Origin: Thermogladius calderae 1633
GTDB lineage: Archaea; Thermoproteota; Thermoprotei_A; Sulfolobales; Desulfurococcaceae
Direction of reading: 5' to 3'
NCBI RefSeq assembly: GCF_000264495.1
Contig: NC_017954.1
Coordinates: 372,001 to 436,000 of the forward strand
Length of the DNA stretch: 64,000 nt
This document shows, in pieces, positions 1 to 64,000 of this stretch. The position numbers and the translations under genes are program-made. The notes under the pieces were generated by a model, which saw only the letters and a program-made list of their open reading frames with translations, searched no databases and was not told where the DNA came from. Position 1 is the stretch's first letter. Every line of letters begins with the position of its first letter.

Positions 1-474
1 ATTGTGGTAAGGGTCAGAGTAAGGAAGGGTGGACTAAGGAAGCAGCGACCCTCGAGTGGTCGTAGACCCAAGCGGATGGGTGTCTACGGTTATGCGCCTG
101 CGAAGAGCCTGAGACTGGTAGCAGAAGAGAGAGCCGCGAGGAAGTACCCGGGCTTGGAGGTGCTGAACAGCTACTACGTCGGCGAGGACGGCAGATACAA
201 GTGGTACGAGGTCATACTCGTCGACCCCAACCACCCGTCTATCTGTAAAGACCCGGAGGTAAACTGGGTCTGCGAACCGCAGAACAGAGGGAGGGTATTC
301 AGGGGTCTAACCAGTGCTGGCAAGAAAATGAGGGGTCTGAGGAAGAGTAGGGGGCTGAAGGGCACTCATAAGCACAAGTGGAAGAAGAAAGCCAAAGAGA
401 GGAGGCTGAAGAAGAGGCACGAGGCTAGTAGGGGAGCAAGAGAACCTTGGAGCGAGGCAGAAAAGAAGAAGTAA
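1..474 (+). CDS. rpl15e: Ribosomal protein L15e, 5' end cut by window edge
   Basis: Large-subunit ribosomal protein L15e. The frame is open through base 1 (ATT GTG GTA), and this family normally has about 50 more residues before the VRVRVRKGG segment, so the GTG at base 4 is an internal valine and the gene is truncated by the window. Visible L15e hallmarks are GRRPKRMG, the core [26 protein letters not shown], and a very basic C-terminus rich in Lys/Arg that contacts rRNA. It heads the conserved archaeal order L15e, COG1325 protein, Rpp30, Pop5, proteasome alpha, SBDS, exosome; the next gene overlaps its 3' end by 28 bases, suggesting co-translation. Confidence 0.96.
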
Positions 475-908
475 AACTCGGTGTAAAAGAGGTAGAGGTA
501 TCTACACACTGCCACGCGACGGAAGACTGTTCGAGAGTCCTGGTAGCTCTCCACAACGTTATACCCGCCGAGCTTAGAGACCGCGTGAGAGTCGAAGAAG
601 AGGACCTAGAGGGCTTCTACGGGAACAGGATAAAGGTCATGAAGATTAGAGTCGGAGAGAAAGGCGTGCTCGAGAACATACTGAGAAACCTGGGCAAGAC
701 CGATAGGTCTCTACTAAACGCCTCGCTAGACCTGAGGTTTGATGGGAGAACTGGGAGGTTTTTCATAAGACTCGACAAGCAGAGCCTCTTTCAAGGCAAA
801 TTCGTCTTGAACGACGCCGACGACGTGGTCAAGGTAGTCGTCCACTTTAAGGGCTTAAAGAACGTGAACGAGTTAAGGTCTCTCCTCGACTCGATCCCCG
901 GGGAGTGA
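447..908 (+). CDS. COG1325 RNA-binding protein (exosome-operon protein)
   Basis: A 153-residue protein of the archaeal RNA-binding family PF01877/COG1325, often labelled a predicted exosome subunit because of its gene neighbourhood; a direct exosome role is not shown here. It begins with [12 protein letters not shown], which matches the family N-terminus, and contains the family segment [22 protein letters not shown] at 447, inside the L15e gene, is the only start codon upstream of this homologous region, so translation probably couples to L15e. The stop is followed directly by an open frame leading into the Rpp30 gene. Confidence 0.85.
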
Positions 909-953
909 GGTAGGAGGCTCTACGAGCATAGGGGTGGTTTTACGCTAATCGAC

Positions 954-1535
954 TTGTGGCTGAAAGACTACAAGCTAGTAGATGAGGCTAAGAGACTTGG
1001 GTACAAGGTGGTTTCGGTCGAGGGGTTAGACTCAGGCGAGGTGTCAGTGGACCCCAACGTTTTCTCGAAGGTCGTCGTAGTCTCGGACAACATAGGTAAT
1101 CTTAAGAGCGCTCTTGCCGGTCTCAAGAAACCCAAAACCGTTGTGAGCGTCGTTCCACTGAATGTCGAAGTAGCAAGGTGGGTAGCCCACGATAGACGCG
1201 TCGACAGCATTATCATGACGTCGAGGAACCAGGTTGTGTTTGACAAGAAGCAGGCGTCGGTTATGAAGTACTACAATAAGCCCCTTGAGGTACCGTTTAC
1301 GGAGATAAGGGGGACGAACGAGAATAACCTCGCAGGGTTCGTTAAAAGACTCAAGTTGATGATCTCCAGGAAGGTGCCAGTCATAGTATCGAGCGGTGCT
1401 AGTGACGTTCTCGAATACCATCACCCCTTGGTGGTCTTGTCGTTTATCGTGAAACTATTAGACGTGGACTACGAGACGGCGAAGGCAATGCTTTCTACGC
1501 ATCCTTACAAAGTCCTCACTAGAACGGCGATCTGA
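954..1535 (+). CDS. rnp3: Ribonuclease P protein component 3 (Rpp30)
   Basis: Rpp30-type subunit of RNase P (TIM-barrel, PHP-like fold), which pairs with Pop5 to activate the catalytic RNA for 5' maturation of tRNAs. The sequence shows the family pattern of alternating strand/helix blocks (KVVSVEGL, KVVVVSDN, DSIIMTSRN) and a conserved C-terminal segment VPVIVSSGASDVLEYHHP. The start is uncertain: TTG at 954 is the only ordinary start codon, but the frame is open back to the preceding stop at 906-908, family members begin with a hydrophobic-Asp motif that here falls on codons just before 954 (ATC GAC), and the RBS-like GGGGTGG at 931-937 is 16 bases away. Pop5 follows one base after the stop. 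Confidence 0.85.
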   Translation: MWLKDYKLVDEAKRLGYKVVSVEGLDSGEVSVDPNVFSKVVVVSDNIGNLKSALAGLKKPKTVVSVVPLNVEVARWVAHDRRVDSIIMTSRNQVVFDKKQASVMKYYNKPLEVPFTEIRGTNENNLAGFVKRLKLMISRKVPVIVSSGASDVLEYHHPLVVLSFIVKLLDVDYETAKAMLSTHPYKVLTRTAI

Positions 1536-1536
1536 C

Positions 1537-1977
1537 GTGGACATTTACCAGTTATTATCGGTCCTCTCTATAATACTGTCGGGAATCTCTCTCGTCACCG
1601 TTCTCGTAGTTCTCTTAGACCCGACGGTAGTTTGCAAGGCATTTACGTGGTTGTCGCGTGCTAGGAGAGTCGGAAGGTACAGGAAGAGGTACCTCGCCAT
1701 AATGTACTACCCTCCAGGTCGCTTTAAGGAAACAGGGGAGTTGGAGAAGGCTTTGAGATCGGTTGTGATGAGGTCTTTCGGAGTTGTCTACTTAGCTAGT
1801 ATAGACCCCAAGGTTGTATACTTCGACCCGGGCGGGTCTAAGGCTATAGTGAGGTTCAATGGTAGGTTTAAGGTCGAGTTTCTAGCTTCTCTAGCGGCTT
1901 CTAGTGAGCTGGGTTTCAAAATAATACCCGTGGGTATAGCAGGCACGTTTAAGTCTGCGAAGAAGAAGCTTGGTTGA
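1537..1977 (+). CDS. rnp2: RNase P component 2 (Pop5/Rpp14) with N-terminal membrane helix
   Basis: Pop5/Rpp14-family RNase P subunit, the heterotetramer partner of Rpp30. The Pop5 fold starts near residue 45 (RYRKRYLAIMYYPP), continues through ELEKALRSVVMRSFG and KAIVRFNGR, and ends in the diagnostic GTFKSAKKK. Unusually, it is preceded by about 28 residues that form a plain hydrophobic helix (LLSVLSIILSGISLVTVLVVLL), as in a signal anchor; canonical archaeal Pop5 is roughly 100-120 residues and soluble. The GTG start sits one base after the Rpp30 stop. An internal TTG near codon 39 could give a soluble core, but no ribosome-binding site is obvious there. Identity is secure; the membrane anchor is an inference from hydropathy. 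Confidence 0.82.
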   Translation: MDIYQLLSVLSIILSGISLVTVLVVLLDPTVVCKAFTWLSRARRVGRYRKRYLAIMYYPPGRFKETGELEKALRSVVMRSFGVVYLASIDPKVVYFDPGGSKAIVRFNGRFKVEFLASLAASSELGFKIIPVGIAGTFKSAKKKLG

Positions 1978-2017
1978 CTGCCTAATTTAATAACTCCGGA
2001 CTGCATTAGACTTCACC

Positions 2018-2072
2018 AGATGATGAAGCCGCTCCAACATGACAAGTGAAGAACTCGCGACGAACTGAGTTC
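2018..2072 (+). ncRNA. Box C/D guide sRNA
   Basis: All four boxes of an archaeal C/D sRNA occur with canonical spacing: C box ATGATGA (2020-2026), 12-nt guide, D' box ATGA (2039-2042), 3-nt spacer, C' box GTGAAGA (2046-2052), 12-nt guide, D box CTGA (2065-2068). Both guides match the 23S rRNA of this same window. The D' guide pairs with the P-loop sequence CTGGGGCGGC; the fifth base before D' faces G at 55054, the equivalent of E. coli G2251, a site 2'-O-methylated across domains. The D guide pairs with TCGTCGCGGG near the peptidyl-transferase ring, pointing to U 55266. It lies in the untranslated stretch between Pop5 and tRNA-Leu. Confidence 0.8.
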
Positions 2073-2117
2073 TCGTCTCAAGCTTAAAACCCAGGTTAAG
2101 TAAAGTACTTGTTGAGA

Positions 2118-2202
2118 GCGGGGGTGCCCGAGCCAGGCCAAAGGGGGCGGACTTAAGATCCGCTGGTGTAGACCTGCGTGGGTTCAAATCCCACCCCCCG
2201 CA
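2118..2202 (+). tRNA. tRNA-Leu (UAA)
   Basis: Cloverleaf of 85 bases: acceptor GCGGGGG/CCCCCGC, anticodon stem GCGGA/TCCGC around loop CTTAAGA (anticodon TAA at 2154-2156), a 14-base class II variable arm, T arm GTGGG-TTCAAAT-CCCAC, discriminator A. No intron and no encoded CCA. It is nearly identical outside the anticodon to the minus-strand tRNA-Leu(CAA) at 37544-37641. Confidence 0.97.
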
Positions 2203-2234
2203 CTAACCGGGCTGATAACGACTTGAGACCCAAT

Positions 2235-2244
2235 TCTTATAAAA
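2235..2244 (+). promoter_or_regulatory. TATA box for proteasome alpha gene
   Basis: TCTTATAAAA lies about 38-47 bases before the ATG of the proteasome alpha gene, with a strong ribosome-binding site GGTGGTTT (2271-2278) between them. This gives the gene its own promoter downstream of tRNA-Leu. Confidence 0.6.
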
Positions 2245-2281
2245 CCCTTGATTCATTGAGTACAAATCAGCGGTGGTTTAG

Positions 2282-3025
2282 ATGAGTTTCGGGATATCAG
2301 CGGCGGCCTACGACAGGGCGATCACGATATTCTCACCCGACGGACGTATATACCAGGTTGAGTACGCTTTCGAGTCTGTTAGAAGAGGCTGGACTACAGT
2401 TGGGTTGAAGAGCAAAACAGCGGCAATGGTTGTTGTGGAGAAGAAGAAAATAGCGCCTCTAGTTGACGAGAATTTGATACAGAAGATATTCAAAATAGAC
2501 GACCACGTTGGCTCGAGTTTCGCTGGTATCGCGAGCGACGGGCGCGTCTTGATCGAGTATGCTAGGCAGGTAGCCTTGTTACATAGGCTGTATTACGACG
2601 AGCCAGCCCCCATAGAGTACCTTGCGAAGAGGGTATGCGACGTGAAGCAGGCTTACACGCAACACGCAGGTGTTAGGCCTTTCGGTGTAGCAGTGATATT
2701 CGCAGGCATAGACGAACAGGGGACGCAACTCTTTATGACAGAGCCTAGTGGGAGATACCTCAGCTACTACGCCGTGGCCATCGGTGAGAAAGCCAACGCG
2801 GTATCGGAGTTCATGGAGAAGAACTACAAGTACGACATGAGCGTAGAGGAGACGATCAAGCTCGGAATACAGGCTATCGCCTCGGTGCTCGATGCAAAGC
2901 CCTCTAGTGAGTTCATCGAGGCCGGCTACGTTGACACCGACTCCAGGAAATTCAAGATAATGAGCAGACAGGAGATAGACGACGTGTTAAAGCAGCTGGC
3001 AAAGGAAGGAAAAGTGAAAATGTGA
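2282..3025 (+). CDS. psmA: 20S proteasome alpha subunit
   Basis: Alpha subunit of the archaeal 20S proteasome, 247 residues, forming the outer gating rings of the protease. The N-terminal signature YDRAITIFSPDGRIYQVEYA is the canonical alpha-subunit start, including the gate-forming YDR, and it lacks the propeptide/Thr1 of beta subunits. Downstream are GIASDGRVLIEYAR and GVRPFGVAVIFAGID. ATG at 2282 follows GGTGGTTT at ideal spacing. Clustering with SBDS and the exosome is the standard archaeal arrangement. Confidence 0.97.
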   Translation: MSFGISAAAYDRAITIFSPDGRIYQVEYAFESVRRGWTTVGLKSKTAAMVVVEKKKIAPLVDENLIQKIFKIDDHVGSSFAGIASDGRVLIEYARQVALLHRLYYDEPAPIEYLAKRVCDVKQAYTQHAGVRPFGVAVIFAGIDEQGTQLFMTEPSGRYLSYYAVAIGEKANAVSEFMEKNYKYDMSVEETIKLGIQAIASVLDAKPSSEFIEAGYVDTDSRKFKIMSRQEIDDVLKQLAKEGKVKM

Positions 3026-3123
3026 AACACCACCTTCTCATCAGTACCTAGAGTGTAATACAGGAAGTTATTTTACCCTGTTAGTTAAAGAATCTGTAGT
3101 TTAGTGTAGAAGAGTGATGTGTT

Positions 3124-3819
3124 TTGACAGATAAATACGTGATAGTGAGGCTCGAGGAGAAGGGGCACAGGTTTGAAGTGTTGGTTAACCCGGATTTAGC
3201 TCTGAAAGTAAAGGAGGGGAAGCCTGTTAACGTAGACGATCTTCTCGTAGGTGACTTCATTTACAAGGATGCGAGGAAGGGGTTGAAGGCGTCACCCGAG
3301 AGCCTGAGGGAGGTTTTTAAGACAGACGATGTCAGACAAATAGCCCTCGAGATCGTTCGGAGAGGCGAGATTCAGCTGACGGCTGAGCAGAGGCGGAAAT
3401 TTGTCGAGGAGAAAAAGAAGCAGATCATAACCCTTATATCAAAAAACGCCGTGGACCCAAAGACTAAACTTCCAATACCTCAGAAGAGGATCGAATTGGC
3501 AATTGAGCAGGCAAAGGTTTCGATAGACCCATTCAAGCCCCCCGAGGCTCAAATGGAGGAGATCCTTTCTAAGATTGCGCGGGTGATACCAATAAAGATC
3601 GCCAAGGCGTACCTCAGTGTGAGGATTCCACCAGAGTATGCTGGGAAGATCCATAAGCCGATTACGCAGCTAGGCGAGGTAAAGAAGTCGACTTGGATGA
3701 ATGACGGTAGTTTATTAATGGAGATAGAAATACCGGCAGGCATGCAACAGGAGTTCATAGACAAGGTGAACAGTTTAACAAAGGGTACGGCACAGGTCAA
3801 AATTATTAGCGTGGGTTGA
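3124..3819 (+). CDS. sbds: Ribosome maturation protein SBDS
   Basis: Archaeal Shwachman-Bodian-Diamond syndrome protein, 231 residues, which acts in 60S/50S subunit maturation and release of anti-association factor aIF6. The three-domain layout is visible: N-terminal FYSH domain (KGHRFEVLVNPDLAL to RRGEIQLTAEQRR), central helical bundle (KTKLPIPQKRIELAIEQAKV), and C-terminal ferredoxin-like domain ending in [11 protein letters not shown]. Start is TTG at 3124. Its stop overlaps the start of rrp4 as TTGA, so translation is probably coupled to the exosome genes. Confidence 0.96.
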   Translation: MTDKYVIVRLEEKGHRFEVLVNPDLALKVKEGKPVNVDDLLVGDFIYKDARKGLKASPESLREVFKTDDVRQIALEIVRRGEIQLTAEQRRKFVEEKKKQIITLISKNAVDPKTKLPIPQKRIELAIEQAKVSIDPFKPPEAQMEEILSKIARVIPIKIAKAYLSVRIPPEYAGKIHKPITQLGEVKKSTWMNDGSLLMEIEIPAGMQQEFIDKVNSLTKGTAQVKIISVG

Positions 3820-4541
3820 GAGACTTGAAGCTCAAGGTCTACGTAGCGGATAGGCAGATTGTTAGGCCGGGGGATACTCTAGCCGAAATAGAGGAGGACG
3901 GGAACCAAGGCTTTAAGAGGCTACCGGAGAAGCACGTATACCTAGTAAACAACAAGATTTACTCCGACGCCTACGGGGTTGCCTCGGTCTCCGAGAACGA
4001 CATAGCTGTCATACCATTCAACACTGTGTACTACCCTAGAAGAGACGACGTCGTGATCGGCGTTATCGAGGGGATCGGGATAACAGCTTGGGAAGTCAAC
4101 ATCAGGAGCCCGTATAAGGCCTACTTGAACGCGAGCGACGCTATAGAGAATTTTAACCCCTTATACCACGACTTGAAGTCCTACCTGGACGTAGGTGACA
4201 TGGTACTAGCCAAGATCGTCGCCTTTGACAGGACGAGAGACCCCCTCCTCACGATAAGAGGTAAAGGTCTTGGCAAGATCATCGAGGGCATCGTAATAGA
4301 GGTTAAACCGAGTAGGATCCCTCGGATAATAGGCAAGAAGGGCAGTATGTTCAATTTGCTGACAACGAAAACGGGTTGCGACATAACAGTCGCCCAGAAC
4401 GGCTTCATATGGGCGAAGTGCCCGGACGAGTACAGGGGGGAGGTTTTAACCCAGGCTATTAAGATAATAGAGGAAAAGCCACATGCGAGGGGCTTAACGG
4501 AGGAGGTAAAGCAGTTCCTGGAACAAAAACTGGGTGGTTAA
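3816..4541 (+). CDS. rrp4: Exosome cap subunit Rrp4
   Basis: RNA-binding cap protein of the archaeal exosome, 241 residues. Domain order is N-terminal (residues 1-65, with [22 protein letters not shown]), S1 (about 70-145, with [13 protein letters not shown]-like start [14 protein letters not shown]), and KH (about 155-215, with [20 protein letters not shown]). Rrp4 trimers sit on the Rrp41/Rrp42 ring and feed RNA to the active sites. TTG start overlaps the SBDS stop (TTGA). Confidence 0.96.
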
Positions 4542-4542
4542 T

Positions 4543-5271
4543 GTGTCGGAATCTAAACCCAAGCTAATCCGCGAGGACGGGTTGAGGGTCGACGGTAGGA
4601 AACCAGACGAACTGAGGCCCATAAGAATGGAGATAGGCGTACTGAAGAACGCGAACGGCTCCGCCCTAGTTGAGTACGGTGGAACAAAAGTTCTAGCAGC
4701 TGTGTACGGACCTAGAGAGGTAATACCCAAGGCTGTGCAGCTCCCGGACAGAGCCGTACTAAGGGTGAGGTACCATATGGCCCCGTTCTCGACCACAGAA
4801 CACAAATCGCCTGCTCCTACAAGGAGAGAGATAGAGTTGTCCAAAGTCATAAGAGAAGCGCTGGAGTCAGTGGTATTCGCAGACCAGTTCCCCAGAGCCA
4901 GCATAGACGTGTTCATTGAGGTGATACAGGCCGACGGCGGTACAAGGACGGCCGGGTTGACAGCAGCGTCGTTGGCGCTAGCCGACGCGGGCATACCAAT
5001 GAAAGACTTAGTGGCCGGGGTCGCGGTGGGCAAAGTAGAGGGGGTCCTAGTACTAGACATAAACGAGCTTGAGGACGAGTACGGCGAGGCAGACCTGCCT
5101 GTAGGGTATGCTGTGGGCATTGGCGAGATAGTCCTACTTCAGCTGAACGGTGTTCTAACAGTGGAAGAGTTCAAGAAGGCCATTGAACTCGCGAAGAGGG
5201 GGGCCGAGAAAGTGTATGCTTTGATGAAGGAGACGTTGCACAAGAAGTATTTGTCCGCACTAGAGTCGTGA
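4543..5271 (+). CDS. rrp41: Exosome catalytic RNase PH subunit Rrp41
   Basis: Phosphorolytic catalytic subunit of the exosome hexamer; it degrades or adds 3' tails on RNA. RNase PH features are LREDG-like start [38 protein letters not shown], and the C-terminal acidic active-site region [21 protein letters not shown] at 4543 is preferred because GGTGGT (4532-4537) is 5 bases upstream; GTG at 4534 would bury the ribosome-binding site. Followed one base later by rrp42. Confidence 0.95.
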
Positions 5272-5281
5272 GGTGGGCTCT

Positions 5282-6130
5282 ATGTCGATAACTCCTCAAA
5301 GAGAGCCTATAATGCCCAAGATAAGGGCTGAGACAATAGTAAGGATGCTGAAGAAGGGTGAACGTATAGACAACAGGGGTCTTCACGACTACAGGAACAT
5401 CTCGGTAAGCGTCGGCATAATAAGTAAGGCGGAAGGAAGCGCCCTAGTGAAGCTGGGGGGTACGCAGGTTATAGCGGGTGTGAAAGCGGAGCTGGGCACG
5501 CCTTTCGAGGATAGGCCGAATGAGGGGGTTTTACAGGTTCACGCCGAATTCGTACCACTAGCCTCCCCCTCCTTCGAGCCCGGACCCCCGAACGAGGAGG
5601 CGATAGAGGTCGCAAGGGTAATAGACAGGAGTCTCAGAGAGCCTAAGGTAGTAGACCTATCTAAGCTGGTGATCCAACCAGGTAGGCTAGCGTGGGTTAT
5701 ATACGACGACGTCTACGTGATAGACCACGACGGGAACATACTAGATACCGGAATGATAGCGTCCATGATAGCCCTCGCCACGTCGAAGTTACCTAGACTC
5801 GACACAACAGCGGAGGGCATCAAAGTCGTCTACGGGACCAAGGATACACCTCTACCGATAAACACTCTCGTGACAACGGTAACCATGGGCGTGCTAGGTG
5901 ATATTCTGGTCGTAGACCCGTCGCTCGAGGAGGAGAGCGTGATAGACACGTTCTTGTCGATCTCGGTGGACGAGAAGGGACGTATAGTAGGCCTACAGAA
6001 GAGAGGGCCGAGAAGTATCACGCCTAAAACGTTGGACTCTGCTGTCGAAATAGCTTTAAAGGCTGGCGAACAAGTCTTAAGCTTTATAAGGAGGGTTATA
6101 AGCAATCCACAAGAGTACACGAAGTGGTAG
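5282..6130 (+). CDS. rrp42: Exosome ring subunit Rrp42
   Basis: RNase PH-fold partner of Rrp41 in the exosome hexamer; it binds RNA but is not itself catalytic in archaea. Seen: RIDNRGLHDYRNISVSVG, GSALVKLGGTQVIAGVKAE, and NEGVLQVHAEFVPLASPSFE, typical Rrp42 elements. ATG at 5282 has GAGGTGG (5270-5276) at 5-base spacing, better than the in-frame GTG at 5273. Its 3' end overlaps no gene but L37Ae begins 14 bases later. Confidence 0.95.
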   Translation: MSITPQREPIMPKIRAETIVRMLKKGERIDNRGLHDYRNISVSVGIISKAEGSALVKLGGTQVIAGVKAELGTPFEDRPNEGVLQVHAEFVPLASPSFEPGPPNEEAIEVARVIDRSLREPKVVDLSKLVIQPGRLAWVIYDDVYVIDHDGNILDTGMIASMIALATSKLPRLDTTAEGIKVVYGTKDTPLPINTLVTTVTMGVLGDILVVDPSLEEESVIDTFLSISVDEKGRIVGLQKRGPRSITPKTLDSAVEIALKAGEQVLSFIRRVISNPQEYTKW

Positions 6131-6144
6131 ACCAGGTGTTGCTT

Positions 6145-6405
6145 ATGGGAAGGACGAAGGTCGTTGGTCCCGCCGGTAGGTTCGGGGCGAGGTATGGCTC
6201 TACTTTGAGGAAGAAGGTTAGGGACGTATTGCTCAAGAGGTATTCTCCCCAGCAGTGCCCCTTCTGTGGCTACACGGGTGGAGTGGTGAGAGTGTCGGTC
6301 GGTCTGTGGACTTGTAGAAAGTGCGGAGCCGTTTGGGCCGGCGGCGCGTACTACCACAGGACAGAGATCAGCAAGTACTTTCCCAAGGTTGTTGTAAGGG
6401 AGTAG
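6145..6405 (+). CDS. rpl37ae: Ribosomal protein L37Ae
   Basis: Zinc-ribbon large-subunit protein of 86 residues. MGRTKVVGPAGRFGARYG is the conserved start, which fixes the ATG at 6145 (AGGTG lies just upstream). Two zinc knuckles are present, CPFC and CRKC, about 18 residues apart. The L37Ae-Brix-Pcc1-prefoldin order after the exosome genes is widely conserved in archaea; the usual neighbour RpoP is not present at this spot. Confidence 0.96.
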   Translation: MGRTKVVGPAGRFGARYGSTLRKKVRDVLLKRYSPQQCPFCGYTGGVVRVSVGLWTCRKCGAVWAGGAYYHRTEISKYFPKVVVRE

Positions 6406-6411
6406 AAGGGG

Positions 6412-6960
6412 TTGTTTTTAGTTACTACGTCGCATCGCCCGAGCCAGAGACTCAGGTCTTTCGTTAAAGACCTCACCCTCGTCTTACCCGGCTCTGTCAG
6501 AGTTACCAGAGGTAAAAGAAGACTCCTTGATCTAGCCTACCTCGCGTTGCTATTGAAAAAGAAGTATCTAGTTGTAGCCGCGAATAAGAAGGGAAACCCG
6601 GCGGTTATTCACGTCTATGTAGTCCACTACGATGCCGAGGGTAAAGTCGCGGCGTCGAGGTACTTTGACGTCCTCCTAGGTGGCGTAAGGCTCTCCAGAG
6701 AGGGAGGAGCCAAGTTAACGACCCCCATAACATCATACAGTAGCGTCGACGAGTCGAACTGCTCTAGCAGTAAGTGCCTAGAACTAGCAGGGTTATTGAT
6801 GAGCTTACTTAGGGACTTCATCAACAAGTCGTCAGCCTTCAAGATATCTCTACACGACGAGGGGGGTAATGTAACGGTTAAAATACTTTCTCGGAATGGA
6901 GATGTAGTCGGCCCCGTGTTAAAGGTGAGGGGCTTCAAGACTTATGGAGAACAAGGTTGA
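6412..6960 (+). CDS. Brix-domain ribosome biogenesis protein
   Basis: Single Brix domain of 182 residues, archaeal relative of Imp4/Rpf2-type rRNA-binding assembly factors. Seen: the N-terminal TTSHRPSQRLRSFVKDL, which matches the family TSR.PS...R.F..DL pattern, and a central block KYLVVAANKKGNPAVIHVY. Start is TTG at 6412 after GAAGGGG. It overlaps the Pcc1 gene by 17 bases. Role in archaea is inferred from the eukaryotic family. Confidence 0.85.
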   Translation: MFLVTTSHRPSQRLRSFVKDLTLVLPGSVRVTRGKRRLLDLAYLALLLKKKYLVVAANKKGNPAVIHVYVVHYDAEGKVAASRYFDVLLGGVRLSREGGAKLTTPITSYSSVDESNCSSSKCLELAGLLMSLLRDFINKSSAFKISLHDEGGNVTVKILSRNGDVVGPVLKVRGFKTYGEQG

Positions 6961-7189
6961 GCTCGAGGTAAGAGGTCTCGACGAGAACATCACTAGGTCC
7001 ATCGTGGAGTCTCTGCGGCCAGAGATAGAGAGCCTACCGGAGGCCTGCAGAGGCGAGCTAGAGTTGAAGGAGTCTACGCTCAGGGTCGTTGTATCGTGTA
7101 CTAGGATAGGTCTTTTAAGAGCGGTTGTTAATAGTATAATAAGTACCATATCAATGCTTATGGAGTTAAAGGCGGTGATCGAGGAATGA
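6944..7189 (+). CDS. pcc1: KEOPS complex subunit Pcc1
   Basis: Small 81-residue Pcc1/CTAG-family protein, the dimerising subunit of KEOPS, which makes the t6A modification on ANN-decoding tRNAs together with Kae1, Bud32 and Cgi121. It shows the fold pattern: an N-terminal strand VELEVRGLDE, helix ITRSIVESLRPEI, two strands ending RVVVSCT, and the helix GLLRAVVNSIISTISMLMEL. Overlaps the Brix gene upstream and the prefoldin gene downstream (ATGA), the usual archaeal neighbours. Confidence 0.85.
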   Translation: MENKVELEVRGLDENITRSIVESLRPEIESLPEACRGELELKESTLRVVVSCTRIGLLRAVVNSIISTISMLMELKAVIEE

Positions 7190-7560
7190 GCGAGCAGAGA
7201 TTGCCACCTGAGGTTCAGCAGTTGATAGCACAGTACCAAGCTATGAGGGAGAGCTACGTCAAAGTCGACTCAGAGCTAAAACTCGTAGAGGCCGAGATAT
7301 CCGAGATAGACAACGTACTAGAGAACCTGCAGTATCTACAGGACTCCACGGAGGTCTACAAGCTTATAGGTCAAGTCTTGGTAAAGAAAAGCAAGGACGA
7401 AGTGGTCAAAGAACTCCAAGAGAGGAAGGAGCTACTTAGTTTGAAGAAGGAAAAGTATAGGAAACAGCTAGAGGTTCTTTCCCGGCAGCTAGCAGACCTC
7501 GAGAGCAAGATCAGAGAGGTACTATCAAAGTATGGATTCGCGACCCAGAAGCAGACCTAA
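7186..7560 (+). CDS. pfdB: Prefoldin beta subunit
   Basis: Beta subunit of the hexameric jellyfish-shaped chaperone prefoldin, which hands unfolded proteins to the thermosome. 124 residues form two long coiled-coil helices: residues about 5-50 with heptads (LIAQYQAMRESYVKVDSEL) and 70-118 (ELLSLKKEKYRKQLEVLSRQ), joined by the beta hairpin region DSTEVYKLIGQVLVKK. ATG start overlaps the pcc1 stop. Confidence 0.95.
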   Translation: MSEQRLPPEVQQLIAQYQAMRESYVKVDSELKLVEAEISEIDNVLENLQYLQDSTEVYKLIGQVLVKKSKDEVVKELQERKELLSLKKEKYRKQLEVLSRQLADLESKIREVLSKYGFATQKQT

Positions 7561-7858
7561 GCTCGTGGGCTTAAATCTGGACAACATAAAAGACGACGAC
7601 ATGGAAGAAATCGCTCTGAGAGTCGAGGAGGCAATCAGGGATTTCATCGACGAGAAGGCGCGGGGTCTAGTCGAGGCTGACGTGATAGTCCGGTTGGAGA
7701 AGACTACGGAGAGAGTCAATGTAGTAATCGACGTTAGGCTAAGAGGGGGAGTGACGGGTGGGGCGCTCGACATCGACACGCTATTAAGGGACTCGGTTAA
7801 CGTCGGTAAGAGAAAGTTCGAGGAGCTCATATGCAAATACGCGAAGGGGACTACCTGA
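7532..7858 (+). CDS. DUF3194 protein
   Basis: 108-residue protein matching the archaeal DUF3194 family, which is characteristically encoded right after prefoldin beta. Seen: helix EIALRVEEAIRDFID, then a beta region ADVIVRLEKTTERVNVVIDVRLRG, and a C-terminal helix KRKFEELICKYA. Overlaps the prefoldin gene by 29 bases; the GATATGG-like internal ATG codons are less likely starts. Function unknown. Confidence 0.75.
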   Translation: MDSRPRSRPKLVGLNLDNIKDDDMEEIALRVEEAIRDFIDEKARGLVEADVIVRLEKTTERVNVVIDVRLRGGVTGGALDIDTLLRDSVNVGKRKFEELICKYAKGTT

Positions 7859-7927
7859 CATCCGATTTTTAACCCCCATATACATGAGGTCTTTTAGTAC
7901 GGTTACGTGGGCGAGGTTGGTTTACGC

Positions 7928-10138
7928 ATGGTCAAGTATAAGCAGACTAGTGAAGTCTTGAAGATAATGAAGAACCTAGAGCAGGTCAGGAATATAGGCA
8001 TAACAGCGCACGTCGACCACGGGAAGACGACGCTGTCCGACTCACTGTTGGCAATGGCTGGTCTGCTCTCTGAAAAGATCGCAGGCCAGGCATTAGCGCT
8101 GGACTACTTAGATATCGAGCAGAAGAGGCAGATGACCGTCAAGGCGGCAAACGTTAGCTTGTACCACGAGTACAGGGGCAAGCCCTACGTGATCAACCTG
8201 ATCGATACACCAGGGCACGTCGACTTTCAGTCGAAGACTATAAGGGCGTTGAGGGTGATCGACGGCGCTATTGTCGTAGTCGACGCTGTTGAGGGAGTGA
8301 TGACGCAGACGGAGATGTACCTTAGAGTGGCGTTGGAGGAGATGGTGAGACCGGTACTGTTCATAAACAAGATCGACAGGTTGATAAAGGAGCTTAAATT
8401 GTCCCCGACAGAGATACAGCAGAGGCTAGTCCAGATAATTAAGGACATCAACTCGCTGATAGCCACTTACGCCGACAAAGAGTTCCGAACAGCGTGGCAG
8501 CTCGACCCGGCTAAAGGTCAGGTCGTATTCGGTAGTGCTAGGGATAGATGGGGCTTTTCAGTACCTATGGCCCAACAAAAAGGCATCAAGTTCAGCGATG
8601 TTGTTGATGTCTACCAGAGGGGTAAGGACGCACTACCCGAGCTACAGAAAGTAGCCCCGCTACACGAGGCCATTCTCGACATGGTAGTTAAGTACGTCCC
8701 CAACCCCAGGGAGGCACAGGCCTACAGGATAAGGAAGATATGGCACGGTGACTTGAATAGCGAGGTGGCAAAAACGATGCTAGAGGCGGACCCGAACGGA
8801 CCGTTGGTGATGTTGGTCAACGATGTTAGAGTAGACCCGCACGCCGGCCTCGTGGCTACTGGGAGGGTATACTCGGGTACTGTTAGAGCTGGAGAAGAGC
8901 TTTGGCTGGTTAACGCGAGGTTAAAGCAAAGAGTTTTACAGGTAGGGCTGTACATGGGCCCGTACAGGGAGCTGGCTGACGAGATAAGCGCCGGCAACAT
9001 AGCGGCCGTTCTGGGACTGGACAAGGCCAGGTCTGGAGAGACCGTGTGCTCTCTCGCAGTTAGAGACTCAATGACCCCCTTCGAGAGGCTGAGGATGATC
9101 ACCGAGTCGGTTGTCACCGTGGCCATTGAGCCCAAAGACCCCTCTCAACTGACCAAGCTGATCGACGCGATGCACAAGCTGAGCATAGAGGACCCGAGCT
9201 TGGTGGTCAAGATAAACGAGGAGACAGGCGAGTTCTTGCTGAGCGGTGTCGGGACTCTTCACATCGAGATCGCCCTTACTCTCCTCAAAGACTTCTACGG
9301 GCTAGAGGTAGTCGCCACCCCGCCGGTGATAGTGTACAGGGAGAGTGTTAGGGCCGGTAGCCGCGTATTCGAGGGCAAGTCGCCGAACAAACATAACAAG
9401 TTGTACATAAGCGTATCGCCGTTGGACGAGAATACTATCAGGCTGATACAGGACAGGATCATCACGGAGGACATGGATCCGAGGGACAGGGCTAAGATCC
9501 TCAGGGAGCAGGCTGGATGGGACGCAGACGAAGCCAGGAGAATATGGGCTATTGACGACAACATAAACGTGTTCGTCGACATGACTACCGGAGTTCAGTA
9601 CCTCAGGGACGTAAAGGACACCATCATACAGGGCTTCAGGCTAGCCATGAGAGAAGGCCCGCTGGCCATGGAGCCCGTTAGAGGGGTCAAAGTGGTATTA
9701 CACGACGCGGTAATACACGAAGACCCGGCGCACAGAGGTCCGGCACAGTTGTTCCCGGCGGTCAGGAATGCTATATATGCGGGCATGTTGACCTCGAGGC
9801 CCACTCTACTAGAGCCTATCATGAAACTCGATATAAGAACACCCATGGAGTTCATAGGAAACATATCGACGATAATAACGAAGAAGAGAGGGAAGTTGAT
9901 AGAAGTCCAGCAGCAGGGGAATCTATCGAGGGTGATTGCTGAGATACCAGTCGCCGAGTCCTTTACAATAGCCGAAGAGCTCAGGAGCGCGACTGCCGGC
10001 AAGGCGATCTGGGGGCAGGAGTTCAGTAGGTGGGCCCCAGTACCAGACAGCATGTTAATGGACCTGGTAGCTAAGATCAGGGAGAGGAAGGGGCTCAAAC
10101 CAGAGCCTCCCAGGCCTGAGGACTTCCTCGGTCCATAG
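7928..10138 (+). CDS. fusA: Elongation factor 2
   Basis: Translocation GTPase EF-2, 736 residues from ATG at 7928, the usual crenarchaeal start position; the upstream GTG at 7907 adds seven atypical residues and would overlie GAGGTTGG. GTPase motifs: AHVDHGKT (27-34), [12 protein letters not shown]. The domain IV tip [11 protein letters not shown] carries the histidine converted to diphthamide; Dph2 for that pathway is encoded at 38361. A T-rich stretch GGTTTTTC shortly after the stop may end transcription. Promoter-like TTTTTAACC lies at 7865-7873. Confidence 0.97.
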
Positions 10139-10203
10139 ACACTTTCTCAAGCTACGGGTTTTTCATATACTGTTCTTGGTTAACCTTTAGAAGTTGGATA
10201 AAG

Positions 10204-10301
10204 CGCCGGGGCGGGGACTCGAACCCCGGACCACCGGGTTTCCACCAGGCTACCTAACGCGGTTAACAGCCCGGCGCTCTACCAGGCTGAGCTACCCCGG
10301 C
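10204..10301 (-). tRNA. tRNA-Asn (GUU) with 24-nt intron
   Basis: Read on the minus strand: acceptor GCCGGGG/CCCCGGC, D arm GCTCAGCCTGGTAGAGC, anticodon stem CCGGG/CCCGG with loop CTGTTAA (anticodon GTT), T arm CGGGG-TTCGAGT-CCCCG, discriminator G. A 24-base insert sits between positions 37 and 38 of the anticodon loop, the standard archaeal tRNA intron site. No encoded CCA. Confidence 0.95.
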
Positions 10302-10428
10302 TCGAGTTCTTATTATATATTGTACGACGGGTTTTATACTTCAACAACCGTTGTCGCCGTTAGTTTCAGGGAGGTGGTCGTGTTTCAACGCCGACCTCCA
10401 CTAGGGGTGCCCGGAGATAACAAGCACG

Positions 10429-10668
10429 GTGAGGGTTAAGGTTGACGTAGTCAAACTCTACAAGAGCTTTGTTGAGTCCGGGGTGTTGTTCGTTAGCGTT
10501 GAGGACGTCGCTGAGAGGCTCTACACCAACAAGACGTCAGCTGGGAGGATACTGGCTAGGTTAGAGAGACTGGGTCTTGCTAGGAGATGGTCCAAGAACG
10601 TGTACGTAATTAGAGCCAGGCTAGTCAACAGTTATGGAGTCTCCGTTGTTAGGGACGTAGATGTTTAG
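10429..10668 (+). CDS. Small winged-helix DNA-binding protein
   Basis: 79-residue protein whose middle is a winged helix: helix VDVVKLYKSFVE, SVEDVAERLYTNKTSAGRILARLERLGLARRW reads as helix-turn-recognition helix, then a wing (KNVYVIRAR). GTG start at 10429. Its last 48 bases overlap convergently with the end of the minus-strand beta-CASP nuclease gene. No enzyme domain; a transcriptional regulator is likely but targets cannot be told. Confidence 0.6.
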   Translation: MRVKVDVVKLYKSFVESGVLFVSVEDVAERLYTNKTSAGRILARLERLGLARRWSKNVYVIRARLVNSYGVSVVRDVDV

Positions 10669-11895
10669 GTCTTTCCCCAGGCTCTCCCTTATGGCGTTAG
10701 CCAGGCCTTTAGACGACTCCTCGTCGCCGTGGACTATGACCACGTTGCGTAACGTGTGCGAGTAGGTCTTGGCTATGTCTACTAGCCCGTCTCTACCAGC
10801 GTGGCTAGAGAAGTCGAACCACTCGACGCGGGCTTTAGTGAAGTAAACCCCGATCTCCTCCAGCCCTCCTTTCTCGAGGAGCTTATGTCCCGGGCTATTA
10901 GGTGACTGGTAGCTAACGAGTAAAACAGCGTTCTTAGGGTCGTCGGCGAGCTTCTTTAGGTACTGGAGACTGGGACCTCCCTTGAGCATACCTGCCGTTG
11001 CTATGATGACCCCTGGACTCTTTAGCGCTTTTTTCCTATCTCTCACGTTCTTCACGAAGGTAACCCTTTCTAACGCCCTTGTGTACAGGGACGGGTCTCT
11101 CAAGTACTTCTGGTAGTTTAGGTATATACCGCATATCTCTCTCGCCATCCCGTCTACGTAGATGTCTACATACGGTAGCTCGTTCGCGAGTAGCGTCAAG
11201 ACCTCCTGGCTTCTGCCCACACTGAAGGAAGGTACTAGTACCACTCCGCCACTGGAGATCACCTCCTCGACTACGCTGACGAACCTTTTCTCGACGCGGT
11301 ACCGGGGTGGGTGTACCCTATCACCGTACGTGGCCTCCGTAATTAGGGTATCTACTTTGACAGGCCACAACTCAGCCCCGCTGAGCGTCCATGTCTGCAC
11401 CGTATTGATGTCTCCTGTGTATAGAATCCTGTGCCCGCTCCGGGTCTCGACGTAAATAGCTGTGCTGCCGAGTATGTGGCCCGCGTTCATGAAGATCAGC
11501 TTAAAACTCCCAGCTTCGACTTCCGCACCGTAATCGACGAACTGGGCGTTGTCGCTCATTTTCACGAACTCGCTGTACTCGTAGTCCACGTTGACTGCGT
11601 TTAGCTTCAGAAAGTCTAGTACGAGGAGCCTGGCGATTTCGATCGTGGGCCTCGTCATGTAGATCCTCGGCCTCCCGGTTATGTACATCAAGGGGGCTGC
11701 CCCGATGTGGTCGAGATGCGCGTGCGAGATCGCGATCAGGCTTAGATCAGCAGGCCTCACGTGCAGGGGCATTTGAGGACGGTCCTTGTCGTCGAAGTTA
11801 ATACCGTAGTCTAGTAAAGCCTTCTCCCCGTCCTCGACTAGTATAGCGGCTCTACCTACTTCCCTACCTCCACCTAGTATTCTCAGGCTGGGCAT
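10621..11895 (-). CDS. Beta-CASP ribonuclease (aCPSF2-like)
   Basis: 424-residue metallo-beta-lactamase/beta-CASP RNase lacking the N-terminal KH domains of aCPSF1, hence aCPSF2-like. Metal motif HAHLDH at residues 58-63, later GHILGS and TGDIN (metal and beta-lactamase motifs 3-4), the beta-CASP motif A region TLITEATYGD, ATAGMLKGG, and the C-terminal SSHAGRDGL and VHGDEESSKGLA histidine motifs. Such enzymes act as endo/5'-3' exonucleases in RNA processing. A TATA-like CTATTAAAG lies about 40 bases upstream on the minus strand. Confidence 0.93.
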   Translation of the reverse strand: MPSLRILGGGREVGRAAILVEDGEKALLDYGINFDDKDRPQMPLHVRPADLSLIAISHAHLDHIGAAPLMYITGRPRIYMTRPTIEIARLLVLDFLKLNAVNVDYEYSEFVKMSDNAQFVDYGAEVEAGSFKLIFMNAGHILGSTAIYVETRSGHRILYTGDINTVQTWTLSGAELWPVKVDTLITEATYGDRVHPPRYRVEKRFVSVVEEVISSGGVVLVPSFSVGRSQEVLTLLANELPYVDIYVDGMAREICGIYLNYQKYLRDPSLYTRALERVTFVKNVRDRKKALKSPGVIIATAGMLKGGPSLQYLKKLADDPKNAVLLVSYQSPNSPGHKLLEKGGLEEIGVYFTKARVEWFDFSSHAGRDGLVDIAKTYSHTLRNVVIVHGDEESSKGLANAIRESLGKDLNIYVPNNGDSITVD

Positions 11896-11950
11896 TTTGA
11901 ATCAACAGGATTCTTCGCTTCGGCTTCTACTTTAATAGGTTAACACGACT

Positions 11951-11959
11951 TATATAAAT
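11951..11959 (+). promoter_or_regulatory. TATA box for nac-polB1
   Basis: TATATAAAT about 23-31 bases before the TTG start of the NAC gene, so the NAC transcript is probably leaderless or nearly so. It lies in the divergent region between the beta-CASP and NAC genes. Confidence 0.55.
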
Positions 11960-11981
11960 TAGACTACCGCGGTGTTTCTCC

Positions 11982-12362
11982 TTGATACCGGGATTTAGCC
12001 CCCGAGAACTGAAGAGAGCACTGAAGAGGATGGGTCTAGACGTCGAAGAGCTGAGCGATGTCGAAAAAGTTGAGTTCTATTTGAAGGACAGGAAGATCGT
12101 TATCGAGAGCCCCCAGGTAGTGGTTATAAAGTCTAAGAACCAAACCGTTTTCCAGGTCGTCGGGGAGGCAAAAGAGGAGACGGCTGGGAAGGAGCAAAGA
12201 GAAGCAGGGGTCGCGGTAAACGAAGAAGACGTTGAGTTTGTAGCCTCGCAAGCTGGCGTGTCCAAAGAGGAGGCTAGAAGAGCACTCATGGAGACTAAGG
12301 GTGATATTGCCGAGGCGATTTTGAGGCTAAGGGAGAGGAGGGGGTCTAGTGAAGTACAGTAA
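11982..12362 (+). CDS. nac: Nascent polypeptide-associated complex protein
   Basis: Archaeal alpha-NAC homodimer subunit, 126 residues, a ribosome-bound chaperone for nascent chains. NAC domain at residues 1-60 (SPRELKRALKRMGLDVEELSD, QVVVIKSKNQTVFQVVGEA), then a charged linker, and a C-terminal UBA domain (NEEDVEFVASQAGVSKEEARRAL). TTG start at 11982. Overlaps the start of polB1 by 14 bases, so the two are likely co-transcribed. Confidence 0.95.
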   Translation: MIPGFSPRELKRALKRMGLDVEELSDVEKVEFYLKDRKIVIESPQVVVIKSKNQTVFQVVGEAKEETAGKEQREAGVAVNEEDVEFVASQAGVSKEEARRALMETKGDIAEAILRLRERRGSSEVQ

Positions 12363-14937
12363 AATAGGCGATGTCTACACACTGGATTTCGACAGGTATG
12401 TTTCTACACTGGACTCGCCGGCTTACCTCCTCAATGTCGAGTATAATGGAGAGGCCGGTAGAGCCTGCCTCGTATTTTTGTCTAACGATGGGAGAAGGAT
12501 AATTAGACTGCTAGACCCCACGGGGCATAAACCATACTTCATAACAGACGAGCCTGCTGACGAGGTCTTGGAGAGGAAGGAGATAACTGGAGACCCTTCT
12601 TTCGAGGCTGTTGAGGAGGTTATCAAGGTAAACCCCTTGACCATGCAGAAGGTGAAGTTGACAAAAATAGTTGTTAAAGACCCGCTCGCCGTAAAGAAGC
12701 TTAGGGAGCATTTCGCCTCGGCGTGGGAGGCCAAGATCAAGTACCACAACAACTACATTTACGACAACTTTCTCGTGCCCACGATGAGGATAAAGGTTGA
12801 AAACGTCAACCATAGACCTGTCTTGTCAATAGTCAAGCCCTCCGTAGACAAGCAAGTCCTGGAGCTCGTCACGAAGCTATTCGGTAATGAACACCCCGAG
12901 GTCTACGAGACGTCGATGGGCTTCCTCGACTACTTCGAGGAAATGCCTCCAAACCCCGTGAAACTGGCGGTCGACATAGAGGTCTATAGTCCCGCAAAGG
13001 GTAAAGTCCCCTCACCAAAACACGCGGACCTCCCCGTGATATCGATAGCGTTCAGCGCAAGCGATGGGTTTAAGAAAGTCTTAGTCTTGGCTAGGGACGT
13101 GAGATTCGGCGAGCCGACCGGCGAGTACCCTTGGGAGGCCGAGATCGAGGTCTTCGATAGCGAGAGGGCTATGATCCTCGAAGCCTACAGAGTCATGTCT
13201 AACTACCCTGTGGTCGTGACGTTCAACGGGGACAACTTCGACCTACACTACTTGTACAACAGGTCGATCAACCTCGGTATAGAGAGAGACAAGATCCCCA
13301 TCAGGATTGCGAGGATAGAGGAGACGAAAGAAGTCCAGGCCAGGTTGGAGTCCTCTATACACATCGACTTGTACAAGTTTTTCTCGAATAAGGCCATTAA
13401 GAGCTACGCCTTCGGCAACAAGTACCAGGAGGAGAATCTAGAGGCGGTATCAACTGCCTTACTTGGAATATCCAAGGTTGCGTTCGAGGGAAATCTCGGC
13501 GAGAAAGACCTCTCGTTGCTAGTAGCCTACAACTACCGAGACGCCGAGATCACACTGCAGCTGATCACCTTCAATAACGAGTTGGTTTGGAAGCTGATGG
13601 TATTAATGGCCAGGATATCGAGAACCGGTATCGAGGACATCTGTAGGAGGAAGATCTCAAACTGGATCCAGAACATGGTCTTCTGGGAGTCGAGGAAGAG
13701 GAACTACCTGATCGTGAATAAAGAGGATATCCAGAAGTTCGCAAAGAGCACTCACACCAAGGCTATAATAGAGGGCAAGAAGTACGCTGGCGCTCTCGTG
13801 ATAGAGCCGCCAATAGGCGTCTTCTTCAATGTAGTAGTCCTGGACATCGCCTCCCTGTACCCAAGTATCATAAAGAAGTACAACCTGAGTTTCGAGACCG
13901 TTGATGTAGATTGGTGCTCTAACAAGTATTGGATAGAAGACGAGACTGGAAGGAAAATCCATAGTGTCTGTAGGGACAGACCAGGCCTGATGTCAGTTCT
14001 CGTAGGTATACTAAGGGACTTCAGGGTTTTTGTCTACAAGAAGAGAGCCAAGGACAAGAGTCTTCCACCAGAAGTACAGGCGTGGTACGACGTCGTGCAG
14101 AAGGCCATAAAAGTCTTCATAAACGCTAGCTACGGGGTGTTCGGCGACGAGGCCTTCCCACTCTACTCGCCAGCTGTGGCCGAAAGTGTTACAGCGATGG
14201 GGAGGCGCTCTTTCTTCAGTATCCTTAGTAAGGCGGCAGAGCTAGGTGTAAAGATATTGTATGGGGACACGGACTCGATATTCTTGTGGAACCCGACGCA
14301 GGAGCAATTAGGGAGGCTACAGGAGTGGGTTTACAACAACCTCGGGCTGGAGATAGAGCTCGACAAGGTGTTTACCTTCATCGTCTTCACGGGGTTGAAG
14401 AAGAACTATCTCGGGCGGTCTAGCGATGGCGGGATCGAGATAAAAGGCCTTATTGCCAAGAAGAAGAACACGCCCGACTTCCTCAAGAACTTCTTCGAGG
14501 AGATAATCGAGAGGATGAGAGTCGTCTCAAACCCAGCGGACCTCAAGGAATTCGAGGAATGGTTAAGGAGCGAGGTGAAGGAGAAGTACGTTAGCTTGAA
14601 GAGGAAGGAGATAACTCTCGACCAGCTCACGATCAGGACTGGTTTGACCAAGAAGGTCGAGGAGTACACGAAGAACACGCCACCCCATGTTAAAGCAGCT
14701 ATACAGTTGAAGAACTACGGTATCCACGTTGGGGAGAACGACATTATAGCGTACGTGAAAGTTAAGAGCAAGGACGGTGTGAAGGCGATTCAGTTGGCAA
14801 AACTCGCCGATATAGACCCCGACAAGTACATCGAGAACATAAGGAGTAGCCTCGAACAGCTACTTGAGGCGATAGGGCTGGACTGGGACAGCATTATCGG
14901 GACGAGGGTAAGCGACCTGTTGGCCAGGTCAAAATAG
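12349..14937 (+). CDS. polB1: Family B DNA polymerase, PolB1 type
   Basis: Replicative DNA polymerase of the crenarchaeal PolB1 group, 862 residues. Exonuclease motif I AVDIEVYSP (Asp209/Glu211), Exo II TFNGDNFDLHYL, Exo III YNYRDAE; polymerase motif A DIASLYPSI (499-507), motif B KAIKVFINASYG, motif C YGDTDS (638-643). The N-terminal region TGHKPYF and KLTKIVVKDPLAVKKLR resembles the Sulfolobus Dpo1 N-terminal domain, but the protein starts about 20 residues later, so it lacks the long charged leader of that enzyme. Start GTG at 12349 overlaps nac. Confidence 0.97.
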   Translation: MKYSKIGDVYTLDFDRYVSTLDSPAYLLNVEYNGEAGRACLVFLSNDGRRIIRLLDPTGHKPYFITDEPADEVLERKEITGDPSFEAVEEVIKVNPLTMQKVKLTKIVVKDPLAVKKLREHFASAWEAKIKYHNNYIYDNFLVPTMRIKVENVNHRPVLSIVKPSVDKQVLELVTKLFGNEHPEVYETSMGFLDYFEEMPPNPVKLAVDIEVYSPAKGKVPSPKHADLPVISIAFSASDGFKKVLVLARDVRFGEPTGEYPWEAEIEVFDSERAMILEAYRVMSNYPVVVTFNGDNFDLHYLYNRSINLGIERDKIPIRIARIEETKEVQARLESSIHIDLYKFFSNKAIKSYAFGNKYQEENLEAVSTALLGISKVAFEGNLGEKDLSLLVAYNYRDAEITLQLITFNNELVWKLMVLMARISRTGIEDICRRKISNWIQNMVFWESRKRNYLIVNKEDIQKFAKSTHTKAIIEGKKYAGALVIEPPIGVFFNVVVLDIASLYPSIIKKYNLSFETVDVDWCSNKYWIEDETGRKIHSVCRDRPGLMSVLVGILRDFRVFVYKKRAKDKSLPPEVQAWYDVVQKAIKVFINASYGVFGDEAFPLYSPAVAESVTAMGRRSFFSILSKAAELGVKILYGDTDSIFLWNPTQEQLGRLQEWVYNNLGLEIELDKVFTFIVFTGLKKNYLGRSSDGGIEIKGLIAKKKNTPDFLKNFFEEIIERMRVVSNPADLKEFEEWLRSEVKEKYVSLKRKEITLDQLTIRTGLTKKVEEYTKNTPPHVKAAIQLKNYGIHVGENDIIAYVKVKSKDGVKAIQLAKLADIDPDKYIENIRSSLEQLLEAIGLDWDSIIGTRVSDLLARSK

Positions 14938-15006
14938 AGTACACGGGATAGAAAGGTATATAGGCTTTTGATCCAATTAGAGACTCAGCCGATAGGTGAT
15001 TACCTC

Positions 15007-15294
15007 ATGCCAAAGAAGAGGGAGAGTAGGGGACGTAGAAAGGGTGATAAGGGCAAAGTAGAGATGATACAGTGTGACAACTGCGGGAGGCTTGTCCCCG
15101 CAGACAAGGCTATATGTGTCACGAGAATGTACAGCCCTGTAGCTCCTCAATTAGCTCAAGAACTAGAGAAGAAGGGCGCCATAATAATGAAGTACCCTGT
15201 TAGGAAGTGCTACTGTATATCGTGCGCTATACACTACGGTATTATCAAGGTCAGACCAGAGGAAGAGAGGAAGGCTAGAGGGCTGGTTATTTAG
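15007..15294 (+). CDS. rps26e: Ribosomal protein S26e
   Basis: 95-residue small-subunit zinc protein. MPKKRESRGRRKGDKGK is the canonical start, so ATG at 15007 is right (AGGTGA at 14992-14997 upstream) rather than the longer frame from 14968. Zinc ligands: CDNC near residue 25 and CYCISC near 63. A TATA-like AGGTATATAGG lies about 50 bases upstream. Confidence 0.97.
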   Translation: MPKKRESRGRRKGDKGKVEMIQCDNCGRLVPADKAICVTRMYSPVAPQLAQELEKKGAIIMKYPVRKCYCISCAIHYGIIKVRPEEERKARGLVI

Positions 15295-15356
15295 AGACAG
15301 GGATACGGTTTTAACCTCTTTAAGGCATTTAAACGGCTCTGAGAACGGGTGATCGA

Positions 15357-15668
15357 ATGGCTTCCATAAAGAAGGTAGTACTCGTCACCGCGGAACACCA
15401 CCCCTATCACAAGCTATGGGTCAAGCTGGCGGAGAGGCTATCGAAGGATCTTAACACATCCTTGGACGTCAAAATAGAAGACTACGTTTACATCAACGAG
15501 TACGGTGACAAGGACGAGTACGGTATGGCGTGGCTGCCTCAGATTCTAGCCGAGTACGACGACGGGACAGTAAAAGTCCTCTTGTCTCAACTTCCCTTGA
15601 ACCAGGCCCTCCAACCAGACGAGGAGAAAGCAATAGAGATTATGAAGAGTAAAGCTTTAGGGTCTTAA
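15357..15668 (+). CDS. Conserved hypothetical protein, thioredoxin-like size
   Basis: I cannot assign a function. 103 residues, soluble, no signal or cysteine. It opens with a strand (KKVVLVTAEHHPYHKLW) and helix (VKLAERLSKDL), followed by an acidic block EDYVYINEYGDKDEYGMAWLPQ, then DGTVKVLLSQLPL, giving an alternating alpha/beta pattern. ATG at 15357 is preceded by GGTGATCGA and by promoter-like TTTAAG. Its neighbours are S26e and the aKMT methyltransferase, all apparently with separate promoters. Confidence 0.7.
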   Translation: MASIKKVVLVTAEHHPYHKLWVKLAERLSKDLNTSLDVKIEDYVYINEYGDKDEYGMAWLPQILAEYDDGTVKVLLSQLPLNQALQPDEEKAIEIMKSKALGS

Positions 15669-15711
15669 CGGCAAATATTTTTACCTTGGATTCAAACGCG
15701 AGGCCTTAGGC

Positions 15712-16191
15712 ATGTACTACGTGCCGTACGTCCCTACCCCCTACCCTGTTGTCAGAAAAATGCTTAGTCTTGCCAACGTCGGACCCGAGGACGTGGTTTA
15801 TGACCTAGGATGCGGCGACGGGAGGATTCTCATCGTATCGGTCAAGGAGTTCAACGCCAAAAAAGCGGTAGGTATCGAGAAGGACCCCGAGAGAGTGAAG
15901 GAGGCGAAAAACAATATTCTAAACCATGGACTGGCCGACAGAGTAGTGGTGATAAACGACGACTTCTTTAACGTAGACATCAGCGAGGCTACGGTTGTAA
16001 CGCTCTTCTTGTTGACGTCCGTGAACGAGGCCCTGAGACCCAAGCTCGAAAAAGAGCTGAGGGACGGGGCGAGAGTGGTCAGTCACGAGTTCAAAATACC
16101 TGGTTGGAACCCGGTTAGAGTTGTCGACGTTAAAGACGACAACGGGTTAACTCACACGGTCTACTTGTACGTTAAAGGAAAACACGCTTGA
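15712..16191 (+). CDS. Archaeal protein lysine methyltransferase aKMT
   Basis: SAM-dependent methyltransferase of 159 residues. It matches the crenarchaeal broad-specificity protein lysine methyltransferase aKMT over its length: YVPYVPTPYPVVRKML, SAM loop VYDLGCGDGRI, acidic end of strand 2 (VGIEKDPERV), and SEATVVTLFLLTSVNEALRPK, ending VVSHEFKIPGWNP. In Sulfolobus this enzyme methylates chromatin proteins such as Cren7 and many others. ATG at 15712 has a TATA-like AAATATTTTTACC about 30 bases upstream. Convergent with trmI, with no gap. Confidence 0.88.
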   Translation: MYYVPYVPTPYPVVRKMLSLANVGPEDVVYDLGCGDGRILIVSVKEFNAKKAVGIEKDPERVKEAKNNILNHGLADRVVVINDDFFNVDISEATVVTLFLLTSVNEALRPKLEKELRDGARVVSHEFKIPGWNPVRVVDVKDDNGLTHTVYLYVKGKHA

Positions 16192-16956
16192 TCAAGGGAG
16201 TATTTTTCTACCGAATACTATGTAGCCCGTGTGCCCCGTCATTCTAGGGCTGGGACGCGTGCCCTCTTCGGATACGATGTACTCTCTCAGGAGAACCTCG
16301 TATACGTGAATGTCGACGAATAACTCTCGCATCGATGTCACGGTCTTCTCGACCTGGTTGACAGTGGGTAGAAAGGCGACAAGGGGGGATCCCAACTTGA
16401 GCGAGTCGTACACGGCTTTGATGGCGTTCCAGGGGTCGGGGATGTCTAGGATAGAGGCGTCAAAATCGCGCTCGTCGACCCCCTCCCTGACGTCCCTTTT
16501 GACAAAAACGACTCTCTTTGCGAGGCCAAGCCTCTCCAAATTTTCGGCGGCCTTCCTAAGCTTCGTCTCGTCTATGTCTACGGCGTATACCTTCCCGCTC
16601 TCCCCAACCAGGTAGGCCAACACTGCTGTAACGTGCCCCGTCCCTACGCCCCCTTCGAGTACTTTGGACCCCTCTGTGACCCCGGCCAAGTATGCGATCA
16701 GGCTCACGTCCTTGGGGTATATTACCTGGGTGGCTCTCTTCATTGACGCAAGGAAGTCGACTGGGAGGGGTCTGAGCAGGTGTACTCTTACTCCCTTAGA
16801 AGTCATCACGGACTCGCCTATCTCCCTCCCTATGACTTCTTCGTGTCTGACAAAGCCCTTGTCGGTTCCGAGGATACCGCCCTCGCGGATCACCTGTACG
16901 AATCTTCTCTTGGGGTCTATGTAGAAGAGGACCCGATCACCAGGCCGGATCGGCAT
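16192..16956 (-). CDS. trmI: tRNA (adenine-N1)-methyltransferase TrmI
   Basis: TrmI-family tRNA m1A57/58 methyltransferase, 254 residues from ATG at 16956. N-terminal beta domain (RPGDRVLFYIDPKRRFVQV, TDKGFVRHEEVIG), linker KRATQVIYPKDVSLI, Rossmann SAM site LEGGVGTGHVTAVLA, VYAVDIDETKL, and the DIPDPWNAI catalytic segment. A longer GTG start at 16968 is possible, but GCGGTG in that stretch looks like the ribosome-binding site. A 10-base direct repeat and a short upstream frame ending TAATG lie before the ATG. Confidence 0.92.
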   Translation of the reverse strand: MPIRPGDRVLFYIDPKRRFVQVIREGGILGTDKGFVRHEEVIGREIGESVMTSKGVRVHLLRPLPVDFLASMKRATQVIYPKDVSLIAYLAGVTEGSKVLEGGVGTGHVTAVLAYLVGESGKVYAVDIDETKLRKAAENLERLGLAKRVVFVKRDVREGVDERDFDASILDIPDPWNAIKAVYDSLKLGSPLVAFLPTVNQVEKTVTSMRELFVDIHVYEVLLREYIVSEEGTRPSPRMTGHTGYIVFGRKILP

Positions 16957-16991
16957 TACTCGGAACACCGCTCAGTACTGGTGTCATACAT
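16956..16991 (-). other. Short upstream frame in trmI leader
   Basis: Eleven codons (MYDTSTERCSE) from ATG at 16991 end in a TAA that shares one base with the trmI ATG (TAATG). The 10-mer CTGAGCGGTG occurs just before this frame and again just before trmI. It could be a leader peptide or chance; the ribosome-binding element lies too close to the first ATG for normal initiation. Confidence 0.25.
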
Positions 16992-17024
16992 CACCGCTCA
17001 GCAATACCAGCTATCCTCATCTCA

Positions 17025-17057
17025 ACTATATTTAAAGTTCTTCGGAGTTTAAATAGT
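17025..17057. promoter_or_regulatory. Mirrored divergent TATA boxes
   Basis: ACTATATTTAAA (17025-17036) and TTTAAATAGT (17048-17057) form an inverted pair around GTTCTTCGGAG. They sit between trmI (minus) and the ASCH-domain gene (plus), as expected for two back-to-back promoters about 40-70 bases from each start. Confidence 0.5.
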
Positions 17058-17098
17058 GTAGGCAGTCACCGGCTAGTTAGAGGCAGTACGTGGTCTAC

Positions 17099-17539
17099 AT
17101 GGAAATGTACTTGATAAGCATACTGCCTCTATACACCCACAGGATCTTCACGGGGAAGAAGAAGATCGAGTTGAGGAGGTTCTTTGGGATAAGGCCTTCG
17201 CCGGGCAGTCTCTTCGTCGTGTACTCTAGCGGGAGTGTGAGGGCGATCGTAGGGGAGTTCTACGCTGGCGAGGTATTTGTAGGAAGCCCGGACGAAGTAG
17301 CCGAGATCGCTCTGAGAGGCGAGACAGGCGTTTCCAAGAGCGACCTGAGGTATATCAAAGGGTCGAGGACAGCGGTGGGGATCGAGATACGCGGGGCCAG
17401 GCTTTACAGGAGGCCGGTTAAACTGGAAGAGCTCAGGACGATCTTCCCCGGGTTCCAGCCCCCGCTCAGTTTCAGAGTGTTGAGAGAGGACGAGCCTCTT
17501 TACGTCTTGTTAATAAAGAAACTACGAGAGCTCTCGTAA
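17099..17539 (+). CDS. ASCH/PUA-like domain protein
   Basis: 146-residue protein with an ASCH-type RNA-binding fold: LISILPLYTHRIFTGKKKIELRRF is the family opening (small-molecule/RNA pocket with GKK and ELR), followed by strands SLFVVYSSGSVRAIVGEFYAG. C-terminal part has KLEELRTIFPGFQPPLSFRVL, as in ASCH proteins ending in PPxSxxxL. ATG at 17099 is preferred; GTG at 17090 is an alternative. ASCH proteins are thought to act on RNA or modified nucleosides; no specific substrate is evident. Confidence 0.7.
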   Translation: MEMYLISILPLYTHRIFTGKKKIELRRFFGIRPSPGSLFVVYSSGSVRAIVGEFYAGEVFVGSPDEVAEIALRGETGVSKSDLRYIKGSRTAVGIEIRGARLYRRPVKLEELRTIFPGFQPPLSFRVLREDEPLYVLLIKKLRELS

Positions 17540-17552
17540 ACCAGGAAAAACC

Positions 17553-17732
17553 CTATCTCATTTCTCGGTCTTTAACCCAGAGCTCCTTTTTCAACAGGTC
17601 TCTAATTGCCACTCTTATGACTTCACTCCTGCTACTGTACCTGCCAATTTTGACTAGTTCGTCAATCCCCTCGACGTAAATCTCGGGCATTTTGACGGTG
17701 ATCAATCTCATCCTAGCAATGCTGTTAGCCAT
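17553..17732 (-). CDS. Ribbon-helix-helix transcription factor
   Basis: 59-residue CopG/MetJ-type RHH protein: strand [22 protein letters not shown] followed by [19 protein letters not shown], the typical RHH helix pair with the SRSEVIR motif. ATG at 17732 has GGTGAG four bases upstream and TTTATAAATC (17764-17773) as TATA box, so the longer in-frame start at 17780 is rejected. Probably a dimeric DNA-binding regulator; the adjacent membrane glycosyltransferase gene is a possible target. Confidence 0.8.
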
Positions 17733-17798
17733 CTTACTCACCAACCTTCTATGGCGTACGGTAAGATTTATAAACCCCAAGCCATTTTTCCCGGGACA

Positions 17799-19244
17799 CT
17801 ACTGGAGGAGCAGTAGTCTTCCTATTGCCCTCTCCGCCTCGGTCAAGACGCCTCTCCACGACCTAAGGACTTGCAGTACGTCAGTACTGTTGAAAGTGGC
17901 TATAATAGTCATCGTGGACGTGTAGACTATTGGTGCGAACTGGACGGCGTAAAAGCTGTACTGTGTTCTCCCACCTATAGCCCACAACAGAGCATAGCCC
18001 GCAAGCAACCCGAGTAGCCAACACGACGACTTGGCGAACGCGGTTTTACCCTTCAGGTACCCCGGTAATAGGGCTAGTGTACCGACTAGTGCGAATGACC
18101 ATACAGGCCAGAACCCGACAGCTAATACAGTCACTCCACCGGGGAAGTAGTAGAGCGTGAAGGAGTTTACGCCGGCGAACCAGTCCCAAGGAGTGGAGCT
18201 AACCGGGCAGCCGCCACCGGAGCACTTCACTTGGGTGTGCCAGGCTATAGCCCCCGTGATTGACTGCTTGAACCAGTTAGTGAACCCTAAATAGCCGATC
18301 AGGGGTAGACCAGCTAAGATCTGTGCGGCAAGGAACGCCAGCCCGCCGACTATGTAGAACCCTAGTAAGGTAGCGGTGAAATCTAGCAGGTTAAAGCCCT
18401 TCTCCACCCGCTTTCGGGCGTACAGCAGGGACAGAGGTATTAGAGCGAAGAGTGCGTTGAACTTGAATAGAGACCCTATAACCACAGCGAGTAGGGCCAA
18501 CCCGTACCTTTTACTGAGCGCGAAGTAGAAGGACAACGCTGTGAACAAGGAGACGTATATGTCTAACAGCGCGATTGACGACAGGTTTCTTACAAGCGGG
18601 TCTACGGACAAGAGTGCGGCTGCTACCAAGCCCGCTACAGTGTTTCCATGTAAGAGTCTCCTTGCCGTGAGAAATGTTAAGAAGATCAACAGAACCCCCG
18701 CAACCATGTTGCCGAGCCTCCAGTACAAGGGGTAGTCCCCAACCAACACAATGGTCAAGCCTATAAGGTACTTTCCTAGCGGCGGGTGTTCGAGATTGAG
18801 GTACGTGTTGATACCGGAGGCGTCGGGCATCATCCAGCCGGGTATCACGTCTCCCACGTTGACCACTCTCTTAACAGCGTCTAGGAACTCGTTGAGAGCT
18901 GTAAGGTTTGTGGAATATGCGTAGAAACCGTTCAGCTTGCTGTAGTCAAGCCTGAGGGCTACACCGTACTCCTTCGCCAACGACTCGACGCGTGTCCTGT
19001 CCAGTTTGCCGTCGTAGATGATAGTGTACCCATAGCCCCCCACCTCCTTAGGGGAGAGATGGAACACCTTTAACATAATGTTTCTAGCGGAGGCGACATA
19101 CCACACTTCGTCCGAGACGTAGCCTTTCCCGCCAACGGCCAGTTCATTGTCGGTGAAGCGCGTGTCCCAGTAGTAGAACTGGGTTGCGGACAGAGCCAGA
19201 ATAACTGCCAGTAAGGCGAGCTCGTATAGTCTCAGCCTAGGCAA
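17799..19244 (-). CDS. GT39/PMT-like membrane glycosyltransferase
   Basis: 481-residue GT-C fold protein with an N-terminal helix and about ten later membrane spans. The first loop carries YVSDEVWYVASARN, the acidic Asp-Glu motif of protein mannosyltransferases, and a later loop has LEHPPLGKYLIGL, the PMT-family HPPLGK motif. These enzymes transfer mannose from dolichyl phosphate to proteins at the outer face of the membrane. TTG start at 19244, after AAGGTG; TATA-like TTTATAAT upstream. Divergent to a second GT-C-like gene, so a cell-surface glycosylation pair is plausible. Confidence 0.75.
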   Translation of the reverse strand: MPRLRLYELALLAVILALSATQFYYWDTRFTDNELAVGGKGYVSDEVWYVASARNIMLKVFHLSPKEVGGYGYTIIYDGKLDRTRVESLAKEYGVALRLDYSKLNGFYAYSTNLTALNEFLDAVKRVVNVGDVIPGWMMPDASGINTYLNLEHPPLGKYLIGLTIVLVGDYPLYWRLGNMVAGVLLIFLTFLTARRLLHGNTVAGLVAAALLSVDPLVRNLSSIALLDIYVSLFTALSFYFALSKRYGLALLAVVIGSLFKFNALFALIPLSLLYARKRVEKGFNLLDFTATLLGFYIVGGLAFLAAQILAGLPLIGYLGFTNWFKQSITGAIAWHTQVKCSGGGCPVSSTPWDWFAGVNSFTLYYFPGGVTVLAVGFWPVWSFALVGTLALLPGYLKGKTAFAKSSCWLLGLLAGYALLWAIGGRTQYSFYAVQFAPIVYTSTMTIIATFNSTDVLQVLRSWRGVLTEAERAIGRLLLLQ

Positions 19245-19313
19245 CGCGACACCTTGCGTTATTATAAATCGGGCGGGTATTAATATAGGGAGTCAGCTCC
19301 CGGTGAAGCTCTT

Positions 19314-20591
19314 TTGAAGGAGAGAGCAGTAGTGTTGCTGGTAGCTCTATTCGCAGGGTTGGCGGCCTTTATTATACACATGCCACCCGAAGTATCGGTC
19401 GCCTTGTTCGGGAGAAAGCTTATACAGGCGCCTTTCTACGACGACTTTTACCAGTCAGTCTACAACGGGGTATACGCGAGTTCGTGTTCTGGTGGCGAGA
19501 ACTGGATTAACGCGCAGGTAATGCGTGCTGTTTGCGAGGGTGTTCCCGTGTTCCCTGTACCTTACTCGGACTACAAGCTGAACCAGCCACCTCTCTACGC
19601 TCTGATAGCAAGCTCCATGATCTACCTGTCAAACGCTGTTGGGTATAAGCCTGGAACCCCACAGGCGGGTGCCTTTTTCTACATTCTTCAGTCTGTCGTA
19701 GAGGTATCTTTTCTCGTCGTCGCAGCGCTGGTATACCACGGGTTCACAGTCGAGCTTAACGCGCCTATTCAGAGGCGGGTGCTTTCGTTCCTTTTCCCAT
19801 CTATGGTAGCGTACTCCGTGTACTCTCTTGACACCCTATCCCTCTTCTTGCTGGCCTCCTCGCTCTACTTCGCCTCGCGGGGTCGCCTTACGTATTCAGC
19901 GATCGCGCTAGCCGTGGGCTCCTCGGTGAACGCGTTTCTCTTCATACCGCTCTCCTTACTACTCTATCTCAACGCGGTCGGTAACGTAAAGCTGAGTTAC
20001 CTACCTGTCGTAGCCGGGCTCATACCCTATACAGTGCTAGGTGTGTTAACGCCTTCGGGCTTGGTAGGCTACTTTACGTACGTGGTAGACAACAGCCTGA
20101 ACAATGGGCTAGCGGTGATATTCAACTACTTCGCGGGCAGGGACGGCTACGGGTACTGGGTCGGGCTCTACATGACTATTCTATTCGTCTTGTTAACCCT
20201 ATCCGGGGCGGTAGAAGAGGGGGGTCTAAGCACTTACATGGCGTCGTTCACAGCCCTTGCTATAGTGCTAAACCCCTCCTTACCACCTCAATCTCTTTTG
20301 CTCCTAGCGCCTCTACTCTACGTGTACACGCCAGGTACTAACGAGCAACTCCTGTTGTACACAGCCGACTTTCTAAACACCATGATAATACCGATGTGGT
20401 TTAAGGACTCTACTCTGAGATACTACGCAAACCTCTACCTGGGCCTTAACCTACCAGTCTACGACCAGCCGTGGAGCCTCGACTCGCCTGTCCAGTGGGT
20501 TGTCCAGGCGAGGAACGTAGTACTACTCGCACTCTCTCTAGGAGTATTCACCGAGCGTATTAAGCGAGTGATTAAAATTAATAAAAGCTAG
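19314..20591 (+). CDS. GT-C-like polytopic membrane protein
   Basis: 425 residues with roughly ten membrane spans. The first extracellular loop contains FYDDFYQSVYNGVYAS, an Asp-Asp pair typical of GT-C sugar transferases, and later KLNQPPLYALIASSMIYL, a weak match to the PPLGK-type loop. A four-cysteine loop (ASSCSGGENW, AVCEGV) may form a disulfide. No named family is certain; a lipid-phosphate-sugar glycosyltransferase is the best guess. TTG start after GGTGAAG; divergent promoter shared with the PMT-like gene. tRNA-Ser follows 22 bases later. Confidence 0.65.
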   Translation: MKERAVVLLVALFAGLAAFIIHMPPEVSVALFGRKLIQAPFYDDFYQSVYNGVYASSCSGGENWINAQVMRAVCEGVPVFPVPYSDYKLNQPPLYALIASSMIYLSNAVGYKPGTPQAGAFFYILQSVVEVSFLVVAALVYHGFTVELNAPIQRRVLSFLFPSMVAYSVYSLDTLSLFLLASSLYFASRGRLTYSAIALAVGSSVNAFLFIPLSLLLYLNAVGNVKLSYLPVVAGLIPYTVLGVLTPSGLVGYFTYVVDNSLNNGLAVIFNYFAGRDGYGYWVGLYMTILFVLLTLSGAVEEGGLSTYMASFTALAIVLNPSLPPQSLLLLAPLLYVYTPGTNEQLLLYTADFLNTMIIPMWFKDSTLRYYANLYLGLNLPVYDQPWSLDSPVQWVVQARNVVLLALSLGVFTERIKRVIKINKS

Positions 20592-20613
20592 AGTAGATAA
20601 ACCTATAACGCCT

Positions 20614-20697
20614 GCCGGGGTCGCCTAGCCTGGTAGGGCGCCGGCCTGCTAAGCCGGTGGGGGAAACCCCGCGCGGGTTCAAATCCCGCCCCCGGCG
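20614..20697 (+). tRNA. tRNA-Ser (GCU)
   Basis: Class II cloverleaf of 84 bases: acceptor GCCGGGG/CCCCGGC, anticodon loop CTGCTAA with GCT, long variable arm TGGGGGAAACCCCGC, T arm GCGGG-TTCAAAT-CCCGC, discriminator G. No intron and no encoded CCA. Confidence 0.96.
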
Positions 20698-20857
20698 CCT
20701 ATTTTTTATTTCGAAGCTCACAGCTTGGCATACCGTGTTATGGATGAACAAAGTTAGTAGGGACAACGAGGATTACAGCGAGATCAATAGTAAACGCGAA
20801 TCGCACGTTGCCCTGCTTGGTACTGTGCGAATCTCTATCGTAAGGCTTTTGTTAATG

Positions 20858-21895
20858 CTATATGCGTTTTTTCATTTTCTCGAGGTAGTAGTCAGTTAAC
20901 CCTCCCTCGCCGAGTCTAACTATGTGTTCTCTAGGTACTCTCGCCTTAGACGAGACCCACGGTAGTATTATGTCTAGGAAGTTGAGGTCCGGGAAGTGTA
21001 TTACCCCGCTTGAGACGCCTATGATGGCCTTGTCTCCCTTGTAAGCGACCATGCTCATCGTGGTCGGCTTAATGGGGATACCGTAGGCTACGACCGTGTC
21101 AGCCACCATTCTTATCGCGACCGGTGTCCTATCGGTTGGGTCGACGCTCATGCCCCCGACTGCTATAACCGCTTCGGAGTCCTCGAGCAACTCCTCTATT
21201 TTGTGCGCGATCTCCTTCTCGTCATCCCTGGCATAGAGAACTCTACTAGGACTGCAATTGTACTCGGCGAGCTTCTTTACGATGATCCCGCTGGCTTTGT
21301 CTCTCTTGAGGCCCTCCACGATCTCGGTGCCCACGACGAGAACCCCGACTCTGGGTCTCGCGCTCGGTATCAGGGCTAGAACCGGGTTGTATGGCCTCGT
21401 TTTGTTCAACAGGTCTTCTAGGACCGCTCTAGGCACCTTCAGTGGCACAACGTCAACGACCGCCACCACGTCCCCTTTCCGCACAAAAACGCCGTTTCTC
21501 CGCGTTATCACAACCAATAACCCGCTTTCGTTAACAACTCTCAGCCCCTCGGAGTTGACAATAAACAGCCCGTCTTCGCCTGCTCTTACAAGGGCTTTAC
21601 CCTCTTCCGAAGCCTCTACTACGAGATTTCCACTCGTAATACTACTTGCCAGGGAGATCGCGGCATCCGTCTCGAATACCTCTTCAGTAGACTCTTCCTC
21701 GTCGTCTAGCACGTAGACGTAGTAGTGCCCGTTAGCCTTCATTACCTCAACGTCCCTTGTCTCTAGGACTTCGCCCCTTCTCTTCAGAGCCCCTTTCTGG
21801 TCGGGTGTTACGATCGTGTAGTCCATTGCCAGTCTCTTCCCTACAGCGTCTTCTACTCGCAGGAGTTTCAAGGTCTCACCTGTGGGAGTTTTCAT
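20858..21895 (-). CDS. Molybdopterin-binding domain protein
   Basis: 345-residue protein with a C-terminal MoCF-biosynthesis (MoaB/MogA/MoeA-like) domain: VGVLVVGTEIVEGLKRDKAS and the glycine-rich loop AVIAVGGMSVDPTDRTPVAI, typical of archaeal molybdopterin-binding proteins. The first ~150 residues are beta-rich with a biotinyl-like region (ETDAAISLASSITSGN, RKGDVVAVVDVVPLKVP). ATG at 21895 fits the family (MKTPTGETLKLLRVEDAVG); 22 further upstream codons look non-coding. No other cofactor-synthesis gene is nearby, so a role as a substrate-binding or MoeA-like protein is only tentative. Confidence 0.8.
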   Translation of the reverse strand: MKTPTGETLKLLRVEDAVGKRLAMDYTIVTPDQKGALKRRGEVLETRDVEVMKANGHYYVYVLDDEEESTEEVFETDAAISLASSITSGNLVVEASEEGKALVRAGEDGLFIVNSEGLRVVNESGLLVVITRRNGVFVRKGDVVAVVDVVPLKVPRAVLEDLLNKTRPYNPVLALIPSARPRVGVLVVGTEIVEGLKRDKASGIIVKKLAEYNCSPSRVLYARDDEKEIAHKIEELLEDSEAVIAVGGMSVDPTDRTPVAIRMVADTVVAYGIPIKPTTMSMVAYKGDKAIIGVSSGVIHFPDLNFLDIILPWVSSKARVPREHIVRLGEGGLTDYYLEKMKKRI

Positions 21896-21965
21896 GTCTA
21901 ATAAGTAATTGTGTGTATTAAATGTGTAGTGAAGATGGGATGTTAATGGGTTAATGGTCAAAAAA

Positions 21966-22307
21966 CTATTTGTAAAGCTGTTTAGCGTACTCGTACGCTT
22001 TTAGACTGTACATTAGTGCGGGGCCGCCGCCCATGCAGACGGCAACTTTGATCACGTCGTAGACCTCCTCAATAGTGGCACCAGCTTTATACGCTTCGTA
22101 TAGATGCCACTGGATACAGGGCTCGCACCTTATCGCGATGGCTATACCTAGAGAGACAAGCTCTTTGGTTTTCTTGTCTAGAGCCCTCGTGGACTCCGCC
22201 TCCTCAACATAGTGAATGAAGTCCTTAAGCTCGGGCGCCTTGCTGAGAAAGTCAGAAAGGACTTGTTTAATCTCGCTTAGGCTCTTTACTAAGGACGCCT
22301 CCTCCAA
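21966..22307 (-). CDS. Carboxymuconolactone decarboxylase/AhpD-like protein
   Basis: 113 residues, all-helical CMD/AhpD fold. The redox motif is visible as CEPCIQWH (Cys-x-x-Cys-x3-His), preceded by KTKELVSLGIAIAIR, and followed by GATIEEVYDVIKVAVCMGGG. Such proteins are disulfide-exchange antioxidants or decarboxylases; the CxxCxxxH motif favours an AhpD-like redox role. Lies 58 bases upstream (in map terms) of the ATP-cone gene on the same strand, possibly one transcript with the following genes. Confidence 0.85.
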   Translation of the reverse strand: MEEASLVKSLSEIKQVLSDFLSKAPELKDFIHYVEEAESTRALDKKTKELVSLGIAIAIRCEPCIQWHLYEAYKAGATIEEVYDVIKVAVCMGGGPALMYSLKAYEYAKQLYK

Positions 22308-22365
22308 GACTAAACCCTCGCATCTCTAATCTGCGGGAAAGTTAAAAAAGTTAAGCCAGCCTAGA

Positions 22366-22644
22366 TCAGACCTCGGGCTTCCTCCTCTTAACGGCTTTGT
22401 CGAAGATGATCCAGTTTCTATACCACTCCTCGTTCTCCCTCTTCAAAAGTTCCAGGACCATCTTCATCAGGTCTTTGCTAGAGATCTCCGTTACGTTTTG
22501 CTCGAGGAGTTTTCCCTCGACAATTTTAGCGATCCTTCGGGCAACATCTACCGGTGCTCCTGTTTTGATAATGCTGACCACGATCTTCTCCGGTATGAAC
22601 TCTTCCTTGCTCCCGTCTCTCTTTATCACAAAGATACTACTCAC
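22366..22644 (-). CDS. Stand-alone ATP-cone domain protein
   Basis: 92-residue protein that is essentially one ATP-cone: KRDGSKEEFIPEKIVVSIIKTGA, then GKLLEQNVTEISSKDLMKMVLELL, ending with YRNWIIFDKAVKRRKPE. ATP-cones are nucleotide-sensing regulatory domains of NrdR and anaerobic ribonucleotide reductase; here no zinc ribbon or reductase domain is attached. Might regulate nucleotide metabolism in trans. TATA-like TATTTAATATAAG lies upstream on the minus strand. Confidence 0.8.
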   Translation of the reverse strand: MSSIFVIKRDGSKEEFIPEKIVVSIIKTGAPVDVARRIAKIVEGKLLEQNVTEISSKDLMKMVLELLKRENEEWYRNWIIFDKAVKRRKPEV

Positions 22645-22817
22645 ACCTACCGCCCCTATTTAATATAAGCGGTGTAAATATATATCCTTTATGCACGTAT
22701 GTACAGGGTCTTTTGCCTACGGGGGTCTAGTACATAACCGTCTCCCATAAAAGGCACTCTTGAATAGGGGGAAAGTCTTATTCTCACGGGGTGTCTTATA
22801 GCAAAATGTGGTTAGCC

Positions 22818-23765
22818 ATGATAATCCTAGTCACGGGCTCTACCGGGCAAATAGGGTCTGAGCTGGTGCCAGCTCTAAGGGAAGTTTACGGCAAGGACAG
22901 AGTGATCGCCTCCGGTAGGAACGTGGCCAAGCTAAGAGAGATAGGCGAGCCGTACGCCGAGCTCGACGTGCTGAGACGGGACGAGATAGCCAGAGTCGTC
23001 AAAGAGTACAAGGTTAACGTGATAGTCCACCTGGCCGCGGTGTTATCGGCGAAGGGAGAGCAGGACCCCTCTCTCGCCTGGGACATCAACACCAACGGGA
23101 CGCTAAACGTGTTCGAGGTAGCGAGGGAGAACAGGCTCGACATGGTTGTAGTACCCAGTAGTATTGCCGTCTACGGGCCCGAGACGCCTGACAACCCTGG
23201 CGACATAACAGTGATGAGGCCGAAGACGATCTACGGGATTAGCAAAGTCGTCACGGAGCTCCTGGGCGAGTACTACTACTTAAAGTACGGCCTCGACGTT
23301 AGGGGGCCCAGGCTGCCCGGCGTCATAAGCTGGAAGACTCCACCTGGAGGAGGTACGACCGACTACGCTGTCGAGGCATTCTACGAGGCTGTTAAGAGGG
23401 GGGAGTACACGTTCTGGGTTAGACCCGACACTAGGCTGCCCATGATCTACATGCCGGATGCTATAAGGGCGTTTATGATGTTGATGAGGGCTGATAACAG
23501 TGCACTCACGGTCAGGTTCTACAACGTCCAGGGCATGAGCTTCACTGCCAAGGAGTTGGCTGACACTATAGCCAGGTATATACCTGGCTTCAAAGCAGAC
23601 TTCAAGCCAGATCCGCTGAGGCAGAGAATAGCGGACTCGTGGCCAAAGAGCATCGATGACAGTAAGGCTAGAAGGGACTGGGGCTGGAGGCCGGTGTGGG
23701 GTCTCGAGTCCATGGCTAGAGACATGATAGAGAACCTAAAGAAGTCCCTAGGAAAAAAGGGATAG
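22818..23765 (+). CDS. SDR-type L-threonine 3-dehydrogenase
   Basis: Extended short-chain dehydrogenase of 315 residues resembling UDP-glucose epimerase-like threonine dehydrogenases, which oxidise L-threonine to 2-amino-3-ketobutyrate with NAD. Rossmann VTGSTGQIGSELV, catalytic YGISK (Tyr-x3-Lys), VVPSSIAVYGPE, and the family segment RGPRLPGVISWKTPPGGGTTDYA. The next gene is KBL, which uses that product, confirming the assignment. ATG at 22818 aligns with the family start; ATG 22806 and GTG 22791 are in-frame alternatives. Confidence 0.88.
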   Translation: MIILVTGSTGQIGSELVPALREVYGKDRVIASGRNVAKLREIGEPYAELDVLRRDEIARVVKEYKVNVIVHLAAVLSAKGEQDPSLAWDINTNGTLNVFEVARENRLDMVVVPSSIAVYGPETPDNPGDITVMRPKTIYGISKVVTELLGEYYYLKYGLDVRGPRLPGVISWKTPPGGGTTDYAVEAFYEAVKRGEYTFWVRPDTRLPMIYMPDAIRAFMMLMRADNSALTVRFYNVQGMSFTAKELADTIARYIPGFKADFKPDPLRQRIADSWPKSIDDSKARRDWGWRPVWGLESMARDMIENLKKSLGKKG

Positions 23766-23846
23766 AGAACCCTTAAACCGTTTATTTGCGTCTAATAGAT
23801 TTATATCCGAACCAGCGATCTATACATATATGGTGTGGTGTTGAGC

Positions 23847-25034
23847 GTGGGGAGGCTAGACTGGATTACAGAGGAGCTAGAGAACCTGAAGAAACAAGGC
23901 CTCTACGTCACTATACGCAAGCTACAAACCGCGCAGGGCCCATGGGTCGTCGTAGACGGTAAGAGAGTCTTGAACATGTGTAGCAACAATTACCTGGGTC
24001 TCGCGGCTCACCCGAGGATTAAAGAGGCCGCGATCAAGGCTATACTAGACTACGGTGTCGGCGCTGGGGCCGTGAGGACCATAGCAGGGACTATGGAGCT
24101 ACACGAGATACTCGAGGATAAACTAGCCAGGTTTAAGAGAAGGGAGGCGGCAGTGGTTTTTCAGAGTGGTTACAACGCCAACCTGGGCGCTCTGAGCGCC
24201 TTGGGGTGGGGTAGAAAGGACCTCGTCTTCGTCAGCGAGGAGCTGAATCACGCGAGCATAATCGACGCGATGCGGCTCGCAGGGGCGCCGAAGGTGATAT
24301 ACAAGCACGTGGACATGGAGGACTTGAAGAAGAAGCTCGAGGAGGTCAAGGACTACAGGATCAAAGTGATCGTAACCGATGGAGTGTTCTCGATGGACGG
24401 GGACCTCGCCCCTCTCCCTGAGATAGTCGAGCTAGCCGAGCAATACAACGCTATCGTGTACGTCGACGACGCACACGGCGAGGGCGTCCTGGGCGACCAT
24501 GGTAGGGGGATAGTCGACTACTACAAACTACACGATAGAGTCGACTTCGAAATGGGCACCCTAAGTAAAGCCTTCGGCGTTATAGGAGGGTATGTAGCCG
24601 GGGACAGGGAGTCAATCGAGTTCATAAAGCAGAGGGGCAGGCCCTTCCTGTTCTCAAGCGCGATGAACCCGCCAGACGTAGCAGCAGCAATAGCGGCCGT
24701 TGAGATACTAGAGGAGAGCGACGAGTTGATCAAGAAGTTGTGGGAGAATACACACATACTACAGAAAGGTCTTAGAGACGCGGGCTTCGACCTAGGCAAC
24801 ACTAAACACCCGATTACACCTGTGATGCTCTACGACGAGAAACTAACGCAGGAGTTCTCGAGGAGGCTGTTCGACGAGTACAACATATTCGCCCAGGCTA
24901 TCGTATACCCCACGGTGCCGAAGGGTAAAGCTAGGATCAGGCTCGAGCCCTCGGCGGCGCACAAGCCGGAGGACATGAAGTACGTCGTAGACTCTTTCAC
25001 AGAGCTGGCTAGGAAGGTCGGTTTCTTCAAGTAG
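23847..25034 (+). CDS. kbl: Glycine C-acetyltransferase (2-amino-3-ketobutyrate CoA ligase)
   Basis: PLP-dependent alpha-oxoamine synthase, 395 residues, cleaving 2-amino-3-ketobutyrate with CoA to glycine and acetyl-CoA. Seen: NMCSNNYLGLAAHPRIKEAA, GAGAVRTIAGTMELHEILE, FQSGYNANLGALSA, VDDAHGEGVLGDHGRG, PLP-lysine in GTLSKAFGVIGGYVAG. GTG at 23847 is placed 6 bases after GGTGTGGTG; GTG 23835 and TTG 23841 are alternatives. With the upstream dehydrogenase it makes a complete two-step threonine degradation (or glycine synthesis) pathway. A TATA box GATTTATATCC lies about 40-50 bases upstream, so it has its own promoter. Confidence 0.95.
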   Translation: MGRLDWITEELENLKKQGLYVTIRKLQTAQGPWVVVDGKRVLNMCSNNYLGLAAHPRIKEAAIKAILDYGVGAGAVRTIAGTMELHEILEDKLARFKRREAAVVFQSGYNANLGALSALGWGRKDLVFVSEELNHASIIDAMRLAGAPKVIYKHVDMEDLKKKLEEVKDYRIKVIVTDGVFSMDGDLAPLPEIVELAEQYNAIVYVDDAHGEGVLGDHGRGIVDYYKLHDRVDFEMGTLSKAFGVIGGYVAGDRESIEFIKQRGRPFLFSSAMNPPDVAAAIAAVEILEESDELIKKLWENTHILQKGLRDAGFDLGNTKHPITPVMLYDEKLTQEFSRRLFDEYNIFAQAIVYPTVPKGKARIRLEPSAAHKPEDMKYVVDSFTELARKVGFFK

Positions 25035-25037
25035 TTT

Positions 25038-25568
25038 TTAACTCCCATAGACCACCTCTACTATCTCGGAGTACTTCCTGTACAGACCTAGTAGGCTTAG
25101 TGCAGTAGTGAGTAATGCGAGTGAGGTTAGTACGGGTGTAAGTCTTATTCCAAACGGAGTGTAGTTTAAGACGAGCCCTACTAAGGGGACTATCGCTAGG
25201 CTTAACCCTATGGATAGAGCTAGCTCTTCGATCGGACTCAACTCCCTGCTTTGATACAGTGCTCTTATCAGCGAGTATCCCGGTAAGAATAGGACAAAAA
25301 GTGAGCCGAACAAGTATCTAGCGAAGGTTAAGATAGGGCTTGTACTCGATACAGCAACCAGCAGGAGTGTTATTGCCTCGACCGATATCAATGTCCAGAA
25401 CCAGAGCGAGTAGTCGAGTCTCACGACAACTTCTAGGAATGAGCGGGGAGGGTGTGGATCTCTTAGCTCAATGTCACCTCTCGCCCACTCCCTGTAGGCC
25501 TCCAAGACACTTTTTATTCCAGTCCTCTTCTTGGCTACATAGTCCTCAAGAGTTTCTTTGTTGCTCAA
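25038..25568 (-). CDS. DUF1616 membrane half
   Basis: 176-residue membrane protein equivalent to the N-terminal membrane part of DUF1616 proteins: FARYLFGSLFVLFLPGYSLIRALY, LSPIEELALSIGLSLAIVPLVG, LNYTPFGIRLTPVL are close to the family consensus. About four membrane spans (residues 55-165) follow a charged cytoplasmic N-terminus. The TTG start at 25568 overlaps the upstream stop as TTGA, and longer in-frame starts at 25625 run inside the previous gene. Last gene of the MoxR/DUF58 operon. Function unknown. Confidence 0.78.
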   Translation of the reverse strand: MSNKETLEDYVAKKRTGIKSVLEAYREWARGDIELRDPHPPRSFLEVVVRLDYSLWFWTLISVEAITLLLVAVSSTSPILTFARYLFGSLFVLFLPGYSLIRALYQSRELSPIEELALSIGLSLAIVPLVGLVLNYTPFGIRLTPVLTSLALLTTALSLLGLYRKYSEIVEVVYGS

Positions 25569-26047
25569 AACACGACACCCGTCACGTTCAGTCTTAGGAA
25601 GACGTATTCGCCCATGTAGACCCACGTGCTGTTATCGGGGGAGTAAACGTACAGCTCTAAAACCAGCGTCTGGTTCAACATAGGGTACGTGAAGGTCACG
25701 TTAAAAGGTATTGTCGCGTTCTCGTAGTTGCCGAGGAGTGTGTAGAGACTGAATAGAGGAGGCTTGGGTAGCGGGGTGGTGTTCGAGGGTACCCCTCCAT
25801 CCCCCACCTTCACGTCTACTCTGAATAAGGCCGTGTAGCCAAGGTGGTTGTAGACGAAGACGTTGAGAGAAATTACCTGTCCTACTCTTACGTTACTGGG
25901 GTAGTCCCCTATCTTACCCTCCTTGTTCAGCAACCCTATAGCCGCAAAGTTTTCCGAGGGTCTGGGTAGGGAGACGGCTATGCCGACAACTGACAGAACT
26001 ATGGATATAGCCAGTATGACTGCGAATACTTCGTCGTCCAAGATCAC
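25565..26047 (-). CDS. DUF1616 extracytoplasmic half
   Basis: 160-residue protein: an N-terminal membrane anchor (FAVILAISIVLSVVGIAVSL), then a beta-rich outer domain with ENFAAIGLLNKEGKIGDYPS, VRVGQVISLNVFVYNHLGY, and N-glycosylation-type sequons (NTT, NAT, NVT, NQT, NST). This corresponds to the C-terminal half of DUF1616, which in most archaea is fused behind the membrane half; here it is a separate gene and comes first. ATG start overlaps the DUF58 gene by four bases. Confidence 0.72.
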   Translation of the reverse strand: MILDDEVFAVILAISIVLSVVGIAVSLPRPSENFAAIGLLNKEGKIGDYPSNVRVGQVISLNVFVYNHLGYTALFRVDVKVGDGGVPSNTTPLPKPPLFSLYTLLGNYENATIPFNVTFTYPMLNQTLVLELYVYSPDNSTWVYMGEYVFLRLNVTGVVF

Positions 26048-27783
26048 AGCGCATCGACCACTAAACCGGTTCTCGACAACCCGGGTTCTACGACTTCGGG
26101 TAATCTGTAGGCTGTTAAACCGTGCGACTCCAGTATAAACCTTAGGAAGTCGTATTTTAACATAGTCGGCGTACCGTTTACTATCACGTAGGGTGTTTTA
26201 GTGTCTCCTACCAGTCTCTTGAACTCCTCGTATATCCTACTAGACTCTACTCTGTGTACCTCCCGCAAGAATACTACCAAAAACGGTTCTTCTAGCGTCA
26301 TCATCTTGTCTGCCACCATTTTGTAACTGCTGTTTACCGGGCTGAAATCCCAGTTCAAGCTCAGTTCCTCACTTCTAAGCACACTAATCAGGCCAGCAAG
26401 AGACTCGAGAGGAGAGCCTGATATAAAGTACTCCCTCAGCGAGGGTGTACGCAGGTAAATATAGAGACTCTCTTTCGCGTCTTTCACATACCAGACCAAG
26501 CTGAGGGTAGTCAGAACGAGGCTGTCGAGCTCCTCGTAGTTCGAGGCCACCCAGTCAGCCACTATGAGCAGACCCCCGGACCCCCCAGCCGCCCCTCCCC
26601 CGTCTCCTCTAGAGAACTCTTTGACTACGAGTTTGCCCTTACTAGCACTCTTCTTCCAGTGTATCCTCCTGGGCGGGTCGCCCGGTGTGTAGTCTCTACA
26701 ACCGATGTATTCCCCGTAGAACCCGGAAAACAGTCTCCGCATCAAAATGTACACTCTGCGGGCCAATCTCCACGCAGCGTAGTAATCCCTGGCGTCCCCA
26801 GCCGTGATAGTCTCTCCACTCCACTCTCCTAATTCTCCGCGGAGGGGAAAACCTGAACCCGCATACCCTGCGCCCGCTTCTCCTGGTGCGGGTTGAGAGC
26901 CTGCCCCAACTTGTCCAGCTGTCAGACTACTACCTAAGCCAGCACCAGTAGCGCCCCCCAACGGAACCCCGGGCTCGGTGTGTAAGACCCTCTCGCGCAC
27001 GAGTATGAGAGGTGAAGGGGTCTCTCTCAACGCCCTCCTGAGATAAGCTAGCGCTCTCTCGGAAACTACTCTAAACTTTGGGACGACTTTGAAATTCACC
27101 TTAATGGCCGGTTTCTCAATACAGGCGAAACCGCTGCTGTCACAGAACCTGGCCTTCACGAGCATGTTAACCAAGCCTATCCTAGTAGCCCTGGCCACGT
27201 ACTCGTATTCAATAGGCCCGCTCGCTAACCCCCTTCTAACGAAGTTGTCCCCGACGCGTATCTCGTACCAGGCGCTCTCCCCTATCTCAGCCCTCACCCT
27301 AATGCGTGCTTCTCCGCCGAGTTCCACTACTTTCCGGTCGGCTTCAGCAATAACGTCAATCTTACTTAGCTTGAACTGGACCAGGCCTAGTCTAAAGGCA
27401 GCCGTACTTAGTGCGGAGAACGCCGAGACTATGTTTACGGGCGTCAGTATGTAGATAGGTGTGAAAATCCCCGTGAAGACGGATATCTCGGTAAAACCGC
27501 TCCGCGCGTTGCCGGGAGAGGACTTGTAGGCGAGTACGCTTACGGCCGACGACACAGCTTTGGCTAGCAGGCACAAGGGGTCCAAGCTCAGGCAGAGAAG
27601 ACTCGACGTAAAGGTTGTGAAGCTCGTGTAAGCAGGGTCAACCATTGTAGCGGACGCCAGTACTAGAGCTACCAACGATCTGACGAAGTCCCTCTCAACC
27701 AATAGCACCAATAGAAACACGGTGAGCTGAGCTGAAACGGCGACGTAAACGGTTAGAGCCTTAAAACCTCTGTCTGACAACAA
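26044..27783 (-). CDS. DUF58 protein with Gly-rich insert
   Basis: 579 residues. N-terminal membrane spans (about residues 10-130), a beta domain (residues 140-235), then the DUF58 core: GEYIGCRDYTPGDPPRRIHW and KSASKGKLVVKEF (358-390), and a VWA-like continuation (LLIVADWVASNYEELDSLVL). DUF58 proteins are the standard partners of MoxR ATPases, here the adjacent MoxR gene. A 40-residue Gly/Ala/Pro/Gln-rich stretch (about 272-312) is inserted before the DUF58 motif. TTG start at 27783 with GGAGGA eight bases before. Confidence 0.88.
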   Translation of the reverse strand: MLSDRGFKALTVYVAVSAQLTVFLLVLLVERDFVRSLVALVLASATMVDPAYTSFTTFTSSLLCLSLDPLCLLAKAVSSAVSVLAYKSSPGNARSGFTEISVFTGIFTPIYILTPVNIVSAFSALSTAAFRLGLVQFKLSKIDVIAEADRKVVELGGEARIRVRAEIGESAWYEIRVGDNFVRRGLASGPIEYEYVARATRIGLVNMLVKARFCDSSGFACIEKPAIKVNFKVVPKFRVVSERALAYLRRALRETPSPLILVRERVLHTEPGVPLGGATGAGLGSSLTAGQVGAGSQPAPGEAGAGYAGSGFPLRGELGEWSGETITAGDARDYYAAWRLARRVYILMRRLFSGFYGEYIGCRDYTPGDPPRRIHWKKSASKGKLVVKEFSRGDGGGAAGGSGGLLIVADWVASNYEELDSLVLTTLSLVWYVKDAKESLYIYLRTPSLREYFISGSPLESLAGLISVLRSEELSLNWDFSPVNSSYKMVADKMMTLEEPFLVVFLREVHRVESSRIYEEFKRLVGDTKTPYVIVNGTPTMLKYDFLRFILESHGLTAYRLPEVVEPGLSRTGLVVDAL

Positions 27784-28606
27784 ATACTCCTCCGGCCAGT
27801 AATGTCCCTAATAGAAGAACGAGGATAAAACTGTTGTAACCCCTAGTAGAGGCGGCGAGCCTTAGGTACTCTAGGAGGTCTCTACTCTGGGCGGTCTGGT
27901 CGATCACAACCTCTCTACCGCCTCTAATTTCGTCTAGAAAGTCCTTGTTAAGGCTGAACAGGTTGTTGACGAAAATATTGCTGGACGGTATTATAAACAC
28001 TGTACCGTTGAGGTACCTGAACGCGACGCCTACGCAGAAGCTGTCCATCGGTTCGCCAGGGTCGTAAAAACCGTTACCGTTCAGGTCTATGTACGAGAAG
28101 GGTGAGGAGTACAAAATACACTCTCCACCCGGTCCCCAGCTTTCGATGGGGCGAGGTTTTTCAAGAACGACGGTTACGTTTAGCGGCCTGGAGAAGACCA
28201 CGGGTTCGAACCTAGTGCCGTGCTTGGAAACTTCATCTAGCAGTGTCCCATTGTATACCGTGACGGTCAGGTTGAGGAGGCTCGGGAACTCCTCTGTGGT
28301 GTTGTCGGCCCACATGACGACAGTGCCCCCTTTGGCGAGGTAGTCGGCGACGTACTTCAAGCCGTTACTGTCCAACGAGCTAACAGATGTAAGCACTAGT
28401 ACAGTATTCTTCGGGTCGAGCCTCTCGAGCTCGCTATACCTCAGGATTATCGCGGCGTTGTACTCTGAGTAGAGAGTCGAGAACCCATCTTTGCCGGTGT
28501 TCGCTACTGACTCGGGCTTGTTCGAGGGCACTATAACGAGTACGCTTAGGGACGTAAAAAGCAAGAACGCGGTCACGACAAACAGTAGCGGGCTAGGTCT
28601 CGGCAT
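27761..28606 (-). CDS. DUF4350-like membrane-anchored protein
   Basis: 281 residues from ATG at 28606 (GGGAG upstream). One N-terminal membrane helix (LLFVVTAFLLFTSLSVLVIV), an outer domain with YSEYNAAIILRYSELERLDP, VLVLTSVSSLDSNGLKYVADYL and GGTVVMWADN, which resembles the glutamine-amidotransferase-like DUF4350 fold, and a C-terminal helix FILVLLLGTLLAGGVFVV. DUF4350 genes commonly sit in MoxR/DUF58 clusters, which supports the reading, but sequence similarity is only moderate by eye. The segment DLNGNGFYDPGEPMD looks like a Ca-binding, dockerin-like loop. Confidence 0.65.
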   Translation of the reverse strand: MPRPSPLLFVVTAFLLFTSLSVLVIVPSNKPESVANTGKDGFSTLYSEYNAAIILRYSELERLDPKNTVLVLTSVSSLDSNGLKYVADYLAKGGTVVMWADNTTEEFPSLLNLTVTVYNGTLLDEVSKHGTRFEPVVFSRPLNVTVVLEKPRPIESWGPGGECILYSSPFSYIDLNGNGFYDPGEPMDSFCVGVAFRYLNGTVFIIPSSNIFVNNLFSLNKDFLDEIRGGREVVIDQTAQSRDLLEYLRLAASTRGYNSFILVLLLGTLLAGGVFVVRQRF

Positions 28607-30311
28607 TTCTAATCTCCCTTGCAACCGACTCGGCTTCCTCTCTCTTGGGCTTATCACGCGAGTAGAGCTCCTTCTCTACTAACACGAGTAGCCTCCATAG
28701 GAGGCTCTTAATAGCGGTGTTGATCCTTAGGCTGGCAAAATGCTCTCTAAGCGTCTCCTGCGCCTCGGGCTTTCTGAACCCCAACTCGTTTAGTAGCCTG
28801 TAGTACAGGCCGGCCACTGGCAGCTGGCTGCTGAGGTAATTTATAAACCGAGAGACGCTCCTCGGCGAACTTCTCCTCCCACTTCTAGAACCAACATGTT
28901 TCAACACCAAGTACACTCCCCTCTCGTGAGCTACGAGAAGTGGCAGTACAAAAGTGGCAGCAAGGACGATAGACAGGAGTGTCAGCGGGTTTATGTACAG
29001 CACAGATACACGGTGTACTGCCGGCTGGTAGACAGAGCCCTCTACTGGGTATACCTCTATTACGGCCTCTACGCGGTCGAACAGCCCCAATCCACCGTTT
29101 AAGTAAGCTATACCGTCCTTGGAGACGTCTCTTTCACCACCACTTGTAACAACGACTATTCTGGAAGCGTTCCCCAACGCTCTCACAAGTACGGGTATCG
29201 CGTTGGAGAGGCTCACGTATACCGAGGGTGCCTCCACGAGGACGGGGACCTCGGGTCTCTCGACGAGTAGCGGGATCGAGACTGTGCCGCCCAGGTACTT
29301 GAAGCCAGGCTCTAGCCTCACTACGAGGTAGTGTGTTCCGGGCGTGGCGTTGTCGGGGATCTTGAAAGTTACAACAACGCCCTCTTCCCTTAAATAGCCC
29401 TCGAAGAGCACGTCTCGATCTAGTAGGACAGAGGCAGGACACCCCTCGGCGGGGACTATGTTCGCCGAGACAAGCTCCCCGGGCCGCACAACCCTGGGTA
29501 CGTTGACTGTTATGTTATTGGTGTATAAGTCTAGTGTCAGGAGTGAAAGGGCCGACGAATTGGCCGAGTCCCGTATCTCGACATGAGCGACCACAGTGTA
29601 CTTCCCTGCGGGTAACACCTCGCCCAGTTTGCTTGCCGGGGGGATACTTACATCGATCTTGTTGACACCCGTTGAAACAGAGAACTCTTCGGTGACCAAG
29701 GTTGTGAGTCCTGGGAGTACAGCCAAGACTAGGGACCCGTTAAAGACGCCCTCTTCTAAGACAACGATCTTAAACGACACGGTGTCGCCTGGGGCAATAG
29801 CTTGCGAGCTCGGGTACACCTTGATAGAGCTGCTTGACCTGGACGTGGCTAGGTATACCATTGTCTGGTTCAGTAGGCTGTCAACCCTGTCCAGCAACGA
29901 ATAGACCTTTCCCGAGTAGAGCGAAGCAGTGCTCTTGTCTACACTACATGCTGTAAGAGTTTTAACGTATGATTCGACGTCTGTTCTCAGCCTCTTGGAT
30001 AAATCCGCGATATGCTCTAGGGTGGCGGCGACACCGCTCTCGTTGAACACCGTGTTAAGGGCGTCGTGTAGATCGACGAGGTCTTCCACGACACTGCCGT
30101 GTAACTGGCTTATTGGTGGAGGTAGGACTGCCTTCGAGTACAGGTTTAGTAAGTCTGTCGAATTGTTGCCGCTCAAGGAGGCTTCCATAACTTTGTACAG
30201 TGAGGCGATGAGGGCTTGGCAGTCGAGGCCGGCCTCGTCGGCACGGCCTATGCTTGGGAGGGGGAGCGCGAGGACAAGAGCGAGTAAAACGGCTAAGGCG
30301 AGCTTCGTCAA
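28593..30311 (-). CDS. Exported Ig-like protein with DUF4129-like tail
   Basis: 572 residues: signal peptide (LALAVLLALVLALPLPSIGRA), helical region to about residue 165, two to three Ig-like beta domains (170-450, with PGDTVSFKIVVLEEGVFNGS and PGELVSANIVPAEG), one membrane helix (LTLLSIVLAATFVLPLLVA, about 455-475), then a cytoplasmic tail SQLPVAGLYYRLLNELGFRK that ends with ETLREHFASLRI, like the DUF4129 C-terminal domain. Many NxT/S sequons suggest N-glycosylation outside. In other genomes DUF4129/transglutaminase-like proteins accompany MoxR and DUF58; the transglutaminase domain itself is absent. Confidence 0.6.
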   Translation of the reverse strand: MTKLALAVLLALVLALPLPSIGRADEAGLDCQALIASLYKVMEASLSGNNSTDLLNLYSKAVLPPPISQLHGSVVEDLVDLHDALNTVFNESGVAATLEHIADLSKRLRTDVESYVKTLTACSVDKSTASLYSGKVYSLLDRVDSLLNQTMVYLATSRSSSSIKVYPSSQAIAPGDTVSFKIVVLEEGVFNGSLVLAVLPGLTTLVTEEFSVSTGVNKIDVSIPPASKLGEVLPAGKYTVVAHVEIRDSANSSALSLLTLDLYTNNITVNVPRVVRPGELVSANIVPAEGCPASVLLDRDVLFEGYLREEGVVVTFKIPDNATPGTHYLVVRLEPGFKYLGGTVSIPLLVERPEVPVLVEAPSVYVSLSNAIPVLVRALGNASRIVVVTSGGERDVSKDGIAYLNGGLGLFDRVEAVIEVYPVEGSVYQPAVHRVSVLYINPLTLLSIVLAATFVLPLLVAHERGVYLVLKHVGSRSGRRSSPRSVSRFINYLSSQLPVAGLYYRLLNELGFRKPEAQETLREHFASLRINTAIKSLLWRLLVLVEKELYSRDKPKREEAESVAREIRNAET

Positions 30312-30559
30312 GACGCTAAGACCTCGTAGACCCTGTACGATACCAGGGCTATGAATAGCGTTATTAAGATCCCGTGTAGGACTCCTACAACCCTCCTGTT
30401 CTCAAAACTAGGCCTGTTCATGGCGTACGATATGTAGAACGAGAGGATGTTGAGTACAACGTACACGTCCCACCGTGTCTCGCCTAAAAACAGAACCCAG
30501 CCATTCAAGACCAGGGTTAAGACTATATACAGGCGCACGAACCTGTCCAGCTCGCTCAC
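30308..30559 (-). CDS. Small membrane protein of MoxR operon
   Basis: 83 residues with about three hydrophobic helices (LYIVLTLVLNGWVLFLG, VYVVLNILSFYISYAM, VLHGILITLFIALVSY). No recognisable family. It overlaps the next gene by four bases and follows the previous one after one base, so it is embedded in the operon and probably real. Confidence 0.65.
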   Translation of the reverse strand: MSELDRFVRLYIVLTLVLNGWVLFLGETRWDVYVVLNILSFYISYAMNRPSFENRRVVGVLHGILITLFIALVSYRVYEVLAS

Positions 30560-30560
30560 A

Positions 30561-31220
30561 CTACCCCACCCTTAAGAACACCTCGGCATTACCGCCCGCG
30601 AGACTAACCCTCTCAAGGCAGACAACCCGGTCTTTAAGCCTACCCACGGCTGCGAGCACGTACCCTACGAGAGGGTTGTAGGGGTATTTTAGTAGATCAG
30701 CGAACTCGGGCGGTAGATTGAAGAGAACTACTCTCACGGAGCCCTCTTCCTCGAATAAGGCTATGTTATTACAGAGCCCTCTGTTAGAGCACAGGGCACT
30801 ACGCAGGTCCGCGGTGCTCAGCTTATCGTAGTCGGCTAAAACACTAGATATAGGGAAGGCTATGTACGGTGTATCGGCGTAGCCTACACCAGGTTTTTGA
30901 ACAGCGTGTGGAGCGCTCTTCGAGAAAACGACGTACTCCTCCCCGCCCGAACCCCTCATATAGCAAGGTCTCACACCCAACATGTCGGCGTCTTGTAGTA
31001 TACTCGTGATAGCCACGGTCGACGCCAGAGAGTACTCTTTGAGAGATAGAAGCAGGCTCTCGCTCGTAGAAGCCGAGGTGAAGATCAGGACTACACCTAT
31101 AACAGCTGTCGAGGCACCCATACCTATGATAGGCTGGCTACCCGTTACGACACCGTACGCGATCAGTATAGAAGCGATAACGACTATGTTCAAGCCGGCT
31201 ACCATGTAGCGCAGTATCAA
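30561..31220 (-). CDS. Membrane-anchored protein of MoxR operon
   Basis: 219 residues: two N-terminal membrane helices (LNIVVIASILIAYGVV, ASTAVIGVVLIFTSA), then a soluble domain of about 160 residues with YSLASTVAITSILQDADML, PYIAFPISSVL and cysteines near CSNRGLCNNI. The domain has a mixed alpha/beta appearance and no named family I can recognise. ATG overlaps the upstream gene by four bases. Confidence 0.65.
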   Translation of the reverse strand: MILRYMVAGLNIVVIASILIAYGVVTGSQPIIGMGASTAVIGVVLIFTSASTSESLLLSLKEYSLASTVAITSILQDADMLGVRPCYMRGSGGEEYVVFSKSAPHAVQKPGVGYADTPYIAFPISSVLADYDKLSTADLRSALCSNRGLCNNIALFEEEGSVRVVLFNLPPEFADLLKYPYNPLVGYVLAAVGRLKDRVVCLERVSLAGGNAEVFLRVG

Positions 31221-31864
31221 ACCAGCCCACCCAGGTAGTAAACGACGGGTTTAATTATGGTGTCAAATACCACGATGACATCTGCCCTCTCCGAGCTATC
31301 GAGAGCAAGATTTTTCGCCATGTAGACGATATACGAATACACCAAGTATAAGAGGTTCACACTCAGGACCGGGCTAAGGTAAAGGGGGATAAAGTAGATC
31401 GAGACCAAGACGGCGCTGTCTAAACTAGCCGGTTCTAGTAGCCTGGCCGAAAACAAGACATCGTATACAGCAACCACGGACACGCTCAACGGGTTCTTGA
31501 TGCCCAGAATTACGCCTAATGTAGTTGACAAAAGTAGGGGCGGTAGGATATACGGTCTGTAGAGAGACTGGTACTTATCCACATCTGTGGAAGAGTAGAG
31601 CCCCAGAATTAGAACGGCGAGACACGCTAGATCAAGTAGCCACAGAGGCGTGTTGAGCGATGTGATGAGCGCTTTTACGGTCAAAGGTACGTAAATGAGT
31701 AACGGCTGTAAGTCTAGACTCCCCCCTCTGCTTAGTGAAAAGTAATAGGCCTCTAGTACAGCCGTGAACGAGCCTAGTGCTACAACTAGCGATAGTAGGC
31801 CGGGGGCAAAATACTCAAGGATCGAGGTTGTAGCTAGTAGTGTGACTACTAGTATATCGAGCAT
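31217..31864 (-). CDS. Polytopic membrane protein of MoxR operon
   Basis: 215 residues, about six to seven membrane spans (for example ILVVTLLATTSILEYF, LSLVVALGSFTAVLEAYYF, LLDLACLAVLILGLYS). No motif identified. Starts 10 bases after the MoxR stop. Likely the membrane platform for the neighbouring soluble domains, an inference from position only. Confidence 0.65.
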   Translation of the reverse strand: MLDILVVTLLATTSILEYFAPGLLSLVVALGSFTAVLEAYYFSLSRGGSLDLQPLLIYVPLTVKALITSLNTPLWLLDLACLAVLILGLYSSTDVDKYQSLYRPYILPPLLLSTTLGVILGIKNPLSVSVVAVYDVLFSARLLEPASLDSAVLVSIYFIPLYLSPVLSVNLLYLVYSYIVYMAKNLALDSSERADVIVVFDTIIKPVVYYLGGLV

Positions 31865-31874
31865 TTCGAGCGAC

Positions 31875-32912
31875 CTACTTTGGGACAGGGACTCTATTTA
31901 GAGCCTCTTCGACAAGGCTCTTCGGGGTCACACCCTCGACCTCGAACTCCTCCCTGATCTTGACCCGGTGCGCTAAGATGGGGACCGCGAGGGCCTTCAC
32001 GTCATCAGGTATAACGTAGTCCCGCCCCTCCATGAAGGCGAGGGTCCTAGACACTCTGTATAACCAGACGCTAGCTCTATGGCTAGGCCCGTAATGCACG
32101 GCTCGGGAGCTCCTCACGTAGCTCACTAGATCAACTATGTACTTCTTGACGTTCTCCTCCACGTGCACCCAGTAAGCGATCAACTCGGAGATCTTAGTCA
32201 CGTCGGACGGTGTGAGCACCTGCTCGACTGGAGGCTGTATCACGTAGTCTGACCTCGAGACTATTTCGAGTTCTTCCTCGGGTGGGTTGTAGAGCGAGGG
32301 CAGGCTAGTAGCAAACCTGTCGATCACCGTCTCGATCACGCCGTAAGCCCCGCTCGCGTACTCCTGGGGGATCATCGTCGCGATCACCATGAAAGGCCTG
32401 GGCAGAGAGTAGGTGGCCCCCTCGACCGTGACCTGGTATTCCTGCATCGCCTCTATGAGTGCGGCTTGAGACCTGGACGGCACCCTGTTAAGCTCGTCGA
32501 GCAGTAGAATATTAGAGAAGACAGGCCCTCTCACAAAGCTCGATGAACCGTCCGGCCTATACACGTGGAAGCCTGTTATATCAGAGGGCAGCGTATCGGG
32601 GTGTCCCTGGACCCTCCTGTAAGTCCCACCTATAACTCTGGCTAGCGTCTTTGCTAGAAGGGTTTTACCGGTGCCGGGTAAGCCCTCGATCAGCAGGTGG
32701 CCGCTACTCAGAAGCGTTGCCATGCTAAGCTTTACTAAATCCTCCTTCCCGACGTAGACCTTCTTGATCTCGCCTAGGGCTTGTTTGACCATCTCGCGGG
32801 CGTGGTCTATATCAAACGACAAGCCTGAATCCCTAGCGAGCCGCTTCATCAATAATTTCACGTTGTCAATATAAGCCTTAACTACCTCTTGTACCTCCTG
32901 CGGACTAACCAC
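31875..32912 (-). CDS. MoxR-family AAA+ ATPase
   Basis: 345-residue MoxR ATPase, a chaperone-like AAA+ usually paired with VWA/DUF58 proteins. Walker A GLPGTGKT (77-84), Walker B LLLDELNR (136-143), SQAALIEAMQEYQVTVEG as in the MoxR family, IDRF (197-200), C-terminal lid with VIPDDVKALAVPILAHRV. The usual sensor-1 motif ATQNP is here ATMIP (178-182), and the family LPEAQLDRF is VIETVIDRF. GTG start at 32912 overlaps the upstream gene by 31 bases. Confidence 0.93.
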   Translation of the reverse strand: MVSPQEVQEVVKAYIDNVKLLMKRLARDSGLSFDIDHAREMVKQALGEIKKVYVGKEDLVKLSMATLLSSGHLLIEGLPGTGKTLLAKTLARVIGGTYRRVQGHPDTLPSDITGFHVYRPDGSSSFVRGPVFSNILLLDELNRVPSRSQAALIEAMQEYQVTVEGATYSLPRPFMVIATMIPQEYASGAYGVIETVIDRFATSLPSLYNPPEEELEIVSRSDYVIQPPVEQVLTPSDVTKISELIAYWVHVEENVKKYIVDLVSYVRSSRAVHYGPSHRASVWLYRVSRTLAFMEGRDYVIPDDVKALAVPILAHRVKIREEFEVEGVTPKSLVEEALNRVPVPK

Positions 32913-33328
32913 TTCTTCCTAGTCTTGAACCACAGGTAGGCCCAGGCACGCGGTAGCAGGAAGTACACAGCTATAGGTATGGACGCGAAGCCGACCACTG
33001 TGCCGGCTAGCGTAATGTAGCGCCAGGTTACGAAACTGGAATACGAGCTCTCAAGGGACGACAGCTCCTCTCTGGCCAGGGTGAGGTTGCCTTCAACCCA
33101 CGCCGCCTCTTCGGGGGTCAGGTTGCCTTTGTTTATGAGCGACAAGGCGTTGTTCACGTACTCCTCCACCATACTGGTGTTCATGCCCGCTTGGCTTAGG
33201 CTCTTCAACTTAGTAGCTATCTCCTCTACCTGGGCGAGGTAGTCAGGCGACGCAGCCCAAACGACCTCAGCCGCTAAAACGAGGATTGCGAGAACGGCGG
33301 CTACCGGCCTGACCATAGAGCTCCTCAT
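32882..33328 (-). CDS. Small exported membrane-anchored protein
   Basis: 148 residues: signal peptide (VAAVLAILVLAAEVVWA), a helical, probably coiled outer domain of about 80 residues (IATKLKSLSQAGMNTSMVEE, EEAAWVEGNLTLAREELSSL), one membrane helix (ITLAGTVVGFASIPIAVYFLL), and a short basic tail ending RRRYKR. ATG at 33328; ATG at 33316 has GAGGAG just before it and may be the true start. No named family. The basic tail faces the cytoplasm where the MoxR ATPase is. Confidence 0.65.
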   Translation of the reverse strand: MRSSMVRPVAAVLAILVLAAEVVWAASPDYLAQVEEIATKLKSLSQAGMNTSMVEEYVNNALSLINKGNLTPEEAAWVEGNLTLAREELSSLESSYSSFVTWRYITLAGTVVGFASIPIAVYFLLPRAWAYLWFKTRKKWLVRRRYKR

Positions 33329-33352
33329 CTCGCCTTCGGGGTCTAATCATCC

Positions 33353-34018
33353 CTAGACCTTTGTTAGAGTCCCGTTGGTTAAAAGGTATTCCTCGTCCCC
33401 CGTGAAGCTCTTGATGTTTATCTCCGTAGTGGTGATTACGAAGGAGACCCCGAGCCTGTCCCTAAGCTCTCTTATAGTGTTGAACAGTTTTTCTACACCC
33501 TTATCGTCAACGTAGGCGAAGGGCTCGTCCGCGACGACGAGCCTAGGCTTGGTCACCAGGCTCCTAGCCAAGGCGACAACCTGCTTCTCGCCGCCGCTCA
33601 ACGTCTCCACTCTTCTCTCAAGCATGTGCGGTATTCCGAGCAGCTCGCTTACTTCCCTGACGGCCAGCTCTCTGTCTCTCCTCTTCAGACCCTTAATAAT
33701 TACCGGTAGCTCTATGTTTTCCTTTACTGTTAGATTAGGGAGCAGGTCTATTGTCTGAGGGATGTACGATATGGTTCCCGATACGAGCCTAGACCTCGCA
33801 GCAGTGCCGAGTCTCCACGCGTCGACGCCGTTTATCAGTACCCTGCCCTCGTCAGGCTTTAGCAGTAGGACCATGAGCTTTAGTAGGGTCGTCTTACCGG
33901 CCCCGCTCCTACCCCTTACCACGACGATCCTCGAGGGCCCTACTTGTAGGTCGACGTTCTCGAGTACAACCCTTCCGTTAATGGTCTTTCTGACCTTTTC
34001 CAGCTTAACGAGCTCCAC
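33353..34018 (-). CDS. ABC transporter ATPase, LolD/MacB type
   Basis: 221-residue ATP-binding subunit. Walker A GRSGAGKTT (35-43), Q-loop IPQTIDLLPNLTVKENIELP as in LolD/MacB/FtsE types, signature LSGGEKQ, Walker B RLVVADEP, switch region TTTEIN in place of the usual His. Partners are clearly the two FtsX-like permeases upstream. Unusually, the normal H-loop histidine appears as Thr-Glu (ITTTEINI); worth noting for activity. GTG start at 34018. Confidence 0.92.
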   Translation of the reverse strand: MELVKLEKVRKTINGRVVLENVDLQVGPSRIVVVRGRSGAGKTTLLKLMVLLLKPDEGRVLINGVDAWRLGTAARSRLVSGTISYIPQTIDLLPNLTVKENIELPVIIKGLKRRDRELAVREVSELLGIPHMLERRVETLSGGEKQVVALARSLVTKPRLVVADEPFAYVDDKGVEKLFNTIRELRDRLGVSFVITTTEINIKSFTGDEEYLLTNGTLTKV

Positions 34019-34044
34019 TAGGCTGACCCTACCCCGCTACACTG

Positions 34045-35562
34045 CTATACCAATAAGAGGAAACCGTTGCCGTTGTTTAAAACGGTACCGTTGGCCCTAT
34101 TCGGGTCCACACTCACTTTTACAACCCGGCCGGCGGACACGAGTGCCCCGTTCGTCGCCATGTACCTGTACAGGAGTCTCAGGGACTCTGATCCGCACGG
34201 GATCTGTGCCGTCTCAACCCCGTAGAAACCACTCAGCATCATGCTCTGCTTCACGTCGCTACACACCTTCAACCCTGTAAGTTTTTCCTTGAGTAAGAGC
34301 CCCGTGTAGACCTCGCTCTCCCTGTACACCCAGTACCACCCAAGGGGGGCCGCTACCCCGGTGAAGGTCAGGACGTAGACGAGGACTGACGTTGCGAGGA
34401 AAAGGGCGGACGCAAGAACAGCACGCCTCCTACGGTGCCCGTTGATGGTTAACGGGGCTAGAACTACGATGAACCCGGCCACTCTGTAGATTATGGACTC
34501 GTAGCCGGGGATCTCCTCCCCGACAAAGAACGCGATCAGGCCCGCTATAGCGGTGAACCACGCGAGAGAAGAGAGCGTTGTCCTGTCCTTCGACACAGCG
34601 TTAATGGCCACGATGAGTAGTGCCGTTAGAACGAGGAGCACTGTCAGAGCGAGACTCACCGTGTCTAGAGAGTAAACGACCTCTGCGACCACGCCCGATA
34701 AAGCGACCCCTGTAATAAGGGATAGGAGAGCCGTGACGTCTAATAAACGCTCCTTCACCTTGACTACGAAGACCCCTATTGCTAGCCCGACCAGGCTGAA
34801 AATCACAACGTAGGAGACTAAGCTGAGAGCAAGCCAACCCGTTACAGCCGAGAGCGTCGAGAACCTCCCCAGCGTAAGGTACTGCAGGGATTGCGATACG
34901 GCTAGCGGCACAGAGGGGACGACAACCCTACGAAACTCCACCGCCCAGTAGGGTAGCGGCTTATATAGCCTGACTACGTGGGCTAAGAACGACGAGAACA
35001 GGATGACGGTAGCGATTAGAGAAGTAAGGTGGTGGGTGAACGGAAGCGCCAGCGCGGAGACCACGGGTATAACCGGGCCTAGATTCGCTCTGCTGACGAG
35101 GGAGTAGACCATCATTAAGAGGAGGACGTAGGCGTACCCCTCTTTTGTGTAAGCGGCCGTCATCATCAGGACGTTGAAGGCCGCCCCTATCACTATCGCG
35201 GCCAGGGCGCCCTCTAAACCCTTCCTAAACGAGTAGACAATTGTTATGATCGACACAGTAATCAAGCTCGTTATCGTGGCTACGGAGAGCAGCAGGCTGG
35301 TCCCCGCCACCTCGCTGAAGATAGCCAGTTCAAACGATGTTGCTGGCCAGTAGTTGTTGTAGCCGTCGAAAACGCTGGAGTAAAGGCTAATAGGCGAATA
35401 CTGGCTCAACACCTGCGAGTTCCGTAGAATACCCCACACGTCGGTCGAGAAGAAAGTACTGCTGGTAATGTAGAGTGCGAGCCTTGCTAGGAGCGGGATT
35501 GAGACGGCCAATAGTAGAAGCAGAACACCAATGTTACGCCTCTTCTCCAATTTTGCTGACAC
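34045..35562 (-). CDS. GT-C-like polytopic membrane protein in ABC/MoxR operon
   Basis: 505 residues, about twelve membrane spans. The first outer loop has ITSSTFFSTDVWGILRNSQV, an Asp-containing loop like those of GT-C glycosyltransferases, followed by YNNYWPATSFELAIFSEVAG; the C-terminal 80 residues form an outer domain with two cysteines (KVCSDVKQ, QIPCGSES). I cannot name the family. It sits between the permease and ATPase of an ABC exporter; GTG start overlaps the permease gene by 29 bases, so it is translated with it. TTG at 35550 is an alternative start. Confidence 0.65.
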   Translation of the reverse strand: MSAKLEKRRNIGVLLLLLAVSIPLLARLALYITSSTFFSTDVWGILRNSQVLSQYSPISLYSSVFDGYNNYWPATSFELAIFSEVAGTSLLLSVATITSLITVSIITIVYSFRKGLEGALAAIVIGAAFNVLMMTAAYTKEGYAYVLLLMMVYSLVSRANLGPVIPVVSALALPFTHHLTSLIATVILFSSFLAHVVRLYKPLPYWAVEFRRVVVPSVPLAVSQSLQYLTLGRFSTLSAVTGWLALSLVSYVVIFSLVGLAIGVFVVKVKERLLDVTALLSLITGVALSGVVAEVVYSLDTVSLALTVLLVLTALLIVAINAVSKDRTTLSSLAWFTAIAGLIAFFVGEEIPGYESIIYRVAGFIVVLAPLTINGHRRRRAVLASALFLATSVLVYVLTFTGVAAPLGWYWVYRESEVYTGLLLKEKLTGLKVCSDVKQSMMLSGFYGVETAQIPCGSESLRLLYRYMATNGALVSAGRVVKVSVDPNRANGTVLNNGNGFLLLV

Positions 35563-36667
35563 CTCTCAACACGATAAACGTCTGAATAATTACGAGGCCC
35601 AGGGTGTACAGCAACGTGTTGTCTGGTTGCAGGTCGAGGCTGATACTGTGGAACAGCACCTGGAAGCGCAGAAGCCCGTGGAGAAGCCAGGTAAGCAAGG
35701 CCCCGAGAGCATACCCCGACACGAACAAAGCTATTAGGGAGCCTGCGGCCATAAACCTCACCCTCCTCGTATCAAGCACCACCTCGAGAAGCGTGTGCAG
35801 GACTTTCCTTTTCGTCTTCAAGTAGTATGACGAGGTCTCGACCAGTACGGCCGTCGAGAGTATCAAGGAGCCAGCTATCCCGAGAAGACTCGTCTCCCTA
35901 CTCAAGTTGACTACGTCGCCGAAACCCTTGATCGACACGACTCCTTTGAACCCTCCTCTCTGAGACTCGAACAGGGAGACGAGCCAGCTCGGTATGCTTA
36001 CCTTGAGCCCGTAACCCACGCTGGTGTTGCTCGCGACGGCCTCCAATAGCCTGGTCGCCTGCTCGTCTAGGCTACTACACGTCAAGACGCTGTACTCGCC
36101 TACACCTACACCTCTTAGAAGCCTGGCTATATCAAGGCTCGTCAAGACCTCGTCGTCAAGTAGCGTCCCTGTCTCGAAAACGCCGGATACCTCGACTGCT
36201 ACAGCTTTGTTGTTCAAAACCCCTCTCAGTAGGAGTAGTTCTCCTGGAGAGACGCCCACCTCGCTCGAGACCCGGGCGCCAACCATAACGTTGAACCCGT
36301 CTACTCTCGGCTCTCCGACAACCTTGCCTGCGCCAATTACCTGTTGGACCTTGTCTGGTGGTACACCCCGGACTACCACGGGCTTCGCGTCGTTGATCAG
36401 CGCAGGGGCTAAGACGACAGGGACACACTTCCCGCCAGTACTGTTGACTACGTAGTCTGCTAAGCGACTCGGTAGTAGACCGGTCACCACGAAGCTGTAC
36501 CTGTTATAGACCAGTAGGTCACTGCCCCCTCTAGCGACCTCTAGTGGCGCTAGTATAATGTCCCCCGCTATGCTTATGGCGACCATGCTGAAAGAGACGA
36601 CGACTGCTAGTACCGCTGCCGAAGCGAAGTAGTCTTTGTCGAAGAAGAGTTTCAATAAGACGTTCAC
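35534..36667 (-). CDS. FtsX/MacB-like permease
   Basis: 377 residues with MacB topology: helix 1 (AAVLAVVVSFSMVAISIAGDI), outer domain of about 200 residues (VGEPRVDGFNVMVGARVSSE, GVSPGELLLLRGVLNNKAV, as in MacB periplasmic core domains), then three helices (LLGIAGSLILSTAVLVE, SLIALFVSGYALGALLTWLL, LLYTLGLVIIQTFIVL). Paired with the next permease and ATPase as a heterodimeric exporter or mechanotransmission complex. ATG overlaps the upstream gene by four bases (ATGA). Confidence 0.82.
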   Translation of the reverse strand: MNVLLKLFFDKDYFASAAVLAVVVSFSMVAISIAGDIILAPLEVARGGSDLLVYNRYSFVVTGLLPSRLADYVVNSTGGKCVPVVLAPALINDAKPVVVRGVPPDKVQQVIGAGKVVGEPRVDGFNVMVGARVSSEVGVSPGELLLLRGVLNNKAVAVEVSGVFETGTLLDDEVLTSLDIARLLRGVGVGEYSVLTCSSLDEQATRLLEAVASNTSVGYGLKVSIPSWLVSLFESQRGGFKGVVSIKGFGDVVNLSRETSLLGIAGSLILSTAVLVETSSYYLKTKRKVLHTLLEVVLDTRRVRFMAAGSLIALFVSGYALGALLTWLLHGLLRFQVLFHSISLDLQPDNTLLYTLGLVIIQTFIVLRGVSKIGEEA

Positions 36668-37524
36668 CCGTACACCCTCCTCGTCACCCTCCTGGCTATG
36701 AACGTGTGGGGTAGTAGGGCGATGGCTGCTATCAAAGCGTAAGAGCGCGCGAAGCCGACTAAGTTTATGTACGGACTTACAACGATCGGGGCCTTCAGGA
36801 GGTATTTTGCTACAACGGTGAGAGTACGCGACAGAACTATAGAGAGACTAAAACCGAGGAGTGCACCGGTCACGGCCGTGACCGCGATCGAGAGGAGAAG
36901 ACCGGCGGCTACGGACCCTCTCCCGCCTCCTAGCTCCCTAATCACTAGTGCCGTGTTCGCTAAGTCGTCCTCTCTTTTCAAGCCGAGTAAGAGGGAGCCC
37001 AGGAGCAGTACGGCTAGAGCAAAGTAGACGAGGGCTTCTCCCACGTTCTCGAACTCGCGCACTACACTGGAGGAAGCTATCGACAATGGGTGCAGGCTCT
37101 CGTCGCACCCCGAGGCAGGTTTCAACGCCGGCGCCTCATCTGGGAAGTAACCCGTGATGACGACGCTGGTTTTCACCGGGCCGATCTTGACCTCGGCTTG
37201 GAGGCGGGTGGGCAGCTCGCTCCCGTACTGGAGTAGTTTTAGTAGTCCAGTGGAAGCCAGCATCTCGACGCCTCCACGGGACCCCTCGGCTACGGAGGGG
37301 CAGTAGACTACTAGGGGGATCTCGCTCTCGTTCGCGAGTAACACGCCGACGCTAGCCGGTTGCGCCGGCGGGGCGTTCACTATAGAGCTTAGACCGCTGA
37401 CGATGACCACGACGGGTGTGAAGAACAACTGTATCATAAAAATTATGCTAGACACGAGCACTGTAAACAGGAGGAGTTCGCCGAGGCAACACCTCGTGAA
37501 AGCCACTATCGGGGGCATCTTCAT
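36664..37524 (-). CDS. FtsX/MacB-like permease, first gene of operon
   Basis: 286 residues with the same topology as its neighbour but a shorter outer domain: helix 1 (LLLFTVLVSSIIFMIQLFF), outer domain of about 110 residues with cysteines in VVYCPSVAEG and SGCDESL, then three helices (ALVYFALAVLLLGSLLLGL, GLLLSIAVTAVTGALLGFSL, SYALIAAIALLPHTF). ATG at 37524 has GGAGGAGA seven bases upstream. Only 19 bases separate it from the 3' end of tRNA-Leu, leaving no room for a separate promoter. Confidence 0.78.
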   Translation of the reverse strand: MKMPPIVAFTRCCLGELLLFTVLVSSIIFMIQLFFTPVVVIVSGLSSIVNAPPAQPASVGVLLANESEIPLVVYCPSVAEGSRGGVEMLASTGLLKLLQYGSELPTRLQAEVKIGPVKTSVVITGYFPDEAPALKPASGCDESLHPLSIASSSVVREFENVGEALVYFALAVLLLGSLLLGLKREDDLANTALVIRELGGGRGSVAAGLLLSIAVTAVTGALLGFSLSIVLSRTLTVVAKYLLKAPIVVSPYINLVGFARSYALIAAIALLPHTFIARRVTRRVYG

Positions 37525-37543
37525 CGGTTCTCCTCCAGCTTAG

Positions 37544-37641
37544 TGCGGGGGGTGGGATTTGAACCCACGCAGGCCTACACCAGCGGATCTCCCCTGGGCT
37601 ACTTGAGTCCGCCCCCTTTGGCCTGGCTCGGGCACCCCCGC
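37544..37641 (-). tRNA. tRNA-Leu (CAA) with 13-nt intron
   Basis: Minus strand: acceptor GCGGGGG/CCCCCGC, anticodon stem GCGGA/TCCGC, loop CTCAAG-A with anticodon CAA, interrupted after position 37 by TAGCCCAGGGGAG (plus-strand 37589-37601), class II variable arm, T arm GTGGG-TTCAAAT-CCCAC, discriminator A. TATA-like GATATAAATTAA (37648-37659, read on minus as TTAATTTATATC) sits just upstream. Body nearly identical to tRNA-Leu(UAA) at 2118. Confidence 0.95.
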
Positions 37642-37793
37642 ACCGTAGATATAAATTAAGTGTACAAGGGGTTTTAACCTAGACTTTGCCGACTCCAACC
37701 ATGAGTGGTCTACGTAAGCAGGTTGGTCAGGGGGTGTGGACTAAGCTTTATTAGTCTAGTTAAGGTTCTCGTATACTCTAGGGTGCTACTTAA

Positions 37794-38315
37794 ATGCCTC
37801 TGAGACCGGCAAGGTGCTACACGCACTTCAGCGGGCCGCCGTACACTAGGAAGGAGTACATACCGGGCGTCCCTCAGCCCAAGATAACGAAGTTCGAGAT
37901 GGGGAACCCGAAAGGCGATTACCAGTACGTGCTGAAGCTAGTGGCGGAGGAGGCCGGGCAGATCAGGCATAACGCTCTCGAGGCCGCGCGTGTAATGATC
38001 AACAAGAGGATGAGTGTCGTGGCAGGCGACGTCAACTACTACCTGAAAGTGAAGAAGTACCCCCACCACGTTATCAGGGAGAACAAGATGATGGCGTTTG
38101 CCGGTGCCGACAGGCTTCAGGATGGTATGAGGCTGTCCTTTGGCAAACCTATCGGATTGGCCGCCAGAGTTAGCCCCGGTGACGTGATCGTAGAGCTTTA
38201 CGTGAAGAAGGAGCACTTGGACGAAGCTAAGAAGTCTATGAAAATAGCGGCGTCTAAGCTACCTCTGCCTGCGAGAGTGGTCGTAGAGCCTCTCCAGACG
38301 GCTGTTGGGCAGTAG
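37794..38315 (+). CDS. rpl10e: Ribosomal protein L10e (L16 family)
   Basis: 173-residue large-subunit protein near the A-site and peptidyl-transferase centre. Canonical start [59 protein letters not shown]-type loop ([18 protein letters not shown]), and C-terminal strand [14 protein letters not shown] at 37794 starts after a GGGTGCTACTTAA leader; promoter-like CTTTATTAG lies about 45 bases upstream. Confidence 0.96.
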
Positions 38316-38360
38316 CAGCTACGCTGTCAAGAGCCGTTTTCAGTCCGCAAGGTTAGTACC

Positions 38361-39371
38361 TTGAAATGCGACACCTACATTGTTGAGGAGAGCCTATTAG
38401 TAGAGGAGCTGTCTTCGATATCTGCTTCTAGGCCCCGGGTTCTCTTACAGGCCCCCGACGGGCTAAAGAAGCTGTACGACTGTCTAGGGGGCTTCCTAAA
38501 AAAGGTAAGGGACGTCGAGGTCTACTACTCGGCGTCGCCCTCGTTCGGTGCTTGCGACATCCCGCTTGAAGAGGTAGCCCTCCTTAGACCCGACTTAGTA
38601 GTCCACGTCGGGCACGCCAAGTACCCCCTCGCCGAGGTCGAGCCCCCTTTAAGGGTCGTGTACGTCCCGGTCTACTACGACGTGACCCCCCGCACCGAGT
38701 CTCTACTAGAGATAGAGGGCTTGCTGGGCTCTAGGTCTTGGAGAAGAGTAGCCGTGGTTAGCCCTTTAACGGAGCGTCTAGCGGCTCAGAGGATCGCGGA
38801 TTACCTGTCCAGCAGGGGTTTCGAGATTAGGGAGGCTTGGGATAGACCTATACTCGGGTGCGACTACCGCTCTGTAATAGCACTGGCAAGCTCGGTAGAC
38901 GGGTTCATACTAGTCTCTGGGGGGCTGTTCCACGCGTTGGGTGCGGCCTTATACACCGACAACTTGTTGGCCTACGACCCTTACAGGGAGAAGGTCTGGG
39001 ATCCATCAGTAGAAGCACGCAAGTTGGTCAGAGGAAGGGTTTACACGGTCATTAGACTCCGTAACCAGCCTCTGAGGAGAGCAGTAGTAATCGCCGGCGC
39101 GAGGCCGGGGCAGTTCAGGCCCAGTGTACTAAGCATGGTCGCCAAGCTGATGGAGAAGATCGGGGTCGAGTACGTCGTGACGACCGTCTCCTACCTAACC
39201 TTGGACAGGCTCCTCACTATAGACGAGACGTTCAGGCCAGACTTCATAGTCGTCACGAGCTGTCCTAGGCTGCCCCTCGACGACTTCCATGACTTCCACA
39301 AGCCGGTCCTCACACCAGGAGAGCTCGCCATGCTTGTTTGGGGGGTTGAAAAGTACGTCTTCCCGTGGTAG
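38361..39371 (+). CDS. dph2: Diphthamide synthase subunit Dph2
   Basis: 336-residue [4Fe-4S] enzyme that moves the 3-amino-3-carboxypropyl group from SAM to the EF-2 histidine, first step of diphthamide. The three widely spaced cluster cysteines typical of archaeal Dph2 are Cys65 (FGACDIP), Cys167 (LGCDYR) and Cys301 (TSCPRLP). Also ARPGQFRPS and VLLQAPDGLKK. TTG start at 38361 after AAGGT. Its substrate, EF-2, is encoded at 7928. Next gene begins inside its 3' end. Confidence 0.95.
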   Translation: MKCDTYIVEESLLVEELSSISASRPRVLLQAPDGLKKLYDCLGGFLKKVRDVEVYYSASPSFGACDIPLEEVALLRPDLVVHVGHAKYPLAEVEPPLRVVYVPVYYDVTPRTESLLEIEGLLGSRSWRRVAVVSPLTERLAAQRIADYLSSRGFEIREAWDRPILGCDYRSVIALASSVDGFILVSGGLFHALGAALYTDNLLAYDPYREKVWDPSVEARKLVRGRVYTVIRLRNQPLRRAVVIAGARPGQFRPSVLSMVAKLMEKIGVEYVVTTVSYLTLDRLLTIDETFRPDFIVVTSCPRLPLDDFHDFHKPVLTPGELAMLVWGVEKYVFPW

Positions 39372-40005
39372 TCTAGACAAGAAGAGCCTTGAAATAGCCC
39401 TTTCCAAGATACCCCGTTACCCGCGTCCAAGGAGGGAGCTGGAGCAGTACGAGACATCGCCGGACGTCGCTGCGGCTGTTCTCTGGGACGCGTACATGAT
39501 GGGGGATATCGAGGACTCCGTCGTCCTGGAGTTGGGGTGTGGTACCGGCAGGTTCGTATTCGGTGCGCTGATGCTGGGGGCCAGGCTCGGTATATGTCTC
39601 GACATAGACGAGGGGGTGCTGGAATACGCGAGGGAGGCCCACTGCAGCCACAGCCGGCAGCTCTGTAGGAGGGTCGTCTACATGGTCGCCGACGCCCTCC
39701 ACAACCCTGTCGTAAGCGTTGACACGGTCTTAATGAACCCGCCTTTCGGCGTGTACGAGAGCAACCGGGGGCTTGACATGGGTTTCTTGAGCTCGGCACT
39801 AGACGTCGCGAGCAGCGTCTACTCGATCCACAAGTACACGGAGAAGGCCGTTGAGCTAGTTAAGACGCGTGCCGTTGAAAAAGGTTTCGGAGTCGTTAAA
39901 ATAGGCTTTCTAGAATTAAAAATACCGATGATGTTCGAGACTCACCGTAGGAGGGTGCACAGGTTCAAGGCGTTCTACGTCGTGCTAAAGAGGGGTCTGG
40001 GTTGA
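39346..40005 (+). CDS. METTL5-like N6-adenine methyltransferase
   Basis: 219-residue class I methyltransferase: LEQYETSPDVAAAVLWDAY (family opening), SAM loop VVLELGCGTGRFVFGA, catalytic VLMNPPFGVYE, as in METTL5/PH1948 enzymes that make m6A in small-subunit rRNA helix 44. Also DMGFLSSALDVASSVYSIHK. The TTG at 39346 is the nearest start that keeps the family N-terminus SLEIALSKIPRYPRPR; it overlaps dph2 by 26 bases. The stop overlaps csl4 as TTGA. Confidence 0.85.
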   Translation: MKSTSSRGSLDKKSLEIALSKIPRYPRPRRELEQYETSPDVAAAVLWDAYMMGDIEDSVVLELGCGTGRFVFGALMLGARLGICLDIDEGVLEYAREAHCSHSRQLCRRVVYMVADALHNPVVSVDTVLMNPPFGVYESNRGLDMGFLSSALDVASSVYSIHKYTEKAVELVKTRAVEKGFGVVKIGFLELKIPMMFETHRRRVHRFKAFYVVLKRGLG

Positions 40006-40568
40006 GTAGCGACAAGGTCACACCGGGCGATGTCTTGGGGGTCCTAGAGGAGTTCATAGCGGGTAGCGGCGTATACGAGGATGCTAGTGGGAGGCTCAGG
40101 AGTAGCGTCGTAGGCGTGGTTTTCGCGGATAAATTGAGGAAGTCCGTGAACGTGAAACCCGCTGTCGCCAAGACTCTCGTACCGCGTGTAGGGGACATCG
40201 TAGAGGGTGTAGTGGTGTACATGAACGACGACCTGGCATTTGTGAGAATTTACTGGATTGAAGACAAGAGATCTGTTAAGCCCGTAAGCATGACTGGGGT
40301 TATACACGTCTCGCAGGCCAGCCAAGCATACGTGGAGACGATGTTCGACATTGTCAGGGTCAGCGACGTGGTCAAAGCCAAGGTGATAGGCGGGAAAGGA
40401 GTATTCCAGCTCTCCATCAAGGAGCCGCAACTGGGTGTCGTGTACGCGAGGTGTAACTACTGCGGAGGCGAGCTGGTGTACGAGGGTGGCAGGCTGGTCT
40501 GTAGCGTGTGTGGGCAGGTTAACAAGAGGAAGGTGAGCACGAACTACGTACTAGTGAAGGGTCAGTGA
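40002..40568 (+). CDS. csl4: Exosome cap subunit Csl4
   Basis: 188-residue RNA-binding cap protein of the exosome. N-terminal domain (VTPGDVLGVLEEFIAGSGVY), S1 domain (GDIVEGVVVYMNDDLAFVRI, residues 65-145, GVIHVSQAS), C-terminal zinc ribbon CNYCGG and CSVCGQ. Csl4 recruits DnaG-type factors in archaea. TTG start overlaps the previous stop. Encoded away from the other exosome genes of this window but in the same transcription-related cluster as RpoL and TFS. Confidence 0.95.
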   Translation: MSSDKVTPGDVLGVLEEFIAGSGVYEDASGRLRSSVVGVVFADKLRKSVNVKPAVAKTLVPRVGDIVEGVVVYMNDDLAFVRIYWIEDKRSVKPVSMTGVIHVSQASQAYVETMFDIVRVSDVVKAKVIGGKGVFQLSIKEPQLGVVYARCNYCGGELVYEGGRLVCSVCGQVNKRKVSTNYVLVKGQ

Positions 40569-41188
40569 TGCCTCTCGTCAAAAGGGTCTTCAGAGTGAGG
40601 TGTGTTAGCGAGCCCTGCGAGAAACTAGCCGAGATGATAAGTGAGCACATAGCTCTTGTAGGCGAATACGCTATAACAATCCACGACAACTGGATATCGA
40701 TAGAGTTCCACGGATACGAGTCGGAGATCAAGAGGGCCTGGGCCAGGATCAAGAGCCTGTTAGCCGGGTTACCCAAGGCTGGCAGGGGAGGGTTCTCCTT
40801 AGAGCTTAATGCTATGTTCAGGGAACTCGGCTCGACCTTCCCGCCCCGTGTTTTAGTTGAGGTGTTGAAGAGGAGGGGGTTCACGGCCGCTCTAGACAAG
40901 GACAGCAATAGGGTGATAACTAACGCGGGCAAAGAGGTGGTTTACGAGCTGTCCAAGAGGATAATAGAACTGGCCAAGAGGATACCCGGCAACGTGAGAG
41001 GGCTGTCGACTAAGTACTACCTGTTAACTATAGGCGCTCTAACAGGGATCCCTCTGGAGGAGGTCCTGGAGAGAGCTCTCGCGTTATCGCACCTAAGGAA
41101 GGATGAAGAGGGGTCTATCGTCCTGGATATCGAGTGGGTCCAGGGAGTAGATGAATTTTTAAAAAAGGTAAAGCATAGTACTGGCTAG
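40568..41188 (+). CDS. DUF2067 protein
   Basis: 206-residue archaeal protein of the DUF2067 group, commonly found between Csl4 and RpoL in Crenarchaeota. Begins RVFRVRCVSEPCEKLAEMIS, an N-terminal alpha/beta domain with KH/RRM-like rhythm (AITIHDNWISIEFHGYESEI), a middle part with FTAALDKDSNRVITNAG, and a helical C-terminus (LLTIGALTGIPLEEVLERAL). ATG at 40568 overlaps the csl4 stop (TGATG). Function unknown; neighbourhood suggests RNA metabolism. Confidence 0.75.
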   Translation: MPLVKRVFRVRCVSEPCEKLAEMISEHIALVGEYAITIHDNWISIEFHGYESEIKRAWARIKSLLAGLPKAGRGGFSLELNAMFRELGSTFPPRVLVEVLKRRGFTAALDKDSNRVITNAGKEVVYELSKRIIELAKRIPGNVRGLSTKYYLLTIGALTGIPLEEVLERALALSHLRKDEEGSIVLDIEWVQGVDEFLKKVKHSTG

Positions 41189-41214
41189 CCAGCAAGCAAC
41201 CGGTGGTTTCATCA

Positions 41215-41490
41215 ATGGAAGTGAGAATTCTGAAGAGGGAGGGAAACGAGCTAGTGATAGAGATCCAGGGAGAGGACCATACACTTGGGAACCTGCTGGC
41301 AAAAGAGGCTCTCCTAGACCCGAGAGTAGAGTACAGCGCGTACAGGATCCCGCACCCGCTCCAAGAGAGAATGGAGCTAACACTAGTCACGAAGCAGGGC
41401 GAAGACCCGCTCAAGGTTCTCGTCGAGATAATAGACAAGCTAGTCGGTGACATAAGGGCTTTCAGGAGCCTAGTAGAGGAGAAGCTATGA
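41215..41490 (+). CDS. rpoL: RNA polymerase subunit L
   Basis: 91-residue RNA polymerase subunit Rpo11/L, which pairs with subunit D. MEVRILKREGNELVIEIQGE, DHTLGNLLAKEAL, RVEYSAYRIPHPLQERMELT are the family signature. ATG at 41215 is 7 bases after GGTGGT (41202-41207). Confidence 0.96.
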   Translation: MEVRILKREGNELVIEIQGEDHTLGNLLAKEALLDPRVEYSAYRIPHPLQERMELTLVTKQGEDPLKVLVEIIDKLVGDIRAFRSLVEEKL

Positions 41491-41567
41491 AGAGGGAGTC
41501 GAGGGTACTAGCTGTAGCGTTACTCGACGACATCATAGTACTGGCAGTCTATAGGGGAAATTTTTAG
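41487..41567 (+). CDS. Candidate 26-residue micro-protein
   Basis: ATG overlaps the rpoL stop (ATGA) and opens 26 codons, MKRESRVLAVALLDDIIVLAVYRGNF when read in two parts of hydrophobic character, ending TAG six bases before the next ATG. The tight coupling on both sides suggests translation, but size precludes similarity-based support. A hydrophobic core flanked by basic residues could insert in a membrane. Confidence 0.35.
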   Translation: MKRESRVLAVALLDDIIVLAVYRGNF

Positions 41568-41572
41568 AAGAG

Positions 41573-41875
41573 ATGAAAATAGTCCAGGCTCTCGATAGGC
41601 TGTTCAGCCTACGGGAGGCCGTTAGAAGCCTGTCCACTTTCAACGAGTTATCGATAGTAGTGAACTGCGAAGGCTCGAAGTACGACCACGCCTGGTTGGG
41701 GTTGAGGGTTGTAGAGGGCTCCCAATACCTACCGCTAAGGGAGAAGTACTGTAGTTTTATAAGACTCGCTTCCAGTCTTGTCAAGTATATAAGTTTGGGT
41801 GGTGTAGAGGCTCTAGAGTCGGTTGTCTGCGGCGAGACGCCATGCCACGGTTTTGCCCTCGTTGCGGGGGTCTAA
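41573..41875 (+). CDS. Hypothetical protein between RpoL and TFS
   Basis: 100 residues, soluble. N-terminal helix (IVQALDRLFSLREAVRSL), strand-rich middle (ELSIVVNCEGSKYDHAWLGLRV), helix FIRLASSLVKYI, then two cysteines in VVCGETPCHG. ATG has GAAGAG two bases upstream. It overlaps TFS by 34 bases and lies in the rpoL-tfs operon. I recognise no family; a transcription- or RNA-linked function is a positional guess. Confidence 0.6.
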   Translation: MKIVQALDRLFSLREAVRSLSTFNELSIVVNCEGSKYDHAWLGLRVVEGSQYLPLREKYCSFIRLASSLVKYISLGGVEALESVVCGETPCHGFALVAGV

Positions 41876-42186
41876 TGAAGCCGGTGAATGAGGGTGGGAC
41901 ATACTACCTAGTGTGCTCTAGGTGTGGCTACAAGGTCAAGGCTACCGAGCGAGACCTGGCCCTCTACGGGTTGAAGGTAAAAATCGAGCACTCGGAGAAG
42001 GAGAAGACGCTCGTACTGAAAGACAGCGGCGAGGCTAACTTGCCTGTAACCAGGGAAGTGACTTGCCCGAAGTGCGGTTACCACGAGGCGTACTACTGGT
42101 TCATCCAGACGAGGGCTGCCGACGAGCCTCCGACGAGGTTTTACAAGTGCAGGAGATGCGGGCACGTCTGGAGGGAATACGAGTAG
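41842..42186 (+). CDS. tfs: Transcription cleavage factor TFS
   Basis: 114-residue TFIIS-like factor that stimulates RNA cleavage by stalled RNA polymerase. N-terminal zinc ribbon CPRCGG and CSRCGY (residues 5-30), C-terminal zinc ribbon CPKCGY and CRRCGH, with the catalytic hairpin QTRAADEPPTRFYKC holding the Asp-Glu pair. ATG at 41842 begins MPRFCPRCGG, as in other TFS proteins. Confidence 0.95.
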   Translation: MPRFCPRCGGLMKPVNEGGTYYLVCSRCGYKVKATERDLALYGLKVKIEHSEKEKTLVLKDSGEANLPVTREVTCPKCGYHEAYYWFIQTRAADEPPTRFYKCRRCGHVWREYE

Positions 42187-42278
42187 ACGGTCGGGCGGGT
42201 TGCTGGGTGCTCCTACAAGGCCCCCAAGGTTTAATTCCTCTGGAGCCTAACTAGTTGCATAGAGCGGGTGGTCATTGC

Positions 42279-43028
42279 TTGAGGCTTAAGTTCTCGAACG
42301 CGGCGATATGGAGGTATGTGGTGGCTTCCATTGCGAAGATCATAGAAGAGGGCGTCTTCAAGGCCAACGCTAGTGGTCTAAAGATGAAGGCTCTAGACTC
42401 GTCTAATACCGCCCTAATAGACTTAGTAATCCCAAAGGAGTCTTTCGCTGAGTACGACGTTAGCGGGGAGGAGAGGTTCGGCGTTAACTTCGACGACTTC
42501 TCTAAGATACTCAAACTAGCCTCAAAGGGGGACGAGCTCGTACTGGAGACTTTCGAAGGCGGTAGGCTAGGTGTGACGTTCCACGGTCACGGGACGAGGA
42601 CTTTCATCTTACCCAATATCGAGGTGTCGACCGTCGAGGAAATATCCGAGATAGAGCTCGAGTTCCCTGTAACCGCTAGAATCCAGCCGGCTATTTTCGC
42701 AGACGTGTTGAGGGAGCTGGAGGTTGTCGGCGACGTGATCACGCTAGAGTCCGAGGCGGGCTCTAGTAAGCTGGTATTCTCCTCGTCCAGCGACGTAGCC
42801 GAGGCGAAGATCGAGCTATCTCTCGAAGACGGCTCCCTCCTCGAGTACGTCGTCAACGCCGACGCGAAAGCAAGCTACAGCATAGAGTACCTGGTAGAGA
42901 TTTCAAGGATCTCGCCGGTGGCAGAGGGCCTCACTCTCAGTTACGGGCCTAACATGCCTATGAGACTCGTCTTCGACATCTCGCAGGGCGGAAGGCTAAC
43001 GTTCTATGTATCGCCGCGAGTCGAATAA
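42279..43028 (+). CDS. pcn: DNA sliding clamp PCNA
   Basis: 249-residue clamp: N-terminal domain with FSNAAIWRYVVASIAKIIEE, LKMKALDSSNTALIDLVI, interdomain loop, and C-terminal VSPRVE. Crenarchaea have up to three PCNA paralogues forming heterotrimers; which one this is cannot be told here. TTG at 42279 lies 6 bases after GGGTGGT; the longer start at 42255 would cover it. TATA-like GGTTTAATT lies about 50 bases upstream. Next gene priS begins inside its 3' end by 23 bases. Confidence 0.93.
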   Translation: MRLKFSNAAIWRYVVASIAKIIEEGVFKANASGLKMKALDSSNTALIDLVIPKESFAEYDVSGEERFGVNFDDFSKILKLASKGDELVLETFEGGRLGVTFHGHGTRTFILPNIEVSTVEEISEIELEFPVTARIQPAIFADVLRELEVVGDVITLESEAGSSKLVFSSSSDVAEAKIELSLEDGSLLEYVVNADAKASYSIEYLVEISRISPVAEGLTLSYGPNMPMRLVFDISQGGRLTFYVSPRVE

Positions 43029-44172
43029 GCAGTTTCTCCGGAGGGTACTCAGGCAATACTATAGTAGGAGGCCTCTCGTAGAGCCGCCCAACCTCCATTC
43101 TAGGGAGATAGCCCTCGTAGACCTCGAGAGCGAGGCTTACGTGAGACACCTGAGCTTCCCCTCGATGGCCCAGCTATACCACTTCATTGTAGACCAGAAG
43201 ACGCCGCTACACTTGTACTACTCGTCAGCAGTCTACGACGACCCCTCGGCGGAGAACATGAGTATGAAGGGCTGGAAAGGCTCGGAGCTTATATTCGACA
43301 TAGACGTGGACCACCTCCCCGGGTGCGACCTCAAGTTGAAAGTGTGCGTCGAGGACAACAGCGTTCTCGGCGAACACACCGAGAAGTGCCCCTCCGGCTC
43401 GGAGCCCGTCGAGGTGAGCGTCATAGAGCCCGAGTGCTTTAGGAAAGGGCTTGGTGAAGCCTCCAAGCTACGCGAGATCCTCGAAGAAGACTTCGGGTTC
43501 AAGGACGTTAAAGTCTACTTCTCGGGGCACAGGGGGTTCCACGTGAGGGTCTCCGACGACTCCGCGCTAGATCTAACGAGGGAGGCGAGAGCCTCTATAG
43601 CCGACTACGTCTCTTGCGAAAACATGGACGTCTCGCGCCTCTTCCCATCGGATACGTCCAGTAGAGCTGGTTTTGTGTACTTCGGGGAAAACGAGGCCGG
43701 GTTCAGGAAGAGGGTTCTAAAACTCGCACTCGAGATGGGTCTGGCCGAGAAGGTGGTAGTCGCAGAGGGCTTTAGGAGCCCGCCTAGACACAGTGAGAGG
43801 GGCGTGTTGTACAGGGTGCCCGGTGAATACCTTAGTAACATACTGAGCGACTTATGTGTTAAGGTCGACAAGGTCGTCACAATGGATATTACGCGCCTGT
43901 CTAGGTTTGAGGGAGGCATCAATGGTAAAGCGGGCCTCAAGGTAGCGGAGTTTAAAGAGGATGAGCCCTTTAGTTTCACGGAACTGTTCGCTTGGTCGGG
44001 GAGAGTAGTGGTAAGCCCGCTCATAGATTTCACGGGCTTCAGGGTATTCGACCAGAAGCTAAACCTGAAGAGGGGGGTCAGGCTGGAGCTGGAGGCTCCC
44101 TACGCCATATATTTAATTCTCAAGAAGCTAGCAAATTACGTGAGCGATAAGGGAGTGGAGCCCCTGGTATGA
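43006..44172 (+). CDS. priS: DNA primase small subunit PriS
   Basis: 388-residue catalytic primase subunit. Seen: ESNKQFLRRVLRQYYSRRPL, metal-binding IFDIDVDHLPGCDL (Asp-x-Asp), zinc-binding-type loop with CVED and EKCPSG, FSGHRGFHVRVSDD (the conserved SGxRGxHxxV motif of archaeal-eukaryal primases). ATG overlaps PCNA, ATGA overlap with the GINS-like gene follows, forming a compact replication operon. Confidence 0.95.
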   Translation: MYRRESNKQFLRRVLRQYYSRRPLVEPPNLHSREIALVDLESEAYVRHLSFPSMAQLYHFIVDQKTPLHLYYSSAVYDDPSAENMSMKGWKGSELIFDIDVDHLPGCDLKLKVCVEDNSVLGEHTEKCPSGSEPVEVSVIEPECFRKGLGEASKLREILEEDFGFKDVKVYFSGHRGFHVRVSDDSALDLTREARASIADYVSCENMDVSRLFPSDTSSRAGFVYFGENEAGFRKRVLKLALEMGLAEKVVVAEGFRSPPRHSERGVLYRVPGEYLSNILSDLCVKVDKVVTMDITRLSRFEGGINGKAGLKVAEFKEDEPFSFTELFAWSGRVVVSPLIDFTGFRVFDQKLNLKRGVRLELEAPYAIYLILKKLANYVSDKGVEPLV

Positions 44173-44678
44173 GCAGTCCGCTGACCAGGCTAATACGCGA
44201 GGAGATCTGGTCTGCCAAGCTCCTGTCAATCCAAGACGTCAAGTTGCAAGACGTCCAGTCGGGTTTGGAGAGCGGCCTTCAAGCAGGTATAAGTTCTAGC
44301 AGAGAGGAGAGAGAGCTCTTCCTAAGAATACTAAGTAGGGTTGTCGAAGACGCGCGTACTCTGGCCGAGTTCAGGCTCTTGAAGGCGTCTCTCGGCGTCG
44401 AGCCCCCAGCCGATAGCGTAGACGGGTACGTGCTCAGCCTCGTGTGGCGCTTGAAGAAGTTCCTCGCTCTACTATACTCTGGTTCCTTAGTATCGCATGG
44501 AAAGAGGCTCCTCGTCTACTTCAAGTCCGGCTGCGGCAAATACAGAAGAGGTGATGTCGTCTTACTAGAGGCCGAGAAGACGATGCCCTTCTACCTGGAG
44601 GACTGTGTTGAGCTAGTAGAGAGACCGATCTACTCGTACCTCCAGCTAAGAGGGCAGGTACTGCAAACTAACAGCTAA
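44169..44678 (+). CDS. GINS15-like replication protein
   Basis: 169 residues. The N-terminal helical part (LTRLIREEIWSAKLLSIQDV, LFLRILSRVVEDARTLAEFRLLK broken across helices) fits the GINS A domain, and the C-terminal GDVVLLEAEKTMPFYLEDCV looks like the small beta B domain, the A-B order of GINS15. Position right after priS is where Gins15 is found in Sulfolobus. Sequence similarity is weak by eye, so the name rests partly on context. Last 33 bases overlap a convergent minus-strand gene. Confidence 0.65.
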   Translation: MSSPLTRLIREEIWSAKLLSIQDVKLQDVQSGLESGLQAGISSSREERELFLRILSRVVEDARTLAEFRLLKASLGVEPPADSVDGYVLSLVWRLKKFLALLYSGSLVSHGKRLLVYFKSGCGKYRRGDVVLLEAEKTMPFYLEDCVELVERPIYSYLQLRGQVLQTNS

Positions 44679-45044
44679 GGCGGTCAAGGACACGACAGCC
44701 AGTAAGCTGACCATTACGTAGAAGTTGATCTCGAGCCTCCTTTCCTCAGTTATCTTCTTGAAACCCTTTGGTCTAATAGACTCGGTGAAATGCGGCGCTA
44801 TTGCTCCTACCACGACTAGGAACGCTATTAGTGTGGTGTAGAGCAGTGTGTACCCTACAGCGCTCAACCCATACGAGGCGAGCTGTGAACCAAAGGTCAG
44901 GACGAAGTAGGGCCAGTTCGGCACGACCACTATGACGGCTATGATCGACAAGACTACGAACAACGAAAGGGCCTTGTCGGCCACGTAGTCGTAGTCGAAC
45001 TCGAAGGCTAAGTCCTCTTTAAACCTCCTCGTCTTTCTCGACAT
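44646..45044 (-). CDS. Small membrane protein
   Basis: 132 residues: charged N-terminus with KTRRFKEDLAFEFDYDY, three membrane helices (ALSLFVVLSIIAVIVVV, YTLLYTTLIAFLVVVGAIA, FYVMVSLLAVVSLTALAVSL). No recognised family. Shares a divergent promoter region with the AglB-like gene (TTTTAAATTTAGG). Convergent overlap with the GINS-like gene. Confidence 0.65.
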   Translation of the reverse strand: MSRKTRRFKEDLAFEFDYDYVADKALSLFVVLSIIAVIVVVPNWPYFVLTFGSQLASYGLSAVGYTLLYTTLIAFLVVVGAIAPHFTESIRPKGFKKITEERRLEINFYVMVSLLAVVSLTALAVSLQYLPS

Positions 45045-45115
45045 GCCTCCCCCCTACGGGTTTAGGTTTTAAATTTAGGTCTCAACTAATAAACACAGCT
45101 TTGAAGGTGCTTACT

Positions 45116-47101
45116 ATGAAGGTCAAGAACGTAGTGCCCGGCGTTGTTTTCCTAGCACTAAGCCTGGTCTCCTACTTTGTTCTCGGGTTTTACATCTTGA
45201 AGTACGGTTTGCCAAGCGACATCTCGTGGTTCCACATATACGTCGTGAAGTATGCTGGGTACCCACTCGACAGGGGCCTCTCTGTTGTGGCACCCGTCGA
45301 TCTGAGGTACTACGACACGCTAGGGGATCTTTTAATCAGGGTGCTGGCCCAGAGCTCTGTAGACGTAGTGCCACTAGTAGCGGGGGCTTTAACACTCGCC
45401 CTTGTAGCCGCTCTCTCGTATTTCTGGTCGAGGGATCTGCTGACGGCTGGCCTCGCGGCTCTCCTCGTCGCGACAACTCCAGGCTTCGTGTACTGGTTCA
45501 AACTGGGGATGTTCGGTCCTTGGAACATGATTCCGCTCACTCTACTCGGCATCCTACTCCTAGTCGCCGCCTCGGGCACGGGGAGCCCCCTGGTCGGCGT
45601 GTTAGCGGGGGCAGTCCTAGGGTTTTCGTGGCTGTTGAACGGTAGCGTATGGGCAGTGGTAGCGTCGTACGGCATCACTGCCAGTATTCTCGTGACGGCC
45701 GGTAAAATGGGGTGGAGAGAGCTCTCCCCAGCCCAAGTTATACTGGTCGTGTTCCTTGTAGCGGTCTTGCTCGGCTACAGGTTCGTAACCCTCTGGCACG
45801 TAGTGGCGTTGGGCTTGCTGGCAGGCCCCCTGGTGGGGTGGTGCTTGGTTAAGAGGTTTAGTCTCAACAAAGCGTCTTCGAGGCTCGTGGCTCTCGTCGT
45901 GTCGCTGGTACTCGTCGTCGTGTTGTCTGTGCTCTTGTCGGCGAGCCTGGGCGCCCCCGGCGTCACCGGGGTGTACTATAAGCAGTACAACCCGATGTTC
46001 GACCTGGGAGCTCCAGGGCTTCTCCTCGCCCTCGGCTTCCTAGCCTTGTCGAGAACAGCCAAGTATTCGGGGAGTGTAGACCTCTTCGCAAAGGTCCTCC
46101 TGCTCTCGATGTCTGTTACCTCGCTCCTCCTGGGCTACGTTGACGTGATCAACGAGCTGTACGCTATAGTAGCGTCCTCCGTGGTGGTCGCCTATGTTTT
46201 GACAAAGGTGCTCCACGGGATAAGCGTATTCGAGAAAGGCTTCGGCAGAGCCACCTCTATACTCCTAGTCTCGCTAGTACTCCTGTCGTTTGTAGGGAGC
46301 AACGTCGTCTCTTCGACGGCGGTGAGCTGGAGCCCCCCTAGCATCGTGTCTTTGGACATCCCGTTGACCTACATAAACAGGACGGCGGTCGACCTCAGTG
46401 GTCTGCCCAGCCTTCTGAGCGCTCTCTCCAACGCCTCTAGCAACAGAACCCTCGTGGTAGCGTACTGGGGCTACACGTACTACGTCCTGGGATATCTAGG
46501 CGAGGGGTATACTGCCCTTGCAGGCCCCTCGGGCCCCGTGGAAGGTTGGAGGCTCACGTCTTGGATCATGGTCAGTGACGAGGCCACCTCGGCCGGTATC
46601 TTGAGGAGGCTGACTATGGCGTACAACATAAGCAGGGTCTACGTGATCGTGGGGGAGGCTATAAGCATCGAGAACACGGTCTATGGTACTAAGCAGGTGC
46701 ACTTCGGGAGGGCTATACCTGCGGGTCGTATCGGCACGGTGACCTACCAGCCCCTAGGGGACGTCGCCAGGATACCCGTCTACGTCGCCCTCGCCAACCA
46801 GAGTATAACGGACTTCATAGACTACGGTAAGGCGACGTACTTCGTGAACGTGCCCCTGGCATGGACTAGTAGGGCAGCGTCGTCCCTTGTAGTAGAACTC
46901 TTAGCTTACGCGGCCCACTCGATGGGTTACCCCACTCTAAACGACATCTACCAGCCCCAAGAGCTCAGCGTAAAGACTCCAATGTTCTTCAGACTCGTCA
47001 ACACTACACTCATACCGCTGGACACTGCTACTTCGACGTCGGCGACCTTCTACAATTATTACCTGTTGGCACTATACGAATTCCGCGAGGTGACGGTCTA
47101 A
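45116..47101 (+). CDS. Divergent AglB/STT3-like membrane protein
   Basis: 661 residues: about eleven to thirteen membrane spans to near residue 410, then a C-terminal outer domain. Layout and local patterns follow oligosaccharyltransferase STT3/AglB: early acidic loop GLPSDISWFHIYVVKYAGYP, central loop VYWFKLGMFGPWNMIP, the segment LVVAYWGYTYYVLGYLGEG at the position of the WWDYG motif, and MVSDEATSAGILRRLTMAYN as in the region after it. The catalytic WWDYG signature itself is not conserved (YWGYT). ATG at 45116 has GAAGGTG five bases before. Cotranscription with aIF2-alpha (gap 1 base) is likely. Confidence 0.6.
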   Translation: MKVKNVVPGVVFLALSLVSYFVLGFYILKYGLPSDISWFHIYVVKYAGYPLDRGLSVVAPVDLRYYDTLGDLLIRVLAQSSVDVVPLVAGALTLALVAALSYFWSRDLLTAGLAALLVATTPGFVYWFKLGMFGPWNMIPLTLLGILLLVAASGTGSPLVGVLAGAVLGFSWLLNGSVWAVVASYGITASILVTAGKMGWRELSPAQVILVVFLVAVLLGYRFVTLWHVVALGLLAGPLVGWCLVKRFSLNKASSRLVALVVSLVLVVVLSVLLSASLGAPGVTGVYYKQYNPMFDLGAPGLLLALGFLALSRTAKYSGSVDLFAKVLLLSMSVTSLLLGYVDVINELYAIVASSVVVAYVLTKVLHGISVFEKGFGRATSILLVSLVLLSFVGSNVVSSTAVSWSPPSIVSLDIPLTYINRTAVDLSGLPSLLSALSNASSNRTLVVAYWGYTYYVLGYLGEGYTALAGPSGPVEGWRLTSWIMVSDEATSAGILRRLTMAYNISRVYVIVGEAISIENTVYGTKQVHFGRAIPAGRIGTVTYQPLGDVARIPVYVALANQSITDFIDYGKATYFVNVPLAWTSRAASSLVVELLAYAAHSMGYPTLNDIYQPQELSVKTPMFFRLVNTTLIPLDTATSTSATFYNYYLLALYEFREVTV

Positions 47102-47102
47102 G

Positions 47103-47900
47103 GTGGTAGTCCCAAGGAAACCCCTACCAGACCTAGGAGAGCTAGTAGTCGCCACGGTGAGAGAGATATTCGACTACGGCGCTTACGTCACCCTAGACGA
47201 GTACAACGACTTGAAGGCGTACTTGCCTTGGAGCGAGGCCTCCACTAAGTGGGTCAAGGACCTTCACGAGGTCATATACGAGGGCGAGAAGATAGTCGTC
47301 AAAGTCATAAGAGTGGACAGAAGGAAGAACGAGGTAGACGTCTCCCTGAAGAGGGTCTCCGATGGGGACAAGCGCAGGAAGATGATGTGGTGGAAGAGGT
47401 TCCTGCGGGGTGCCAAGATAATCGAGACAGTAGCCAAGTCTATGGGCTGGAGCCTAGAAGAAGCCTATAGGGACGTGGTCTGGAAGCTTGAAGACCAGTT
47501 CGGGGAGCCACTAACTGCGCTTGAAGAAGCCGTGGGTAAGGGGGAGGAGGTTCTTATTAAAGCCGGTGTACCCGAGAAGTGGGTCAAGCCTATTCTCGAA
47601 GAGGCGTCTAAGCACGTGAAGCCTAGGAAGATCTCGGTCAAGAGGGTCGTCTTGCTTAGGAGCCTGGAAAGAGACGGCGTTGTGAGGGTGAAGGGCGTCC
47701 TCGAAACCCTGGACAGGGAGATAACCGGGCAAGGACTAGCGGCGAGAATATACACGGCTGGCTCCCCGAGGTACGTCGTAGAGGTGGAGGCTGGGGACTA
47801 CAAGACAGCGGAGGCGGTTCTGGAGAGGTCGCTTGAGCGTGCGCTCAAGAAAGCCAAGGAGCTCGGCGTCGAAGTCTCTGTCGAGAGTGTGAAGTCTTGA
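47103..47900 (+). CDS. eif2a: Translation initiation factor aIF2 alpha subunit
   Basis: 265-residue alpha subunit of heterotrimeric aIF2, which delivers initiator tRNA. N-terminal S1 domain (GELVVATVREIFDYGAYVTL, YLPWSEASTKWVKDLHEVIYEG), helical middle (GWSLEEAYRDVVWKLEDQFG), C-terminal alpha/beta domain (GVVRVKGVLETLDREITGQG). GTG start at 47103 coincides with a GGTGGT sequence, so the exact start is uncertain by a few codons. Overlaps nop10. Confidence 0.95.
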   Translation: MVVPRKPLPDLGELVVATVREIFDYGAYVTLDEYNDLKAYLPWSEASTKWVKDLHEVIYEGEKIVVKVIRVDRRKNEVDVSLKRVSDGDKRRKMMWWKRFLRGAKIIETVAKSMGWSLEEAYRDVVWKLEDQFGEPLTALEEAVGKGEEVLIKAGVPEKWVKPILEEASKHVKPRKISVKRVVLLRSLERDGVVRVKGVLETLDREITGQGLAARIYTAGSPRYVVEVEAGDYKTAEAVLERSLERALKKAKELGVEVSVESVKS

Positions 47901-48097
47901 AGTGGCTCATGAGGAAGTGCTCTAGGTGTGGCAGGTATACCCTTGCGACAGACAAGTGCCCGTACTGCGGGGGAGAGCTGAGAGTCCCACACCCGCCCAG
48001 GGCTAGCCCGGACGACAAGCTTGTCGTCTACAGGTTACAGGCCAAGTTGGAGTCGGGCCTCTTGAAACTAGACGAGAAGCCTCCTTACGTGCCGTGA
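47897..48097 (+). CDS. nop10: H/ACA RNP protein Nop10
   Basis: 66-residue zinc protein of the archaeal H/ACA RNP (pseudouridine synthase Cbf5, Gar1, L7Ae, Nop10). Zinc knuckles CSRCGRYTL and CPYCGG, then PHPPRASPDDK, the Cbf5-binding linker, and a C-terminal helix. TTG start overlaps the aIF2-alpha stop as TTGA. aIF2-alpha/Nop10 pairing is conserved in archaea. Confidence 0.95.
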   Translation: MKWLMRKCSRCGRYTLATDKCPYCGGELRVPHPPRASPDDKLVVYRLQAKLESGLLKLDEKPPYVP

Positions 48098-48141
48098 AAC
48101 AACTTTTTAAAACCCTACAATGCAGTATCCAAATTTACAGA

Positions 48142-48216
48142 GCCGCCGTAGTATAGCCCGGTCTAGTATGCGGGCCTGTCGAGCCCGTGACCCGGGTTCA
48201 AATCCCGGCGGCGGCG
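48142..48216 (+). tRNA. tRNA-Asp (GUC)
   Basis: 75 bases: acceptor GCCGCCG/CGGCGGC, anticodon stem around CTGTCGA (GTC), T arm CCGGG-TTCAAAT-CCCGG, discriminator G. No intron. TATA-like CTTTTTAAAACCC lies about 25-35 bases upstream. Confidence 0.96.
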
Positions 48217-48287
48217 TACATACTGATCGCGCCGCCCTACCCGTCTCTTTAAAAACCCTGTAGATCTTCCAATAAATCTCATAGTGT

Positions 48288-49016
48288 ATGGTGGTAAGCG
48301 TGACCAGAGTAAAGATAGTGTTCACCGACCTAGACGGGACCTTGACCGAGTCTAGGAGGACGTACAGGATCCACCTGGGGGCCGTCGAGGCGATGAGAAG
48401 GCTACAGAGCTTAGGTGTACGTGTTAGCATAGTATCCAGTAACGCCCTCCCGGTAGTCATAGGCCTGCACAGGTATCTAGACTTGGACGGCCCCGCTATA
48501 GCAGAGACCGGTGCATTAATATATAGCGAGGACCTCGGAATAGTAGAGCTACCGTCGAGGTCGGCTAGAGAAGCTTACTCGGACGCTCTCTCTAGGTTCA
48601 GGGGGCTTGTGGCGGACTCGTGGCAGAACAGGTTCAGGCTTTACGACTTCGCTCTCAGACTAGTTGATAGGGCCAACGGCGACCAGGTCTACAAACTGGT
48701 GAAGGACTACGTCGAGGGCAGGTACGACTGGGTGAGAGTAGGCTACAGCAAGTACGCTATTCACCTGACACCACGGGACGTGGATAAAGGCAGAGCCGTC
48801 AAGTTCGTCCTCGACAGACTGGGGTTGGACCCTAGTGAGGCTGTAGCTGTGGGCGACAGCTCTATGGACGCGAACCTTCTGAAAGCAGTGGAGCTGGGCG
48901 TGGCAACTGGAGACGCGGACGAGGAGCTCAAGGCGGTGGCTAAGCTAATCGTAGACGAGCCCGCAGGAAGGGCCATCGTGAAGCTCGCCGAGTTGATCGA
49001 GGGCGGCCAGCTGTGA
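48288..49016 (+). CDS. Archaeal phosphoglycolate phosphatase, HAD Cof-type
   Basis: 242-residue HAD phosphatase with a C2 cap, resembling the archaeal phosphoglycolate phosphatase TA0175 group. Motif I FTDLDGTLTES, motif II VSSN, motif III Lys (GRAVKFVLDRLGL), motif IV VAVGDSSMDANLLKAVELGV. Hydrolyses small phosphoester metabolites. ATG at 48288; promoter-like CTCTTTAAAAACCC upstream. Its stop overlaps the next HAD gene. Confidence 0.85.
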   Translation: MVVSVTRVKIVFTDLDGTLTESRRTYRIHLGAVEAMRRLQSLGVRVSIVSSNALPVVIGLHRYLDLDGPAIAETGALIYSEDLGIVELPSRSAREAYSDALSRFRGLVADSWQNRFRLYDFALRLVDRANGDQVYKLVKDYVEGRYDWVRVGYSKYAIHLTPRDVDKGRAVKFVLDRLGLDPSEAVAVGDSSMDANLLKAVELGVATGDADEELKAVAKLIVDEPAGRAIVKLAELIEGGQL

Positions 49017-49666
49017 TTAGGGCTGTCTTGTTCGACATGGACGGCACGATACTGGACTCGGAGGACTTCATAACCTGGAGCTTCCTCGAGGCCTCGCGTA
49101 TAGTGGGCGTCGAGGTAGACGAGGACGCGATCAGGAGAAACATCGGTAGGCCTCTAGACGAGTTCTCCGCCCTGGTATTCGGGGGGCTGCGTAGAGAGAA
49201 GTACCTCGAGCTGATGAAGGTCAGGGCTAAACTAGTAGAGGAGAACTGGAAACGGATGATCAGGGTCTTCGACGACGTCTCCGGGGTTCTGAGCCTTCTG
49301 AGGAGCAAGGGGTTCAGACTCGCGGTAGCCTCCTCCAGTAAACTGGAGAGGATAGTCGAGTACCTCGGCTACTTCAACATACTCGGCCTCTTCGACACGG
49401 TCTCGGGAGTCGTTGACGGGGTACGAGGTAAGCCCTACCCGGACGTGATCCTGAGAGCTCTAGGCACGATTGGTGTTGGAGCCGGGGAAGCGGTATACGT
49501 CGGCGACAGGGAGGTCGACTGCCTCGCCGCCAGGTCGGCAGGGGTCGGCTTCGTGCTGGTCAATAGGAAAAACTACGGGTACGATCAGGGCGTGTGCCGA
49601 CCAGACTACGCTATAGAGAGCCTCAGGCCTCTCCCAGACCTCCTCCTGTATATCAACAAAAATTGA
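49013..49666 (+). CDS. HAD hydrolase, C1 cap
   Basis: 217-residue HAD phosphatase of the beta-phosphoglucomutase/phosphoglycolate phosphatase type: motif I LFDMDGTILDSEDF, C1 helical cap, motif II VASSSKLERI, motif III Lys in GKPYPDVILRAL, motif IV YVGDREVDCLAARSAGV. Substrate not determinable. GTG start overlaps the previous gene by four bases, so two phosphatases of different cap classes are co-translated. Confidence 0.88.
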   Translation: MIRAVLFDMDGTILDSEDFITWSFLEASRIVGVEVDEDAIRRNIGRPLDEFSALVFGGLRREKYLELMKVRAKLVEENWKRMIRVFDDVSGVLSLLRSKGFRLAVASSSKLERIVEYLGYFNILGLFDTVSGVVDGVRGKPYPDVILRALGTIGVGAGEAVYVGDREVDCLAARSAGVGFVLVNRKNYGYDQGVCRPDYAIESLRPLPDLLLYINKN

Positions 49667-49693
49667 TATGTTTGTGAACATAATTTTCTCTTT

Positions 49694-49704
49694 GAATATA
49701 AAAG
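49694..49704 (+). promoter_or_regulatory. TATA box of candidate small gene
   Basis: GAATATAAAAG, an almost ideal archaeal TATA box, placed about 37-47 bases before the GTG of the small frame at 49741, with GGGTGA between them. Confidence 0.5.
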
Positions 49705-49740
49705 GGGCTTTAGTAATAAGATAGCCCTTGGGTGAAATAC

Positions 49741-49890
49741 GTGGACATAAACATAGTGGACTTGATCATATATATTTCTCTGACAAAATCGGTTGAGCTA
49801 AGTAGGGCGAACGTTGCGAGCAGAGACGCGGTTATTACGCAGAGCCTTAGAGCGGCCACCGTAAACCAGGAGGAGCAAGCCCCAGTCTAG
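49741..49890 (+). CDS. Candidate 49-residue small protein
   Basis: A 49-codon frame from GTG, with GGGTGA (49730-49735) five bases upstream and a good TATA box before that. Begins MDINIVDLIIYISLTKSVEL, a short amphipathic/hydrophobic start, and ends with a polar tail TVNQEEQAPV. A short hairpin TGGTGGCACACACCA follows the stop. No similarity can be judged by eye. It lies just before the rRNA operon and has its own regulatory signals, so I call it as a probable gene of unknown function. Confidence 0.5.
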   Translation: MDINIVDLIIYISLTKSVELSRANVASRDAVITQSLRAATVNQEEQAPV

Positions 49891-50071
49891 TGGTGGCACA
49901 CACCACATAGTCACATCAACACCTGGCTTCGAGGAGCTTAAAGTCGACCCTGGTCCGAGCTAGGTCTAGGCCTCCTACACGGTAAAAGGCCCCCGCTACG
50001 GGGGCGAGTGACCGGCCTCGGTAGCCATCTGTTGCAGGTTAATTAGGTCTTACAGGCAATACTATATACAG
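49891..50071 (+). other. Non-coding stretch before H/ACA candidate
   Basis: No convincing coding frame. Contains a strong stem-loop GCCCCCG-CTA-CGGGGGC (49989-50005) followed by GAGTGA, the same GCGAGTGA that follows the apical stem in the H/ACA-like element at 50072, and opposed by TAAAAG. It may be part of a structured RNA. Confidence 0.3.
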
Positions 50072-50152
50072 CCCCGCGGCACCCGGCGGCGGCGCGGTTC
50101 CTACGCTGGGTTATACCAGCGAGTGAGGAATCGGCCTCCTGCCGCGGGGACA
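50072..50152 (+). ncRNA. Candidate H/ACA-like guide RNA
   Basis: Hairpin architecture of an archaeal H/ACA RNA: lower stem CCCCGCGGCA/TGCCGCGGGG (10 bp), unpaired pocket strands, upper stem CGGTTCC/GGAATCG (7 bp), an asymmetric loop TA opposite AGTGA that resembles a K-turn, apical stem CGCTGG-GTTATA-CCAGCG, and the trinucleotide ACA directly after the lower stem. The 3' distance from upper stem to ACA is 16 bases, in the canonical range. No convincing rRNA target was found by eye. Alternatively it is an unprocessed leader structure. Confidence 0.45.
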
Positions 50153-50187
50153 GTTGAGCTGGTTAATGAAGAGATCAAAGGGGGTAA

Positions 50188-50197
50188 GGTTTATAAC
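50188..50197 (+). promoter_or_regulatory. rRNA operon promoter (TATA)
   Basis: GGTTTATAAC with purine-rich upstream bases (AAAGGGGGTAA), about 155 bases before 16S. Expected transcription start near 50220. It is the only strong TATA element immediately ahead of the 16S leader. Confidence 0.6.
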
Positions 50198-50243
50198 ACC
50201 CTCAGAGTAAGATAGTTATGCTGGAACAACGCTTACCACGTGG

Positions 50244-50288
50244 GGACTCAAGAAAACCGGGGACTTTAACCCCGGGAACCTTGAGTCC
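50244..50288 (+). other. 5' leader stem-loop of pre-rRNA
   Basis: GGACTCAAG (50244-50252) pairs with CTTGAGTCC (50280-50288); after an internal loop AAAA/GAAC a second stem CCGGGG/CCCCGG closes ACTTTAA. Lies just upstream of the 16S processing stem. Confidence 0.5.
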
Positions 50289-50291
50289 GAC

Positions 50292-50331
50292 GGGGGCAGG
50301 GCGGCGTGGCGCACGAGGTAGCATGCCTCCC
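50292..50331 (+). other. 16S processing stem, 5' arm
   Basis: GGGGCAGGGCGGC, GTGGC, CAC and GTAGCATGCCTCCC pair in order with the 3' arm at 51858-51897. Bulge GAG (50315-50317) opposite AAAA (51875-51878) around CAC/GTG makes a near-canonical bulge-helix-bulge for splicing endonuclease. Confidence 0.75.
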
Positions 50332-50343
50332 GCCTTGCGGCTA

Positions 50344-51843
<1,500 letters not shown>

Positions 51844-51857
51844 GCAACCCCGCCGCC

Positions 51858-51897
51858 GGGGGGCATGCTACGTGAAAAGCCACTGCCGCCCTGCCCC
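51858..51897 (+). other. 16S processing stem, 3' arm
   Basis: GGGGGGCATGCTAC, GTG, GCCAC and GCCGCCCTGCCCC pair with the 5' arm before 16S. Followed by a spacer hairpin CACAGGGC/GCCCTGTG (51915-51936 region). The 16S-23S spacer carries no tRNA. Confidence 0.75.
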
Positions 51898-51977
51898 TCT
51901 CTCCGATGCAGCACAGGGCCTCAGAGCCCTGTGTAAAGGGCGTTATTCCTCCTCCGATAACGGGAGGGGGAGATGAA

Positions 51978-52035
51978 CGCCGCAGGTAGGTCTATCAGGG
52001 GTGCTAGTCGAGCTCCGCGTGGGCGTTGCTCTCGC
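51978..52035 (+). other. 23S processing stem, 5' arm
   Basis: CGCCGCAGGTAGGTCTATCAGG pairs perfectly with the 3' arm; further in, CCGCGTGGGC and GCTCTCGC pair with GCCCACGCGG and GCGAGAGC. Interior bulges between the helices mark the bulge-helix-bulge site used to excise pre-23S. Confidence 0.75.
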
Positions 52036-52570
52036 ATCCCAGGCTACGGCGAGGAAGCCGCCTGGTGGATGGCTCGGCTCGGGCGCCGAGGAAGGCCGTG
52101 GCAAGCTGCGATAAGCCCGGGGTAGGCGCAGGCAGCCGTCGAACCCGGGATCGCCTAATGGGACCTCCTGCCACGGGCTTTAAGCCCGTGGCGCCCGGGA
52201 AACCGTCGAGGGAGTACCGGGCGGGAACCCCCCGAACGGAAACATCTTAGTAGGGGGAGGAAGAGAAATCAAACTGAGATCCCCTGAGTAGGGGCGACCG
52301 AAAGGGGGAGAGCCCAAACCAAACCCCCACGGGACGACCGTGGGGGGATGTGGGGTTACCGGCTCCACGGCTAGGGGTTCGACCCCGAGCGGGCCTACCC
52401 ACGGTAGCCGAAGTGGCCTGGAATGGCCCGCCGTAGAGGGTGACAGCCCCGTAGGCGAAACCGTGGGGGCTCGCGCCGTGGAGCAGAGTACCACGGCTTG
52501 GTTGTGCCGTGGGAAGTAGGGGGTCACCGACCTCCAAGGCTAAACACGTCCCGAGACCGATAGCGAACTT

Positions 52571-52602
<32 letters not shown>

Positions 52603-53284
52603 CAAGGGGGGTGAAAAGAGCCTGAAACCAGGCGGCTACATACGGCGCTGCCCTAAAGAGGTGACGCCCCCGAAGGAAACCGGGGCGACCCGGGAGTACG
52701 AGGGGGGTTGATCAGGGTGGCGCCGTCCGTCTTGAAACACGGGCCGGGGAGTCCACGGCAGTGGCGAGCTTAAGGGGTTAAACCCCGTAGGCGTAGGGAA
52801 ACCGACATGCCCGCAACCACGGTTAAGCCGTGGCGAGGGGCGGGGTCCCAAAGGGCCCGGAGTCACTGCCGTGGGACCAGAAACCGGGCGATCTAGGCGG
52901 GGGCAGGGTGAAGCCGGGGGAAACCCCGGTGGAGGCCCGAAAGGGTTCTGACGTGCAATTCGTTCCCATGACCCCCGTCTAGGGGCAAAAGACCAATCAA
53001 GCCCGGTGATAGCTGGTTCCCGCCGAAGTGGGTCTCAGCCCAGCCCCGCCTGAGGTGGGCCACGGGGTAGAGCTACGGATTGGGGGTGCAGGAGCCGAAA
53101 GGCTCCGGCCTCCAGTCCAACTCCGAACCCGTGGTCACCGTAGAAGGCGGGAGTGGGGTTCCCCGCCGTAAGGGTGGGGGCCGAGAGGGGAACAACCCAG
53201 ACCGGGGTTAAGGCCCCTAAGTGCCGGCTAAGTGCCAATCTTAAAGGGCGTCCCACGGCTCAGACAGCGGGGAGGTGGGCCTAA

Positions 53285-53328
<44 letters not shown>

Positions 53329-54151
53329 CCGTGGGGCCCCGAAGATTGGTCGGGGCTTAAGCCGGCCGCCGAGACCCCGGGGCACGGCCCCTATGGGGCC
53401 GTGATCTGGTAGGCGGGCGTCGGGTCGGGGCAGAAGCCGGGCCGTGAGGTCCGGTGGACCCGATCCGAGTGCAGATCCCGGCGGCAGTAACAGCGAAGAG
53501 GGGTGGGAATCCCCTCCGCCGGAAAGGACCAGGGTTCCTCGGCAACGGTCGTCGGCCGAGGGTTAGCCGGTCCTAACCCGGGCCGTAACTCGGACCCGGG
53601 GAAAGGGAAACGGGTTAACACTCCCGTGCCGCGGGGGTAGGCGCGGCAACGCAAGCCCAGCCTCCGACGCCTCCGGATAGGCGGACTGGGGGCGGTCGAA
53701 TGACCGCGACCCAGCTAACCGGTGAAGGCCCCGGAGTACCGTAATGGTGAGAAGGGGCTGAAGCCGGGAATGGGGCCCCGTTAGGGGCCTTCCGCCGACT
53801 CCGGGGGCCCTTGAAAAGGGGGCTGGGAACGATCCCCCGCGCCCGTACCGAGAACCGACACAGGTGCTCCTGGGTGAGTAGCCCCAGGCGTGTGGGGGTT
53901 AACCCGGGCCAGGGAACTCGGCAAATTGGCCCCGTAACTTCGGGAGAAGGGGTGCCTGCGGTTCTGGGGCGCACCCCTGGAACCGCAGGTCGCAGTGCCT
54001 AGGGGGGCCTGACTGTTTAATAAAAACATAGGTCCCCGCTAGCCCGAAAGGGTTTGTACGGGGGCTGAATCCTGGCCACTGGCGGTCCGTGAAACCGGGG
54101 TACAACCCGGCGAAGCGCCGCTGAAGGCCGGGAGTAACTCTGACTCTCTTA

Positions 54152-54734
54152 ACGGGAGAGCCCCATCGCTTGGCAGGTCGTAGGCTTATCAGTCCCTGGC
54201 TACAAATTGGCGGTCGGGGGCGTATAATTGAGTGGTAATGAGCTGATAAACGGCTATGTGATCGGGCTAATAGATGCCGAGGCCTCGTTTTCGGTTAGTG
54301 TAAAACTACAGAAGGACCTAGTGTATGGTATAAGACTAGACCCAGCATTCAGTATCACGCAGCTCGAGGAACAGACGCTGAAAATTGTGAAAAACGTAAT
54401 CGGCGCAGGGAGGATAATTAAGAAACCCGGGCAAGAGCACCTGTACGTGCTAATAATAGACAATATGAAGGAGCTAAACGAACAATTGATACCCTTCATA
54501 AACAAGCACGTTGGGCTACTACACTCAAAAAGAAGGCAATACGAAATATTTAGAGAAATTGTGAGTGCCCTGTACAGAGGTGAGCACAAAGACCCACTAA
54601 AGCTCAGGGAGCTCATTCTAAAAGTGTATGAATTGTCAAACCTGAGCAGAAAATCGCGCAGGAAAAGGGCCCTCAGAGAGGTACTTGAAATAATCGAATC
54701 TCGTATTGCCAAGCGGTGGGGCCTCCCGGGAGAA
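54152..54734 (+). other. Archaeal 23S rRNA intron (583 nt)
   Basis: A canonical bulge-helix-bulge is formed at the junctions: 3-nt bulges TAA (54150-54152) and AAA (54733-54735) separated by a 4-bp helix CTCT/GGAG, with the intron stem CGGGAG/CTCCCG inside. Cutting after the second base of each bulge joins CTCTCTTA to AGGTAGCC, restoring the universal CTCTCTTAAGGTAGC. This is a known archaeal insertion position, about E. coli 1925-1927. The intron carries a homing endonuclease gene. Confidence 0.92.
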
Positions 54735-54740
54735 AGGTAG
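54228..54740 (+). CDS. LAGLIDADG homing endonuclease, I-CreI-like
   Basis: 170 residues, one LAGLIDADG motif (YVIGLIDAEASF, residues 10-21), so it should act as a homodimer like I-CreI rather than as a two-motif monomer like I-DmoI. The order of active-site elements follows I-CreI: acid Glu18, FSITQLEEQ with Gln45, then LHSKRRQ with Lys101, at spacings close to D20/Q47/K98 of I-CreI. TTG start. The linear reading frame ends at a TAG that lies six bases inside exon 2 (GAA-AGG-TAG); on a circularised intron it would instead read on for 28 codons from the intron 5' end. AT-richer than the surrounding rRNA, as expected for a mobile insert. Confidence 0.9.
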   Translation: MSGNELINGYVIGLIDAEASFSVSVKLQKDLVYGIRLDPAFSITQLEEQTLKIVKNVIGAGRIIKKPGQEHLYVLIIDNMKELNEQLIPFINKHVGLLHSKRRQYEIFREIVSALYRGEHKDPLKLRELILKVYELSNLSRKSRRKRALREVLEIIESRIAKRWGLPGER

Positions 54741-55250
54741 CCAAATGCCTTGCCGGGTAAGTTCCGGCGCGCATGAATGGATCAACGAGGTCCCCACTGT
54801 CCTGGCCCGGGGCCCCGTGAAGACACGGAGCCGGTGCACAGGCCGGCAACCCCCCGCAGGGCGATAAGTCCCTGTGGAGCTTTACCGCAGCCTGGCGCTG
54901 ACCTCTGGGCTGTGGTGCGTAGCGTAGGTGGGAGCTTGTGAAGCCACACCTCCGGGTGTGGCGGAGGCGCCAATGAAACACCACCCACTACAGCCTGGGG
55001 GCCTCACCCCGGGGGAGACCCTGGGGGACAACGCCAGGTGGGCGGTTCGGCTGGGGCGGCACGCCCGCGAAAAGATAACACGGGCGCCCAAAGGTCGGCT
55101 CAGGCGGGTCAGAGCTCCGCCGTAGAGTGCAAGGGCAAAAGCCGGCCTGACCGGACCCTTGAACACAAGGGGTCCGGCCGGGAAACCGTGGCCTAGCGAA
55201 CGCTCGTGTCCCCCTCGGTGGGGGCCGGGCATGACAGAAAAGTTACCCCA

Positions 55251-55302
<52 letters not shown>

Positions 55303-55361
55303 ACATCGATGTCGGCTCTTCCCATCCTGGGGGTGCAGCAGCCCCCAAGGGTGGGGCTGCC

Positions 55362-55414
<53 letters not shown>

Positions 55415-55734
55415 ACTCTACCCGCGGGGGGCGCGGGCCGCCTGAGGGGAAGGTGCCCTCAGTACGAGAGGAACGGGGCGCCGCGGCCTCTAGTCTACCG
55501 GTTGTCCTGGCGGGCAACGCCGGGCAGCCACGCCGTGTGGGGTAACCGCTGAAAGCATCTAAGCGGGAACCCCTCCCCGAGACGAGGCGGCCGTCCGTCA
55601 CGGGGCCACCCGTGGCGGGTAGGGCTCCCGTAGAAGACGGGGTTGATGGGGCGGGGGTGTGAGCCCCAAGGGTTCCCCCGAGGGGTTCAGCCCGCCGCTC
55701 CCAAAAGCCCGACGCCGTAGCTACTCACCCGGGA

Positions 55735-55792
55735 GCGAGAGCGTTAGCCCACGCGGGCTCGGGCACGTCTCCTGATAGACCTACCTGCGGCG
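55735..55792 (+). other. 23S processing stem, 3' arm
   Basis: GCGAGAGC, GCCCACGCGG and CCTGATAGACCTACCTGCGG are complementary to the arm before 23S, closing a long interrupted stem around the entire 23S gene and its intron. Confidence 0.75.
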
Positions 55793-55967
55793 TAGACCCC
55801 CCTCACTCCACTTTCTGGGCATGTTCTCGTGTCCTCGAGTGTAGGAGTGGTATTGGTGAGTTTACCGTAGGTTAGGAGAAGGCCTCAGCTAGGGTAACGC
55901 TCTTCACCGGTCCGTAAACCGTCGTCTCATCACACCGTATTTAACTCTGTTTCCCAGGTTTAAAACA
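55793..55967 (+). other. Downstream rRNA region and ubiA promoter
   Basis: No gene seen; no 5S rRNA. CTCAC-T-CCACT (from 55803) pairs with AGTGG-TATTG-GTGAG ending near 55860, a stem-loop that may end the rRNA transcript. CGTATTTAAC around 55938 is a plausible TATA box for the prenyltransferase gene, whose GTG start would then be nearly leaderless. Confidence 0.4.
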
Positions 55968-56843
55968 GTGGTGCGGTGCTTGGGGCTACGCGACTACGTA
56001 GCGATGACAAGGCCTGTTAACAGCCTCATGAGCGGCTTGGGTGCCCTCATGGCTCTCCTGGTCTACAGGGGGTATACTCCACCAGGCATCCTGGTGGCTG
56101 TCGTCGCTACAGCGACGGGCTACCTCTCTACAGCGGCCTCAATGCTCGTGAACGACTACGTTGACGCGGCGGTTGACGCGGTGAACAAGCCGTGGAAACC
56201 TATACCGTCAGGCCGGGTCAGCCGGGAGACTACTAGGAGCCTCGGGCTAGCCCTGGCAGTGTCCTCTATAGTCCTGAACGCGCTGCTCGCACTCGCCGAG
56301 CCGGGCTTGGGCTGGCTGCCCGCACTGGTGGTAGCAGTCTACACTCTCGTGGGGCTGGCCTACAGCTACCTCAGGGCTCACTGGTGGAGCCACTTACTCG
56401 TCTCGCTCTCAACCACGGGGCCCGTCGTCTACGGGTACGTGCTCGCGGGACCGCCACAGGGGAAGCTGGCCTTCACAGCCGCCTTCACAGTACTCGTCTT
56501 CCTCGTCACTACGGGTAGAGAGGTCGTCAAGGCGCTCCAGGACGTGGAGGGTGACAAGAAAGCCGGCTACAAGACGATACCAATAGTCTTCGGCGCGGAG
56601 GCGTCGAGGAGGCTGGTCCTAGTGATCGGGGCCTCCGCACCCTTTTTGGCCCTCGTAGCGTACGCGTTCAACGGTAGCACCGCCTTCCTAGTCCTCATAC
56701 TGTTGGCGGCGGCCGCCTACCTACACCAGGCGGTGAAGGCCTACTCTAGGCCCACGGACAAAAAGGTGCTGGAGGACGCGAGAGTGAAAATGCTGGCTTC
56801 GATGGTGTTGGGGCTTGTCGCCTTCTGGGCCTCAGGGCTTTAG
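55968..56843 (+). CDS. UbiA prenyltransferase, probable DGGGP synthase
   Basis: 291-residue, nine-span UbiA-family enzyme. First aspartate motif NDYVDAAVDAVNKPWKPIPSG, second DVEGDKKAGYKTIP, as in archaeal digeranylgeranylglyceryl phosphate synthase, which adds the second geranylgeranyl chain in ether-lipid synthesis. MTRPVNSLMSGLGALMA is the typical start. GTG at 55968. Its end overlaps convergently by 12 bases with the isomerase gene. Other UbiA roles (quinone) cannot be fully excluded. Confidence 0.82.
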   Translation: MVRCLGLRDYVAMTRPVNSLMSGLGALMALLVYRGYTPPGILVAVVATATGYLSTAASMLVNDYVDAAVDAVNKPWKPIPSGRVSRETTRSLGLALAVSSIVLNALLALAEPGLGWLPALVVAVYTLVGLAYSYLRAHWWSHLLVSLSTTGPVVYGYVLAGPPQGKLAFTAAFTVLVFLVTTGREVVKALQDVEGDKKAGYKTIPIVFGAEASRRLVLVIGASAPFLALVAYAFNGSTAFLVLILLAAAAYLHQAVKAYSRPTDKKVLEDARVKMLASMVLGLVAFWASGL

Positions 56844-57830
56844 CGTGCCGACCCCGAAGATCCTCCCAGCCGCGCTCTTGTACCTCGCAATACTCTCCGT
56901 CGCAGCGGGGTCCAGCCCCCGCTTCAGCGCCAGCTCCACGCTCGCCAGCCCGAACAACATGGCGGCGTAGAGGACCTTCCCCACCTTGTTCACCCCCCTC
57001 AACGCGAGTACCCTGACTCTCCTCCCCCTCCGCTCGTGCTCCCCCACCATGAACTCGACGAGGCCCCTCCCCGCCTGGTCGTCGGGGTCGTAGAACGCGA
57101 CAACCCGGTATTCGTCGAACAGGGGCTTCTCGTAGCCGACTATGTCGTTGTGCATCCACTCGGGTGCCACGTCTACCTTGACCACTATCTTCGAGTTCTC
57201 GTTGAACTCCGACTTAGCCCTCACAGCCAGGGGCTCCAGGGGGCTGTGAGTCGCGACAACGAGGAGCTCTCTGCTGTAGGCGAACTCCGCTAGCGATGAG
57301 GCCTCGCTGGCTATCTCCCCCGCCTCTCTCTCCAGCTGCCTCTTAGCGTCCTCGACCTCGGCTCTCGACGCGACGGTGAGGCCGCTGGAGTCCAGTACGC
57401 CTAGCACGCCGGTCAGCATGTGGGGGAAGCTCACCCTGGGTAACAGGCCTACAGGGGTCTTGAACACGGGGAGCCCCTTCTCCGTGGCCAGCTTCTCGAG
57501 TAACCCCCCGCTTGTTATCGCCACCACCTTGGCCCCCTTCTCGAGGGCCCTGGCCGTGGCCAGTAGGGTCTCGTGTGTGTTGCCACTGTAGCTCACGCTG
57601 ACGAAGAGCGTCCTAGCAGACACGTAAGATGGGACTATGTGGGACTTCACAACCTCCACGGGGACGCTGAGCCTTTCCAGCGCTAGTAGCTTGACGACGT
57701 CCCCTACAATACCGCTACCGCCCATCCCCGACACCACGATGTTCTCGAACGGCCCCTCGACAGAGACGCTACCCCACTTGGAGAGCGCGTCCTCCACTAG
57801 TCTAGGCCAGTTGAGGTAGTCCCCCCGCAT
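56832..57830 (-). CDS. Bifunctional phosphoglucose/phosphomannose isomerase
   Basis: 332-residue two-SIS-domain isomerase of the crenarchaeal PGI/PMI family. SIS domain 1: VVSGMGGSGIVGDVVK and SVSYSGNTHETLLATARAL; domain 2: SEFNENSK with the catalytic Glu and PEWMHNDIVGYE with His, and C-terminal DPAATESIARYK. Interconverts glucose-6-P, fructose-6-P and mannose-6-P, supplying both glycolysis and glycan synthesis. ATG at 57830, TATA-like upstream TCCATATAAAG (57848-57858 on minus). Confidence 0.93.
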   Translation of the reverse strand: MRGDYLNWPRLVEDALSKWGSVSVEGPFENIVVSGMGGSGIVGDVVKLLALERLSVPVEVVKSHIVPSYVSARTLFVSVSYSGNTHETLLATARALEKGAKVVAITSGGLLEKLATEKGLPVFKTPVGLLPRVSFPHMLTGVLGVLDSSGLTVASRAEVEDAKRQLEREAGEIASEASSLAEFAYSRELLVVATHSPLEPLAVRAKSEFNENSKIVVKVDVAPEWMHNDIVGYEKPLFDEYRVVAFYDPDDQAGRGLVEFMVGEHERRGRRVRVLALRGVNKVGKVLYAAMLFGLASVELALKRGLDPAATESIARYKSAAGRIFGVGTLKP

Positions 57831-57894
57831 GCCGCCACCCAGACCACTTTATATGGAGCAAAGAGTATTTTAGTGTAGGCGTGAGGAAGCCCTC

Positions 57895-58527
57895 TTGCGC
57901 GTAGTCGAGGTGCTGGCCCGGGGCAGGCACGTAGTCTACACCAGCGACATCAACGTAGTGCTCAAGCTCGTCGCGAGGTTTGTTGAGGAGACCACCGGCG
58001 GCCGGATCAACGTCGTGGCGGAGGGGGGCGTCACAGAGGCCCTGGCGGCAGTCTTGACCAAGGGGTTGGAGAGGGTGGTGCTAAGCGAGAAGCCTGAGGA
58101 GGGCCTGCCGGGCCCTGAGACTAGACTGGTCTGCGTAGACAAGCCGTGTTTCGACGTCCCAGCCGAGAACGTGGTCGTCTTCCTGACGCAGAGGGTCAAG
58201 GCGCCCAGGTTCTACACGAGGCACTACCTGAGGAGGCTGGACTGGGGCGTGTACGTCTTCGAGACACCCTCGACAGGCGAGAGGGTAGTCCTCACAACTA
58301 GCGGCGGCCGTCTAGTAGAGGGGACCGGCCTAGCCCCCCTCGAAGAGAGGGCTCTGGAGCTCGTCAAGAAGGCGATGCTCGACTACGGTGAGCTGAAGGT
58401 GAGCGACGTGCTGTTCCTTATAGAGAGGGAGATGGGCGTGTCCAAGAACGCGGCCAGGGAGATACTCTCTAAACTGGTGTCTAGAAGGTACCTCAGGGTC
58501 AGGAGGGGGGTAGTAGAGCTAGCGTAG
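57895..58527 (+). CDS. Hypothetical protein with C-terminal winged helix
   Basis: 210 residues. N-terminal part alpha/beta: RVVEVLARGRHVVYTSDINV, VLKLVARFVEETT, RINVVAEGGVTEAL; a short Cys-containing loop CVDKPCFD; C-terminal 70 residues are a winged helix (KAMLDYGELKVSDVLFLIER, KNAAREILSKLVSRRYLRVRRG). TTG start at 57895 with GAGGAAG upstream. It may be a transcription regulator with a sensor domain, a guess from architecture. Confidence 0.65.
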   Translation: MRVVEVLARGRHVVYTSDINVVLKLVARFVEETTGGRINVVAEGGVTEALAAVLTKGLERVVLSEKPEEGLPGPETRLVCVDKPCFDVPAENVVVFLTQRVKAPRFYTRHYLRRLDWGVYVFETPSTGERVVLTTSGGRLVEGTGLAPLEERALELVKKAMLDYGELKVSDVLFLIEREMGVSKNAAREILSKLVSRRYLRVRRGVVELA

Positions 58528-58533
58528 AGCCCG

Positions 58534-58809
58534 TCAAGAGCCGAGCCTCCGCATCCCCCTCACGTACACACCTGTCAGCGGGAGGCAGTCCCTCAGCCCC
58601 GCGAGGACGGAGTTGACCTCCTCCTCGGGCCCTATGATGTCTATGTAGAGCTGATCCCCCCTGCTCACTACCAGCACCACGAGTTCTCCCCTGCGGTAGA
58701 GGCCGACAGGTCCATCCCAGACCGGCTCGCCCAGCAACTCCGAGAGCCTTCTCGTGATACGCGAGGGGCCCTCTGCCCCCAGCTTAACGTCGAGGGAGAC
58801 GTGGTACAT
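58534..58809 (-). CDS. Hypothetical protein, 91 residues
   Basis: Small soluble protein: strand YHVSLDVKLGAEGPSRI, helix TRRLSELLG, strands VGLYRRGELVVLVVSRG, DQLYIDIIGPEEEV, helix NSVLAGLRDCLP. Reads as a ferredoxin-like (beta-alpha-beta) fold such as in Pcc1- or ACT-like proteins, but I cannot name it. ATG at 58809; ends close to the previous convergent gene. Confidence 0.55.
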   Translation of the reverse strand: MYHVSLDVKLGAEGPSRITRRLSELLGEPVWDGPVGLYRRGELVVLVVSRGDQLYIDIIGPEEEVNSVLAGLRDCLPLTGVYVRGMRRLGS

Positions 58810-59025
58810 AGGCCACCATCGCGCGAGGGCTTGGAGTCGGAGGTGTCCAGGTAACCCCGGGCTACTGTAACCAGGTGTCGGTGGTAATATGTCTTTGCAG
58901 AGGCCGCTTTAAGAAGGCCACTCCTTACGAAGCAGCCGTGGATCGGTGTATTGCTGTTAGGCGTACCCCGAGGCCCTTTCGCGTGCGTGTCGAGGCGTTG
59001 GTCGTGGACGACGAGCGCGAGCAAA

Positions 59026-59034
59026 AGTTTATAG
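59026..59034 (+). promoter_or_regulatory. TATA box for exported protein gene
   Basis: AGTTTATAG about 37-45 bases before the GTG start at 59071, with ATAGGGGG (59057-59064) as ribosome-binding site. The 216 bases before it (58810-59025) show no gene I can support. Confidence 0.5.
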
Positions 59035-59070
59035 ATACAAAACTTGTTTAACTGCTATAGGGGGCTCCTA

Positions 59071-60720
59071 GTGCGCGCTTGGCCACGCTGGCTCAGCCGG
59101 CATTACGTGGCTCTATTGATAGCTGTCGGGGTACTCTCGGCCTCCATACCTCTCGGGACATACCTAGTGGTCGAGCCTGGGGTCTACCTGGAGTTCAGGT
59201 TCCACGAGCCCTCGCACGACAGGAATATCGATGTGACAGACCAGCTGTCTTTGAGCAGGGACGTATACCTGTGTGTGAGGGCGGAGGCTGTCGCCCCTGT
59301 CCCAAGCGACACTCTTCTACTGGGCTTCAAGTGCTACAAGGGTATACCCCTCCTCCTAGTCCCGTACAAGAGCATCGAGCCGGCGTTGAGGGCCTGGGCC
59401 TCGGTGCTCAGGTCGAGAGGAGTACCAGGCGACGGGCAGGCAAACCACTTCTTCGGCCTAATAGTACACGCTGTCTTACTGGACTCCTCAAACAACAGCG
59501 TGTTGTACGAGACGACATACTCGCTCCCGGTTAAACTCGGCGACCTCTTGTCACCGCGAGCGCTGAAGTACACTGTCTCGGTGTCCAAGGCCGGGGGACT
59601 CTACCAGGCGGTCTACAGAGTAGAGAACGTCCTGTTAAGGCCTGTGAAAAACGTTGAAGTTCTCCAGGTCGAAAACGTCGAGGCGAGCACTACTCTACTG
59701 ACTTCGGGTAGTGTAGACCTGAAGTGCGCCCCCGCGTACCCCCCATTCTACTACTGCGAGAGGACGTACACTAACAAGCCAGAGTACGTGACAGCGTACC
59801 TGCCTCCCAGCTACTTCAGGGCAGAGAACGGAATACTCTACGTTAAAACGCCCGTGTTGATCGCGAACAACCTCTTCTCCTACTCAGGGGTGGTCATGGT
59901 CAGCATGAATATAGGGCCCCGGCGAGAAGAGGCTAAGCTCACCGTCGGCACTGGAGACATCTTGCCGAACATAACGCGTGCTAGCCTGCCGGACATAAGC
60001 CTGCAGCTAGCCGGGAGAACGTGGGGAGGAAGCACCTACTACTACGGCGTCGGTTACCCGGTTGCGCCCAATTCTAGTGCGTGGTTGTACATATGGGCCA
60101 GGCCAATACAGCGGTTCGTCGAGGCCTACCTATGCAGTTCGAGTGAATGTACCCGCCTGCAGGGCCGGGACAGAGTAGAGGCGTTCATAACAGACGTCCT
60201 GGTGAACGGCACCACCATACAGGGGGGTGTAGAGCAGGGGTTGCCGCACCCCTACATCATGGACAAGTTCTTTAACGCAACCACTAGAACCCTGCTTGTA
60301 ATACCGGACACCGCCCTGAGCGACGGGGCGCTGAGCCCGGGCGAGTCCGTCTCTCTAGGGAACGTATTCCAATACTACGACACCTGCGGGAGCGGGTCCG
60401 GAGTAGGGGTATCCGGCTCGGTCATAGCGATGGGTGTTTGCGCCGCCCTCGGCCTCGAGACTAGCGGCGCGGCGTGCGCGGTGGCCGCGACTCTCGCCTC
60501 AGCAATACAGATATCGCTGGGCACTGAGCGGCCCGGCTTCTACGTTACGGGCGGTATGTATAATGTTGGCAGTTTGCAGGGCATCGGCTACAACGTCGAC
60601 AAGTACGTGTACGTAGCAGTCAGCAAATACAATTACACGCAACCGCCCCCATGGTGGTGTCCATGGTGCGGCAGCTGCGTCTACAATGTTCCAGCTGGCA
60701 TATACTTCGAATTCGCCTAA
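59071..60720 (+). CDS. Large exported protein with hydrophobic Cys-bearing C-terminus
   Basis: 549 residues from GTG at 59071. One N-terminal membrane helix (YVALLIAVGVLSASIPLGTYLV), then a long outer beta-rich region with Tyr-rich and sequon-rich stretches (GGSTYYYGVGYPVAPNSSAW). Near the C-terminus a Gly/Ala-rich hydrophobic stretch (SGSVIAMGVCAALGLETSGA and ACAVAATLASAIQI) and a terminal Cys cluster PWWCPWCGSCVYNV. Ten or more cysteines, likely disulfides. Probably an anchored surface protein; function unknown, no catalytic motif visible. Confidence 0.7.
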   Translation: MRAWPRWLSRHYVALLIAVGVLSASIPLGTYLVVEPGVYLEFRFHEPSHDRNIDVTDQLSLSRDVYLCVRAEAVAPVPSDTLLLGFKCYKGIPLLLVPYKSIEPALRAWASVLRSRGVPGDGQANHFFGLIVHAVLLDSSNNSVLYETTYSLPVKLGDLLSPRALKYTVSVSKAGGLYQAVYRVENVLLRPVKNVEVLQVENVEASTTLLTSGSVDLKCAPAYPPFYYCERTYTNKPEYVTAYLPPSYFRAENGILYVKTPVLIANNLFSYSGVVMVSMNIGPRREEAKLTVGTGDILPNITRASLPDISLQLAGRTWGGSTYYYGVGYPVAPNSSAWLYIWARPIQRFVEAYLCSSSECTRLQGRDRVEAFITDVLVNGTTIQGGVEQGLPHPYIMDKFFNATTRTLLVIPDTALSDGALSPGESVSLGNVFQYYDTCGSGSGVGVSGSVIAMGVCAALGLETSGAACAVAATLASAIQISLGTERPGFYVTGGMYNVGSLQGIGYNVDKYVYVAVSKYNYTQPPPWWCPWCGSCVYNVPAGIYFEFA

Positions 60721-60815
60721 CCCAAACATAGCGCCTAGACAGAGTTCAACGGTGCAACCTCCCCCTAAACTTGCGTTTTTCCCGTCGTGCCCACACCGGC
60801 TTGGCGAGCGTTTAT

Positions 60816-61727
60816 TTGTACTCAACACGACATTTACTTCACGGCCTACCGCCTCAGGGGATCGGGACGCTGATAGTAGACCGTGATAGGGTAAGGTTCA
60901 TAGCAGGGCTCTTGAGGGGTCTCGGGGGATTCCTCGAGTGCTTCGAGAGGGCCGACCCTCAGTTCAGCGCGGTGAGGCAGGTCGTTGAGAGGCTTGGCTG
61001 CGGGAAGTCCGCTGTCCTAGTCGTAGCCAACTCCCTGGTGAGCTACCAGCTCAGTACTACCGGCGAGGTGTACTGGACGGAGTTCGCCAAGTGGGTGGTG
61101 TCGTCGTCGGGAGGGCTGTACGAGGTACACAGGGGCTTCCTCGAGTCCACGCGCTTCAACAGGGCCAGGCTGTTAGACAAGCTCGACAGGCTCAGCAGGT
61201 TCTACGCTTCGAGGTTGGCGGCGGAGCTCGAGGCCGACCCGCTGAGGTACTGTGGCAACCTCCAGGGACTCGTGGAGGAGCTGGCGAGGACGATGGGTGG
61301 AAGCCCCGAGGACAAGACGATCGCCTTCGCGGGTAAGATGCTGAGGTACGTCTGCTTGGCGTGCGGCTCGGAGACGAGGGGGGACGTAGCCGTACCCGTA
61401 GACCGGAGAAACGCCCTGCTACTGCTAGCAGGCTGTCTCGTGAGGGGGTGTGGCGGGAGCCTAGACGAGTGCGTGGGCTTGTTGATGACAAGGCACAAGA
61501 GGACCGCCCTGGCAGCCCTCAGAGAGCTCTGCACCACGGCCGGAGTGGACTGCGTGAAGCTGGACGCCCTCACCTGGGCACTAGCAGGGGCGCTCACGGG
61601 TAGGAGGCGGATGGACGAGATCCTGGAGGCGGCGAGGGGCTGTCTTGGCGGTGAGCGTATCGAGATTCTCTCGGAGCTCTACAGCGAGTTCTCGAAATGC
61701 CTAGAGCCCCGGACCAAAGGGGTTTAA
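60816..61727 (+). CDS. Archaeal GO glycosylase (AGOG), 8-oxoguanine DNA glycosylase
   Basis: Helix-hairpin-helix DNA glycosylase of the AGOG family, which excises 8-oxoguanine. Seen: RADPQFSAVRQVVERL, NSLVSYQLSTTGEVYWTEFA, SPEDKTIAFAGKMLRYVC with the catalytic Lys of the HhH region, and VAVPVDRRNALL with the Asp. Start is uncertain: TTG at 60771, 60801 and 60816 are in frame, while homology begins near codon 60870 (DRDRVRFIAGLL). GCGTTTATTT around 60808 looks like a TATA box, so even the 60816 start may be too early. Cysteine content is high (eleven), some probably structural. Confidence 0.85.
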   Translation: MYSTRHLLHGLPPQGIGTLIVDRDRVRFIAGLLRGLGGFLECFERADPQFSAVRQVVERLGCGKSAVLVVANSLVSYQLSTTGEVYWTEFAKWVVSSSGGLYEVHRGFLESTRFNRARLLDKLDRLSRFYASRLAAELEADPLRYCGNLQGLVEELARTMGGSPEDKTIAFAGKMLRYVCLACGSETRGDVAVPVDRRNALLLLAGCLVRGCGGSLDECVGLLMTRHKRTALAALRELCTTAGVDCVKLDALTWALAGALTGRRRMDEILEAARGCLGGERIEILSELYSEFSKCLEPRTKGV

Positions 61728-61749
61728 AGACGAGGGCCCTCATGTAAAC

Positions 61750-62361
61750 GTGGGTGCGCCCATGGAAGGAGTCGTGGCCGAGGCTAGGCGCGTAGCACGG
61801 GAGTCGCTGGGGTCGGACTTCGACCACGGGTACCCCCACGTGGAGAGAGTGAGGAAGTGGGCTTGGGAGATCGTTAGGGAGGAGGGGCTGAAAGTCGACC
61901 CCCTCGTGCTAGACCTCTCGGTATACCTGCACGACGTCGGGAGAGTCATAGGGGAGCCCCACGCCTACTACTCGGCGGTCTTCGCAGCGGGGTTCCTCAG
62001 GAGGTGGGGCTTGGACGACGCGGTCGTCGAGAAGGTTGTCAACGCCATAGAGTACCACAGCTTCAGTTACTCGCGCTCGAAGAAGGTCTGGCCTATGAGC
62101 ACCGAGGCCCTCGTCCTGAGCGACGCCGACAAGCTCGATGCGCTGGGCGTGGTAGGGTTCCTACGGGTTTTTGCGTACAACTGGAAAACGGGCGGTAGTA
62201 TGGACGACATTATAAGGCACTTCCACGAGAAGATATTCAGGCTGAAAGACCTAATGCACTTCTCCTACTCCAAGAGGAAAGCGGAGGAGCTGACGAGCAG
62301 AGTCGAGAGAGTGGTCAAAGAACTTGTAGAGGAGCTCTCTTCCTCGGGTAAAGAGTCATAG
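61750..62361 (+). CDS. HD-domain phosphohydrolase
   Basis: 203-residue HD hydrolase of the YedJ-like type. Metal ligands: HGYPHVERV (first His), YLHDVGRV (His-Asp), AIEYHSFSYS (His), and LSDADKLDALGVVG (Asp). Substrates are probably nucleotides or phosphoesters. GTG at 61750, or ATG at 61762 within it. A TATA-like GGTTTAAAG sits at 61720-61728, overlapping the previous stop. Confidence 0.85.
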   Translation: MGAPMEGVVAEARRVARESLGSDFDHGYPHVERVRKWAWEIVREEGLKVDPLVLDLSVYLHDVGRVIGEPHAYYSAVFAAGFLRRWGLDDAVVEKVVNAIEYHSFSYSRSKKVWPMSTEALVLSDADKLDALGVVGFLRVFAYNWKTGGSMDDIIRHFHEKIFRLKDLMHFSYSKRKAEELTSRVERVVKELVEELSSSGKES

Positions 62362-62446
62362 GCCTCCGAAGGCCAGCCCCTACTCTAGGCTTAACGGAGC
62401 GGGGAGGCCTAGACACGGTTTTAAGAGCCTTATCCTAGAGAAAGTG

Positions 62447-63583
62447 ATGAAGAACATGTTCGAGGTCTTCATACTTAGACCCGACGCCCTCGCAGTGTGG
62501 GAGGACGAGGTAGTAAGAGAGAGGCTGTCCTGGTACCACAGCGTGATGGTCGACGAGAAGCCGGCGAAGTTCATAATCGCTCGCAAGGTCGAGGTCCCCG
62601 AGGACCCGTACAGGTTGGATGACATGAGAGAACTGTGGAAGGTCCACGAGAGGGCTGCCAGGGACTTCGACAGCCTGCTGAGAGAGGTCAAGAGCGCCGA
62701 CGCGACCCCTGCCTCGTACCTGAGGAGACCCGACCCCAGGCACAGCTACCTCGACGTGAAGATAGCTATCGCCCGCAGGCTCATGGACCCCTGTAGGCTG
62801 TGCGAGAGGAGGTGCGGCGCCCGCCGGCTCAGCGGCCAGCCCGGCGTCTGCTTAATGGCCGACAAGTGCATTGTTCACTCGGCCTTCCTCCACATCGGGG
62901 AAGAGGCGCCGCTCGTACCTAGCGGGACTATCTTCTACGGCGGCTGCAACTTCAAGTGCGTGTTCTGCCAGAACTACGACATCAGCCAGGTCAACGCGAG
63001 AGGCGGCGAGGTTGTCTCGAGCCTGGAGCTCGCCAAGGTCCAGAGGGCTCTAAGGTTGAGAGGTGCGCGCAACATAAACCACGTGGGAGGCGAGCCGACG
63101 CCTCACGTGGCCTTCATACTCGAGAGCCTCAAGTTCCTCGACGTGAACGTGCCGCAGTTGTGGAACAGCAACATGTACATGACCGAGGAGGTCGCGAGGC
63201 TGCTCCTCGACGTGGTAGACATATGGCTCCCAGACCTGAAGTACGGGAACGACGAGTGCGCCTGGCGGCTAAGCAAGGTTAGGGACTACTGGGCGGTAGC
63301 GACGAGAAACATTAAGATGGCGCACGACTCAGGGGACATGATCATAAGACACCTGGTCTTACCCGGGCACCTGGAGTGCTGCACTAGGAGAGTCCTACAG
63401 TGGATATCCGAGAACACGCCGAGGGCGCTAGTGAACGTCATGGACCAGTACAGGCCAGAGCACCTAGTCCTGAAGTACCCGGAGAAGTACAAGGAGATAG
63501 CGCGGAGGCTCAGGCGCGACGAGATCCTCGAGGCTTATAAAATGGCCGAGGAATTTAAGTTAGAGTACAAACAGGTGTCTTAG
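62447..63583 (+). CDS. Radical SAM protein, PflX-like (COG1313)
   Basis: 378-residue radical SAM enzyme resembling pyruvate formate-lyase activases. Cluster CNFKCVFC (Cys-x3-Cys-x2-Cys, about residues 167-174), HVGGEPTPH with the GGEP glycines, NSNMYMTEE, and DIWLPDLKYGNDECAW. An additional N-terminal Cys cluster CRLCERRC plus GVCLMADKC probably binds another metal centre. TTATCC-type promoter not obvious; ATG at 62447 follows GAGAAAGTG. Protein substrate unknown; no pyruvate formate-lyase gene nearby. Confidence 0.88.
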   Translation: MKNMFEVFILRPDALAVWEDEVVRERLSWYHSVMVDEKPAKFIIARKVEVPEDPYRLDDMRELWKVHERAARDFDSLLREVKSADATPASYLRRPDPRHSYLDVKIAIARRLMDPCRLCERRCGARRLSGQPGVCLMADKCIVHSAFLHIGEEAPLVPSGTIFYGGCNFKCVFCQNYDISQVNARGGEVVSSLELAKVQRALRLRGARNINHVGGEPTPHVAFILESLKFLDVNVPQLWNSNMYMTEEVARLLLDVVDIWLPDLKYGNDECAWRLSKVRDYWAVATRNIKMAHDSGDMIIRHLVLPGHLECCTRRVLQWISENTPRALVNVMDQYRPEHLVLKYPEKYKEIARRLRRDEILEAYKMAEEFKLEYKQVS

Positions 63584-63586
63584 CCG

Positions 63587-63952
63587 ATGCTGCCGGACAG
63601 TGTAAGGGAGGTGTACTTCAGCGACTACTACAGGGTACTGGTGGTTGAGGAGGACGACAAGGTCTTCGTAAGCGTGGACGTGTACAAGAAGGGCTTTGAC
63701 TACCCTGTCACGAGAACTAGCTGCGTAAAGGAGGACTTTTGCCTGATATATTCGACTCTAGACCCAGCTCTGGCGGGCCCCGAGCTCAAGGACGTGACCC
63801 TGAGCCTCGAGGTCGTGGGCTCCAAGACCCCAGGCGGTGTGGAGACGTTGAACGTCAGGTGGGTATTGAGAAAGCCCGTCGGAGAAGACGTGTTAAGAAA
63901 GGTGTTCGAGACCTCCTGGCTTCTAATTAGGGCAAAACCCACTCCACAGTGA
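63587..63952 (+). CDS. Hypothetical protein downstream of radical SAM gene
   Basis: 121 residues, ATG three bases after the radical SAM stop, so probably one operon. Strand-rich: REVYFSDYYRVLVVEEDDKV, FVSVDVYKKGFDYPVTRTSC, then VTLSLEVVGSKTPGGVETL and a C-terminal helix VGEDVLRKVFETSWLLIRA. Two cysteines (SCVKEDFC). No family recognised; could partner the radical SAM enzyme. Confidence 0.6.
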   Translation: MLPDSVREVYFSDYYRVLVVEEDDKVFVSVDVYKKGFDYPVTRTSCVKEDFCLIYSTLDPALAGPELKDVTLSLEVVGSKTPGGVETLNVRWVLRKPVGEDVLRKVFETSWLLIRAKPTPQ

Positions 63953-63983
63953 GCCGTTGAACGTTTTTAATCACAAACGGCTA

Positions 63984-63992
63984 CTTTATAAC
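63984..63992 (+). promoter_or_regulatory. TATA-like element at right edge
   Basis: CTTTATAAC close to the window end, probably for a gene beyond the window. The bases between 63953 and here carry only T-rich GTTTTTAATC. Confidence 0.4.
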
Positions 63993-64000
63993 ACCTAGCC

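Follow-up and report, generated by a model that had tools for sequence, protein, structure and literature searches.

A fourteen-gene cluster of Thermogladius calderae as a candidate version of a Thermoproteota-wide system for export or maturation of cell-surface proteins

We propose that fourteen neighboring genes of the archaeon Thermogladius calderae are that organism's version of a cell-surface protein export or maturation system present across the Thermoproteota, a reading to which we give, from gene order and domain content, a probability of roughly 55%. The genes lie at positions 25038-37524 of the window, by which we mean the whole 64,000-nucleotide stretch of DNA that was analyzed, in a genome (G000) of 1,356,318 bp. 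In the order of transcription they are

36664..37524, minus strand: permA (g01), small permease of FtsX topology; homologs lie just upstream of permB in relatives
35534..36667, minus strand: permB (g02), FtsX/LolC/MacB-like permease
34045..35562, minus strand: GTC (g03), polytopic membrane protein, GT-C-like by topology only
33353..34018, minus strand: ABC ATPase (g04), LolD/MacB-like (PF00005, E 2.3e-32)
32882..33328, minus strand: g05, secreted helical domain, one transmembrane segment (TM) and a short conserved cytoplasmic tail (from the alignment)
31875..32912, minus strand: MoxR AAA+ ATPase (g06; PF07726, E 6.5e-43)
31217..31864, minus strand: membrane protein g07, found by profile matches mainly with the archaeosortase-type core
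30561..31220, minus strand: core membrane protein g08, profile matches in 16 loci
30308..30559, minus strand: small core membrane protein g09, profile matches in 16 loci
28593..30311, minus strand: g10, signal peptide, Ig-like region, TM and DUF4129-like C-terminal tail (from the alignment)
27761..28657, minus strand: DUF4350 protein (g11), GldG/GIFT-like (E 1.3e-5 in the window, below the Pfam cut-off)
26044..27783, minus strand: DUF58 protein (g12) with a vWA-like C-terminal region, the long (clade A) form
25565..26047, minus strand: DUF1616 C-half (g13, 1616C), TM and outer beta domain (PF07760 positions 151-285, E 6.6e-9)
25038..25625, minus strand: DUF1616 N-half (g14, 1616N), membrane part (PF07760 positions 6-118, E 1.4e-25)
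37543..37641, minus strand: tRNA-Leu, its 3′ end 18 nt upstream of permA, in the same place in two relatives

The fourteen open reading frames are confirmed by the ORF list. An earlier note on this DNA had counted fourteen minus-strand genes with no gap above 26 bp, and both the ORFs and a second genome agree: in a contig of Thermogladius sp. KUA_Bin11 (L031) all fourteen are matched in identical order, with three ORFs broken, each exactly at a 100-N scaffold gap. Adjacent longest ORFs overlap by 4, 29, 31, 4, 4, 65, 23, 4 and 61 bp, or are separated by 26, 24, 10 and 1 bp. The cluster is thus nearly gapless, as had been described, but the overlaps of 4-31 bases given for it hold only if two genes begin at later start codons. 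The start of g11 is probably at 28606, because the L031 ORF begins at this later start. MoxR is 97% identical between the window and L031, and dN/dS is 0.03-0.45 in 13 of the 14 genes; the one exception is permB, whose value of 0.7 is based on 135 codons beside a scaffold gap. A crude scan of all internal genes found no TATA-like hexamer close upstream of any of them. As a separate observation, dS between the two genomes spans about 30-fold along the cluster, from 0.01 for g05 to at least 0.3 for g10 and DUF1616, as if the cluster were a mosaic made by recombination.

The tRNA-Leu also precedes permA in L031 and in L117, where the called start of permA lies farther away. ARAGORN labels it tRNA-Leu AAG, which is unusual for archaea; by eye, the sequence fits the anticodon CAA, followed after position 37 by an intron of 13 nt (CTCAAG/TAGCCCAGGGGAG/A). 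Elsewhere in the window, Rfam finds a tRNA of about 98 nt at 10204-10301 (minus strand) that ARAGORN missed and that probably contains an intron, and 16S and 23S rRNA genes lie at 50344-55723 (plus strand).

The evidence that matters most is what becomes of these genes in other genomes. We mapped homologs in loci sampled from the order (98 genomes) and from the phylum (200 genomes). Widespread in these genomes is the core (MoxR, g08, g09, g10, DUF4350 and DUF58), together with g05 and the two DUF1616 pieces. In 18 of the genomes inspected, some of them from families outside the order, permA-permB-GTC-ABC stands in the same cluster as the core. The complete or near-complete clusters are those of G000, G043, G089, G013, G091, G086, G049, G020, G007, G048, G057, G054, G238, G228, G253, G118, G254 and G198, where assembly breaks leave the clusters of G086, G091 and G049 only partly visible. 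The arrangement changes from one genome to another. With ART standing for an archaeosortase, the order is g05-1616C-1616N-permA-permB-GTC-ABC-ART-MoxR-...-DUF58 in G043, ART-MoxR-...-1616N-permA-permB-GTC-ABC in G089, and core-permA-permB-GTC-ABC-g05-1616C-1616N in G238, G228 and G253. A tree built from MoxR, g10, DUF4350 and DUF58 separates a clade A (18 tips, the window included) from a clade B (16 tips), and there are ABC-linked members in both. Across the 98 genomes, the core co-occurs with 1616N (Fisher p 5e-16) and with GTC (Fisher p 5e-6), both values being uncorrected for phylogeny. Could the ABC set and the core have come together by chance? On these gene orders that does not seem plausible, because the linkage has re-formed in so many arrangements. 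The block is conserved in relatives, in differing arrangements and as separable modules.

How well are the individual assignments supported? Those of the ABC ATPase and of MoxR, made before any search, are firm. The best PDB matches of g04 are LolD proteins (1.1e-32), and the best NCBIfam model is also LolD (6.6e-42), although the match is under that model's equivalog cut-off. For the permeases the picture is mixed. The topology of permB, read from sequence as a TM, a large outer domain and then three TMs, favors the FtsX type, but its PF02687 (FtsX) match stays below the cut-off (E 0.0018, 18.8 bits against 25.5), the LolC match in the PDB is weak (E 0.9), and permA has no match to the FtsX-type permease profile. 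As for GTC, searches of Pfam, NCBIfam and the PDB sequences gave no match to a GT-C family, so those collections lend the proposed GT-C label no support. An FSTD motif is conserved after TM1 in the alignment, and AlphaFold2, given an alignment of two sequences only (window and L031), returned a pLDDT of 34.

In the core, the DUF4129-like label of g10 finds support in 6 of 14 homologs (best E 2.8e-7). The DUF4350 and DUF58 labels are carried by relatives: the window's DUF4350 match falls below the cut-off while that of homolog L112 is above it (E 1.5e-18), and the window's DUF58 match (E 0.0013) is below the Pfam cut-off while a homolog reaches 3.3e-9, above it. The Thermogladius genome holds a second MoxR/DUF4129/DUF4350/DUF58 locus (L092, 4074-10463, plus strand), which resembles the window's cluster in these four components but differs from it by having no DUF1616, ABC or archaeosortase genes; its next gene encodes an M42 aminopeptidase.

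The DUF1616 pieces had been described as a split gene. Two pieces are indeed present, both above the PF07760 cut-off, but the gene is not damaged. In the window they are not N-half then C-half in one polypeptide; they are separate and, relative to the Pfam model PF07760, in reversed order, the upstream piece being the C-half and the downstream piece the N-half. In the 200 Thermoproteota genomes, essentially all PF07760 matches are to one half or the other, and where the halves occur together, the C-half usually comes first. They are even fused in reversed order in G107, G118, G123, G137 and G145. We therefore rejected a frameshift or sequencing error, since reversed halves recur across the phylum. 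The exported protein g05 does have a secreted domain, as had been noted, but it belongs with DUF1616: it is fused to the C-half in L112 and L115, and it is the middle piece of C-half/g05/N-half composite proteins in L149, L150, L153 and L154. Moreover, the N-half is fused to GTC in L143 (778 aa), L144 (676 aa) and L145 (628 aa), from genomes G139, G201 and G251. These fusions are the best evidence, among the sequences compared, that the GT-C-like protein may work with DUF1616. Separately, g05 was considered as an archaeosortase substrate and rejected, because the protein ends in a long cytoplasmic tail that is conserved.

Most clade A clusters carry, upstream of MoxR, an archaeosortase of about 550 aa. 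Of 10 members tested, 9 match PF09721 above the cut-off, and several members match TIGR04178; these proteins of the relatives also have the motifs Cys-Arg-His and, toward the C-terminus, a conserved domain that is EpsI-like by motif only. ART is found in 21 of the 98 genomes, 19 of which have the core (Fisher p 3e-9, uncorrected for phylogeny). We rejected it as an obligatory part, as most clade B cores do without it. All three of Cys, Arg and His are kept in 12 of 20 ART homologs. The sole Thermogladius copy (G000:C1:103250-104830; L098, 9197-10873, minus strand) is away from the cluster, and it is a long intact ORF with other residues at the aligned catalytic Cys and His positions. Catalytic residues are also missing from the ARTs of G019, G085, G091, G080, G031 and G086, and from that of G049, which is a fragment. 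Placed on the tree of the core, the degenerate ARTs of G086, G085, G031, Thermogladius, G019 and G080 are interleaved with lineages having intact ones, and several independent losses would thus be the simplest reading.

Other archaeosortase loci deserve mention in their own right. More distant homologs of about 690 aa (L162-L167) occur in other families near DUF1616 halves or g08-like genes, and no MoxR core was seen in the stretches examined. In G003 (L090, 10100-11735, minus strand) two proteins stand beside an archaeosortase and DUF58, a secreted one of 216 aa and a Thr-rich one of 325 aa; the Thr-rich protein ends in a TM and a basic tail and is a candidate glycosylated archaeosortase substrate. 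In L107 (9995-10339; G030:C1:1003604-1004209), adjacent fragments of an archaeosortase with an in-frame stop and of 1616N are apparently the remnant of a decayed locus.

Where is the boundary between the parts of the cluster? The earlier note set an ABC half against a half running from MoxR to DUF1616, and that boundary is wrong. The core of the window lies nested, with g05 on one side and 1616C on the other. In G077 and G071, which show the same nesting, the archaeosortase follows g05 and precedes MoxR, and GTC is absent. In G058, which the search tool groups in the same genus, permA-permB-GTC-ABC-g05-1616C-1616N stand at the same site without the core. They are flanked there by the L10e/diphthamide side (a judgment from position and size) and an aminotransferase/epimerase pair; the cores of G058 are elsewhere, in L094 with an archaeosortase and in L093 without. 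Judged by these gene orders, MoxR...DUF58 therefore sits inside an ABC-g05-DUF1616 module, and the modules are {permA, permB, GTC, ABC, g05, 1616C, 1616N} and {ART, MoxR...DUF58}. The neighboring epimerase and aminotransferase were considered as sugar genes and rejected, as the pair looks like what we take to be threonine catabolism.

The separability of the modules raises the possibility that they function independently in the envelope, one as an FtsX-type exporter with DUF1616 and the other as a chaperone set of MoxR and DUF58, and are merely co-located and co-transcribed. Besides the core-free site of G058, several genomes carry one module without the other: there are cores without the ABC set in G077, G071, G019, G066, G123 and G145; the converse, an ABC set at a site that has no core, occurs in G058, G041, G067, G061, G008, G010 and G024. 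The earlier note had named independent gain and loss of the halves as grounds against a single machine, and this is in part what we see. But the re-forming of the linkage takes place in both clades, and DUF1616 sits with either module besides co-occurring with the core as strongly as it does, so that we regard two unconnected modules as unlikely.

Less likely again is that the cluster exports a capsule or exopolysaccharide, with GTC and flanking GT2 and Wzx-like proteins making and flipping a glycan, the ABC transporter releasing it and MoxR/DUF58 regulating the process. GT2 and Polysacc_synt proteins adjoin the cluster in several genomes, but the window's own cluster contains neither GT2 nor a flippase, most of the conserved parts are Ig-like protein-binding scaffolds, and polysaccharide export is not known for FtsX/LolCDE-type transporters. 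Speaking for the capsule is the classical link of exosortases to exopolysaccharide loci, as the title of PMC1569441 indicates. Finally, the cluster could encode a regulator or assembly chaperone of a surface appendage, a pilus or archaellum, as has been proposed for other archaeal MoxR/vWA pairs, which a census links to archaeal pili (PMC4858521). We consider this improbable, as no pilus genes were noticed in the clusters in an unsystematic look.

We return to the export or maturation of surface proteins. Most likely the machine would use ATP to assemble, anchor or release surface proteins that are glycosylated, a function that we infer from the LolD-like ATPase, the FtsX-like permeases, the type 2 glycosyltransferases (GT2) and Wzx-like flippases that recur beside clusters in several genomes, and the published secretion view. 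The membrane-anchored outer domains of g10 (Ig), DUF4350 and the DUF1616 pieces g05, g13 and g14 would build up an outer scaffold to which a secreted substrate binds. From the cytosol, the MoxR AAA+ ATPase may assemble or remodel this scaffold by way of two partners, the vWA-like DUF58 protein and the DUF4129-like tail of g10, and the LolD-like ATPase with its two FtsX-type permeases would transmit ATP-driven movement across the membrane so that the substrate is released, extracted or loaded. The GT-C-like protein, tied physically to DUF1616, might supply or transfer a glycan or lipid-linked group. Relatives whose archaeosortase is intact could also cut the C-terminus of the substrate and re-anchor it at the same site; in Thermogladius this cutting chemistry would have been lost. 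The single machine that the earlier note suggested is favored by the clustering in both clades, the DUF1616N-GTC fusions and the GT2/flippase neighbors, but its modules are separable and glycosylation enters by context only. A bolder version, which we find tentative and rather doubtful, is an unrecognized anchoring machine that combines a MoxR/vWA chaperone, an FtsX-type ABC transporter, a GT-C-like transferase and a dedicated archaeosortase; if it is true, the archaeosortase has repeatedly become a catalytically dead yet retained subunit.

Among known systems, the mechanotransmission ABC systems LolCDE, MacB and FtsEX share with the cluster a LolD-like ATPase and two permeases of FtsX topology; the cluster differs in being archaeal, in having no outer-membrane partner that we could see, and in the GT-C-like gene between the permease and ATPase genes. 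The archaeosortase/exosortase systems with EpsI share with the relatives' ART the PF09721/TIGR04178 domains, the Cys-Arg-His residues and a C-terminal domain that is EpsI-like by motif only, whereas ART adjoins MoxR and the core, and the Thermogladius copy is unlinked and lacks the Cys and His. The closest comparison is with the putative secretion system of arCOG01314, predicted in 2015 from gene neighborhoods (Makarova et al. 2015, PMC5898192). The accessible part of that paper gives it DUF4350, MoxR, a vWA/Ig protein, an Ig-like surface protein, pfam07760 and small membrane proteins, all shared with the cluster; the window has the membrane-anchored DUF4350, MoxR with DUF58 (vWA/Ig) and the pfam07760 neighbor. 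The MoxR half is already published there as a predicted secretion system. The arCOG01314 text and Table 2, in that accessible part, list no ABC/permease/GT-C-like set and no archaeosortase, and give neither g05 as a part of DUF1616 nor the reversed DUF1616 order. In the literature searched, where subscription papers are sparsely covered, that paper was the only one found on arCOG01314, with no follow-up, and no mention of an archaeosortase together with MoxR or DUF58 was found; we likewise found no earlier description of the ABC partner set and the archaeosortase link to an arCOG01314-type core. With an FtsX-type ABC transporter, a GT-C-like protein and an archaeosortase tied to it, the arCOG01314 system would gain testable roles, namely a source of power, a covalent modification and a substrate signal, and a system so linked would shed light on the processing of S-layer and other surface proteins in Thermoproteota.
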